Source of the DNA: Chryseolinea sp.
GTDB lineage: Bacteria; Bacteroidota; Bacteroidia; Cytophagales; Cyclobacteriaceae
Assembly: GCA_025923195.1 (NCBI GenBank)
Contig: JAICGJ010000021.1
Coordinates: forward strand, 1-43,695
DNA length: 43,695 bases
Reading direction: 5' to 3'
This document shows, piece after piece, positions 1 to 43,695 of the stretch (within the stretch, counting starts at the first letter, position 1; the number at the start of each line of letters is the position of its first letter). The notes under the pieces are model-generated. The model was not told the DNA's origin, ran no database searches, and saw nothing but the letters and a program-made list of their open reading frames with translations. A program made the translations under genes and the position numbers.

Positions 1-1
1 A

Positions 2-265
2 GAGGAGCGGGAACTCATCGTTAAGGAACTGGCGGGAGGGCAAGAGGATTCACTAGGTGTCCAGCGCTATAAGGGTTTGGGGGAAATGAATCCGGAGCAA
101 TTATGGACCACCACGATGGATCCCGCACGACGTTCCTTAAAACAGGTAAGCATAGAATCCGCTGCGGAGGCCGATCACTTATTTTCAATGCTTATGGGCG
201 ACGAAGTAGCGCCGCGAAGAGAGTTTATAGAGAAGAATGCAAAATATGCCCGGGTGGATATATAG
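2..265 (+). CDS. gyrB: DNA gyrase subunit B, C-terminal fragment
   Basis: Last 87 codons of GyrB; the rest lies left of the window. GyrB is the ATPase subunit of DNA gyrase, which negatively supercoils DNA in the cytoplasm. The reading frame is open from base 2 and shows the highly conserved C-terminal block [14 protein letters not shown], then a TTMDP segment and [13 protein letters not shown], ending in YARVDI and a TAG stop. This block separates GyrB from most other GHKL/TOPRIM proteins; ParE is similar but usually differs in the EFIE tail. The partial frame has no visible start. It ends 20 bases before the ppk1 start on the same strand. Confidence 0.93.
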
Positions 266-285
266 GTTTTATTTTTAGCGGAGTT

Positions 286-2406
286 ATGGAGGATGTTGTT
301 GTAGTAGAAAAAATTGCCCACCAGATTGAGGATAGTAATTACATAAGCCGGGATTTAAGCTGGATAAAATTTAATTACCGTGTTCTCGATCAGGCTAAAT
401 ATCCCGATCGGAGTATTTTCGATAGGCTTAAATTCCTTTCTATTACATCTTCTAACCTGGATGAATTTTGTACAATCAGACTGGGTAGTTTGTATAATTA
501 CATTGATTATGGAAAGGAACGTTTTGATTATAGCGGATTGCGTGAGGAGCCATTCCGTATCCTCCTATTGGCGGAGACAAAGCGATTCTGCAAAGATCAA
601 AGTGAGTACTATATAAATCACTTGCGTCCTCTGTTTTCGAACAATGGTTTCGTCATCGCGTCATACCAGGAACTATCTGTGGAGAATACACAGAAGGTGA
701 ATGATTATTTTAGCAAGACGATCTTTCCAATGCTGACGCCGATGGTCTTTGACAGTTATCACACCTTTCCAATCCTGATGAATAACAGACTGTTGCTAGG
801 TGTGGTAACAAGAAATCCGACGGAAAACCAGAACCAGCAAAAGGTCTCTTTTATTCAGGTACCACAAAATCTTCCGCGATTTTATGAATTGTGGGATGGT
901 GAAATCATTCAATTTGTTCCCATTGAGGAGATCATACGCAACAACGTTCATTCGCTGTTCAGAAACGTTGAAATTCTAAGCACCAACCTGTTTCGCATTA
1001 ACCGAAACGGTGATTTTACATTGGATGAAAGCGAAGATATCGAATCGAATTTTCTCGAGGATTTGCGCATAAAATTGAAAACCAGAAGGACCGGAAGGGT
1101 GGTTCGAATGGAGGTTGAGGAAAATCCGGATCCATGGATGATGCGTTTGCTTCGCATTCAATGGGATATGGATGAGCACAACATTTTCTACACACCTAAG
1201 GATAGCCTCATCGATTTTTCAGGATTAATGCAGATCATCAGTCACAAAGAATTTCGGGCAAGGCGTGCACATTTACCGGAGCCAATAAAACCGCTGAACT
1301 TTCCGGAACATGGAACACGCGACCTTTTTGAGGTTCTGAAGGAACGCGATATCCTGCTTCATCATCCCTACAATTCGATGGAGCCGGTGCTTGAGCTTGT
1401 CGAAAAAGCGGCTGATGATCCTCATGTGCTGTCTATTAAAATTACTATTTACCGGGTCGCAAAGGAATCACGTATAACCTCCGCATTGTTAAAGGCCGCT
1501 GAAAATGGCAAGCATGTGTCCGTACTATTTGAAGTCAAGGCACGGTTTGATGAGGAAAATAATCTCAGGGAAGCAACGCGCCTCCAGAAGGCAGGATGCT
1601 TTGTTATTTACGGTATCAACAGTTTAAAGACTCATACGAAACTTTTGTTAATCGTACGAAAGGAGGAGGAGGACAAGGTATACCGTTATGTTCATCTTTC
1701 CAGTGGAAACTACAATGAATCTACTTCAAGGCTATACGTGGATATTGGTTTGCTGACCACCAAGGAGGTCTATGCCAACGACGTATCTGAATTCTTTAAT
1801 GTAATAACCGGGCATTCACAACCCTCTACCTACCGTAATCTGATTACATCGCCTCGCGACATGAGAATACAGCTTTGTAACCTTGTGAAACGTGAGGCAG
1901 AAAATGCACGAAATGGGATTCCGTCTGCGGTAGTCATTAAGTTGAATTCACTGCAAGACAAGGAATTCATCGATGAACTATACGAGGCTTCCAGGGCTGG
2001 CGTCAAGATCAAGCTGGTTGTGAGGGGAATGTGTTGCTTGCGCCCAGGCAGGAAGGGACTGAGCGAAAATATTGAAGTCATATCTATTGTAGGGGAGTAT
2101 CTTGAACATTCGCGCATCTACTACTTTCATAATGCCGGATCACCCAAGGTATATATCGGTAGCGCCGACGCCATGGTGCGCAGCTTTGACCGACGTATAG
2201 AATCGCTCTTCCTGTTGGATGAAGAGATCCTGAAAAAACAGGCGATAAACAACCTGCGCTACAATCTGAAAGATAACGTGAATGCCTATATCATGCAGGA
2301 GGACGGTACCTATGTAAAAAAACACAATGGCGAACCTCCGTTTAACATTCATAAGGAATTTTATAACGTCACCAGGGAAATCGTGATGAATGCTAAATTG
2401 CTCTGA
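286..2406 (+). CDS. ppk1: Polyphosphate kinase 1
   Basis: 706 residues, normal for PPK1, which reversibly polymerises the gamma phosphate of ATP into inorganic polyphosphate. The frame is open further upstream to 103, but that part overlaps gyrB. The ATG at 286 gives a protein whose N-terminus (ISRDLSWIKFNYRVLDQA) matches the family start, so it is preferred. The phospho-acceptor histidine is His450 in the THTKLLLI block, followed by HLSSGNYNESTSRLY. A second conserved histidine is His608 in LEHSRIYYF, followed by VYIGSADAM. The usual SADWMPRNLDRR segment reads SADAMVRSFDRR here, a mild departure. A Ppx/GppA-type phosphatase lies 13 kb away at 15588-16481, the usual degradative partner. It converges with the minus-strand gene ending at 2449. 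Confidence 0.95.
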   Translation: MEDVVVVEKIAHQIEDSNYISRDLSWIKFNYRVLDQAKYPDRSIFDRLKFLSITSSNLDEFCTIRLGSLYNYIDYGKERFDYSGLREEPFRILLLAETKRFCKDQSEYYINHLRPLFSNNGFVIASYQELSVENTQKVNDYFSKTIFPMLTPMVFDSYHTFPILMNNRLLLGVVTRNPTENQNQQKVSFIQVPQNLPRFYELWDGEIIQFVPIEEIIRNNVHSLFRNVEILSTNLFRINRNGDFTLDESEDIESNFLEDLRIKLKTRRTGRVVRMEVEENPDPWMMRLLRIQWDMDEHNIFYTPKDSLIDFSGLMQIISHKEFRARRAHLPEPIKPLNFPEHGTRDLFEVLKERDILLHHPYNSMEPVLELVEKAADDPHVLSIKITIYRVAKESRITSALLKAAENGKHVSVLFEVKARFDEENNLREATRLQKAGCFVIYGINSLKTHTKLLLIVRKEEEDKVYRYVHLSSGNYNESTSRLYVDIGLLTTKEVYANDVSEFFNVITGHSQPSTYRNLITSPRDMRIQLCNLVKREAENARNGIPSAVVIKLNSLQDKEFIDELYEASRAGVKIKLVVRGMCCLRPGRKGLSENIEVISIVGEYLEHSRIYYFHNAGSPKVYIGSADAMVRSFDRRIESLFLLDEEILKKQAINNLRYNLKDNVNAYIMQEDGTYVKKHNGEPPFNIHKEFYNVTREIVMNAKLL

Positions 2407-2448
2407 CTACAACTGAGGGAAAATTCAGGCATGCAGCACCCCGATGGA

Positions 2449-3399
2449 TTACCTGTAGCTGTAATAGTGCGGACATTCAGGATTTTTATGTACACCGCGA
2501 ATGCGCGTGCGATAGTTCAGCATAAACTCGTGCGTACCATTGGAGAAACGATTCAGATCTGATTGGGTCCAGTCGTAGGAATATCCGAAATGAAACTTCT
2601 CGCTAATCTTTAAGTCAATAAATGAAATGAAGGAATCTCCCGTGCGATAGGAGAGCCCTGCGCTGAAAACATCATGGAAAATAAAAGCATTATTAAAATC
2701 CACGCTCAAGGGCTGGCCTTCCTGCTGACGGATCAAGATAGACGGATTGATCTTAACTTTTTCAAATCGATCCAGTGGCAACAACGCTCCGGCACGGAGA
2801 AAATAATACCTGGCTTCTTTGAGTTGCCCTAAAAGCCCCTCCACATTATTAGCAATTTTATTATTGAGAATGAATGGAACTGAAAAACCTACAAAGAAAT
2901 TCTTCTTGCTATAAAACAGTCCGGCGCCAAAGTTGGGCTTTACCACATTTAGTATGTTGTAGAAAGCGGCATCACCCGGTGCTTGCAAATCCAGTTTGCT
3001 GTAGTCAGCGCCCAGCAAATTGATTCCTGCCTGAAGCCCCATTGCAAGCGTGGCATCCTGAAAATGTATCTTGTATGCATAGCTTGCGTAAATATGTTCA
3101 TTCTTATAACTACCGATCTCATCGTGATTGATCATTAATCCTACCCCGACCTTATTCTTTGCTAGGGCTGTGTGACCACTTATGCTATATGTTTTTGGCG
3201 CGCCAGGAAAGTTTACCCACTGATTCCGGTACATAGCGGTCAAACTCAATTGGACCTGACTTCCTGCGTAGGCAGGATTTAATACAAGCTCGTTAAAGTA
3301 GTACTGGGTAAATACTGGGTATTGCTGTGCATGCCCTTGCACAGCAATCGCCAGCGTCAGTAACAGCGTTAAAAAAATGCTCTTTCGAGTCGTTGTCAT
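2449..3399 (-). CDS. PorP/SprF family T9SS outer-membrane protein
   Basis: 316 residues. A cleavable signal peptide ends near HAQ (residue 25). The mature start QYPVFTQYYFNELVLNPAYAG is the hallmark of PorP/SprF proteins, followed by alternating amphipathic strands typical of an outer-membrane beta-barrel. In gliding Bacteroidota, SprF is needed for secretion or surface retention of the SprB adhesin, and PorP-like proteins often sit beside T9SS cargo with a type B C-terminal domain. Here the gene starts only 8 bases after the stop of the 2123-residue type B cargo, so co-transcription and a dedicated partner role are likely. It is last in the four-gene minus-strand cluster. Which exact cargo it serves is inferred from position. 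Confidence 0.9.
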   Translation of the reverse strand: MTTTRKSIFLTLLLTLAIAVQGHAQQYPVFTQYYFNELVLNPAYAGSQVQLSLTAMYRNQWVNFPGAPKTYSISGHTALAKNKVGVGLMINHDEIGSYKNEHIYASYAYKIHFQDATLAMGLQAGINLLGADYSKLDLQAPGDAAFYNILNVVKPNFGAGLFYSKKNFFVGFSVPFILNNKIANNVEGLLGQLKEARYYFLRAGALLPLDRFEKVKINPSILIRQQEGQPLSVDFNNAFIFHDVFSAGLSYRTGDSFISFIDLKISEKFHFGYSYDWTQSDLNRFSNGTHEFMLNYRTRIRGVHKNPECPHYYSYR

Positions 3400-3407
3400 C
3401 TCCCTTT

Positions 3408-6400
3408 TTAATTTACAATTTCCAGATATCCGGCAATAGGCTTTGACCCGTCGCGCTTGTCGATGATGTAGAAATAGGTTCCGCCGGGCAGCTCGGTACC
3501 CATTAGACTTACACCCCGGTTCGATTGACCGTCAAAAAAAGTTCCGTTGTTGTCATATCCTTCTGCCTCATAAACCATAGTACCTGCTCGATTAAATATT
3601 TTTACAAGGTTCGAAGGGAAGCTTTCAATACAATTGATGTGGAAAATATCGTTTTGGCCGTCGTTATTTCTGGATACGCCGTTGAAAGGATGGATCTCGG
3701 TCTTAACTTCGAACGGTTTCGTACGCTCACATCCCAGCGATGAAATTACGGTAACGTCGTAGGTACCAGCATCAAGCCCGGTTGCGATAGGTCCGGTCGC
3801 AACGACCGCACCATTCATCTTCCAAATGATAGAGTCTGTATCAACACTGTTCGTCATAAAGAGCGCTGCGAATCCCGTCGCCGGCTCAACCGAATCTTCC
3901 CGGCATGCCGTAGGAACGGTCGTGATACTAAAGTCAGGATATTGAGGATCGGACGTGATTTCTGCAGTCGCCAAGGGAGATTTGCAACCTGTTATTCTGC
4001 TAGTTGCTGTAACAGAGTATTGACCAACGGCAAGGCTATCGTAAATTTCGCCAACGAAATCCGGTGACGTTTTTTCAATTGTTCCAACGTACCAATGGAA
4101 AACATAATCGCTTGTATTTCCTTCAACGGAGGCTGAAACAGCGCCATTATCCGATATACAGCTCGTCACCATGGATAGAATTTCTATGGTCGGATTTGGG
4201 ATAGGAAGTTGTTCGATTCCAATGCTTACCTGAGTAGTATCCGAACATCCTGTAACAAAATCTGTGGCGATCACGGAAAAAATCCCTGCACCAAGATTTG
4301 AGGCCTGAGAACCTGTGTAAAAGGTGGTACCTGTAGGGGGCGCATTAACAAACCAGTCAAATCTATGATAGATAATGGAGCCGTTGACATGAGCAGCAGC
4401 AACGCCATCCGGACGGGCAGGGTCACAAATAGTTAACGGGGCAAGCGGTTCAGCAACCACCGTTGGAATCGCCCGGCTGTCATCTATGCGGACTGTATCG
4501 GAAGCAAAGCAAACGACGTCAGTTTGATCGACAGCGCGCACGATGTAGGTTCCGATATCAAGGCCAGTAACGAAGGCTATAGGCGTGCTTGTAAAGTCTT
4601 CGGTCGCCTTGACAGTCTCCAAATACCACAGGTATTGATAATCATTCTTATTGCCACTTGTTACAGTCGCGAAGACACTGCCATCCTTAGGTGTTTCATA
4701 GCATACAGTCAAAGGTTCGGCTGATGCGTTCATTGAGACAGGTTTGATGTCTATCGGCAATTCATAGGTTTCTGTCACGCTACACTGCGTGGTGTTGTTT
4801 AATACCTCGATGGTATAGAATCCTGCAGAGAGGTTTTGAGCGATCTCTCCATTAGCTCCAGATATATTGGCGCCCGAAAGAACAGTCCCTGATGTTGATT
4901 GTCCTTCGTACCATGTATAAGTATATCCGCTTATGCTGTTTCCGGAGCCTATCACTTCCAGGCTACCGGTAATGTTGGCGGGTTTTAAACATTGCGTCGG
5001 TATAACAAATGAAACCAGGTCGACTGCTACGGTATTCGCCGTTTTATCGAGAATCGTAAACTCAATCAGGTCGCTGGTACTACACATAGTAACCTTATTG
5101 ATTGCTTTGACATAATAAGTGCCAGCAGGCTGGTTTAGAAGGGTGCTGCCGGTTTCACCTGCGATCAACTGAGGACCTGACCCGGTTGAAGTGTACCATT
5201 CAAAATCATAGTTTGCTACCGGGGCTGCTACGGCTGCCTCGGTAACGCCCGTGATGGTGGCCGATCCGGAATTTAACATGTCGCACCGCGTAACATCCGT
5301 GAGCAATATGTTAGCCTGTGCAATAGAAATAGAAGGGACATCGTCGAAAATCTGATAAGTTGCACTGGAAAAACACCCGGCCGACGTTCCTGCTGCCTTT
5401 GTTACAACAACCGTATATATCCCTGCAGGCAAACTCAATGCATTTTGACCTGAAGGAACTCCACTGGTATTCGTTCCCAGCAATGGCGATGATGCGTCTG
5501 GCCCTTCATACCACGTATACGTATAATCAGCAGGGTTTGGAATTGAAATCGACAGCTGGCCTGTGCCCGGCGCCCCAGTACAATTAACATTGTTCACAGG
5601 AGGGTTACCCGTAAAAACAGGATCCTGTGTAACCTGGTTAAGTTCTACTGTAACAGGAACAGAACGACAGTTGAACGTGCTGACCCTTGCCGGATTAGTA
5701 GTGACTGCCACGAACGTATAGAACTGGGGTTGTAAAGGTGAATTCAAATCGTAGTTGGGCTGACCATCGACACCCGCAAATGATGCGAAAACAGTTCCAC
5801 CTGGTCCTAAATCATTCTTTCCCTCATAGACATAGATGGTATAATCACTCTCTACAAAGCCGGGCGTGGGAGTTAACCTCACCTGGATACTTCCATCCGT
5901 TCCAGGCGCGCAGGTTTGAATATCTAATTTATTAATAAATGAAAGAACCTGAGCATCATCAAATGGAAGATCAAAGGTTTGAGAGGAAGTACATCCATTA
6001 TTGCGATTGGTAGCGATCAAAGTATAGATACCAGTTGTTAAGGATGTTGCCGTTGTGGTAGTCGATGTATTCGACACTGTGGTAATGGCGCCCTCTAAGA
6101 ATGGTGCCTGACCTTTCCGCCATTCAAAATCAAATCCCAATGTATTGCCGACCGCTGCTACCGATACCGAAATCTCACCGTGGTTGTCGTTACAGTCACT
6201 CGGTCGTACGACATTCGTCGGTGTAAATGAAATTGCTGGTGCCGTATTTGTAATGGACACTGTCAATGGCGTGGTTTCGCAATGGCGAGCGTCAAAATTT
6301 CCCTTTACAGTATAGGTTCCGGCGGGTAAACCAGTCAGCGTTTGGTCCGTATCCGTAAAGTCTGGCGTAGCTTTCACACTTGAACCATTGTACCAGGAGA

Positions 6401-9400
6401 ATGTATAGTCAGATGGTGAACCTGGACTCACGCCAACGGTGATTGAACCGTTTGGAGGCTCGCACTGGGTGGCATTTAATGATGACGCTAGCGTCAGCGT
6501 CGGTGTAACCGCTGCAAAGTTGATGGTAACCTCCGTCGTGCTGGAGCAACTGGTAGAGATGTCGGTAGCCTTAACGGTGTACAGTGCAACCTTCAGGCCA
6601 GTGGCCGTGCTGGTAGTTGCAACGCTGTTCTGCGGTAATGTATTTTGTCCTAGGAACCACTCAAAGTTGAAGCCCGTGGTTACGCCGGCTACAGTTGCTG
6701 ATCCCGACCCATTTGGCTGAGCTGGATCACATGATGTTTGGTGGGCCACAACCGATGCAGTTACGACAGGAGGCGCCGTCTGTAAAACCGTAATGGTAAC
6801 GGGATCGGAACTACAATGGGAAGAGTTTAGGGTTGCCACAACCGTATACTCTCCCGCGGCAAGGTTTTGATATGAAGCACCTGTGAAATCCGGGCTGGGC
6901 TTGACTTGGTCTCCATCGAACCATTCAAACTTATATCCTGCAGTAATTCCTCCAACAGTTGCAGATGCGCTGCCCACTGGTAGCTGAGAACAAGTAGCAT
7001 CAACCTTCGTAACGGTTGGTAGCGGCTTTACGCGTTGGTCGGGAATCGAGAACGATTCAATAGTTTGGCAACCTGTTGCCTTATCCTTGACAAGAACAGT
7101 ATAGGCAATCGGCTTCAGGTTTGTCTGTTCGTGACTTGAACCGACGAGATCGCCGAATATGTCATTTCCTTCGTACCATGTATAGGTGTACTTTCCGGTT
7201 GGTTCCCCCACACCATTCTGAACACCATCGAACTCTACGTCATTAATAACAGCCCGGAGCTTAGCGTTAGGATTTTTGCAGTTGTCATAAGGATTTTCGA
7301 GAATTATCCGAACGTTAACAGTTGAGTTTATTTTTCCCACTACTACTTGTTTTGTATCGGTATTACAATTCGCGGTCTTGTGAATCGCGTATACCGTGTA
7401 GGTATCGTCCTTTAACCCAGTATAAGTCGGCCCTACGTGGTCGGCAGACGCAACAGGCTTTGCAACGTTTCCAATAGACCAGTAGAAATTGTAGTCCGTG
7501 GTATTTTCAACAACACCATTTGGCACGAACGCCCTGACTGCTCCGTTGTCGGGTGAGGTATCCGGTGAACACTTAACATTATCCTGCACCTTAAGGGCAG
7601 TTAGTGAGACCGGAAGCGGGTTTACCGGACCCGAGATGATATTATTACCGTAGTCGCACTCAATGAAATTTGTATTAGGGAGCTTTATCGGGGTAGGCAC
7701 CGTATTACCACCGTCATTCAAAACGATATACAAAGTGAAAGGAGAGCCGGGTCCATTTACAGTTGCATTGGATACGGAATGCACGCTACCAACTGCAAAT
7801 GAACTTAAGTTTACGTTTATTGTATTCAGCTTTGTTGCACCAGCGTTACTAGGATTACCATTGTAAAACGTTATCGGGACGGTTCCGCTAAGCGACACAT
7901 CGCCTAGATTCGTGATTTGAAATGAGACGGTAAAGTTTGTATTCGGACACGTCGGCGGATTGATTGTTAAGGAATTTTGAACATACGCTAAGTCTGGCGA
8001 CGCATATTTGGGGCAACCCAGCGAATTCAAAAATGGAGATTGATTGAGGAAGCTGTTCAACGGTCTGTTTTTTCCCACGGTACACACATTCTCCGAAAAC
8101 ACCAGGTGATGTTTTTGTTGGATCTTAGGAATACTCAGGTTATCGTTAACGTTAACATTAAAATAACCATGCTGATTCCAAACCCGGCGTGCCGGTACCC
8201 AAGGTTCAGCTCCGGACCGGAACACGCGCACGTGAGAGAATTCGGACTTAGCCAGGTCACAGAAGTTAGCCTCATCCGATTTCCGATAGTCTGGATGTGT
8301 TGGATCCGTAATGGTTCCGTTTTGGATAAAGTCGACAGTTCGGCAGGTTACGCAAAGTTCCGTATTGCCATCCGCATCGACATCAGCAACGATTGGGTAT
8401 TCACGATTGGTACGAGATATACAAGGTTGTTGGGTAAAAATCGCTCCATTTGTTCCGTTGATGATATAGATAAACCTTTCATCTCTGTATACAACTTCAG
8501 ATTGACCATCACCATTAAAGTCGAAAAGGGTGCAACCTGTATTACCGGAAGTTTCCTCATTTACTGTGATCTTCCATAATAAAGTCATATCCTCCTTCAG
8601 CGCATAGAGGAATTTTCCAGATACGAATGCCGCATTGAGTTGACCGTCTCCATCTAGGTCTGCGATATTGACACGCCCCGTGCCCTGGTGCCAACCATTC
8701 TTATAGTAATCATCTGTACTGGTACCTGTCGCACCTTGACAATTTTGGATCGTAAAGTCGCCAGGAATTGGATCTGAAAATGTCTTAATTACACCGTTCT
8801 TTACATCCCAAAAGAAAACGGTAGTATTGTTATCGCTTGTATTTCTTCCGGATGCAATTACATCCAATGAACCATCCAGATTATAGTCGGCTATACTAGT
8901 GGCATCCGCATCTGTTTTCCTTCCGTAGTTGGCAATAGTCTTTTCAGAAGTGATTGTTCCACCGGCAATATTTACGCTGTAAATAATTCCGCCTACGACT
9001 AACTCGAGATTGTCATCCTTGATGGCATCGGTCAATAAGTGCGCATTTTTCGTCGCGTCATTCAAAATATCGACTGCGACGGGTCCTCCGGCCTTTTTAT
9101 CCCAGTCCGCTGATGGAGCAACTATTGTGGCGCCCGTGTGAGCATTATAAATTGCATTTCGCGCGTAGAGTTCGACTTTGCCGTCGCCGTTAAAGTCGGC
9201 AAGACCCATCATACCGGGATCGTCGGTCATCGCGATGGGATACCCTGCGAGAAGGTTAAGGTTGCAGTCATAGGCATATACGTTCCATTTTGTGCTGACT
9301 ACAAAAATTTCCGCACAATTATCATTATCAATATTTCCGATTAAAACATCGGTGTAAGCAGGGGAGTAATCAACTGTCAGGGATTTCTGAATGGTGTTGA

Positions 9401-9779
9401 CACCTGCAGTGTTATCGCCATTCAGAATGAATATTTTCTTTGAGTACCGGTTAGTGGTAACCATTTCCGGTATTCCGTCTCGGTCAAGATCCCCGACCGC
9501 AATTCTGCCAAGGTGGATAGCAGTTCCGTTTTCTGAAGTGGATTCAAGTGATAGTGAAAACTTTGGAAATTCGGAAGGTGTTGCTTCACAGTTAAGGTCG
9601 TTACCAATATAACCACCGTTACAAACAACTTCATTGGCGCATTCCCCATCGAAACAGTCGATGAAACCGTCGCCGTCATCATCAATACTGTTAGCACAAA
9701 TTTCCTTTACCTGTGCCAGCGTAGTCGTGGTAGCAAAAAGGCTGGTGCATATTAAGGTTAAGTAAAAAATCTTCTTCAT
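3408..9779 (-). CDS. Giant T9SS-secreted adhesin with FG-GAP and SprB-like repeats
   Basis: 2123 residues. Domains in order: signal peptide (1 to about 23, ending LAQ); an Asp-rich, probably Ca-binding stretch (DDDGDGFIDCFDGEC); FG-GAP/VCBS propeller repeats to about 500, with many DxDxDG loops; a CARDB-like domain (about 590-710); then about 14 tandem modules of roughly 85-110 residues (about 726-2020). Each module opens with a Cys after a short strand, has a central WY-x-G strand, an AGxYTV strand and a second Cys, as in SprB repeats. The last 100 residues (HPFNGVSRNNDGQND to GYLEIVN) form a T9SS type B sorting domain. The product is therefore probably carried across the outer membrane and kept on the surface as an adhesin. 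Ligand unknown. It is the third gene of the cluster, 170 bases after its upstream neighbour. Confidence 0.9.
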   Translation of the reverse strand: MKKIFYLTLICTSLFATTTTLAQVKEICANSIDDDGDGFIDCFDGECANEVVCNGGYIGNDLNCEATPSEFPKFSLSLESTSENGTAIHLGRIAVGDLDRDGIPEMVTTNRYSKKIFILNGDNTAGVNTIQKSLTVDYSPAYTDVLIGNIDNDNCAEIFVVSTKWNVYAYDCNLNLLAGYPIAMTDDPGMMGLADFNGDGKVELYARNAIYNAHTGATIVAPSADWDKKAGGPVAVDILNDATKNAHLLTDAIKDDNLELVVGGIIYSVNIAGGTITSEKTIANYGRKTDADATSIADYNLDGSLDVIASGRNTSDNNTTVFFWDVKNGVIKTFSDPIPGDFTIQNCQGATGTSTDDYYKNGWHQGTGRVNIADLDGDGQLNAAFVSGKFLYALKEDMTLLWKITVNEETSGNTGCTLFDFNGDGQSEVVYRDERFIYIINGTNGAIFTQQPCISRTNREYPIVADVDADGNTELCVTCRTVDFIQNGTITDPTHPDYRKSDEANFCDLAKSEFSHVRVFRSGAEPWVPARRVWNQHGYFNVNVNDNLSIPKIQQKHHLVFSENVCTVGKNRPLNSFLNQSPFLNSLGCPKYASPDLAYVQNSLTINPPTCPNTNFTVSFQITNLGDVSLSGTVPITFYNGNPSNAGATKLNTINVNLSSFAVGSVHSVSNATVNGPGSPFTLYIVLNDGGNTVPTPIKLPNTNFIECDYGNNIISGPVNPLPVSLTALKVQDNVKCSPDTSPDNGAVRAFVPNGVVENTTDYNFYWSIGNVAKPVASADHVGPTYTGLKDDTYTVYAIHKTANCNTDTKQVVVGKINSTVNVRIILENPYDNCKNPNAKLRAVINDVEFDGVQNGVGEPTGKYTYTWYEGNDIFGDLVGSSHEQTNLKPIAYTVLVKDKATGCQTIESFSIPDQRVKPLPTVTKVDATCSQLPVGSASATVGGITAGYKFEWFDGDQVKPSPDFTGASYQNLAAGEYTVVATLNSSHCSSDPVTITVLQTAPPVVTASVVAHQTSCDPAQPNGSGSATVAGVTTGFNFEWFLGQNTLPQNSVATTSTATGLKVALYTVKATDISTSCSSTTEVTINFAAVTPTLTLASSLNATQCEPPNGSITVGVSPGSPSDYTFSWYNGSSVKATPDFTDTDQTLTGLPAGTYTVKGNFDARHCETTPLTVSITNTAPAISFTPTNVVRPSDCNDNHGEISVSVAAVGNTLGFDFEWRKGQAPFLEGAITTVSNTSTTTTATSLTTGIYTLIATNRNNGCTSSQTFDLPFDDAQVLSFINKLDIQTCAPGTDGSIQVRLTPTPGFVESDYTIYVYEGKNDLGPGGTVFASFAGVDGQPNYDLNSPLQPQFYTFVAVTTNPARVSTFNCRSVPVTVELNQVTQDPVFTGNPPVNNVNCTGAPGTGQLSISIPNPADYTYTWYEGPDASSPLLGTNTSGVPSGQNALSLPAGIYTVVVTKAAGTSAGCFSSATYQIFDDVPSISIAQANILLTDVTRCDMLNSGSATITGVTEAAVAAPVANYDFEWYTSTGSGPQLIAGETGSTLLNQPAGTYYVKAINKVTMCSTSDLIEFTILDKTANTVAVDLVSFVIPTQCLKPANITGSLEVIGSGNSISGYTYTWYEGQSTSGTVLSGANISGANGEIAQNLSAGFYTIEVLNNTTQCSVTETYELPIDIKPVSMNASAEPLTVCYETPKDGSVFATVTSGNKNDYQYLWYLETVKATEDFTSTPIAFVTGLDIGTYIVRAVDQTDVVCFASDTVRIDDSRAIPTVVAEPLAPLTICDPARPDGVAAAHVNGSIIYHRFDWFVNAPPTGTTFYTGSQASNLGAGIFSVIATDFVTGCSDTTQVSIGIEQLPIPNPTIEILSMVTSCISDNGAVSASVEGNTSDYVFHWYVGTIEKTSPDFVGEIYDSLAVGQYSVTATSRITGCKSPLATAEITSDPQYPDFSITTVPTACREDSVEPATGFAALFMTNSVDTDSIIWKMNGAVVATGPIATGLDAGTYDVTVISSLGCERTKPFEVKTEIHPFNGVSRNNDGQNDIFHINCIESFPSNLVKIFNRAGTMVYEAEGYDNNGTFFDGQSNRGVSLMGTELPGGTYFYIIDKRDGSKPIAGYLEIVN

Positions 9780-9949
9780 AGCGATGCAATTAGATTAAAG
9801 CCAATGTCGAAGAGGATAGTATTTACCCGTTTATGTTATGTGATAAGCGGTTGTAACCTTAGACGTAAGTTTTACAATTCATTAGAAAGATCTTGCAGCG
9901 AGGCAAAGCACATACCAGAAAAAAAATGCTGCGATTTTACCTTAAAAAT

Positions 9950-12900
9950 TCATCGGAGCATCGTTATGCTTCCCGATCTGGGCGCGCTTTCTTCTCCTTC
10001 ACAACGTATGATGTAGTAGTAAACTCCATCAGGCAACTTCTTGCCGTTGAATGATCCGTCCCAATCGTTCATGTACGGTTTGGCGTCAAATACCTTTACA
10101 CCTTTGTCATCGTAAATTGTTACCGCGCATTGAGGATATTCATCAATTTTTTCCACTTTCCAATAGGGACTGAAAAGGTCCTGGTTCGGTGAAAAGAAGT
10201 TGTCAGGTTTGAGTTTTTTTACAATGGCTTCACCTCTAACTTTTACCTCAATTGAGGCGGTGCCCATGCAATTGTTTATATCTCTGCCGGTCAGCGTATA
10301 AGTGACGGAGGAGAAAGGAATGGCTACAGGGTTAGCAACTGTTGCATCTGATAATGTTTCCGACGGTTCCCAGGTAAATGTTTCGAGACCAGTTGCTTGG
10401 AGTTGTACGCTTTGTCCTTCGTCAATTATCTCAGGGGTGGCGGTAAGCATAACTTCGGGTGACGGGAGGCCAGCGATCGATTGTGAAGCCTTTAATTCGC
10501 AGCCATTCACAGCAATTACTGTGACATTGTAATCTCCTGGTTCGTCTATGGTAATCGTTGGAGTATTTGCCCCATTGCTCCACGCATAAGATGTAAAGGT
10601 TCCGCTCACCATTAGTACCAACGATTCTTCGGGGCATATCTCATACTTGCTTAGATCTGTTACGATGGTAGCTGCTGGTGCGTCCGTGATGGCTAGTGGC
10701 GATTTGGTTACCGTTGAAGCGCATGCGTTAGCGTTATAGCTCACAGTAAGTTTAACCGAATGCGTTGCTGCTGCATTATAAATATGCCTGGGGTCTTTGT
10801 CCGTAGATATGGCGCCATCCCCAAACGCCCACATGTAGTTGGGTATGGCCTGGCTGTCGAAAGTTGATTGATTTGTAAAACCTACTTCCTGTCCTCTGCA
10901 TGCAGTTGCGGGCATAGAAAAATCAGGTGTAGGCAAGGATACTACTGCCATCCTGGCACTTGACGAGGTGACGGTTGAGCAACTTGGGTTTGCAGATGTG
11001 GCTGTATAGTAGTACTCTCCTGATGCTCCGATAGTATGGGTTGGAGAGACTGCGCCAGCAATCATTCCGGATGATTTCTCGTACCATTGATAAGTAAATC
11101 CAGGGGAGTTTGGAACAATATTTAACTGTTTGAGATCCCCTGAACAAATGACGTCGGATCCTGTAAAACCAACCTTGAAGTCGGGCAAGTCGATCGCCTC
11201 CACTAAAGTTGATTCCCGCCTCGCAACGCATCCGCTGGCTGCCTTTACATCAACGTAGTAGCGGCCCGCATTTATGAGTCTGAAATTGGCAATAGGGGCA
11301 GGATTCAAGCCGGAACCTGAATAATTTTCTGGTCCTGACCATTCGTAAGTAAATCCAGCACCAAGGTCATTGGAGATTTTCAGGTTCATAGTTTGCCCCA
11401 GGCAAATAGGTCCGTCATTAGTAGGCAACGGATCTGCTGCCGTTCCCGGAGTAATGGTTATTCTTACAGTATTAGATATCTCATTACAAGCATTGGTTTC
11501 TGAGATGGCTTTGACCACATAATCTCCAGATACAGTAGGAGCAAACGTTTCCGTGCCAGTGGTTGTGATTGAGGCGGTAGTGTTGGTCCATTCATAGATC
11601 ACACCGCCGCCCTTGGTCGCTTTTAATTCCAGGGGAAATCCAGAGCAAATATTCAGGGGTCCTTCGGGACTTACAACTGGAACCATACATGCTTTATTTC
11701 GAAATATTGAAACTTTAGAAGCGGGGATGTTAAGGTTGTTGTCGTCGATGCTGGTGAATACGACGTCTGGCTTTCCATCCGTATCCACATCACATATTGC
11801 GATGTGCCTGTTAATATAGGTCGTCGGGATCGTAAACCTGTCGAAAGCAAGGTTTCCAATACTGCTCTTATTATTCAGCACTGTCAGGGACTTTTTGGTG
11901 AGGGACGCAAGGCCAATGTCGGTTTTCCCGTCGCCGTCCAGGTCGCCAAAATCGATTCCCCATGGAGTTATATCCGTTTCAAAAGTCTTCAGGCTTGCGA
12001 AGGCACGCGCGGAGGTAGTTTCATTTAAGAATATGCCAACCGTTGAAGAGATTAGCTGTGTAAATGCGATATCCTTTTTACCGTCACCATCAAGGTCACC
12101 AATTCTTATGTTCTTAATAGGTGTACCAACTGTCAGATTCTTGATGTCGCCTGCCAGGAATGCGCCGGGAGAACTTTTGTTTTCGACTACATATATGTTC
12201 GAGTTCGTTTGAAATTGGCTCGTTACAATTTCAGGCAAGCCATCGCCATTCAGATCTTCTACTGCCAGGCCTTCCGTGCTGACGGCGCCTGGTATGGAAA
12301 TTTCGATAGGAGCAATCGGGGAAAAGGTTATCGCGGCTAGCGAGCTCTGATTGATCAGCACCGTCACCGTGTTACTGCCTTGAGAAGTGACAATCACTTC
12401 AGGTTTGCCGTCGGAATTCACATCGGCAATTTCAATTCTCTTCGGTCTCTTGCCTGCAAGTGTAATAGGAATCGGAGCTGAGAATGAAAAGTTACCAACG
12501 CCGGTACTCACGTTCTTTAAAATAAAGACCTTGTCGGTGCTTCCACTTTCGGTAGCCACCAGATCCGGCTTACCATCGCCGTTCAAATCCCCGCAGCGGA
12601 TATGAAGAGAAAGCGAAGCGATATTAACTGCGGTCTTGCTGGGAAATGAAACATTGCCAATAGTCGAACCGTTGGGGTAAATGTTAAGGAATTTGAAGTT
12701 ATCATTTGCTGTGCCAACATCCACTTTCTTATCGCCATCAAAATCGCACATACATAGATCATAAAGTCCTTCAGTAGCCGCGGCGCCTGCAGGAAAATTG
12801 TACTGACCCTGCAAGTCGGTGACTTGGAAGCCGGGCGTACCATTAAAGTTCAGGAGGAATTGTGTAGACGTATACCCTGATAGGCCGGTTGTCAGGTTTG

Positions 12901-13183
12901 TTATTGCAATATTGCTGTACGTGGTTCCAGACGGGACCTTCACCTCCAGCATTTGATCTGTTATTGACAGAATTTCGGCCTTTGAGGCGCCAAAAGTAAC
13001 GGCTAATTTAGTGGCGTCGGTACCGAAGAAGGCGCCTTTGATGGTAACGATTTCTTCCATGTGTCCTTCTGACTTATCTACCGATTTTATCTCAGGCTTT
13101 TGCGCCATGGAAGGGAGAACCGCAATTATCATTAAAGAGAAGAGGCAGACGGCACGCATAGTTTTTGCTTGCATTCGGTTCAT
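9950..13183 (-). CDS. T9SS type B cargo with TIG, FG-GAP and PKD domains
   Basis: 1077 residues. The signal peptide ends at SMAQ; the start could also be Met4 or Met9, since the hydrophobic core begins at MRAVCLF. An IPT/TIG domain follows (about 29-115), then about seven FG-GAP/VCBS repeats (about 120-490), each with a DLDGDGKxD-like calcium loop. Ig-like modules come next, with a PKD domain at about 750-830 (FTNQSTFDS and WAFGDGAISTD motifs). The C-terminal 80 residues (PDNFFSPNQD to GSITMLR) are a T9SS type B sorting domain. A secreted, surface-retained adhesin or carbohydrate-binding protein is the best reading; no catalytic motif was found. It starts 47 bases after the stop of the PorP/SprF-SPOR gene, consistent with one transcript. 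Confidence 0.88.
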   Translation of the reverse strand: MNRMQAKTMRAVCLFSLMIIAVLPSMAQKPEIKSVDKSEGHMEEIVTIKGAFFGTDATKLAVTFGASKAEILSITDQMLEVKVPSGTTYSNIAITNLTTGLSGYTSTQFLLNFNGTPGFQVTDLQGQYNFPAGAAATEGLYDLCMCDFDGDKKVDVGTANDNFKFLNIYPNGSTIGNVSFPSKTAVNIASLSLHIRCGDLNGDGKPDLVATESGSTDKVFILKNVSTGVGNFSFSAPIPITLAGKRPKRIEIADVNSDGKPEVIVTSQGSNTVTVLINQSSLAAITFSPIAPIEISIPGAVSTEGLAVEDLNGDGLPEIVTSQFQTNSNIYVVENKSSPGAFLAGDIKNLTVGTPIKNIRIGDLDGDGKKDIAFTQLISSTVGIFLNETTSARAFASLKTFETDITPWGIDFGDLDGDGKTDIGLASLTKKSLTVLNNKSSIGNLAFDRFTIPTTYINRHIAICDVDTDGKPDVVFTSIDDNNLNIPASKVSIFRNKACMVPVVSPEGPLNICSGFPLELKATKGGGVIYEWTNTTASITTTGTETFAPTVSGDYVVKAISETNACNEISNTVRITITPGTAADPLPTNDGPICLGQTMNLKISNDLGAGFTYEWSGPENYSGSGLNPAPIANFRLINAGRYYVDVKAASGCVARRESTLVEAIDLPDFKVGFTGSDVICSGDLKQLNIVPNSPGFTYQWYEKSSGMIAGAVSPTHTIGASGEYYYTATSANPSCSTVTSSSARMAVVSLPTPDFSMPATACRGQEVGFTNQSTFDSQAIPNYMWAFGDGAISTDKDPRHIYNAAATHSVKLTVSYNANACASTVTKSPLAITDAPAATIVTDLSKYEICPEESLVLMVSGTFTSYAWSNGANTPTITIDEPGDYNVTVIAVNGCELKASQSIAGLPSPEVMLTATPEIIDEGQSVQLQATGLETFTWEPSETLSDATVANPVAIPFSSVTYTLTGRDINNCMGTASIEVKVRGEAIVKKLKPDNFFSPNQDLFSPYWKVEKIDEYPQCAVTIYDDKGVKVFDAKPYMNDWDGSFNGKKLPDGVYYYIIRCEGEESAPRSGSITMLR

Positions 13184-13230
13184 CGTACCTTAATCCGTTT
13201 TGCCCATGTCAATGTAACCTGATATTAAGG

Positions 13231-14556
13231 TCACTTATCGGACGTTACTATAAGTAGTCGCGCATCCTTTAGTTTGGTATAGGTCTTAAGATTTCTGATC
13301 TCTTCATGCGCTTCTGAAGCCTTTAACGTTTCCAATACGTGCACGTAATACTTTTTGTCTTGTGGATTATAGAATATTTCCGCATTGAACTTATCGCCAA
13401 TGAGTTTCTTTTTGAAGTTGTCAGCTTGTGTAAAGTCATTGAACAGTCGTATCACCACGAAATATTTCTTCTTAGCTGCTTCTTGATCATTATTGATCTT
13501 ATCAGGATCGTCAGCGGTATCCTGAAAACGCGCGGTATGCTTTTCATTAGGTGATTTGGTCAGTGTCGAGCGAAGCACCGGAGCAGCTCGCTTGAATTTT
13601 TTCAAGCTGCCTAATTTTAGGCCCAGAATGACTTCGTGTGACCCCTGCGAAAATCCATCGGCGGGTTGATTGCTAGGCTCGTAGGAGTAACCAAATATAA
13701 AACGTTGTGTGTTTATACCAAGATTTCCAGTCCAGCCGTAAGGCAACCGATAGGAGCCACCCAGCCAGAAGTTTTGCGTGATATTTAGTTTGCCAAGGAA
13801 TTCAAACTGACTGTTTCCAAACTTCGAATATTTGTAGTTAAAATATATTTCCAGGGGAGCAACGGTTTCCTGTGTCCGCACCTTCCTTTTTAGCCCGCCC
13901 TGCTTACGGCTTGCTATTTTGCTCTCAACTTTTCTCTTGTAATAAATTGTGACAAAAACATTATCTGCAGGCGACACGGTGGTATTAGAAAAGCTGGCAT
14001 TGCTGTTATAAACACTGGGGAATAGCTGCGGAAGCGATACTCCCACGTTTAAACCGGAGCCAGATCGATAAAGCGCACCGAAACCTGCCGCTGGTTGTAT
14101 ATTATTAGCCAGGTAGTTTGCAATAGCTGGGTCGTTAGGATCGCTGACCTGTGTAATATCGATAGAGTTGGTAATTGCGCCTCCGGAAAGCCCTAGGAAT
14201 AGCCAGTTTTTTTGCCCCATGGGTACACCATAGGCATATGCTAACTGGAAATCTGTCGTGTTTAATAGCCCCCGTTGGTAAGAGGAAAACTTGCCCCCCA
14301 GCCCTGCGCGTGATTCATTCAATAATGTATTAAACGTCAACGCTGAGACCGTGGGAGCTCCCTCGATATTCATCCATTGTTGTCGGTGTAATGCAAAAAC
14401 CTGGGCATATTCTGTTAACGCCTCTGCAGGATTATACAAGAAAGGATTGACGTAATAACTGTTGTAAACTGGAAAATTTTGGGCACGCAATACGCCGTAT
14501 GCACTGCAGCACAATAAAAAAAAACAGGTTATTATGAAGTTAAAAAAATAGCGCAT
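13231..14556 (-). CDS. PorP/SprF family protein with C-terminal SPOR-like domain
   Basis: 441 residues, about 120 longer than its paralogue at 2449-3399. A signal peptide ends near RAQ (residue 26). The mature start FPVYNSYYVNPFLYNPAEA is a recognisable variant of the PorP/SprF motif, followed by beta-barrel-like strands up to about residue 310. After a basic, polar linker, residues about 365-441 look like a SPOR-type fold: a YFVVIRLFNDFTQADNFKKKL strand-helix unit, then an FYNPQDKKYYVHV strand and a helix. SPOR domains bind denuded peptidoglycan glycans, so this protein may tether the outer-membrane export partner to the cell wall. This is inferred from pattern only; the SPOR call is moderate and the PorP/SprF call strong. 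It is the first gene of the T9SS cluster. Confidence 0.85.
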   Translation of the reverse strand: MRYFFNFIITCFFLLCCSAYGVLRAQNFPVYNSYYVNPFLYNPAEALTEYAQVFALHRQQWMNIEGAPTVSALTFNTLLNESRAGLGGKFSSYQRGLLNTTDFQLAYAYGVPMGQKNWLFLGLSGGAITNSIDITQVSDPNDPAIANYLANNIQPAAGFGALYRSGSGLNVGVSLPQLFPSVYNSNASFSNTTVSPADNVFVTIYYKRKVESKIASRKQGGLKRKVRTQETVAPLEIYFNYKYSKFGNSQFEFLGKLNITQNFWLGGSYRLPYGWTGNLGINTQRFIFGYSYEPSNQPADGFSQGSHEVILGLKLGSLKKFKRAAPVLRSTLTKSPNEKHTARFQDTADDPDKINNDQEAAKKKYFVVIRLFNDFTQADNFKKKLIGDKFNAEIFYNPQDKKYYVHVLETLKASEAHEEIRNLKTYTKLKDARLLIVTSDK

Positions 14557-14793
14557 TCACAACCATTAATCGGGACAAAAGCATAAAAGTCACTTTAAAG
14601 GAGCAGGCAATTCGACTGCTTATCGTAAAAAATAGCCTCCACCCGTGTGTGAACTATTGTCCCGGTGAAAAGTCACTTTGCAGTAACACCCGAATATACG
14701 TCGTTTTTTGCTTCAGTTAGTTAAGTCGCTTACCTACCTTGACCATATCGAATAAATGTTCATGTAACTTTTTCGACTCTTTAACAATTTTTT
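14557..14793. promoter_or_regulatory. Divergent intergenic region between T9SS cluster and beta-barrel gene
   Basis: These 237 bases separate two divergently transcribed genes, so they must hold promoters for both the minus-strand T9SS cluster and the plus-strand barrel gene. The stretch is AT-rich on both sides. I could not fix a convincing Bacteroidota TTTG/TAnnTTTG promoter pair by eye. Confidence 0.4.
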
Positions 14794-15585
14794 GTGAAAA
14801 CTTTTTTTATAGCGCTGATTGCATATCTTCTTACATATGCAACCGCATTCTCGCAACTGTTAGTGGGCCCCGAACTGGGTGTGAATTATTCCTGGACAAC
14901 TTTCAAAGATGACGAGCTCAAAGAGCGGTTCGGAATGAAACCAGTCGTGGGCTTTCACGCCGGGGGACACATTGCGTTCAGGGTTCGCAAGCGTTTTTTT
15001 CTGCACACCTCGGTGTTATATGCGACCAAAGGGCGAGTGCTTACTGGAAAATTTGACAGCATGCTGAAAAACAAAACTACGTATAGCTATATCGATATGC
15101 CCATTAACTATACCGTTGACTTTAAAGGACGAATCGGAAAAAGCAAGGAGTTCAAATATTTTCTGGGTATCGGACCTAATATAAGCTATTGGCTTGGAGG
15201 AAAAGGAACGTTCTTTAGTTCCGAACTGGAAGAAAACAATGAAGATGCGTTTTCATACAAGATAAACTTCACTTCTTCCGATGACGACGAATCGCCAGAA
15301 GAAATGAAGGTAAAGAATTCCAACAGGCTGCAGCTCGGACTGAACGTTATAGGCGGAATGGTATTTGAACCATGGTACAAAACACGGTTCATTTTTTCCG
15401 TCCGCTATGAACTTGGTCATAGTTACCTGGCAAAGGCAGATGGAAGTTTTTCGGGGATTTATTATGAAGATCCGCTTAAATCGCGAAATCAAGGCTTCAG
15501 AATTTCACTGTCATACCTAGTCGATTTGAAAACAGAAGAGCGCAAGAAAGGCAAGAGTACTATAGATAAGCGAAACCCGAAGTAA
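14794..15585 (+). CDS. Outer-membrane beta-barrel protein (PorT-like/OMP_b-brl fold)
   Basis: 263 residues, starting at a GTG codon. The signal peptide is short and hydrophobic (KTFFIALIAYLLTYATAFSQ). The mature part begins LLVGPELGVNYSW and alternates glycine-rich strands such as GFHAGGHIAFRVRKRFFLHTS, FLGIGPNISYWLGGKG and IFSVRYELGHSY, which is typical of the small PorT-like outer-membrane barrels common in Bacteroidota. An acidic loop of about 25 residues lies mid-protein (SSDDDESPEEMK region). The C-terminus is basic and lacks a terminal aromatic. True PorT is a T9SS component, but the sequence is not close enough to call it that. It faces away from the T9SS cluster and converges with ppx, whose stop lies 2 bases away. 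Confidence 0.75.
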   Translation: MKTFFIALIAYLLTYATAFSQLLVGPELGVNYSWTTFKDDELKERFGMKPVVGFHAGGHIAFRVRKRFFLHTSVLYATKGRVLTGKFDSMLKNKTTYSYIDMPINYTVDFKGRIGKSKEFKYFLGIGPNISYWLGGKGTFFSSELEENNEDAFSYKINFTSSDDDESPEEMKVKNSNRLQLGLNVIGGMVFEPWYKTRFIFSVRYELGHSYLAKADGSFSGIYYEDPLKSRNQGFRISLSYLVDLKTEERKKGKSTIDKRNPK

Positions 15586-15587
15586 AT

Positions 15588-16481
15588 TCAAAACTCAATC
15601 TTCTTTTGCAGGATATTCTTTTCATAAAGATGAAAGATTATTCCATCTTTTAATCCCACTTCGGGCACCAGGATAGTTGATGAGCGTGCCCACTCCATCA
15701 CTTTTAGATAAATGTTGCTTGCCGGAATAATAACATCAGCGCGGTCAGGATTCATTTGGAGTTTATAGATCCGTTCTTCTATGGTGTAACTTTCGATCAT
15801 GTCGCGGATCTGCTTCACTTTTTTTATAGATATCGTCTTTCCCGGACGCGTTAGAGCGAGTTCGAAGATCTTGCTGATATTGCCACCAGTACCGACAGCA
15901 ATCACTTTGCCATAACTCTTTTTAATATTGGATTTTACCCAATGTTCCATGTCCTGCCACATAACAGGAGAATCGGTATGCTCTAATACGCGAACAGACC
16001 CGACTTTGAACGACCGCGTCTTTATTTTTTTTCCACCAACATACAGATTTAGTTCGGTGCTCCCTCCGCCTACATCTATGTGCAGATATGTCTTGGTAGA
16101 CAAATAAGAAGTAATAGCGCGATTAATGAACTCAGCCTCCCTGTTTCCGTCGATAATATGAATCTCAATCCCGATCTCTTCTTTGACAGCTGCTACAAGG
16201 TCCGCACCATTTTCGGATTCACGCATGGCAGACGTAGCACAAAACATATAATCATCTACTTCATAAAGCTCTATCAGCAAGCGAAAGGCCTTCATTAACT
16301 TTTTGAATTTAGCAATGCTCTTGTCTGTGATTCGTCCAGAGCTAAAGACATCGTGACCTAGACGTAGCGGGAATCGCACATATTCAAGTTTCTTGAACAA
16401 GGTCTGTGGCGAGTGATCTAGCACCGTAGAGATCTGAAACCGGATTGCGTTGGAGCCGATGTCTATTGCTGCGAGTTTCAA
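15588..16481 (-). CDS. Ppx/GppA family exopolyphosphatase-type phosphatase
   Basis: 297 residues, the short form of the family (catalytic ASKHA core without the C-terminal HD-like extension of E. coli Ppx). The N-terminal phosphate-1 motif AAIDIGSNAIRF, the central HIDVGGGSTEL phosphate-2 motif and VIAVGTGGNISK are all present, as is the Glu-containing ATSAMRESENG segment that carries the catalytic glutamate in this family. The enzyme should hydrolyse terminal phosphates of polyphosphate or pppGpp. With ppk1 in the same window the polyphosphate role is more likely, but this is context only. Its upstream side faces the methionine-operon leader, so its promoter must lie in 16482-16780. Confidence 0.88.
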   Translation of the reverse strand: MKLAAIDIGSNAIRFQISTVLDHSPQTLFKKLEYVRFPLRLGHDVFSSGRITDKSIAKFKKLMKAFRLLIELYEVDDYMFCATSAMRESENGADLVAAVKEEIGIEIHIIDGNREAEFINRAITSYLSTKTYLHIDVGGGSTELNLYVGGKKIKTRSFKVGSVRVLEHTDSPVMWQDMEHWVKSNIKKSYGKVIAVGTGGNISKIFELALTRPGKTISIKKVKQIRDMIESYTIEERIYKLQMNPDRADVIIPASNIYLKVMEWARSSTILVPEVGLKDGIIFHLYEKNILQKKIEF

Positions 16482-16782
16482 TACAATCTTGACTTATTTA
16501 ATACTTGAAGGATATCCAGCCTGCACTAACAAAACTATCAAAGTTTGTCCAATGTTTTGAGTTGCATATGGTTCATAGCTAATTTCTCTGTTATGATCAT
16601 TCCTAATTCGATTGCATACCGCATTTTTCATGGAGTGAGTGGTGGGTGACTCCATTAACATCGTCCTGGGCGTAGAGTTTGCTTCCCGGTGGGTTAACTT
16701 TGCTGTAAGTTCCTGAGTTACTCCACGACACTTCGCTGAGTAAACCTTTTATATTTCATTTCTTATAGTTTTATTTGCACTG
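16482..16782. other. Intergenic region upstream of the SAM riboswitch
   Basis: About 300 bases with no credible gene. It must contain promoters for ppx (leftward) and for the methionine operon (rightward). A 7-base inverted repeat, ATGGAGT at 16630 and ACTCCAT ending at 16655, is visible. An AT-rich stretch at about 16745-16780 directly before the riboswitch (TTATAGTTTTATTTGCAC) is the likeliest promoter for the met operon, but I cannot fix its boxes. Confidence 0.4.
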
Positions 16783-16891
16783 CTTATCCAGAAAGACCGA
16801 GGGTTTGGGCCCCGTGACGTCTTAGCATCCTATCCCGCCACCAACGGGGTGTTGTGCTAAATCCCATCCCGCCTCGGCGGGAAAAGATAAG
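16783..16891 (+). promoter_or_regulatory. SAM-I (S-box) riboswitch
   Basis: The leader of the methionine operon carries the S-box core in order. The P1 strand CTTATC is at 16783-16788, followed by the AGAAAGACCGAGGG kink-turn region, a GGGCCC segment, a GTGACGTCTTAGCATCC block matching the usual UGAAgCC-GCAACC pattern, a P3 hairpin around CAACGGGGTG, the P4-side GTGCTAAATCC block, and the closing P1 strand GATAAG at 16886-16891. CTTATC pairs perfectly with GATAAG. It would sense S-adenosylmethionine, the end product of the pathway encoded downstream. The distance to metH-N is 48 bases. Confidence 0.88.
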
Positions 16892-16904
16892 TAACCCCAT
16901 ACCG

Positions 16905-16938
16905 GGCTCTCTGGAAAGTACACCATAAAAAGAGAGCC
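16905..16938 (+). promoter_or_regulatory. Hairpin covering the metH-N start (riboswitch expression platform)
   Basis: GGCTCTCT (16905-16912) pairs perfectly with AGAGAGCC (16931-16938), which ends one base before the ATG at 16940. No U-run follows, so this is not a classical terminator. Its position over the ribosome-entry region suggests translational control by the upstream SAM riboswitch. The link to ligand state is inferred. Confidence 0.65.
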
Positions 16939-16939
16939 T

Positions 16940-17956
16940 ATGAAAATCCAGGACATACTTAAAGAGAGAATTCTTGTGATTGATGGTGCTATGGGCACTA
17001 TGATTCAACGCCACAACCTTACAGAGGAAGACTTTCGGGGAGAACGATTTAAGAATCATCGGTATCCCCTTAAGGGAAATAATGACATCCTTTCTATCAC
17101 GCGCCCCGATATTATCAAGGAAATACACGCACTTTACTTCGAGGCTGGGGCAGATATCATCGAAACTAATACTTTCAGCGCTACTACTATTGCTCAGGCT
17201 GATTATCATCTCGAAGATGCTGTCTATGACATAAACTTTGTGTCAGCAAGAATTGCCAGAGAAGTAGCCGACGAATTTACAAAGAAGGAGCCGCACAAAC
17301 CCAGGTTTGTTGCTGGCGCTATGGGTCCGACAAATAAAACGGCATCCCTATCCCCGGATGTCAACAGCCCTGGATTTCGCGCAATCACATTCGATCAACT
17401 CAAAGTGGCTTTCAAACAACAAGCCCAAGGGTTGGTTGACGGGGGTGTCGACCTGCTGTTGCTCGAGACCATTATCGACACATTAAATGCTAAAGCGGCA
17501 TTATTTGCGATCCAGGAGTTGTTTGATGAACGTGGAATGGAAATACCCGTTATGGTGTCGGGTACCATTACTGACGCCAGCGGCCGGACCTTGTCTGGAC
17601 AGACGACAGAAGCATTTCTGGTCTCCGTTTCGCATGTACCATTATTAAGTATTGGTTTGAACTGTGCACTGGGCGCTTCGTTGCTTCGACCATATTTACG
17701 CGTGCTTAGTGAGAAGGCTCCGTTCTTCGTAAGCGCGTACCCTAATGCTGGTTTACCTAATGAATTCGGTCAGTACGATGAGACACCCGAACAAATGGGA
17801 GCACAGATAGAAGAGTTCTTAAAGGAAGGTCTTGTCAACATAGTTGGAGGTTGCTGTGGTACTACGCCTGAACATATTAAAGTAATTGCCGAATTGGCGG
17901 CGAAGTATAAGCCGAGAAAAGTCCACAGTCCATGGTCCATGGTCAATAGCATGTGA
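16940..17956 (+). CDS. metH: Methionine synthase, homocysteine-binding subunit (split MetH N-terminal part)
   Basis: 338 residues, equal to only the first domain of classical MetH. It is a homocysteine S-methyltransferase barrel: the start [18 protein letters not shown] is typical, and the zinc-binding cysteines are Cys242 (GLNCALGA) and Cys305-Cys306 ([10 protein letters not shown]). This subunit binds and activates homocysteine, while the folate, cobalamin and reactivation domains are encoded by the gene at 18371. This is a clean domain-boundary split, not a frameshift, because each part has its own start and stop. The last 11 or so codons (from about residue 328, [10 protein letters not shown]) are read from the left repeat array of the inserted element. 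Translation begins just after the hairpin of the SAM riboswitch. Confidence 0.92.
17920..17949 (+). repeat. Left 7-mer array of element 1
   Basis: Four consecutive 7-base units of consensus GTCCAYR, starting at 17921, plus one flanking base on each side. It overlaps the last codons of metH-N. It is the inverted partner of 18329-18358. Confidence 0.85.
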
Positions 17957-17963
17957 GCGAATT

Positions 17964-18317
17964 ATGGCGTTTAAGTTTGAAAGGTTGAAAGTATGGGAGA
18001 AAGCCGTGGACTTGTCAAAAGAAATTTCTGATTTGGTTAAAACCTTTCCCAAGGATGAGTTATATGTTTTATCTAGCCAGATTAAACGCGCTTCGGATTC
18101 GATATCTCTAAACATCGCGGAGGGATCTACCGGTCAGTCCAATTTGGAATTTAAGAAATTTTTAGGGTATGCTCTTCGATCCGCCATCGAAGTGGTCGGA
18201 TGCCTGTATCTGGCGAAGAAACGAAATCTTGTCAGCCAAAATGCTTTCGACTTTTTCTATATCAAACTTACAGACCTGATAAGGGGGATTCAGGCATTGA
18301 GGAACTCTATAAAATAA
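17964..18317 (+). CDS. Four-helix-bundle protein (23S rRNA intervening-protein family), copy 1
   Basis: 117 residues. The frame is open upstream to 17886, but that part lies in metH-N and in the repeat array. The ATG at 17964 gives the normal family start [17 protein letters not shown]. The conserved core is visible: [16 protein letters not shown], then [20 protein letters not shown], then a helix with a [10 protein letters not shown] turn, and a fourth helix ending [10 protein letters not shown]. The family (S23/IVP, related in fold to the Avd proteins of diversity-generating retroelements) forms small basic four-helix bundles with a proposed nucleic-acid role; no enzymatic motif is known. 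The gene is intact although it lies inside the methionine operon. It is clearly different in sequence from copy 2. Confidence 0.88.
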
Positions 18318-18328
18318 AATACTATCTG

Positions 18329-18358
18329 CTATGGACCATTGACTATGGACCGTGGACT
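18329..18358 (-). repeat. Right 7-mer array of element 1
   Basis: Reverse complement of the left array at 26 of 30 positions: four 7-base units of GTCCAYR or GTCAAYG type on the minus strand. It ends 12 bases before the metH-C ATG, so it occupies most of that gene's leader. Confidence 0.85.
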
Positions 18359-18370
18359 CTTATAACAACT

Positions 18371-21055
18371 ATGAACCAAAACACACTTAATCTCAGTGGC
18401 CTTGAGGCCGTTGAGATCACTAATCAGTCAAACTTTGTTAACATCGGCGAAAGAACTAACGTCACTGGCTCTGCTAGATTTTTAAAGCTTATCAAAGATG
18501 ACAAATTCGACGAGGCTTTGGAGGTGGCGTTAGATCAGGTACGGGGAGGTGCCCAGGTAATTGATGTAAACATGGACGAGGGTATGATCGATTCCGAAGC
18601 AGCCATGGTAAGATTTCTTAACCTAATGGCTTCCGAACCTGAGATCGCGCGAGTTCCGGTTATGGTAGATTCTTCAAAATGGCATGTCATTGAAGCCGGG
18701 CTGAAGTGTTTGCAGGGAAAGGGCATCGTAAACTCCATCAGCATGAAGGGCGGCGTGGAAGAATTTGTCAGACAGGCTAAACTTGTCAAGCGGTATGGCG
18801 CAGCCGTTGTAGTGATGGCATTTGACGAAGACGGACAGGCCGATACCTATGAGCGTCGGATTGATATCTGCAAACGTGCTTATGATATACTCGTCAATGA
18901 TGTCAAATTCCCGCCGCAAGACATCATATTCGATCCGAACATCTTTCCGGTTGCAACGGGTATTGAAGAGCACCGGAATTATGCAGTGGACTTTTTCCGG
19001 GCGGCAAAATGGATCCGAGAAAACCTTCCTCATGCCCATGTGAGCGGTGGTGTGAGTAACGTGTCATTTAGTTTTCGAGGTAACCAGAAAGTGAGGGAAG
19101 CCATGCACACCGCCTTTCTGTATCATGCTATCAAAGCAGGAATGGATATGGGAATCGTTAATCCTGCCATGCTCGAAGTGTATGATGATATAGATAAGGA
19201 TCTATTGGAACGTGTAGAAGACGTATTGCTAAACAGACGGGAAGATGCAACGGAGCGGTTACTGGAATTTGCTGAAACGGTAAAAGGATCCGCAAAGAAA
19301 AAGGAAGTCGATGACGAATGGAGAAAAGGCTCTGTTGAGGAACGTCTGACACATGCCCTGGTAAAAGGTGTAATAGACTACATTGATGACGATACCGAAG
19401 AAGCCCGTCAAAAATATGGAAAGCCCTTGAATGTAATAGAGGGACCACTCATGGCCGGAATGAATGTTGTTGGTGATCTCTTTGGCGCAGGCAAAATGTT
19501 TTTACCCCAGGTGGTAAAAAGCGCTCGCGTGATGAAGAAATCAGTGGCTTACCTTACCCCATACCTCGAGGAAGAAAAAAGAAACAACGGGGGCGGGGAC
19601 AAACCCGCCGCAAAAATTCTGATGGCAACGGTCAAGGGAGATGTTCATGATATCGGCAAAAATATCGTGGGTGTTGTTCTGGCGTGCAATAACTATAATG
19701 TCGTTGACCTCGGCGTCATGGTGCCCTCCGAAAAAATAATCGAGGCAGCCAAACGCGAAAAGGTTGACATGATTGGTCTTAGTGGCTTAATCACGCCATC
19801 ACTGGATGAAATGGTACATATGGCGAAAGAAATGCAGCGCGAAAAAATGGTGATGCCCTTGTTGATCGGAGGCGCTACGACATCGCGAATCCATACCGCT
19901 GTTAAAATTGATCCCGTATACAGCGGTCCAGTTGTACATGTTCTTGATGCTTCGCGTAGCGTACCTGTCGCCAGCGAGTTCATCAACCCCGACACATTTG
20001 AGACAATCAAAGGGAGGTTCAAGAACGAGTACGCTAAACTTCGCGAAGACTACGAAAAACGAAAAGAGCAGAAGAACTATATCTCGTTGCGTGATGCACG
20101 CAACAATCAGGTAAAGATAGACTGGAAGACCACGCAGATCACAAGGCCAAAGTTTTTCGGAAGTAAACAATTTATAAACTATCCTTTGGAGGAAATCCGG
20201 AAGTTCATCGATTGGACTCCTTTTTTCCAAACATGGATGCTGGCTGGCCGGTACCCCGGCATATTCAATGATTCAGTGGTTGGTACGGAAGCTCGAAGGC
20301 TGTTTGACGATGCACAAAAGATGTTGGATCAGATCGTTCAAAGCAGAAGTCTGCAAGCCAATGGTGTCATAGGATTTTATCCAGCGGTACGAACCGAAAC
20401 GGATGATGTGAAGCTCTCCAGGAAAGAAGGCGAGGCCTCGTTCACAACTTTACACTTCCTCAGACAGCAAAACAAGAAAGCGCAGGGCCTTCCAAACTTC
20501 TGCCTTGCCGACTTCATTGCACCGGAAACTTCAGGCCGGCAGGACTACATTGGCATGTTCGCAGTAACAGCTGGCCTGGGTATCGAAAAGCTGTTGGCTA
20601 AGTATAAAGAGCTGCAAGATGATTATTCCGATATCATGGTCAAGGCTCTCGCCGACCGGTTAGCCGAAGCCTTTGCCGAGTGTCTGCATGCCAGGGTCCG
20701 CAGGGAATTTTGGGGATACGCTTCGGATGAAAAATTAAGCAATGACGAATTGATCGCAGAGAAATACAGCGGCATCCGTCCCGCGCCAGGGTATCCTGCA
20801 TGTCCGGACCATACAGAAAAAGGAATATTATTCGAAATACTCGATGCGGAGAAAGCAGGCATAAGACTAACCGAATCCTTTGCCATGTACCCTGCCTCCT
20901 CCGTTAGCGGTTTCTATTTTGCAAATAGCGACTCCAAATATTTTGGCCTTGGCAAGATTGAAAAAGACCAGGTACTAGAGTATGCGGGCCGGAAGGGGAT
21001 GAGCGTAGAAGATGTTGAGAGGTGGTTGTCGCCGAATTTGGCTTACGATGTTTAA
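18371..21055 (+). CDS. metH: Methionine synthase, folate/cobalamin/reactivation part (split MetH C-terminal part)
   Basis: 894 residues, corresponding to MetH without its homocysteine domain. Domains: pterin-binding barrel (about 20-285; [14 protein letters not shown] start and VMVDSSKW motif), cobalamin-binding cap and Rossmann domain (about 320-560; [10 protein letters not shown] with the cobalt-ligand histidine at residue 426), and the SAM-binding activation domain (about 590-894; [15 protein letters not shown] with Arg803, then [11 protein letters not shown]). The enzyme transfers methyl from methyl-THF to homocysteine via cobalamin, acting with the metH-N product. The frame is open upstream to 18200, but that part lies in the four-helix gene and repeats. 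The ATG at 18371 gives the expected N-terminus. Its stop at 21053-21055 abuts the 8-mer array of element 2. Confidence 0.94.
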
Positions 21056-21056
21056 A

Positions 21057-21088
21057 GTGTTTGAGTGTTTAAGTGTTTATGTGTTTGA
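21057..21088 (+). repeat. Left 8-mer array of element 2
   Basis: Four tandem 8-base units of consensus GTGTTTRA (one ends AT). It begins one base after the metH-C stop codon. Confidence 0.85.
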
Positions 21089-21111
21089 GTTAGCTATCAA
21101 TAAAAGTATGT

Positions 21112-21501
21112 ATGGGCAAGATAAAAAAGTTTGAGGAATTGCGTTGCTGGCAGGAGGCGCGTAATCTTGTCAAGGAAATTTACTTAATATCAGAGTTTGG
21201 AAAGTTATCTCGAGATTTTGATACTAAGAGCCAGTTGAAAAGGGCGGCATTGTCCACAATGAATAATATCGCAGAGGGCTTTGGGAAGTTTAGTAGCAAG
21301 GAATTCATCCGTTACCTGGATACTGCCAACAATTCAGCATCCGAAGTAAAAAGTATCCTATATGTGCTTTCCGACTTGGAATATATTGATACAGAAAAAG
21401 TTAGGGAGATCCAACTCAAAGCGGACGAGGTTAAAGCACTTTGCCTGGCGCTAATTCGATACTTGAATAAACGAGACACACCTAAACACTTAGACACATA
21501 A
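21112..21501 (+). CDS. Four-helix-bundle protein (23S rRNA intervening-protein family), copy 2
   Basis: 129 residues, starting at the ATG at 21112; a nearer upstream ATG at 21108 is out of frame. The family pattern is clear: FEELRCWQEARNLVKEIY, then DTKSQLKRAALSTMNNIAEGFGKFSSKEFIRYL, then ASEVKSILYVLSDLEYID and a last helix ending LIRYLNK. The final residues RDTPKHLDT and the stop are read from the right 8-mer array, so the repeat supplies the protein's C-terminus. The protein is a small basic four-helix bundle with no catalytic motif. The gene is intact and lies in the same direction as the methionine genes, 20 bases before metF. Confidence 0.9.
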   Translation: MGKIKKFEELRCWQEARNLVKEIYLISEFGKLSRDFDTKSQLKRAALSTMNNIAEGFGKFSSKEFIRYLDTANNSASEVKSILYVLSDLEYIDTEKVREIQLKADEVKALCLALIRYLNKRDTPKHLDT

Positions 21502-21513
21502 ATACCTACACAC
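21474..21513 (-). repeat. Right 8-mer array of element 2
   Basis: On the minus strand it reads as five 8-base units related to GTGTTTAG, with scattered mismatches. It contains the stop codon of the four-helix gene and ends 7 bases before metF, so it occupies the metF leader. Confidence 0.75.
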
Positions 21514-21520
21514 AACGAAC

Positions 21521-22477
21521 ATGAAAGTCTGTGAACACTTAAAAAACGCAAACGGGAAGACTTTATTTACCATTGAAATTCTCCCGCCGCTGAAGGGCGA
21601 AAATATAAAGATGTTGTTTGATAACATTGATCCATTAATGGAATTCAAACCTCCCTTTATTGATGTTACCTATCATCGCGAGGAATATGTTTATAAAAAA
21701 ATGCCCAGCGGACTTCTTGAGAAAAGAACGACGCGGAAACGTCCTGGTACCGTTGGAATATGTGCAGCAATTCAAAACCGGTATAAAGTAGACACGGTAC
21801 CCCACATTATTTGCGGTGGGTTTACACGTGAGGAAACTGAAAATGCCCTTATTGACCTTCACTTTTTAGGCATCGATAACATCCTTGTCTTGCAGGGTGA
21901 TGCGATTAAAACCGAATCCCGCTTTGTACCTGAGCCGGATGGATATCGATATGCATCAGAATTGCTTGAACAGGTATGCAAGATGAATCGAGGTATTTAT
22001 CTAGACGATGAGTTACAGAATCCTTCGCCCACAAACTTTTGTATAGGGGTTGCGGGATATCCTGAAAAGCATTTTTCAGCCCCGAATTTGAAGACTGACT
22101 TGAAATATTTGAAGTTAAAAGTTGACCTCGGCGCAGAATATATTGTAACGCAAATGTTTTTCGACAATCAAAAGTATTTTGCATTTGTAGAGGAATGCAG
22201 GAAGGTGGGCATAAATGTTCCTATAATTCCGGGGATCAAGCCTTTGACTGGTAAAGGCCAGGTTAACATCCTTCCCAAAGCATTTCATATTGATATTCCC
22301 GAGGAATTATCCGAGGCCGTTGAAAAAAGCAAGGATAACGCGGCCGTCAGGGAAGTAGGAATAGAATGGTGTGTCAAGCAGTCAAAAGAACTCATAGAGC
22401 ATAATGTGCCTACCTTGCATTTTTATAGCATGGGTAAGTCAGACCCCATTTACCGCATAGCAAGAGAACTATTTTAG
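21521..22477 (+). CDS. metF: 5,10-methylenetetrahydrofolate reductase
   Basis: 318 residues, a normal length for MetF. It reduces methylene-THF to methyl-THF with FAD and NAD(P)H, supplying the methyl donor for the methionine synthase encoded upstream. Visible family motifs are FTIEILPPLKGENI with the catalytic glutamate near residue 18, FIDVTYHREE, PHIICGGFTREET, NILVLQGDA (FAD-binding loop), CIGVAGYPEKH, and GAEYIVTQMFFDNQKYF. The order metH-N, metH-C, metF behind a SAM riboswitch is a coherent methionine-regeneration operon. The start codon lies 7 bases after the right repeat of element 2, so its ribosome-binding region is repeat-derived. Confidence 0.94.
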   Translation: MKVCEHLKNANGKTLFTIEILPPLKGENIKMLFDNIDPLMEFKPPFIDVTYHREEYVYKKMPSGLLEKRTTRKRPGTVGICAAIQNRYKVDTVPHIICGGFTREETENALIDLHFLGIDNILVLQGDAIKTESRFVPEPDGYRYASELLEQVCKMNRGIYLDDELQNPSPTNFCIGVAGYPEKHFSAPNLKTDLKYLKLKVDLGAEYIVTQMFFDNQKYFAFVEECRKVGINVPIIPGIKPLTGKGQVNILPKAFHIDIPEELSEAVEKSKDNAAVREVGIEWCVKQSKELIEHNVPTLHFYSMGKSDPIYRIARELF

Positions 22478-22516
22478 CCTAACTTTATCGTTCGCTATGT
22501 AGGTTTGTTTTTTAAA

Positions 22517-23971
22517 ATGGAGAGATTTTCCCTATTGTTTTGGTTGGTTGCGCTGTTTTTTAATGGAATTACCGCTCACGCCAAACATGAGCTGGATTCC
22601 CTATTGAATGCACTTCCCCACGCCGAAAACGACAAAAAACGCATTGATTTACTTAATAATGTCGCATTAGCTTACACGCGAATATCCATCGACGATGCCG
22701 AAAAATTCGCCACAGAGGCCATAGGTCAATCCCGGGAAACGAACTACCAGGCTGGCCTGGCTGAAGGCTATAAAATCCTCGGTGCCACGTATTATGTAAA
22801 AGGAGAGCACGATAAAGCGATAGAGTATTCATATGAGGCCCTGAAGCTGTACGAGGCAAATGACAATAAGGCTGGACAATCGGATGTCTTCAACAATATG
22901 GCTATCGTATTCAATGCAAGAGAGGACATCGAGAAGGCATATGAGCTTTCCACCAGATCGTTGGGCCTCAAGCGCGAAATAGGAGACAGCCTGGGAATTG
23001 CGAAAGTTATACTCACCCTGGGCGAGATCTACATGAAGCAAAAATTATTCGATAGAGGGCTAGCGTTCGGAAAGGAGGCGTTAAAGCGCTACCGAGTATT
23101 GAATGATATTCGTGGGATCAGCCGGGCTATGCTGCAATTGGGCAAAATGTATCACCAAATTAAAAACTGGCCGTATGCATCTGGCTATTATTACGAAACT
23201 ATCCGGACTGCAGCGAAAGCCAATGATCAAATTCAAATCATTGAAGCCAACAAACAGTTGGGAAAGCTGTATCTGGAGGCCAACCGGTATGATTCTGCAT
23301 ACCATTATTTAAAGCGGGCCCTAATGTTGGCACGCCATGAGAATAACAAGTCTAATGAAATGGAGACGAATCAGCATTTGGCCAGCTACTTCTCCGACAT
23401 TGATAATCCGGATTCATCGTTGTTTTACACTAAGAAGGCGGGTGAGTTGGAACGTGAAATTTTTGATAGCCAGAAATCACAACAAATCAAAACGATGCAT
23501 ATGCTTTACGAATTTGAAAAAAAGGAACAAATGTTAGCCTTTAAGGAAGCTCAAATCCAACGTCAATATCTCGCCATTATTGGCGTCACTATAATCTTGG
23601 TATTGGTAACACTTTTTGGTTATAAGTTGTACGGTTTGAATGAAAACAATAAGACCGCAAGACAAGCTTTGCAGGCATTGAATGTTGAGATAAACAAGTT
23701 GAATGAAAGCCTGGAGGAAAAAGTACAACAGCGTACAGAAGAGATACAAATGCAAAATCAGAAGCTTGTTGAGTATGCGTTCTTCACCGCTCATGAGGTA
23801 CGCGGCCCGCTCGCGAGAATTCTCGGACTGGTAGAGTTGGTTAAAGTAAAACAGTTAAAACACGAACGCGACGAAATCATCTCCCGCCTTCGGGTATCAG
23901 CAAATGAATTGGACGAAGTCCTTCGTCAGGTAAACCGGAAATTAGAAAGCAAACGGGGTTCGAAGTTCTAA
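22517..23971 (+). CDS. TPR sensor protein with HisKA-like phospho-acceptor domain but no ATPase domain
   Basis: 484 residues from the ATG at 22517; a TTG at 22505 is possible but gives a poorer signal peptide. Signal peptide MERFSLLFWLVALFFNGITAHA; about six TPR units (about 25-330, for example YKILGATYYVKGEHDKAIEYS); one transmembrane helix (about 352-374, LAIIGVTIILVLVTLFGYKL); a coiled coil (EEKVQQRTEEIQMQNQKL); then a histidine-kinase H-box FFTAHEVRGPLARILG with His426. The protein stops about 58 residues later and lacks the N, G1 and G2 boxes of the HATPase domain. The 230 bases downstream are too short to encode one. It may accept phosphate from another kinase, or only dimerise. Its partner is unknown. 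Confidence 0.82.
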   Translation: MERFSLLFWLVALFFNGITAHAKHELDSLLNALPHAENDKKRIDLLNNVALAYTRISIDDAEKFATEAIGQSRETNYQAGLAEGYKILGATYYVKGEHDKAIEYSYEALKLYEANDNKAGQSDVFNNMAIVFNAREDIEKAYELSTRSLGLKREIGDSLGIAKVILTLGEIYMKQKLFDRGLAFGKEALKRYRVLNDIRGISRAMLQLGKMYHQIKNWPYASGYYYETIRTAAKANDQIQIIEANKQLGKLYLEANRYDSAYHYLKRALMLARHENNKSNEMETNQHLASYFSDIDNPDSSLFYTKKAGELEREIFDSQKSQQIKTMHMLYEFEKKEQMLAFKEAQIQRQYLAIIGVTIILVLVTLFGYKLYGLNENNKTARQALQALNVEINKLNESLEEKVQQRTEEIQMQNQKLVEYAFFTAHEVRGPLARILGLVELVKVKQLKHERDEIISRLRVSANELDEVLRQVNRKLESKRGSKF

Positions 23972-24201
23972 AACTAGTCCGCCTGCGAACATTTCTTACT
24001 TGTTAAATTGAATCGGGGTTCATCGTGTTTTCATAAGTCAACTCCCTTGCGCTGCTATCATCAGGATTCTAATTGCTCGTAACTCCAAGCCATCAGTCGA
24101 TGTGAACGACTGTTGCCAACCCTGTTAACCCTGGTGGTATGGCTAGTGTTGCACTGTAACTATTGTTATATTAGCAAGTACTACGTTCTAATAACAATCC
24201 G

Positions 24202-26604
24202 ATGATCAAAAACTATCTCACCTCCGTTTTGCGGTACATCTCACGAAACAAAGGATTTACGTTTATCAATGTTCTTGGACTGGCAATTGGCATGATGGCC
24301 TGTATGCTGATCACGCAATATGTGCTGCACGAGTTCAGCTATGATGATTTTCATGACAAGAAATCCAGGATATTCCGGATTCAACAAGACCGCTATGAGA
24401 ATGGCGTGTTGGCTACTCGATGGGCAGCAGGATGTGCTGGCATCGGCCCTGATATGAAAGAAAATTTTCCCGAGGTAGAGCGTTATGTCCGGCTGAGAGG
24501 GACAGGTGCAACGCTTTCAACATCCGATGTTTTTTTTAAAGAGGAGCACGTATATTTTGCCACCGAAGATTTCTTTAAGATCTTTTCTGTAAAACTGATT
24601 GCGGGGGAGGATTCAAGTGTCCTTAAAGAACCCTTCAAAATTGTGCTTTCACAATCACTTGCCAAAAAATATTTTGGTTCCGGTAACCCCATTGGGCAGA
24701 TACTAAAGAACAACGGGAAGGAGGAATACCAGGTGTCGGGTGTATTTGAGGATTTGCCTCCTAATACCCATATGAATATAAATGCGCTCATGTCATTCGC
24801 CTCGTTAAACAAGTTGTGGAATGATCCGATCATGTCGTGGTCGTGGGATGGCTTTTTCACCTATATATTGCTAAAGGATAAAACGGAGGTTAAGGATGTG
24901 GAAGCTAAAATTCCGGCTTTGGCTGAACAAAAAGCTGGTGAGGAAATGAAGCGATTCAACGCGGGAGTAAAATTTCAGATGCAGCCCATTACCGACATAC
25001 ACCTCGACTCAAATTTTATGTTGGAGTTCAAGCCCAATGGAAATCGACAATCTGTTTATTTTTTAACTATTGTAGCAATACTGATCTTAGTGATCGCCTG
25101 GATCAATTATGTTAATTTATCAACCGCAAAATCCATTGAGCGTGCGCGTGAAGTTGGCGTGCGTAAAGTCATGGGTGGATTCAGGTCGCAGCTGATACAA
25201 CAATTTCTTTTTGAATCGCTGCTGCTTAACATGGCCGCCGTCATTATCTCGATAGCCCTTGTCATATTGTTAACCCCTTCATTTAGTGATTTAACAGGTC
25301 GAGAACTGGACTATCTATTATTCAAGCAAAATATGTTCTGGATATGGATAGGGATCTTGATAATCGGAGGTGCGTTGCTTTCTGGTCTATATCCCGCATT
25401 TGTGTTGTCGGGCTATCGCCCGGTGGAGGTCTTGAAAGGACGATTTAAGAATACCAACGCTGGTGTCGGGTTTCGTAAGGGCATGGTAGTTGTGCAGTTT
25501 ATCTGTTCCATTACCCTCATCGTTGGAACGTTCACAGTATACAAGCAACTGCGGTTCATGCAGGATCAATCGCTGGGCGTGAACATAGATCAAACGTTAA
25601 TTCTGCAAGCGCCCAATGTCATTGACTCCACTTATCAGCAGAAATTTCAGGTTTTCAAACAGCAAATTGAACAGTATCCTGAAGTTGTAGGTATAACTGC
25701 TTCTTCGGAGGTGCCGGGTCGTCAGCCAGGGTGGAACGCAGGGGGTATACGACGACTTAGCCAGTCCGAAACGGAGGCCAAACAGTATCGGATTATCATG
25801 ATGGAACATGATTTTATTCCGATGTATGGATTAGAGGTTATCGCTGGAAGGGCATTTTCCTCCGAAGTGACCAACGAGCCGGATAATGTCATGCTTAATG
25901 AATCCGCTTATCGCCTCATGGGCTTTAGAAAACCTGAGGACGCTTTAGATGATCATATCTTTTTTTGGGGCGATACCTTTAGAATTGTGGGGGTCGTAAA
26001 AGACTATCACCAGGAGTCGTTGAAGAAGGCCTATGAACCTCTAATATTCAGGTATGAGACAGCGCCGGGTGGGCTGTATTCAATTAAATTTAACCCAGAC
26101 AATGTCAGGCAGTCCGTTGCCAATTTTGAGGAAAAGTGGAAGGCCCTTTTTCCCGGCAACCCGTTCATCCATTATTTCCTCGACGATCACTATAATCAGC
26201 AATATCAGGCTGATCAGCAGTTTGGGAAGGTATTTGGAATTTTTTCATCGCTGGCAATCTTCATTGCTTGTCTTGGGCTCTTCGGATTATCATCACTCAC
26301 TGCAACCCAGCGCACGAAGGAAATTGGTGTGCGCAAGGTTCTAGGTGCGTCTGTATCGGGCATTATCGCGTTGGTAAGCAAGGACTATATACTTTTAATG
26401 CTTGGCGCTATCGTAATTGCCATACCGCTGGCGTGGTGGATTATGAACAATTGGCTCACTGATTTTGCTTACCGCATACCCTTAGCGTGGTGGATATTTG
26501 CCATTCCAACTATCATTGTCGTTGGTATAGCACTTTTCACGGTTAGCATTCACACGCTCAAAGCTGCCCGAACGAACCCATCCAAATCATTGCGATATGA
26601 ATAG
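24202..26604 (+). CDS. MacB/FtsX-type ABC transporter permease
   Basis: 800 residues with the duplicated architecture typical of Bacteroidota: first transmembrane helix at about 19-42 (FINVLGLAIGMMACMLI), a MacB-type periplasmic domain (about 45-270), an FtsX three-helix module (about 283-405, starting YFLTIVAILILVIAWINYVNLS, with the REVGVRKVMGG coupling motif), a second periplasmic domain (about 430-665), and a second FtsX module (about 680-795, with TKEIGVRKVLGAS). It ends in the usual NPSKSLRYE tail. Such proteins are mechanotransducing permeases that need a separate ATPase; none lies nearby. Substrate unknown; export of antimicrobial or signalling molecules is a family-level guess. Confidence 0.9.
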   Translation: MIKNYLTSVLRYISRNKGFTFINVLGLAIGMMACMLITQYVLHEFSYDDFHDKKSRIFRIQQDRYENGVLATRWAAGCAGIGPDMKENFPEVERYVRLRGTGATLSTSDVFFKEEHVYFATEDFFKIFSVKLIAGEDSSVLKEPFKIVLSQSLAKKYFGSGNPIGQILKNNGKEEYQVSGVFEDLPPNTHMNINALMSFASLNKLWNDPIMSWSWDGFFTYILLKDKTEVKDVEAKIPALAEQKAGEEMKRFNAGVKFQMQPITDIHLDSNFMLEFKPNGNRQSVYFLTIVAILILVIAWINYVNLSTAKSIERAREVGVRKVMGGFRSQLIQQFLFESLLLNMAAVIISIALVILLTPSFSDLTGRELDYLLFKQNMFWIWIGILIIGGALLSGLYPAFVLSGYRPVEVLKGRFKNTNAGVGFRKGMVVVQFICSITLIVGTFTVYKQLRFMQDQSLGVNIDQTLILQAPNVIDSTYQQKFQVFKQQIEQYPEVVGITASSEVPGRQPGWNAGGIRRLSQSETEAKQYRIIMMEHDFIPMYGLEVIAGRAFSSEVTNEPDNVMLNESAYRLMGFRKPEDALDDHIFFWGDTFRIVGVVKDYHQESLKKAYEPLIFRYETAPGGLYSIKFNPDNVRQSVANFEEKWKALFPGNPFIHYFLDDHYNQQYQADQQFGKVFGIFSSLAIFIACLGLFGLSSLTATQRTKEIGVRKVLGASVSGIIALVSKDYILLMLGAIVIAIPLAWWIMNNWLTDFAYRIPLAWWIFAIPTIIVVGIALFTVSIHTLKAARTNPSKSLRYE

Positions 26605-26761
26605 AGCTGTTGGCTTATGGCAAAACGGCGTCTAGTAGCTGTCTAGGTTATTTGACTTGAAAACGTTGCCCAAGGAGACGCTTAAAGTGGCTGCAAGAAT
26701 CTATACGCATGATCTTCTGTCCACGATATCCTCTCTTACTACTTTTTATCTTCTTGTGGTA

Positions 26762-27910
26762 TCACCATTCGGCTACACTGTTGTCAGGGTGCCTCCATAA
26801 CGGATTTTTCCAATTGTGGCCAACGGCTGCCATTTTTTTCACATGCTCCTCATCTATGGAAATGCCCAAGCCCGGGCCATCGGGAATTTTAACAAATCCA
26901 TTATCAAATTTGAAGATGGTTTTATCCACAAGGTAATCCAGTAGATCACTTCCTTGATTGTAGTGTATTCCCAGACTTTGTTCCTGGATGAATGCATTGT
27001 GGCAGGTAGCATCTACCTGAAGGCAGGCTGCTAATGCAATCGGTCCCAAGGGACAATGCGGTGCTGCTGCAACATCGAATGCTTCCGCCATGGAAATTAT
27101 CTTTTTGCATTCTGTAATTCCGCCCGCATGCGATACATCAGGCTGGATAATATCCACATACCCATCTGTTAAAAGGTTTTTAAATTGCCATCGCGAGAAC
27201 ATCCTTTCTCCTGTAGCTATCGGAATGGCGACATGATTTGCAATTTCCCGGAGAGCTTCATTGTTCTCAGGCAGTACGGGCTCCTCAATGAACATCGGAT
27301 GAAATTGTTCCAGCTCTTTCGCAAGCACCTTGGCCATCGGCTTATGCACCCTCCCATGGAAATCGATACCAATTCCAACGGCTGACCCCACAGCATCCCG
27401 AACTGCAGCAATACGCTTTATCGCCTCATCAATTTTATCATGTGAATCTATGAACTGAAGTTCTTCGGTGGCATTCATTTTTACGGCTGTAAAGCCGTGA
27501 CTGATAATATTCTTTGCAGCCAACCCTACCTCTGCAGGGCGGTCGCCACCTATCCACGAATAGACCTTTATTGAATCTCTGGCCTTACCTCCCATAAGCT
27601 GGTGAATAGGGGCGTTCAAATGCTTGCCCTTGATATCCCACAACGCCTGGTCTATACCAGCGATTGCGCTCATTAAGATGGGTCCACCGCGATAGAATCC
27701 GCCACGGTAAAGCACGTTCCAATGATCTTCTATATTCAGGGGATCTTTGCCAACAAGGTATTCCATGAGTTCGTCCACAGCCGCTCTCACGGTGGATGCT
27801 TTTCCTTCTATCACTGGCTCCCCCCATCCCGTAACGCCTTCGTCTGTTTCAATCTTCAGAAACAGCCATCGTGGTGGCACTTGATATAGGGTGTGGCTTT
27901 TAATTTTCAT
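26762..27910 (-). CDS. dgoD: D-galactonate dehydratase
   Basis: 382 residues, exactly the length of E. coli DgoD as I recall it, with near-continuous similarity from [20 protein letters not shown] to [14 protein letters not shown]. It belongs to the enolase superfamily and converts D-galactonate to 2-dehydro-3-deoxy-D-galactonate. The key residues are in place: Asp183 and His185 (IDFHGR), Glu209 (FIEEPV), Glu235 (GERMFS), His285 (APHCPLGP) and Glu310. No KDPGal aldolase or kinase is adjacent, so the rest of the De Ley-Doudoroff route must lie elsewhere. It has no signal peptide and is cytoplasmic. It lies 81 bases upstream of, and downstream in transcription from, the GH26 gene, probably in one transcript. 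Confidence 0.93.
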
Positions 27911-27991
27911 AGCTGTGCGTTAGGAGTTTTTTATAAACCACTGAAATATCCAGAAAAAAAATTGACTTCCTCAATTAACGGGCACGTTCCA

Positions 27992-29122
27992 TTACTTATT
28001 CTTCTTATTGTAAATGTTCTTGAGGTCATTTTCAAATAAGGTATATGGATCCTCATAAAATTTCAGGAAATCCGGTACGCTGGAATGCCCAGGATATGGG
28101 GCGTAATAGTGAGTAGCGCTCCGCTGATCGTTCCGCCAAACCAATACATAACACAGCCGCATTTTGGGGTCAGCACGCACCACTTTTAACAGCGTTTCAG
28201 TCCACCATGTGGGATTGGGGATCGATTCCAGGCCGGTCTCGGTAAATGCAGCAAGCTTTCCTGCCTTGCGCGCGTAGTCTGAAACAATTCTCAGCTTGAG
28301 TGCCGCAGTATCAAGATCATATCGATTTCTACCCATATCCCCGTAGTTATCCATACCAACCATATCAACCCATTCATCGCCCGGATAGCGCTCTAAAAAT
28401 TGGGCTTCAGTTTTAAACTTATTATCCGGAGAGAAGGAATAAATAAAGGAGTGCACATTTAGACTATCCCTCAGGTAGGACACTGTAAATCGCCATAAGG
28501 ATATAAATTCCTCCCGCGTGCAATGAGGCTTTCCCCACCAAAACCAGCCGCCATCGAATTCATGGAAAGGTCGAAAAATCATAGGTACTGATTTTCCATC
28601 GGCACCTTTTAAGCTATTTGCCCATTCGGCAATGCCTTTCAGAAGATTCTTGTAGTTCTGATGCGCTTGACCTCCAGGAATGATGTATTTAACTGCCGGA
28701 AGTGAAAGGGAGTCGACCCAATAAAAACCTCCTCGCGAAACCGGATTTGAAAAATGCCACGCCACGGTGGTTACTCCTCCACGATTGTAAGTGTCAATTA
28801 CATTTTTCTTCAGCGCCTCTTTTGCCCGGCCAACAGCATCATCAGGTCTCCCGGAAAATCCGCTGAAGTCCACACCTATAACAGCTGGGTGCGACCCCGT
28901 CACTGATTTGACATCCGAGCGGTCATGGTCACCAGACCAACCATGTCCGTACTCCGTCGCGTGTTGGTGACCAAAGAGAATATGTTGTTTGGACAGCTTT
29001 CGCAGGTTCTTGTACAGCGCTTTCGTCTCACGTGTCGCTTTTTTATCTATGATCCTTAGTTTTTGCGCATGGAGGCAACCATATAGCAAATAAATCAGAA
29101 GGAGCGTTAGAATTTTTTTCAT
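27992..29122 (-). CDS. Glycoside hydrolase family 26 beta-mannanase
   Basis: 376 residues when started at the ATG ending at 29122. The frame extends to 29164, but the shorter start places the signal peptide (MKKILTLLLIYLLYGCLHAQ) at the N-terminus. The mature protein shows the GH26 pattern ILFGHQHATEYGHGWSG, the acid/base Glu188 in FRPFHEFDGGWFWWG, YSPDNKF-like active-site strands, DMVGMDNYGD, and the nucleophile Glu295 in FTETGLES. It should be a secreted or periplasmic endo-1,4-beta-mannanase. A Cys at residue 16 after LLYG is a poor lipobox, so lipidation is uncertain. It is divergent from the operon beginning at 29332. Confidence 0.9.
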   Translation of the reverse strand: MKKILTLLLIYLLYGCLHAQKLRIIDKKATRETKALYKNLRKLSKQHILFGHQHATEYGHGWSGDHDRSDVKSVTGSHPAVIGVDFSGFSGRPDDAVGRAKEALKKNVIDTYNRGGVTTVAWHFSNPVSRGGFYWVDSLSLPAVKYIIPGGQAHQNYKNLLKGIAEWANSLKGADGKSVPMIFRPFHEFDGGWFWWGKPHCTREEFISLWRFTVSYLRDSLNVHSFIYSFSPDNKFKTEAQFLERYPGDEWVDMVGMDNYGDMGRNRYDLDTAALKLRIVSDYARKAGKLAAFTETGLESIPNPTWWTETLLKVVRADPKMRLCYVLVWRNDQRSATHYYAPYPGHSSVPDFLKFYEDPYTLFENDLKNIYNKKNK

Positions 29123-29331
29123 GCACGTAGTCGCGTTCAGGCAGAGACAAGATTTTATTTGCATCCAATTTGCTAAGCAATTTTAGAATCGCGAAACCTT
29201 CTGAGTAATAATGTGCGCAGTGTGCTTGTTGATCAGCACCTTTTATCCAAAAAAATGCGATTCATTCTTCATAAGTGATTTGAAAGTAATAACTTAATCA
29301 TTTAATACCGCTTGATAATTCGTCACATCAT

Positions 29332-30552
29332 ATGCTGAACCGAAGAAAGCTAATTCAACGTCTAACTGCCTTTCCATTTGTAGGAGGTCTTGTAAGTACT
29401 ATTCCATTTGCTTCCGCCATAGCTTCACCCAAAGATCCAAAGCGCGAGTTGTTTAAAGAATTCGGCGTTCGCACCTTCATCAATGCAGCTGGCACACTGA
29501 CTTATATGACGGGGTCTCTCATGCACGATGAGGTTTTGGAGGCAATTAATTCGACATCGAAAGAATTTTGCCTGCTGGATGAAGTTCAGGACAAGGTAGG
29601 AGAGAAGATCGCCAAGATGGTCCATTCGGAGGCGGCTGTGGTAACTTCGGGAGCCTTTTCGGCAATGACGTTGGCCCTAGCGGGAATTCTCACGGGCAAA
29701 GATGAAAAGAAAGTTGCTGAGCTTCCCCACATTGCGTATACCGGAATGAAATCGGAGGTTATTTGTCAGAAGAGCCACGACATCGTTTACAATCACGCGC
29801 TGACAAATACAGGATGCAAGATTATTCAGGTAGAGACTGCGGAAGATGTTGATAAAGCTGTAAATGAAAGAACCGCGCTCTTGCATTTTCTGCATATCGA
29901 ATCTGATAAAGGAAAAATTCAGCACGAAGAATGGGTGGCACTAGGCAAAAAGCACGGGATCCCAACAGGGATCGATATGGCCGCGGACGTTCCCCCTGTT
30001 TCGAACCTCTGGCGATTCAATGATATGGGCTTTGACTTTGTGGTTATCTCAGGAGGCAAGGCTATGCGAGGACCTCAAAGCGCCGGTCTGCTGATGGGTA
30101 AGAAACATATCATCGAAGCTGCAAGACTTCACATGCCGCCGAGAGGATTCAACATCGGACGTGGCATGAAAATTAACAAGGAAGAAATTTTTGGCATGTA
30201 TGTAGCGCTCGAAAAATATATTAATCAGGACCATGACAAGGAGTGGAAAGAATGGGAAGACAAGATTGCGCATATTCAAAATACTGTGAACAAAATATCA
30301 GGGATAACGACAGAAATTCATGTACCCCCGCTTGGAAATCATACTCCAACGCTTCGCATCACCTGGGATGCTGCCAAAGTAAAAGTTACCGATAAACAAT
30401 TAAGGGAGGCCATGCGATTCGGCACTCCTTCTATAGAACTTGGTGGCGGCACAGCCAACAGCGTAAATGTTACGGTTTTCATGTTGAAGCCAGGCCAAGA
30501 AAAAATAGTAGCGACAAGGCTCAAGGAAGAGCTCAATAAGGCGACTGCATAA
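29332..30552 (+). CDS. Tat-exported SelA-like PLP-dependent enzyme (ammonia-lyase type)
   Basis: 406 residues. The N-terminus MLNRRKLIQRL plus a hydrophobic stretch ending ASAIAS is a twin-arginine signal. The body is a fold-type I PLP enzyme of the SelA/D-glucosaminate-6-phosphate ammonia-lyase (DgaE) group: FGVRTFINAAGTLTYMTGS start, VVTSGAFSAMTLALAG cofactor loop, DMAADVPP, and the Schiff-base Lys243 in VISGGKAMRGPQSAG. Tat export fits an enzyme that must load PLP before crossing the membrane. The likely chemistry is elimination of water and ammonia from an amino acid or amino-sugar acid, yielding an enamine/imine. The substrate is unknown. It is the first gene of a seven-gene plus-strand run and overlaps none. 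Confidence 0.82.
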   Translation: MLNRRKLIQRLTAFPFVGGLVSTIPFASAIASPKDPKRELFKEFGVRTFINAAGTLTYMTGSLMHDEVLEAINSTSKEFCLLDEVQDKVGEKIAKMVHSEAAVVTSGAFSAMTLALAGILTGKDEKKVAELPHIAYTGMKSEVICQKSHDIVYNHALTNTGCKIIQVETAEDVDKAVNERTALLHFLHIESDKGKIQHEEWVALGKKHGIPTGIDMAADVPPVSNLWRFNDMGFDFVVISGGKAMRGPQSAGLLMGKKHIIEAARLHMPPRGFNIGRGMKINKEEIFGMYVALEKYINQDHDKEWKEWEDKIAHIQNTVNKISGITTEIHVPPLGNHTPTLRITWDAAKVKVTDKQLREAMRFGTPSIELGGGTANSVNVTVFMLKPGQEKIVATRLKEELNKATA

Positions 30553-30554
30553 TA

Positions 30555-31307
30555 ATGTTGATCCCAGGACCGTCCCTGCTTTTTAGTTTATTAGTTTGTC
30601 TGATGTTGACAGTCGGACCGGTTATCGTGTTTGCCGTTCAGGTGGACTCCACAAAGGCTTCCGTCAAAAGAACTATGGATTTCGATGTTTCAGGTGACGG
30701 AAGGGCCGTAAACTGGAATTCAACAAACTGGATTTTCATTACGAAACAGGAATCCTCCACTACCAAAAATCTCCAAACGAAAGTAAAGATTCTTTACTCT
30801 GATCTCGGCATCTATTTCTTGTTCAGGTGCGATGATCAAAAAATAACGGCGACTCTTCGGGAAGATTTCACAGCGCTGTTTAAAGAGGACGTCATTGAGG
30901 TTTTTCTTTGGCCCGACGAAGGTGTGCCAATCTATTTCGAATATGAACTTTCCCCGCTGAATTATGAACTCCCTATTCTCGTTCCAAACCTAAATGGAAG
31001 AATTCAGGGGTGGGCACCCTGGCGGTACGAGGGTAAACGAAAGATCCGGCACGCCACCAGCGTTGAGGGCGGTGATAAGAAAAGTAATTCAGCCATCACA
31101 AGCTGGTCGGCCGAATTCTTTATTCCGTTTGCACTGTTGTCGCCGATTGTGCCGGAAAAGCCAGGCCCCGGCACTGAATGGCGTGCTAACCTTTACAGGA
31201 TTGACTATGATGACGGATATACTACATGGACATGGCAAAAGACTACACTCGGCAAGGGGGGCAACTTTCACGAGTATAAAAAATTTGGAACATTGGTATT
31301 TGAATAA
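30555..31307 (+). CDS. Secreted CBM9-like carbohydrate-binding protein
   Basis: 250 residues, starting 2 bases after the stop of the PLP-enzyme gene, so translational coupling is likely. A signal peptide runs through MLTVGPVIVFA (ends about residue 28). The mature part has the DOMON/CBM9-like pattern of secreted Bacteroidota proteins: VNWNSTNWIFIT, VKILYSDLGIYFLFRCDD, a KEDVIEVFLWPDE strand, YFEYELSPLNY, a WSAEFFIPFALL helix-strand and a final WRANLYRIDYDDG segment. No catalytic residues were seen. It probably binds a sugar or glycan end in the periplasm or on the surface for the neighbouring enzymes. Confidence 0.8.
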   Translation: MLIPGPSLLFSLLVCLMLTVGPVIVFAVQVDSTKASVKRTMDFDVSGDGRAVNWNSTNWIFITKQESSTTKNLQTKVKILYSDLGIYFLFRCDDQKITATLREDFTALFKEDVIEVFLWPDEGVPIYFEYELSPLNYELPILVPNLNGRIQGWAPWRYEGKRKIRHATSVEGGDKKSNSAITSWSAEFFIPFALLSPIVPEKPGPGTEWRANLYRIDYDDGYTTWTWQKTTLGKGGNFHEYKKFGTLVFE

Positions 31308-31327
31308 AAATGGATTGCTTCTCCCTT

Positions 31328-33076
31328 ATGAAAGTATCGCAACTTGCATTTGTACAAAGTGTGGTTGTGCTTTCTTTTATCCTCGTTTCATGCAGCGAGG
31401 TTCGCGAATTGCCCAAAGGCGATCCGGATAACGGGGGATTATTCCTACCCGAAAATTTTGAAGCCATTGTTGTGGTTGATAGCCTTGAAGGCAGGGCCAG
31501 GCATATCGCCGTGAATGACAATGGTGATATCTATGTTAAATCCAGGTTCTCAAAGCCAGACGGCAGGAATGTTGCATTGCGTGATACCGACGGCGATGGG
31601 AAGGCAAATGTTATTGAAAAGTTTGGCAAGTACGAAAAGGAAAGGAGCTACGGAACGGCCATGCGCATTCATGAAGGTTACCTCTATTTTAGTTCTGAAC
31701 TTATTGTCTACCGCTATAAATTATCCCCGGGTAAGCTTGTACCTGTAAGCGAGTTGGAAGAAATAGTCGTCGATGACCATGACCACGGTATGCACGAACA
31801 TATAGCAAAGCCCATTGCTTTCGACGACAACGGGCATCTATACGTGCCATATGGTGCGCCATCAAATGCCTGTCAGGAAGTTAACAGGACCCCAGCTGTG
31901 CCTGGCATCGATCCCTGTCCACAACTCGAACAGCATGGCGGCGTCTGGCGCTTTGACGCAAATAAAAAGGGACAGACCCAAAAAGATGGCGTAGAGTATT
32001 CTACAGGTATCCGGAGCGTTGTAGCCATGGATTGGAATCCTTCTGACAATAATCTATATCTTGTGATGCATGGCAGAGATGACCTCCTCCGGTTATGGGC
32101 CAGCATATACACACCATGGCAAAGCGCGGTTCTGCCGGCTGAAGAATTTATCAAGGTGACAGAAGGTAGCGATTTCGGGTGGCCATATTGTTACTATGAT
32201 CAAATACAGGAAAAAAAGGTTCTGGCCCCGGAGTATGGCGGTGACGGAAACGTTATCGGCCGATGCGATCAATTTGAAAAACCATTGATTGGATTTCCTG
32301 GCCATTGGGCGCCTAACGATCTTTTGTTTTACCAGGGTGAACAGTTTCCCTCGCGGTACAAGCAGGGTGCGTTCGTTGCATTTCATGGTTCCACCAACCG
32401 TGCGCCCTATCCGCAATCCGGATATTTCATTGGCTTCATTCCTTTTGAAAATGGAAAGCCAACTGGCGAGTGGGAGGTATTTGCCGATGGATTTGCAGAG
32501 GTGGATCCTATTGTAAATGTAAGTGATGCAGTGTATCGGCCCATGGGTATTGCGACGGGGCCGGATGGGTCCCTCTACGTCAGTGATACTGAAAAAGGAA
32601 AGATTTGGAGGATCTTTTTTAAAGGAGACAAAGATGATTTTAGCAAAGAAAATCTTGCTAAAATGGAGTCCCGGAAAAATTTATCGCATTTACGCACCCC
32701 CGACAAGGTCGAAGATAACCTTGAAAAAGGCGTGGTAGCCGGGGGAGAAAAAATATTCAGTGTCTATTGTGCCACATGCCATCAGAAAGATGGAAAGGGA
32801 GCCTCCGGACGGTTTCCTCCCTTGACGGGCACCGATTGGGTAACTGGCGACAAAAAGAGACTTATCGGCATAGTTTTGAATGGAATGCAGGGCAGTATAG
32901 TTGTTAATGGCGAGACGTACATCAACGCCATGCCTCAACATGGCTTTCTTTCTGATGATGAAATCGCAAATGTGCTAACTTACATCCGCCAGAATTTCGG
33001 GAATAGAGCCAGCGAAGTGAAACCCGACGAAGTAAGGAGGTTCAGAAAAGAGACTGAAGGAGCTAAAAAATTATGA
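31328..33076 (+). CDS. Lipoprotein sorbosone/glucose dehydrogenase-like propeller fused to cytochrome c
   Basis: 582 residues from the ATG at 31328. An ATG at 31310 would add six residues, but the later one gives a cleaner lipoprotein signal (MKVSQLAFVQS then SFILVSC, lipid on the Cys). Residues about 30-430 are a PQQ-type beta-propeller related to soluble glucose/L-sorbosone dehydrogenases (HIAVNDNGDIYVK, GIRSVVAMDWNPSDNNLYLVMHGRDDL, EGSDFGWPYCYYD, and GIATGPDGSLYVSDTEKGKIWR). A linker leads to a class I cytochrome c domain with haem motif Cys481-x2-Cys484-His485 and likely axial Met535 (INAMPQHGF). It should oxidise a sugar or other alcohol in the periplasm and pass electrons to the respiratory chain. 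Substrate not known. Confidence 0.87.
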   Translation: MKVSQLAFVQSVVVLSFILVSCSEVRELPKGDPDNGGLFLPENFEAIVVVDSLEGRARHIAVNDNGDIYVKSRFSKPDGRNVALRDTDGDGKANVIEKFGKYEKERSYGTAMRIHEGYLYFSSELIVYRYKLSPGKLVPVSELEEIVVDDHDHGMHEHIAKPIAFDDNGHLYVPYGAPSNACQEVNRTPAVPGIDPCPQLEQHGGVWRFDANKKGQTQKDGVEYSTGIRSVVAMDWNPSDNNLYLVMHGRDDLLRLWASIYTPWQSAVLPAEEFIKVTEGSDFGWPYCYYDQIQEKKVLAPEYGGDGNVIGRCDQFEKPLIGFPGHWAPNDLLFYQGEQFPSRYKQGAFVAFHGSTNRAPYPQSGYFIGFIPFENGKPTGEWEVFADGFAEVDPIVNVSDAVYRPMGIATGPDGSLYVSDTEKGKIWRIFFKGDKDDFSKENLAKMESRKNLSHLRTPDKVEDNLEKGVVAGGEKIFSVYCATCHQKDGKGASGRFPPLTGTDWVTGDKKRLIGIVLNGMQGSIVVNGETYINAMPQHGFLSDDEIANVLTYIRQNFGNRASEVKPDEVRRFRKETEGAKKL

Positions 33077-33106
33077 AACACATCAAAAACTAATAAATCC
33101 ATAATC

Positions 33107-33568
33107 ATGAAAGAGCAAAGAAGATCAACATTAAAAAAATTGTTCGCGTCCATTGCCGGTATCACAGGAATCGGACTGGCCACTAAAGCAAAAGCGGATG
33201 CTGCCCCTGAAAAAGAGGTATTTAATGTCGTAAGAGACGATCAGGATGTGCCTTTGTTTTCGGGCTCTACAAAATTTGGTAACATGGTCTTTGTTGCCGG
33301 CAAAGGCGCACATTTCGATGGCGATATAACAGCGCATACCAAGCATGTACTCGACGAGATTGAAAAGGAATTGGTAAAAGCGGGATCCTCTATGCAGAAA
33401 GTGCTGAAGGTTAGCGTGTTTTTGCACGATCTCAATGACTACAAGGCCATGAATGAAGCATATAAAGGCCGTTTTGGTAACAAACCACCTGTTCGAACAA
33501 CGGTAGCTGTATACGGCGGTGTCCCCGGAGACTCATTGGTTGAGATGGACTGTATCGCATACATCTAA
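33107..33568 (+). CDS. Tat-exported RidA family protein
   Basis: 153 residues. The N-terminus carries a twin-arginine motif (QRRSTLKKLFA) and a short hydrophobic region ending AKADA, followed by a complete RidA/YjgF/UK114 domain: PLFSGSTKFGNMVFVAGKG, KHVLDEIEKELVKAGSSMQKVLK, and PPVRTTVAVYGGVPGDSLVEMDCIAYI. The catalytic Arg of RidA is present (Arg130), as is the conserved acidic residue Glu146. RidA proteins hydrolyse reactive 2-aminoacrylate-type imines made by PLP dehydratases, normally in the cytoplasm. A Tat-exported RidA in the same run as a Tat-exported PLP enzyme strongly suggests a shared periplasmic job. Confidence 0.87.
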   Translation: MKEQRRSTLKKLFASIAGITGIGLATKAKADAAPEKEVFNVVRDDQDVPLFSGSTKFGNMVFVAGKGAHFDGDITAHTKHVLDEIEKELVKAGSSMQKVLKVSVFLHDLNDYKAMNEAYKGRFGNKPPVRTTVAVYGGVPGDSLVEMDCIAYI

Positions 33569-33655
33569 CCAGCTGAACATCGCTAAAGTGCTGAGAACTT
33601 TTGCACGATGACGATGAATTTTTGATCCTAACCATAATCATTAAAACATTTTACA

Positions 33656-34921
33656 ATGCGCCCTACAACAAAACTGTTAGTACTAGGTTTAATCAGTTTT
33701 TGGTCGAGCCCGATCCTGGCACAGGAGTTCACGATACTTATTAAAGGCGGACATGTTATTGACCCGAAGAATAACATTAACCAGGTAATGGATGTAGCAA
33801 TCCTGGAAGATAAGGTTGTCCAGGTAGCCCAGAACATCGATGCAAAAAGGGCCGCCCAGGTAATCGACGCTAAGGGAATGTACGTTACCCCGGGTATTAT
33901 CGACATTCATTCCCATAATTTCTTTGGAACAGAACCTGACCACTACCTAGGCAATGGATTGGAAGTGCTACCACCTGACGGCTTCACCTTCCGAAGCGGC
34001 GTGACAACTGTGGTTGATGTAGGTGGGGCGGGGTGGAAAACGTTCGCAACGTTTAAAACACAAACCATAGACCATGCAAAAACGCGTGTTCTCTCGTTCT
34101 TGAATATCGTTGGAGAGGGCATGAGAGGAGGGCCCTATGAGCAAAACCTCAGTGATATGGACGCTAAAATGACGGCCATGGTTGTGAAGCAGCATAAGGA
34201 AATCGTGGGGATCAAAGTGGCTCACTATATGGGAGCGGAGTGGGATCCAGTTGACCGAGCGGTCGCTGCAGGCAAGATTGCCAACGTTCCGGTGATGGTT
34301 GATTTTGGTGGTAATCTTCCGCCATTGTCTATCGAGGAACTCTTTACCAAACACCTCAGGCCGGGCGATATTTTCACGCATACCTTCGCACAGTTGACAA
34401 GCCGGCAGCCGATCGTTGATTCGCAGGGCAAGATCCTTCCCTTTGTCGTCGAAGCACAGAAGAATGGAATTATCTTCGACGTCGGACACGGGGGTGGAAG
34501 CTTTCGTTTTTCTCAGGCTATTCCAGCGCTAAAAAGCGGTTTCATCCCAAATACGATAAGTACAGACTTGCACACGGGAAGCATGAATGCCGGAATGAAG
34601 GACCAGTTGAATGTCATGTCGAAATTTTTGAATATTGGAATGAACCTTCAGCAAGTCATTGCTGCATCTACATGGCATCCTGCACAGGTGATTCACCGTG
34701 AAGACCTCGGGCACTTAACGGCAAATACTGTTGCCGATGTTGCCCTGTTTACATTGCAAAAAGGTAAATTTGGGTTTGTTGATTCGGGTGGATTTAGCTG
34801 TCAGGGAACGCAGAAATTGCAGTGTGAGCTTACAATCCGCGATGGCAAGGTGGTCTACGACCTGAATGGAATCTCGAGGCCCGCCTGGGACGCACCACAG
34901 GCAACTGAGGCAAAACGTTAA
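33656..34921 (+). CDS. Exported amidohydrolase/deacetylase-family metallohydrolase
   Basis: 421 residues with a signal peptide ending ILAQ (residue 23). It belongs to the dihydroorotase-like branch of the amidohydrolase superfamily: ILIKGGHVIDPKNNI start, metal ligands His85 and His87 in IIDIHSHNFF, a likely carboxylated Lys187 (VGIKVAHYMG), His242 (FTHTFAQ), His278 (FDVGHGGG) and catalytic Asp304 (ISTDLHTGS). A position that usually carries a metal His in this branch reads Asp216 (VMVDFGG). Cytoplasmic relatives are often encoded next to SelA/DgaE-like PLP enzymes, as here. It may remove an acyl group from an amino acid or amino-sugar derivative. Substrate unknown. Confidence 0.83.
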   Translation: MRPTTKLLVLGLISFWSSPILAQEFTILIKGGHVIDPKNNINQVMDVAILEDKVVQVAQNIDAKRAAQVIDAKGMYVTPGIIDIHSHNFFGTEPDHYLGNGLEVLPPDGFTFRSGVTTVVDVGGAGWKTFATFKTQTIDHAKTRVLSFLNIVGEGMRGGPYEQNLSDMDAKMTAMVVKQHKEIVGIKVAHYMGAEWDPVDRAVAAGKIANVPVMVDFGGNLPPLSIEELFTKHLRPGDIFTHTFAQLTSRQPIVDSQGKILPFVVEAQKNGIIFDVGHGGGSFRFSQAIPALKSGFIPNTISTDLHTGSMNAGMKDQLNVMSKFLNIGMNLQQVIAASTWHPAQVIHREDLGHLTANTVADVALFTLQKGKFGFVDSGGFSCQGTQKLQCELTIRDGKVVYDLNGISRPAWDAPQATEAKR

Positions 34922-34932
34922 AATTCATTCCT

Positions 34933-36162
34933 ATGAACCCAATTGCAGTAAAGGATCCTACCATCCTCTCCAACATCGAGGGTGTTCAGAAAGTGCATGT
35001 CACGTCTATCGATATTCTCCGCGCATTGACGATGATACTGATGATTTTCGTAAATGACCTGTGGTCTCTTAAGGATATACCGGCATGGCTAGGGCACGTC
35101 GAAAGCGGTGTTGATGGAATCGGATTGGCAGATGTGGTTTTTCCGGCATTTTTGTTTATTGTGGGTCTATCTTTGCCCTATGCAATTAACAACAGGAGAA
35201 AAAAAGGCGATACGGACGGACGGCTTGTTAAGCATGTATTGGTGCGGACCCTTGCTCTGCTTGTGATGGGTGTATTTCTTGTAAATGGCGAATCAATTAA
35301 CGCCGCGGCAACAGGCTTACCCAGGCCGTTGTGGAATTCGATATGTTGCACCTGCTTCATCCTGATTTGGAATACATATCAAGACTCAACGAACAAGACC
35401 TTAGTTTTCAGTTTGCGGGCAGTCGCCATTATTGCTCTGACGATTTTGGCCGTTGTTTATCGTGGCGGACCCGATGACGCGATTTATCGCTTTGGCCCAC
35501 AGTGGTGGGGTATCCTTGGGCTTATTGGTTGGGCTTATCTTGCAAGCGGTTTAATTACTGTTTTTGCGAAAAATAACATTTATGCTATCCTGGCAGGCTG
35601 GATTTTCTTTGCCCTGCTAAGTATGCTGTATCATGCCAAGCTCGTTCCGGATGCGTTAAATTTTATTCCAAATGCAATACTGGGCGGAACGTTAGCGGGA
35701 CTCACGATGGGTGGCGTGCTTGCCTCGATGATATTTCAACATTATCGATCGAAGGGAGATAACAAGGCCCTTACCGTTGTGTTCATTTTGATTTCAGTAT
35801 TGCTTATTGGATTGTCCATAGTTACGCGACCCTACTGGGGTCTGGCCAAACTGGGCGCTACGCCAGCATGGTTATTTCTTTGCAGCGCGTTTACAATGCT
35901 TGGATTCATAACGGTGTACTGGCTGGCTGATGTCTATAAGAAAGCGCATTGGTTCGACATCATTAAACCTGCGGGGACGGCTACATTGCTTTGTTACTTA
36001 ATACCTTATTTTGCTTATGGGTTCATGCGTCTCTTTGGATTTCACTTGCCGGAAATATTGCTGACAGGCGTGATCGGATTGCTCAAGTCTTTTCTCTTTG
36101 CTATTCTCTGCGCAGTAATTACCGGTGGACTGATACGCTTAGGCATAAGGTTAAAGTTATAG
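34933..36162 (+). CDS. HGSNAT-like membrane acetyltransferase (DUF5009 type)
   Basis: 409 residues with about ten hydrophobic helices. The N-terminal pattern SIDILRALTMILMIFVNDLW, then a loop with His55 (LGHVESGVDGIGLADVVFPAFLFIVG), is that of bacterial homologues of heparan-alpha-glucosaminide N-acetyltransferase. In that family a loop histidine takes acetyl from cytoplasmic acetyl-CoA and passes it to a glucosamine end on the far side of the membrane. His55 is the likely equivalent, inferred by position. Its place between an amidohydrolase and a GH18 enzyme supports an amino-sugar role. It starts 11 bases after the previous gene. Confidence 0.82.
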   Translation: MNPIAVKDPTILSNIEGVQKVHVTSIDILRALTMILMIFVNDLWSLKDIPAWLGHVESGVDGIGLADVVFPAFLFIVGLSLPYAINNRRKKGDTDGRLVKHVLVRTLALLVMGVFLVNGESINAAATGLPRPLWNSICCTCFILIWNTYQDSTNKTLVFSLRAVAIIALTILAVVYRGGPDDAIYRFGPQWWGILGLIGWAYLASGLITVFAKNNIYAILAGWIFFALLSMLYHAKLVPDALNFIPNAILGGTLAGLTMGGVLASMIFQHYRSKGDNKALTVVFILISVLLIGLSIVTRPYWGLAKLGATPAWLFLCSAFTMLGFITVYWLADVYKKAHWFDIIKPAGTATLLCYLIPYFAYGFMRLFGFHLPEILLTGVIGLLKSFLFAILCAVITGGLIRLGIRLKL

Positions 36163-36179
36163 CCACAACGCTTGCAAAT

Positions 36180-37142
36180 ATGATGAAAAAGACATTCGTA
36201 TGCGTTGCAGCTTTTTTTGTGATAACCCTTGTCAGCACCGGTCAATCCCCTGAACGATTCAAAGTGGTCGGTTACTACTCTTTGAATGCTGCTATGTCGG
36301 ATGTAGACAAATCGGTTCTCAAGCGCCTCACGCATGTGAATTTGTGGTTCCTCAATCCTGACTCTGTAGGCAATTTTACGCGTGACCTTTCCGGTCTTAC
36401 GCGGTTTGTTGCAGCTGCGCATAGTAGAGATATAAAAGTTCTGTTCTCCATTGGCGGTGGAAGCAAGCAACCTCAGTATCATTACTTGTTGAAAGATGAC
36501 AAGCGGCCCATGCTTGTGCAAAATCTGGTCAACGAGGTCATAAAGTATGGCACGGACGGAATTGACGTCGACCTCGAAGGAAGCAACATCGATGAGTACT
36601 ATGAAAAATTTGTGGTAGAACTCGCCACCGCTCTGCGAAAACACGGCAAGTTGATCACGGCGGCGATCGCTATCTACTACAAGGACCAATTCACAGATAC
36701 GGCATTGGCCCAATATGATTTCGTGAACGTAATGAGCTACGACAGGACCGGACCCTGGCGTCCCGAGAAACCAGGGCAGCACGCTGCGTATGAGCATGCC
36801 GTTGAGGACCTTGAATACTTTGGATCAGTGCGGAAAATTCCAAAGGAAAAAATGACGCTGGGGGTACCTTTTTATGGCTATGGATACGGTCCAGAACTAA
36901 CATCACCTGCAATAAGCATGAGCTATGGCAAGATTGTACAGACTTTTCAGGGAGCGGAATCTGCAGATCAATGGAACATGCCTGATGGAAAAATTATCTA
37001 TTACAATGGACAACCTACCATGGAGAAGAAAACCTTGCTTGCAAAAGAAAAGGCTTCAGGTATAATGATATGGCAGGTATTGGGTGATGCCAGTGGTTCG
37101 AAATCCTTGCTAAGAACCATCAAACGGGTCGGAAAAAAATAA
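36180..37142 (+). CDS. Secreted glycoside hydrolase family 18 enzyme
   Basis: 320 residues from the ATG at 36180 (a second ATG follows directly). The open frame extends back to 35991, inside the acetyltransferase gene; the later start supplies a signal peptide (MMKKTFVCVAAFFVITLVSTGQ). The GH18 barrel is clear: VVGYYSLNAAM, HVNLWFLNPD, VLFSIGGGS, and the catalytic DGIDVDLE motif with Asp126, Asp129, Asp131 and the acid Glu133, then NVMSYDRTGPW, LGVPFYGYGYG and a final IMIWQVLGDASG. It should cleave chitin or other N-acetylglucosamine-containing glycans by substrate-assisted catalysis. It is the last gene of the plus-strand run, 17 bases after the previous gene. Confidence 0.9.
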   Translation: MMKKTFVCVAAFFVITLVSTGQSPERFKVVGYYSLNAAMSDVDKSVLKRLTHVNLWFLNPDSVGNFTRDLSGLTRFVAAAHSRDIKVLFSIGGGSKQPQYHYLLKDDKRPMLVQNLVNEVIKYGTDGIDVDLEGSNIDEYYEKFVVELATALRKHGKLITAAIAIYYKDQFTDTALAQYDFVNVMSYDRTGPWRPEKPGQHAAYEHAVEDLEYFGSVRKIPKEKMTLGVPFYGYGYGPELTSPAISMSYGKIVQTFQGAESADQWNMPDGKIIYYNGQPTMEKKTLLAKEKASGIMIWQVLGDASGSKSLLRTIKRVGKK

Positions 37143-37349
37143 TCCTTTTCTAGACCCTGCAATCGCGGATCTCCTTTACTCTTCTGGGTTTTACAACGCG
37201 TCTGAAGGTCTATGTCTGTGGATCTGGACATGTAACGACGTCTGGAAATCTTTTTAGTACAGAAAAAAAATCGGAGCGTCATCAGTCTTTTTTGTCGTTA
37301 CTAAATGCGTAGATTCACGACACTAACCTGGAGTCTAATCCCGCTGGAA

Positions 37350-38759
37350 ATGGCAGAAACCGTTAACAACAGAAAGGTGTATTCCCTGATAGAGGTAACC
37401 TTAAGTATTCAGAAAACAATAGCCGACCGTTACAAGAGTTCATTTTGGGTAAAAGCGGAAATGAACAAACTCAATTATTATTCGCATTCAGGACATTGCT
37501 ATCCTGAGCTTGTTGAGAAAAGCAATGGAAAGGTTATCGCACAGCTAAAAGCGAATCTGTGGAAAAGTGATTTTGAACGGATCAACTATCATTTCCTGAA
37601 GGTTTTGAAGGAACCTTTGAAGGACGGTATAAAAATTCTTTTTTGTGCCACAATAAGCTTTGATCCTGCGCATGGCCTGAGCCTTCGTATCCTCGACATT
37701 GATCCCAGCTTTTCGCTTGGCGAGCTGGAAAAGGAAAAGCTCGAGACAGTTGAAAGACTAAGAATGGAGGGAATATTCACTTCAAATAAAGCGCTAAAAC
37801 TACCGCTCCTTCCTAAACGAATCGCTGTCATATCAGTGGAGACCAGCAAGGGATACTCCGATTTTCTTAAGATAATAGAAGACAATCCCTGGGGGTACCG
37901 TTTCTTTAAATTTCTCTTCCCGTCCCTGCTTCAAGGCGACAGGTCTGTAGAATCGATTTGCAGTCAACTGAAACAAGTCAGGAAAGTCAAGAAACATTTC
38001 GATGTGGTTGCAATCATCAGGGGAGGTGGAGGAGATGTAGGACTGTCGTCGTACAATAATTACAGACTTGCGAAGGAGATAGCGCTGTTCCCCATTCCGG
38101 TTCTCACAGGGATCGGTCACTCTACAAATGAGACGGTTGTGGAAATGGTATCGTATAAAAACGCAATAACACCTACCGAGCTTGCTGACTTTTTAGTTCA
38201 GAAATTTCACGATTTTGCAGAACCGGTGCGGAGGGCTGAGCGAAGCATCGCGGATCGGTCCCTGAGGATAATCGCTGACGAAAGGAATAGATTTAATAAT
38301 GTTGTCAAATATTTCCGGTCAGCAACAAGGGAGAGGTTGGGTAATAGCAGCTCGGAAATCAGAAGGTGTTCCGATTCGCTTTCGCAACATTCAAAATTTT
38401 TGCTCAAGGGAAAAACGGAGTTATTATTGTGGAGCATTAAGAATCTTGCAAGGACCGTGGGATCGTCGATGTATAAAGAGAATCAACAGTTTGAAAGCCT
38501 GGTTGAAGAAACGAGAAACGTCGTGCAAAAGTATGTGGATAGCGAACAAGATGCTCTGGAGCGGTTGGAAAAGCATGTGACTATGTTGGATCCCGTTAAT
38601 ATACTGAAGCGGGGATTTTCAATTACATTGTTCAACGGAAAGGCATTGAAAAGTTATGCCGAAGTAACAGCAGGCGATACGATCACAACGGTGTTGGTGG
38701 ACGGCAAGATAAATAGCGAAGTAGGTCCTTTCGACAAACCTAAGTTAAATAATGAATGA
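37350..38759 (+). CDS. xseA: Exodeoxyribonuclease VII large subunit
   Basis: 469 residues from the ATG at 37350; the frame is open to 37305, but MAETVNNRKVYSLIEVTLSIQ is the natural start. An OB-fold begins with VKAEMNKLNYYSHSGHCY. The catalytic core shows KLPLLPKRIAVISVETSKGYSDF, VVAIIRGGGGDVGLSSYNNY (Arg224) and PVLTGIGHSTNETVVEMV (His257). A long coiled coil follows, then the C-terminal NILKRGFSITL segment. ExoVII degrades single-stranded DNA from both ends together with XseB. The stop overlaps the start of xseB by 8 bases, which supports translational coupling. Confidence 0.92.
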   Translation: MAETVNNRKVYSLIEVTLSIQKTIADRYKSSFWVKAEMNKLNYYSHSGHCYPELVEKSNGKVIAQLKANLWKSDFERINYHFLKVLKEPLKDGIKILFCATISFDPAHGLSLRILDIDPSFSLGELEKEKLETVERLRMEGIFTSNKALKLPLLPKRIAVISVETSKGYSDFLKIIEDNPWGYRFFKFLFPSLLQGDRSVESICSQLKQVRKVKKHFDVVAIIRGGGGDVGLSSYNNYRLAKEIALFPIPVLTGIGHSTNETVVEMVSYKNAITPTELADFLVQKFHDFAEPVRRAERSIADRSLRIIADERNRFNNVVKYFRSATRERLGNSSSEIRRCSDSLSQHSKFLLKGKTELLLWSIKNLARTVGSSMYKENQQFESLVEETRNVVQKYVDSEQDALERLEKHVTMLDPVNILKRGFSITLFNGKALKSYAEVTAGDTITTVLVDGKINSEVGPFDKPKLNNE

Positions 38760-38958
38760 TTCGATAAATTATACAGAAGCCTTTGATGAACTACAGCGGA
38801 TTGTTTCTGAGATCGAGAATGGAGAGATATCCGTGGATGAGTTGTCCGAAAAAGTGAAACGTGCCACACAACTAATAAAAATCTGTAAACTGAAATTGAC
38901 GTCAACCGAGGAGGACGTCAATAAAATACTAAAGGATCTCGAACGTCCAGCAGAGTGA
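38752..38958 (+). CDS. xseB: Exodeoxyribonuclease VII small subunit
   Basis: 68 residues, the usual size for XseB. The pattern YTEAFDELQRIVSEIENGEISVDELSEKVKRATQLIKICK is characteristic: two helices that wrap around the XseA coiled coil. It overlaps xseA by 8 bases. A run of acidic and basic residues at the C-terminus (EDVNKILKDLE) is typical. Confidence 0.92.
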   Translation: MNDSINYTEAFDELQRIVSEIENGEISVDELSEKVKRATQLIKICKLKLTSTEEDVNKILKDLERPAE

Positions 38959-39267
38959 TGTACTGCACATCTGCAAACGAATATTTAGAATTTTGGCAGC
39001 TGTTTTTCGGGTAACGGCTTCACCCCCTCGTATAATGGCTCAGCCCAAATTTACTACAGGACTGCTACCACGCCCTCATCGAAGTTGTGATCATAAAATC
39101 GGCGAATTCGTTAATTATCTTGCTTAAAAGGTACATAGACAAAGTTCACAGTCACTGAATTCTACCATTAAAATTTCCTATTGTTGTCTCAAAGGCTCCA
39201 TACGTGAGAGATAGAAAATAGAGCCTTTTGGACAGGTTATTTGCGATTTTTGTAGCAAATTCCGTTG
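38959..39267. other. Intergenic region upstream of TPR histidine kinase
   Basis: About 309 bases without a credible gene. The only clear structure is an 8-base inverted repeat, AAAGGCTC at 39191-39198 and GAGCCTTT at 39221-39228, about 40 bases before the kinase start. It could be a leader hairpin or the end of the xse transcript. The rest shows nothing I recognise. Confidence 0.45.
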
Positions 39268-41268
39268 ATGTTTATTTCCGTGAAGTTGTTGTTGATCTCC
39301 ATTCTTATTCTTGCCACTAACCTTGTGGCTATTGGAAGCCCAGTCGTCGATCCAGAAGTTGCGTGGTACGAAGGATTTTTCGAGGACAAGCAGCAGAAAC
39401 CCCTGGAAGAGGGCCTCAAAAACCTGACATCCAGACTCAACCACGCTACAACGACGCAGGACTTTGCGCAGAAAGCCAAGATATTAAAGGAATTGGCACT
39501 GACCCACCTTACAAGAACAAACGACTACGAGATTGCCATGGATTATTTGATCCAGTGCCTGGCGATCGAGGATTCCCTGAATTTGGAGCTACAACGGATA
39601 TTTACGTTTGTGGCAATGGCACATGTATTTGAAGAAGTAAGCAATTTCAATAAGAGTGAACAATTGTTGGAACAAGCGTTGAATTTTAATGCCACGATTA
39701 AGAATCCATATGTTGAAGTACTGATCTTGAATGAACTAGGTCAGATCAAGGCCTCGATGGGTAAAATGCTGGAGGCATCCCTAAACTACGAAACCGTGCT
39801 TAAGTATAAGGATTTGATTGACAATCCAAAAGCAGAAGCTAAGGCTTTATTCAACATTGCGCACATTTACAGTACGCAAGGAATCTATAACCGTGCATTG
39901 CAGACCCACCGCCGCGCACTTCAAATACGACGGGCTATCAACGATAAGTCGAAAGAAGCCCTTTCACTCAACGATATCGGTGAGTTATATCGCCGGATGA
40001 AAAACGATGGCAAAGCAATGGCAAATCACAGGCTGGCATTGAAGATTCGTCAAATGCTGGACGATAAAAGAGGAATGAGTGAATCGTATAACAATATCGG
40101 CACGTTGTACTACCAGCAAAAAAAATACAACTTAGCCATTACCAACCTTACGGCTGGGTTGCAGGCTGCCCTTGAATCGCAGACGTTGGAACAACAGCAG
40201 AAGAGCTATGATTATTTAAGTTTCTGTCATAAGGAGCTCGGCGAATATGAGGAAGCCCTGAACAGAAGAGAGCAATGCGTAGTAGTGAGCGATTTTATCG
40301 AAAACCAAAAAAATGATCAACGGCTGCTGGAATCACAAAACAGGTATGTCATCGACACCAAGGAATCAAAAATTGAAACGCTCGAGGCAGAGCGGCAAAA
40401 AAGGGATGAGCAATTGAGCCGTCAGAAAAACCTGAGAAACTTTCTCATCAGCGTCATTGCCCTCGCTATCATAATAGTAGGATTGATCTTGAATCTATAT
40501 AAGGTCAAACAGCGGTCGAATGCCGACTTACAAGTAATAAATGAAAAAGTTAAACAGCAAAATTTACAGCTCCAGGCACTGAATGCCACAAAAGACAAGT
40601 TCTTTTCTATTATCGGGCACGACCTGAAAGGCCCGCTGAACTCGCTTACTTCCTTTTCAGGATTGCTGATCAATCATGTGGACAGCCTGAGTCGTGAAGA
40701 AATACAAATGCTGGCAAAGGATTTCGATAAGTCCTTAAAGAACTTATATGCGCTGCTCAACAATCTGCTGGAATGGTCCAGATCACAAACCGGAAATATT
40801 GAATTTAACCCGGAGACATTTGATATCACATCGCTCTTGCGAGAGAATAAGGAGTTGTTATGTAACCAGGCGCACAACAAGAAGATTGGATTTCTCGATG
40901 ACCTGAATGGCAGGGTAGCAGTTCGGGCACATCGGCACTCCTTGAATACGGTCGTGCGAAACCTCGTTTCTAACTCCATAAAATTTACGCCCGAAGGAGG
41001 CTTAATAAAATTAGGACTAACGCGAAAACATGACCATGTGTTGGTTTCAGTTGCTGATACTGGTGTAGGCATGAGCCAGGATGTAATCACCAAGTTGTTC
41101 CGGATTGATGCCAAGCATACCACGAAAGGTACAGCTGACGAAAAGGGGACAGGACTGGGCCTGATACTTTGCAAGGATTTCGTAGAGAAGAATGGCGGGG
41201 AACTTTGGGTAGAAAGCGAAGAAGGCAAAGGATCTGTCTTTTATTTTACGGTACCGCTCGCACAGTGA
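39268..41268 (+). CDS. TPR-containing sensor histidine kinase
   Basis: 666 residues from the ATG at 39268 (a TTG lies one codon upstream). Signal peptide MFISVKLLLISILILATNLVAIG; TPR repeats over about 60-350 (for example ALFNIAHIYSTQGIYNRALQTHRRAL and SYNNIGTLYYQQKKYNLAITN); a coiled coil; a transmembrane helix at about 391-411 (NFLISVIALAIIIVGLILNLY); HisKA with His451 (FFSIIGHDLKGPLNSL); and a complete HATPase domain with the N box (NLVSNSIKFTPEG), G1 (VADTGVGM) and G2 (KGTGLGLILCKDF). This is a full kinase with periplasmic TPRs. No response regulator gene is adjacent. It resembles the gene at 22517 in plan but retains the ATPase. Confidence 0.9.
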   Translation: MFISVKLLLISILILATNLVAIGSPVVDPEVAWYEGFFEDKQQKPLEEGLKNLTSRLNHATTTQDFAQKAKILKELALTHLTRTNDYEIAMDYLIQCLAIEDSLNLELQRIFTFVAMAHVFEEVSNFNKSEQLLEQALNFNATIKNPYVEVLILNELGQIKASMGKMLEASLNYETVLKYKDLIDNPKAEAKALFNIAHIYSTQGIYNRALQTHRRALQIRRAINDKSKEALSLNDIGELYRRMKNDGKAMANHRLALKIRQMLDDKRGMSESYNNIGTLYYQQKKYNLAITNLTAGLQAALESQTLEQQQKSYDYLSFCHKELGEYEEALNRREQCVVVSDFIENQKNDQRLLESQNRYVIDTKESKIETLEAERQKRDEQLSRQKNLRNFLISVIALAIIIVGLILNLYKVKQRSNADLQVINEKVKQQNLQLQALNATKDKFFSIIGHDLKGPLNSLTSFSGLLINHVDSLSREEIQMLAKDFDKSLKNLYALLNNLLEWSRSQTGNIEFNPETFDITSLLRENKELLCNQAHNKKIGFLDDLNGRVAVRAHRHSLNTVVRNLVSNSIKFTPEGGLIKLGLTRKHDHVLVSVADTGVGMSQDVITKLFRIDAKHTTKGTADEKGTGLGLILCKDFVEKNGGELWVESEEGKGSVFYFTVPLAQ

Positions 41269-41329
41269 TTTTCAGCGATTAACATCCCCATCAAATACGA
41301 AATAAGCATCGCGCTGCGTTTATTGAAAA

Positions 41330-42001
41330 ATGAAATTGCTTTTTGCCCTAAGCTTTTTGTTCCTCACCGGATGCTCATCCATTTTCCGCCCCTATCCCTG
41401 TGGCCCTGTTCTGGATCAGGAGGGTGTGCAGATCTTCAAAAGGCAAAATGAATTCCTCGGCCTGAAGGAAGGCGTTGTCTTTGCTGACTTGGGCGCCTCC
41501 AGCGGGTATTATGACGCGGCTATGGCAGTATTTCTAGATGGTGTAACCTTCTATCTCAATGACATTGATCGTCATTGCCTAAATGAAAAAAATCTTAGCA
41601 GGGTTCTTCGCCACTATTCGAAAATCAAAGGTCGCCCAATACAGGAGTCAAACACGTTTCATTATGTCATCGGAACACCAACGCGTACGAGACTGCCTGA
41701 AAATACTTTTGACGTCATCTTTACCAATGCAACCATGCATGTGATTGATTATCCTGATTCAATTCTTGCAGACCTGCATAGGAATCTTAAGGCAGGAGGA
41801 AACTTGTATGTCCGAGATGAATTCGTCTACAACGATGAAATTAAGAAATGCGGATCAAAAAAATGTGGACATCAGCTACTTCAATATGATCCATTCGTAA
41901 AACTGATGATCCGCAATGGGTTTGAACTTGATGGAGAAAGCCATGAATTCGGTCATCCAATCTATAAATTTTCGAAAGTAAATCTACAGACTTCGGAATA
42001 G
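41330..42001 (+). CDS. Class I methyltransferase with a lipoprotein signal
   Basis: 223 residues. The N-terminus MKLLFALSFLFLTGCSS is a textbook lipoprotein signal with Cys15 as the lipid site. The rest is a Rossmann-type methyltransferase: motif I VVFADLGASSGYY (about 49-61), an acidic end of strand 2 near Asp80 (FYLNDID), FDVIFTNATMHVIDYP and LHRNLKAGGNLYVRDEF. It contains the paired cysteine motif KCGSKKCG. An anchored, periplasm-facing methyltransferase would lack its usual S-adenosylmethionine supply, so either SAM reaches it or it has another role. Function unknown. No second start that would remove the signal and keep motif I is obvious. Confidence 0.75.
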   Translation: MKLLFALSFLFLTGCSSIFRPYPCGPVLDQEGVQIFKRQNEFLGLKEGVVFADLGASSGYYDAAMAVFLDGVTFYLNDIDRHCLNEKNLSRVLRHYSKIKGRPIQESNTFHYVIGTPTRTRLPENTFDVIFTNATMHVIDYPDSILADLHRNLKAGGNLYVRDEFVYNDEIKKCGSKKCGHQLLQYDPFVKLMIRNGFELDGESHEFGHPIYKFSKVNLQTSE

Positions 42002-42002
42002 T

Positions 42003-42839
42003 TTATGTGTTTTGAAAGACCCGGATGTAATCCACTACCATCCTCTGCGGAAATGTTGTCGAGGCGTCTGGATTCCCAGGCCAATTGCCTCCAACAGCAA
42101 CGTTGAAAATAAAATAGAATTTATTTTGAAATTCACTTAGCTCCGCCGGAGTTGTATCCATAACATAGTATTGCACATCGTCTAAGTACCATTGGATTGA
42201 CGTTGGGGTCCAGGTAATGGAGTAGACATGAAATTCATCGGCAAAAATTTTATTGTTACTTAAAGAAGTTTTGCCTCCATGGTAGGTATGGTGGCCAGCG
42301 CTGTCCCAATGCGCAGTTCCGTGAACAGTATTGTCCTTTCCTGTTCCACCAATCATTTCCATAATATCGATCTCACCACATGCAGGCCAATCGACAGTGC
42401 TGATGTTATTCCCCAGCATCCAAAGTGCTGGCCAAATTCCCTGCCCCTTCGGAAGGAGCGCACGAATATCAATCCGACCATATTGAAATTCCCGTTTGCC
42501 CTGCGTAATGATGCGCGAAGAGGTATAATTCTTTCCCTCTTTGTCTTCCTTTTTGGCGGTGATGATCAAATGTCCATCGTAGACAGACGTATTTTCGGGC
42601 TGATAATATTCTAACTCATTATTGCCCCATCCATGACCACCGATCTCGTGTTTCCAGTCCGATAAATTAAGTTGGTCACCGTCAAATTCATCTTGCCATA
42701 CCAGATTCATCCCCGGATATTGAGTGGGAGTGGTATATCCGCCGGATGGAATTTCAAACTCGTTGTCATGTAATTCGTTTCCTTGTTTGCAACTTGAGTC
42801 CACGATCATTAATGAAACCAAAAAAAATATCTTTTTCAT
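42003..42839 (-). CDS. Glycoside hydrolase family 16 lipoprotein (laminarinase-like)
   Basis: 278 residues, with a lipoprotein signal (MKKIFFLVSLMIVDSSC, lipid on Cys17). The catalytic domain shows LVWQDEFDGDQLNLSDW, the LPKGQGIWPALWMLG strand and the GH16 active-site motif GEIDIMEMIG with nucleophile Glu156, Asp158 and acid/base Glu161, then VHGTAHW and FHVYSITWTPTSIQWYLDD. It ends VVDYIRVFQ, the usual GH16 end. The extra residue in EIDIME is the beta-bulge form of beta-1,3(4)-glucanases and laminarinases. It should cleave beta-1,3-glucan at the outer surface. It converges with the methyltransferase gene, separated by one base. Confidence 0.92.
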   Translation of the reverse strand: MKKIFFLVSLMIVDSSCKQGNELHDNEFEIPSGGYTTPTQYPGMNLVWQDEFDGDQLNLSDWKHEIGGHGWGNNELEYYQPENTSVYDGHLIITAKKEDKEGKNYTSSRIITQGKREFQYGRIDIRALLPKGQGIWPALWMLGNNISTVDWPACGEIDIMEMIGGTGKDNTVHGTAHWDSAGHHTYHGGKTSLSNNKIFADEFHVYSITWTPTSIQWYLDDVQYYVMDTTPAELSEFQNKFYFIFNVAVGGNWPGNPDASTTFPQRMVVDYIRVFQNT

Positions 42840-42988
42840 TGTTGTAAAGTTTGAATTCGAAAAGGTACGAACTTAATAATACTACATCCAGAGAAAGACC
42901 AGAGGCGTCTGAAATATTTTTTTGAGAAAAATATGCAAGCACGACACCTCACCTTTCTCTGCGCGTGCCTGCCGACTGCGTGCGCTAA

Positions 42989-43074
42989 AGCCGTAGCAGC
43001 CCATTCATTTCTGCTGTCAAGTGGCTCATTCAAAGCGCAAGACTTCATTCCGTGCCGGCGCGCTGGCCCGAGCC
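42989..43074 (+). repeat. Dispersed direct repeat, copy A
   Basis: About 86 bases, repeated at 43611-43695. A core of 38 bases (43025-43062) is identical in both copies; the rest differs by scattered substitutions and small indels. It is GC-rich compared with the surrounding DNA. Confidence 0.85.
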
Positions 43075-43131
43075 AAATGCGGGGGTGGCCGGGCATGTGG
43101 GGGGAAGCATATTTGGCTCTTGACTTTTTTG

Positions 43132-43159
43132 GTTCTTTTTGTGTCAAGACAAAAAGAAC
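43132..43159 (+). repeat. Perfect 11-base inverted repeat (hairpin)
   Basis: GTTCTTTTTGT (43132-43142) and ACAAAAAGAAC (43149-43159) pair perfectly around GTCAAG. An alternative pairing, TCTTGAC (43119-43125) with GTCAAGA (43143-43149), competes with it. It lies 58 bases after direct repeat copy A and may belong to the same element. Confidence 0.8.
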
Positions 43160-43378
43160 ATAAATGTTAATGCGGCGCATGCAGTATCCTGGTGCAAGTG
43201 GCTGTCCTTCAAAGTTACCACCAACCAAAACATGACCTTCTTATTGGGATACTCTGCGGTAAAATCCTGTTTCACGCGATGGGCGCGAAGGAGTAACGCA
43301 AAGAGCACAAACGTTCTTAAAATTAGCATGACGATTTTAAATTAGAGATCGAAAGCACACTGCCAACTCAGAAGTTCG

Positions 43379-43407
43379 CACACCTAAACACTTAAACACC
43401 CACACTC
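43379..43407 (-). repeat. Solitary 8-mer array related to element 2
   Basis: On the minus strand it contains the units GTGTTTAA and GTGTTTAG flanked by degenerate ones, the same unit family and the same orientation as the right array of element 2. No four-helix gene lies beside it. Confidence 0.75.
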
Positions 43408-43466
43408 AATGTCGTTTAGTACGCAATACATTTTAAAAATTGCATTTTAATTTGGAAGCATTTTTT

Positions 43467-43573
43467 ACCGCAGAGAAAAAAATACAGAGATAAATGCCCA
43501 GAGGGCCGCAGAGAGAGAGAGAGAGAGAAATTAATAAAGACTCTGCGTATTTCTCGGCGTAATTTTCTCGGGT
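43467..43573. repeat. Gene-less inverted pair of CGCAGAG-type arrays
   Basis: The left arm (43467-43513; starts ACCGCAGAGAAA) and right arm (43540-43573; ACTCTGCGTATTTCTC on the plus strand) are imperfect inverted copies built of short units like CGCAGAGAAATA. A (GA)9 microsatellite at 43511-43528 lies between them, with no reading frame. Confidence 0.6.
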
Positions 43574-43610
43574 ATACTCTCTTATATAACTATATAACTA
43601 CTCTACATTG

Positions 43611-43695
43611 AGCCGCTGAGAGCCATTCAATTCTGCTGCAAGTGACTCATTCAAAGCGCAAGACTTCATTCCGTGCCGGCGCGATGGCCCGAGCC
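43611..43695 (+). repeat. Dispersed direct repeat, copy B (cut by window end)
   Basis: Second copy of the element at 42989-43074, sharing the 38-base identical core (43646-43683). It runs into the end of the window, so its full length and any following hairpin cannot be seen. Confidence 0.85.

Follow-up and report, generated by a model that had tools for sequence, protein, structure and literature searches.

Four-helix-bundle genes of the S23 family framed by inverted tandem arrays with words of their own: a candidate mobile element in Chryseolinea and other bacteria

In REPIN/RAYT systems a protein gene is framed by its own repeats, gene-less inverted copies of these repeats are found, each lineage has its own repeat and the placement is intergenic. 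RAYT is a REP-associated tyrosine (HUH) transposase, and the REP unit is a short palindrome. The first structure of the S23 family of small proteins dates from 2006. The family has been described as being without known function, and the X. campestris protein S23p has been reported as a homopentamer (PMC4990558). In Coxiella the 23S rRNA intervening sequence that carries an S23 gene is excised by RNase III, and two or three tandem GACAGAT heptamers precede the S23 start; in the accessible part of that paper they figure as a detail that varies among strains and are not connected with arrays across the genome (PMC4990558). Genes named 23S_rRNA_IVP have also been reported beside cas genes (PMC3936711; PMC10910872).

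Heptameric repeats are common in some bacteria. Arrays of GGGAATC, all intergenic, number 186 and 183 in two Xanthomonas genomes and form convergent pairs in 70 and 75 cases, and a heptamer GGGGA(C/T)T has been reported from Nostoc; the study is concerned with G-quadruplexes and leaves the role of the heptamer open (Rehm et al. 2015, PMC4692102). Likewise intergenic are the TAACTGA direct repeats known from Beggiatoaceae, cyanobacteria and Bacteroidetes, some of them long and mixed, for which a role in rearrangement has been suggested (PMC4679880). Neither 'S23' nor 'four helix' appears in the accessible text of PMC4692102, and 'four helix', 'S23' and 'IVP' are likewise absent from that of PMC4679880. 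Among open-licence PMC texts no link of S23 genes with genome-wide heptamer arrays was found, the nearest being the heptamers before the S23 start in the Coxiella paper (PMC4990558).

In this work we have analyzed two S23 genes and their flanking repeats in a stretch of 43,695 nucleotides from Chryseolinea sp. (the window). The features concerned are the following, the names of the two host genes being those of an earlier note on this DNA.

17920..17950, + strand: left array of element 1, 7-bp unit, GGTCCAT-like
17964..18317, + strand: S23 gene of element 1, same class as element 2 with another unit
18329..18359, - strand: right array of element 1
18371..21055, + strand: host gene upstream of element 2, C-terminal part of metH (metH-C)
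21049..21090, + strand: left array of element 2, 8-bp unit GTGTTTRR read inward (TRF, period 8)
21112..21501, + strand: S23 / 23S_rRNA_IVP four-helix-bundle gene of element 2, 129 amino acids (PF05635, TIGR02436)
21476..21514, - strand: right array of element 2, GTGTTTRR unit on the opposite strand, more degenerate (TRF)
21521..22477, + strand: host gene downstream of element 2, metF
43380..43405, - strand: gene-less array of the GTGTTTRR unit

Element 2 (21049-21514) lies between metH-C, which ends at 21055 and whose stop codon (21053-21055) abuts the left array, and metF, which starts at 21521; being flanked by two protein genes, it is not in a 23S rRNA gene. It has terminal inverted repeats around the S23 ORF, as the 23S rRNA intervening sequence does. 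The left array consists of the units GTGTTTGA GTGTTTAA GTGTTTAT GTGTTTGA (21057-21088), and the right array, weaker than the left, reads GTGTGTAG GTATTTAT GTGTCTAA GTGTTTAG GTGTGTCT on the other strand, overlapping the last codons at the 3' end of the gene. The left arm and the reverse-complemented right arm match with a score of 15.5; among 3000 windows drawn at random from this genome, six reached a score of 15. The 8-bp unit is not confined to the surroundings of the gene: it recurs at 43380-43405 and in many further parts of the genome. No inverted partner of that distant array was seen by eye in 43200-43695, up to the contig end, close to which (43583-43600) stand two copies of TATATAAC, a sequence that has been attributed to none of the S23 words.

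The product of element 2 matches the profiles PF05635 (105.8 bits, cut-off 33.8) and TIGR02436 (97.1 bits, cut-off 24). PF05635 is its sole Pfam match and covers residues 8-110 of 129, which leaves no room for another domain; no known transposase motif or recognised catalytic domain was found by the Pfam search. The AlphaFold model is a confident four-helix bundle (pLDDT 95.3). The gene framed by inverted 8-base arrays, as it had been described in the earlier note, is indeed a PF05635 gene between GTGTTTRR arrays. In the PDB the model is matched best by 2gsc (Z 18.6, rmsd 1.3 over 114 residues), followed by 2rld, both entries having five chains, and then by Avd chains, including that of the ribonucleoprotein of diversity-generating retroelements (DGR), with Z of 13.4-14.0, rmsd of 1.6-1.9 and 12-13% sequence identity; unrelated plant helical bundles reach Z 13.1.

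An alignment of 43 S23 sequences shows full conservation of Q41, E55 and E78 and near-full conservation of S48, N52, I53, G56 and S75. Values of dN/dS were 0.061/0.524, 0.008/0.278 and 0.004/0.032 in three S23 pairs, the last with few changes, and dN was 0.163 in the pair L006/L023, for which dS was not computable; judged by such substitutions, the S23 gene is conserved as a protein. The own-genome S23 proteins that were listed or aligned against that of element 2 are 20-38% identical to it, and the gene-bearing copies do not look young. A search of 50,697 phage records (E 1e-5) gave no match to the element 2 protein.

The two elements of the window had been considered different in unit length, unit sequence and protein. 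The units do differ (8-bp GTGTTTRR and the 7-bp GGTCCAT-like unit); the proteins are not unrelated, since both belong to PF05635 (E 1.7e-30 and 2.4e-30), with 31% identity to each other. That identity, together with the different unit, rules out element 2 as a local duplication of element 1, and most close relatives of element 2 are found at other places, in agreement with what had been proposed. In the clade of element 1, 10 of the 27 relatives at 50% identity or more carry its motif on both sides, and the unit is kept less strictly than in the clade of element 2. S23 genes of the element 1 clade lie next to metH-C in many families of the class, and 11 loci share the site before metH-C (L106, L107, L109, L114, L118, L120, L121, L122, L124, L127 and L130), which indicates either that the site is old, with vertical persistence, or that it is a hot spot.

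The generality of such arrays was approached with 142 S23 genes from the own genome and 18 relatives (part of the matches of the latter), the class (top matches of elements 1 and 2 in 395 genomes plus 20 further picks) and plasmids (six genes), a sample that is not random and is enriched for relatives of the two window proteins. Two of 144 genes had been dropped for a flank shorter than 100 nt, and L013 as a duplicate of L012. With the threshold set at score 14, inverted arrays were found in 107/142 genes, compared with 61/2815 mismatched left/right pairs (2.2%) and 10/3000 random windows; the direct orientation reached the threshold in 15/142. The remaining 35/142 have no array pair at the threshold used, and the array-bearing class is thus not universal among S23 genes. 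The best period in the 107 array-bearing loci was 7 in 78 and 8 in 26, arm self-match was at least 0.6 in 96, and on the inward-reading strand G exceeded C in 90, was below it in 14 and equalled it in three.

The own genome gave 13 matches to PF05635, 11 of them full genes, and nine of these are framed by inverted arrays of 7-8 bp units, the word being particular to each gene; no inverted arrays were found around the other two, L010 and L011. A twelfth S23 gene, L012 (G000:C350:237-550), is broken into two frames and still surrounded by GTGAAAA arrays, which are also present elsewhere in this genome. An S23 gene scoring 61-64 bits is present in all six genomes of the genus (L011 at G000:C194:3887-4198, L027, L028, L041, G003:C4 and G004:C19); the four copies examined have inverted scores of only 8.0 to 13.5, and L011 adjoins sequences that by eye resemble tRNA genes. 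This gene is perhaps a domesticated copy without arrays.

A scan of many phyla with a Xanthomonas protein as query, one genome per species, kept the best 80 loci, which by their record titles span Proteobacteria, Nitrospirota, Planctomycetota, Chloroflexota, Acidobacteriota, Clostridia, Patescibacteria and others. After four loci were dropped for a short flank, inverted arrays were present in 60/76 and the direct orientation reached the threshold in 20/76. No 23S rRNA insertion was found at the gathering threshold in 16 of the 80 loci, in which one tRNA was seen. The general element class suggested in the earlier note is therefore supported, and the opposite outcome, that such genes usually lack inverted arrays, is refuted by the 107/142 and 60/76. 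Gene-less arrays, empty sites, the GGGAATC heptamer link and the reach outside Bacteroidota go beyond that note.

The word follows the protein. After removal of pairs sharing a neighbourhood (285 of 5671), units within one edit of each other were found in 0.9% of the pairs below 30% protein identity, 1.6% at 30-40%, 2.4% at 40-50%, 13.9% at 50-55% and 30-31% at 55-70%. The mean unit distance was 2.45 for pairs with at least 50% identity, and the minimum in 1000 permutations was 3.15. In the element 2 clade two or more copies of GTG[TC]T stand on each side of the gene in every one of the 11 relatives whose identity is 50% or higher, compared with 0/65 at 35-50% identity and 0/65 below; the motif was chosen after the clade had been seen, and identity was counted over 90% of the matched length. 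When 105 proteins were placed on a tree, the 10 rows labelled GTGTT made up one side of a branch with support 100/98; the label requires one change, a number as low as this being reached in 0/500 shuffles. Three of the 12 GTGTT clade members share the metH/metF site and two share another, while the other seven have no shared neighbour within a flank of about 1.4 kb, which gives nine neighbourhoods for 12 members. A weaker measure of co-evolution, sharing of arm score 13 with the closest protein neighbour of at least 45% identity, was positive in 22/99 loci, and the unit-based and clade-based measures are sharper. The word is thus specific to the protein clade, and the proposal that each protein lineage carries its own unit is supported: unit distance falls with protein identity, the GTGTT label occupies one well supported branch, and independence of unit type from clade is refuted by permutations, 0/1000 of which reach the observed value.

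Arrays without a gene were looked for in 799 kb of the own genome without a detected S23 gene. At threshold 14 period 7 gave 27 arrays, and any other period tested from 5 to 13 gave 0 to 2. At threshold 13 there were 35 gene-less arrays of period 7 or 8, and 33 of them have a match among the arms of ten S23 loci from that genome, compared with 9.4 on average and 20 at most for random sets of ten foreign loci (2000 draws). In 360 kb of G006 10/15 gene-less arrays match a resident S23 locus (random mean 1.9, maximum 9). Relics without a gene exist as well, since G001, whose only S23 gene is array-less, has five period-7 arrays in 400 kb.

The same association is seen with single words. With one mismatch allowed, G000 and G004, both with the gene, have 125 and 69 two-copy matches to GTGTTTRD, and G001, G003 and G005, without it, have 3, 5 and 4 (G002 was left out); the word read backward as a control gives 8 in G000 and 7 in each of G001, G003, G004 and G005. 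GTTATYC, the word of L004, has 288 matches vs 0 in the control. Among the matches listed for GTGTTTRD and GTTATYC, neighbours on opposite strands less than 500 bp apart were inward in 17 cases, two of which hold an S23 gene, and outward in none; four neighbouring pairs were on the same strand. Of the 395 class genomes, 10 have a detected gene of the clade, and nine of them contain three-copy GTGTT arrays (398 matches); the other 385, in which such a gene was not detected, include 20 with these arrays (63 matches; Fisher p 1.6e-10). In G227 all such matches are the flanks of the gene itself, as is partly so in other gene-bearing genomes, and with G227 counted as a miss p is 9e-9. No three-copy GTGTT array was found in G032, which has a gene of the clade, and the genus of G227 supplies six of the 20 exceptions. 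Gene-less arrays bearing the word of a resident gene are thus dispersed in the same genome.

Gene-less pairs have some features of their own. Eleven GTGTTTRD array sites form a local cluster within 14 kb (L331, G000:C78:11712-25471). The motif GTTYCTGS stands just inside the array in five of nine gene-less GTGTT pairs (L331, L332, L333, L335) and is absent from element 2, and gene-less GTTATCC pairs in L164 and L336 have, by eye, a common inner inverted repeat; pairs with either feature may be distinct non-autonomous families.

Comparison of related genomes and plasmids revealed filled and empty sites. Element 2 is present with the same arrays in G004, of the same genus; it is absent from G005, where 75 bp separate the two host genes, and from G001-G003, where 61-78 bp do. 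G010, of another genus, has decayed GTGTTTAAG arrays at the metH-C/metF site and no gene there. In a Nostoc plasmid operon an S23 gene with AGGAGTC arrays occupies one junction in three plasmids, and an S23 gene with GGGAAAA arrays the next junction in a fourth; the two serve as mutual empty sites (89-99% identity in the two compared). A third S23 site, in Calothrix plasmids, is filled in two and empty in three others examined. The inserted plasmid blocks start and end with the arrays, at a stop/start junction and with a few bases changed, although at one Nostoc junction about 40 bp past the right array are also inserted. S23 gene and arrays are therefore present or absent as one block, and gene-less AGGAGTC pairs too are present in some plasmids of the set and absent from others. 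No target-site duplication could be named at the plasmid insertions, the candidate TTCTA also reading as part of a unit. The insertion at stop/start junctions is explained by selection against gene damage as well as it would be by a preference of the element.

From all this it is very probable that the S23 gene and its arrays make one linked element, a dispersing unit with a protein-specific word. That element 2 is a gene-bearing copy of a small mobile element whose ends are the inward tandem arrays and whose mechanism is driven by S23 is somewhat less assured, and we consider it rather likely. Our best reading, by analogy, is that each S23 protein recognises a word of its own and disperses DNA bounded by arrays of it, in the way RAYT would do for REPINs, without being a known transposase; the analogy does not make the S23 element a member of REPIN/RAYT. 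A driving role of S23 is suggested by this analogy and by the match of gene-less arrays with resident genes, in trans. The protein would bind several consecutive words of its own array, bring two arrays together and promote copying or insertion of the DNA between them in cis and in trans, the preferred route being through a single-stranded DNA hairpin made at replication forks. As a guess, the tandem arrangement of the word would be accounted for if an S23 pentamer were able to hold several words together. The protein would be expressed by read-through from the host operon, as suggested by the direction of the genes: of the 97 array-bearing S23 genes that have a neighbouring ORF of 110 codons or more on both sides, 78 lie between two ORFs of their own direction, 7 between two opposite ORFs and 12 between mixed ones.

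The same bias of direction fits a transcript-borne element, and it is conceivable, if unlikely, that RNA is the acting form: the arrays would fold into a long stem in the host transcript, much as 23S rRNA intervening sequences do, RNase III would cut it, S23 would bind the stem and spread would go through a reverse transcriptase. Some 23S rRNA intervening sequences encode S23, and the top fold matches outside the family are the Avd chains (Z 13.4-14.0, with plant bundles at 13.1); Avd works with the DGR enzyme. The excision of the Coxiella element by RNase III (PMC4990558) points the same way. If a stem of sense RNA were selected, the differences between left and right arms should favour G-U pairs, and no asymmetry was seen in 107 arm pairs (110 wobble-compatible vs 112 incompatible transitions, p 0.95). 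Moreover, the own genome has gene-less pairs whose two neighbouring ORFs point in opposite directions, and an element of about 0.45 kb is too short to encode a reverse transcriptase.

Less probable still is that S23 is a regulator whose operators are the arrays, those at its own ends serving autoregulation and the gene-less ones forming a regulon spread by recombination or slippage. Word-protein matching would be expected of a regulator and its sites, the arrays are close to ORFs, and a similar view has been published for the TAACTGA heptamers (PMC4679880). Such a regulator leaves unexplained, however, the inward pairs that frame DNA (17 inward and none outward among the matches listed), the gene coming and going with both arrays as a block, and the presence or absence of gene-less copies among closely related plasmids. 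That the arrays are passive products of slippage beside which S23 genes stand by chance is very improbable, for although heptameric repeats are common in some bacteria (PMC4692102) and copy number varies between arrays, slippage produces neither locus-specific words on both sides nor their match with resident genes, the period is specific (27 arrays of period 7 vs 0 to 2 of the others from 5 to 13 in 799 kb), and the controls with mismatched pairs and resident sets speak against it.

Returning to S23 as a protein that would spread array-bounded DNA, there is a somewhat less than even chance that it represents an unrecognised class of DNA-spreading factor, each lineage of which would read a tandem 7-8 bp word of its own and disperse whatever DNA stands between two inward arrays, with catalysis either by S23 itself, for which Q41, E55 and E78 would be the candidates, or by host replication. 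It would then be the centre of a mobile element without a known transposase, would account for the heptamer arrays of Xanthomonas and perhaps those of Nostoc, and would make the S23-bearing 23S rRNA intervening sequences cases that had landed in rRNA, thus offering a possible source for them. The finding suggests a function and a binding partner for the large S23 family and a cause for intergenic heptamer arrays in Xanthomonas and perhaps cyanobacteria. Since the matching of protein and word can be read from many natural pairs, a recognition code could be worked out directly.

Among the known systems the GGGAATC arrays of Xanthomonas resemble the S23-linked arrays in being intergenic, 7 bp in unit and paired convergently. 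If they belong to S23 systems, XCC0516, the protein of PDB 2gsc, should sit between GGGAATC arrays, a prediction formed ahead of the locus search and recorded only afterwards. GGGAATC arrays frame S23 genes in X. arboricola, X. dyei and X. vasicola, all three Xanthomonas species returned; S23 genes of Luteimonas have GGGAATC and those of Dokdonella GGGATTC arrays, and 20-kb stretches of L253, L254 and L255 hold gene-less inward pairs of GGGAATC/GGGATTC words. No S23 gene with exactly the Nostoc word GGGGA(C/T)T was found among the loci examined. The TAACTGA repeats are intergenic heptamer arrays too (PMC4679880) and may belong to the same class.

With the S23-bearing 23S rRNA intervening sequence element 2 shares the protein family and the terminal inverted repeats; it lies between protein genes, whereas the intervening sequence of Coxiella lies in 23S rRNA. 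The 23S_rRNA_IVP genes of cas loci belong to the same family, and 7-8 bp arrays are not mentioned in the accessible text of the papers concerned (PMC3936711; PMC10910872). Avd of diversity-generating retroelements (PDB 4dwl, 8ub7) has the four-helix-bundle fold of S23, with a Z only slightly above that of unrelated bundles (13.1) but a lower rmsd; unlike Avd in its retroelement, S23 is alone in the repeated unit. The gene-less pairs differ from a MITE of a DDE transposon, because the partner with the same ends encodes S23 and no known transposase. The likeness to REPIN/RAYT extends to a small gene that stands between its own repeats, numerous inverted copies without the gene, a repeat particular to each protein lineage and intergenic placement, and gene-less copies go with a resident recogniser gene here as well, as an association. 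In contrast to RAYT, S23 is not a tyrosine (HUH) transposase, PF05635 being its only Pfam family; its repeat is a tandem word of 7-8 bp (period 7 or 8 in 104/107 loci) and not a short palindrome like REP; and, unlike REPIN/RAYT, several S23 systems with different words reside in one genome.
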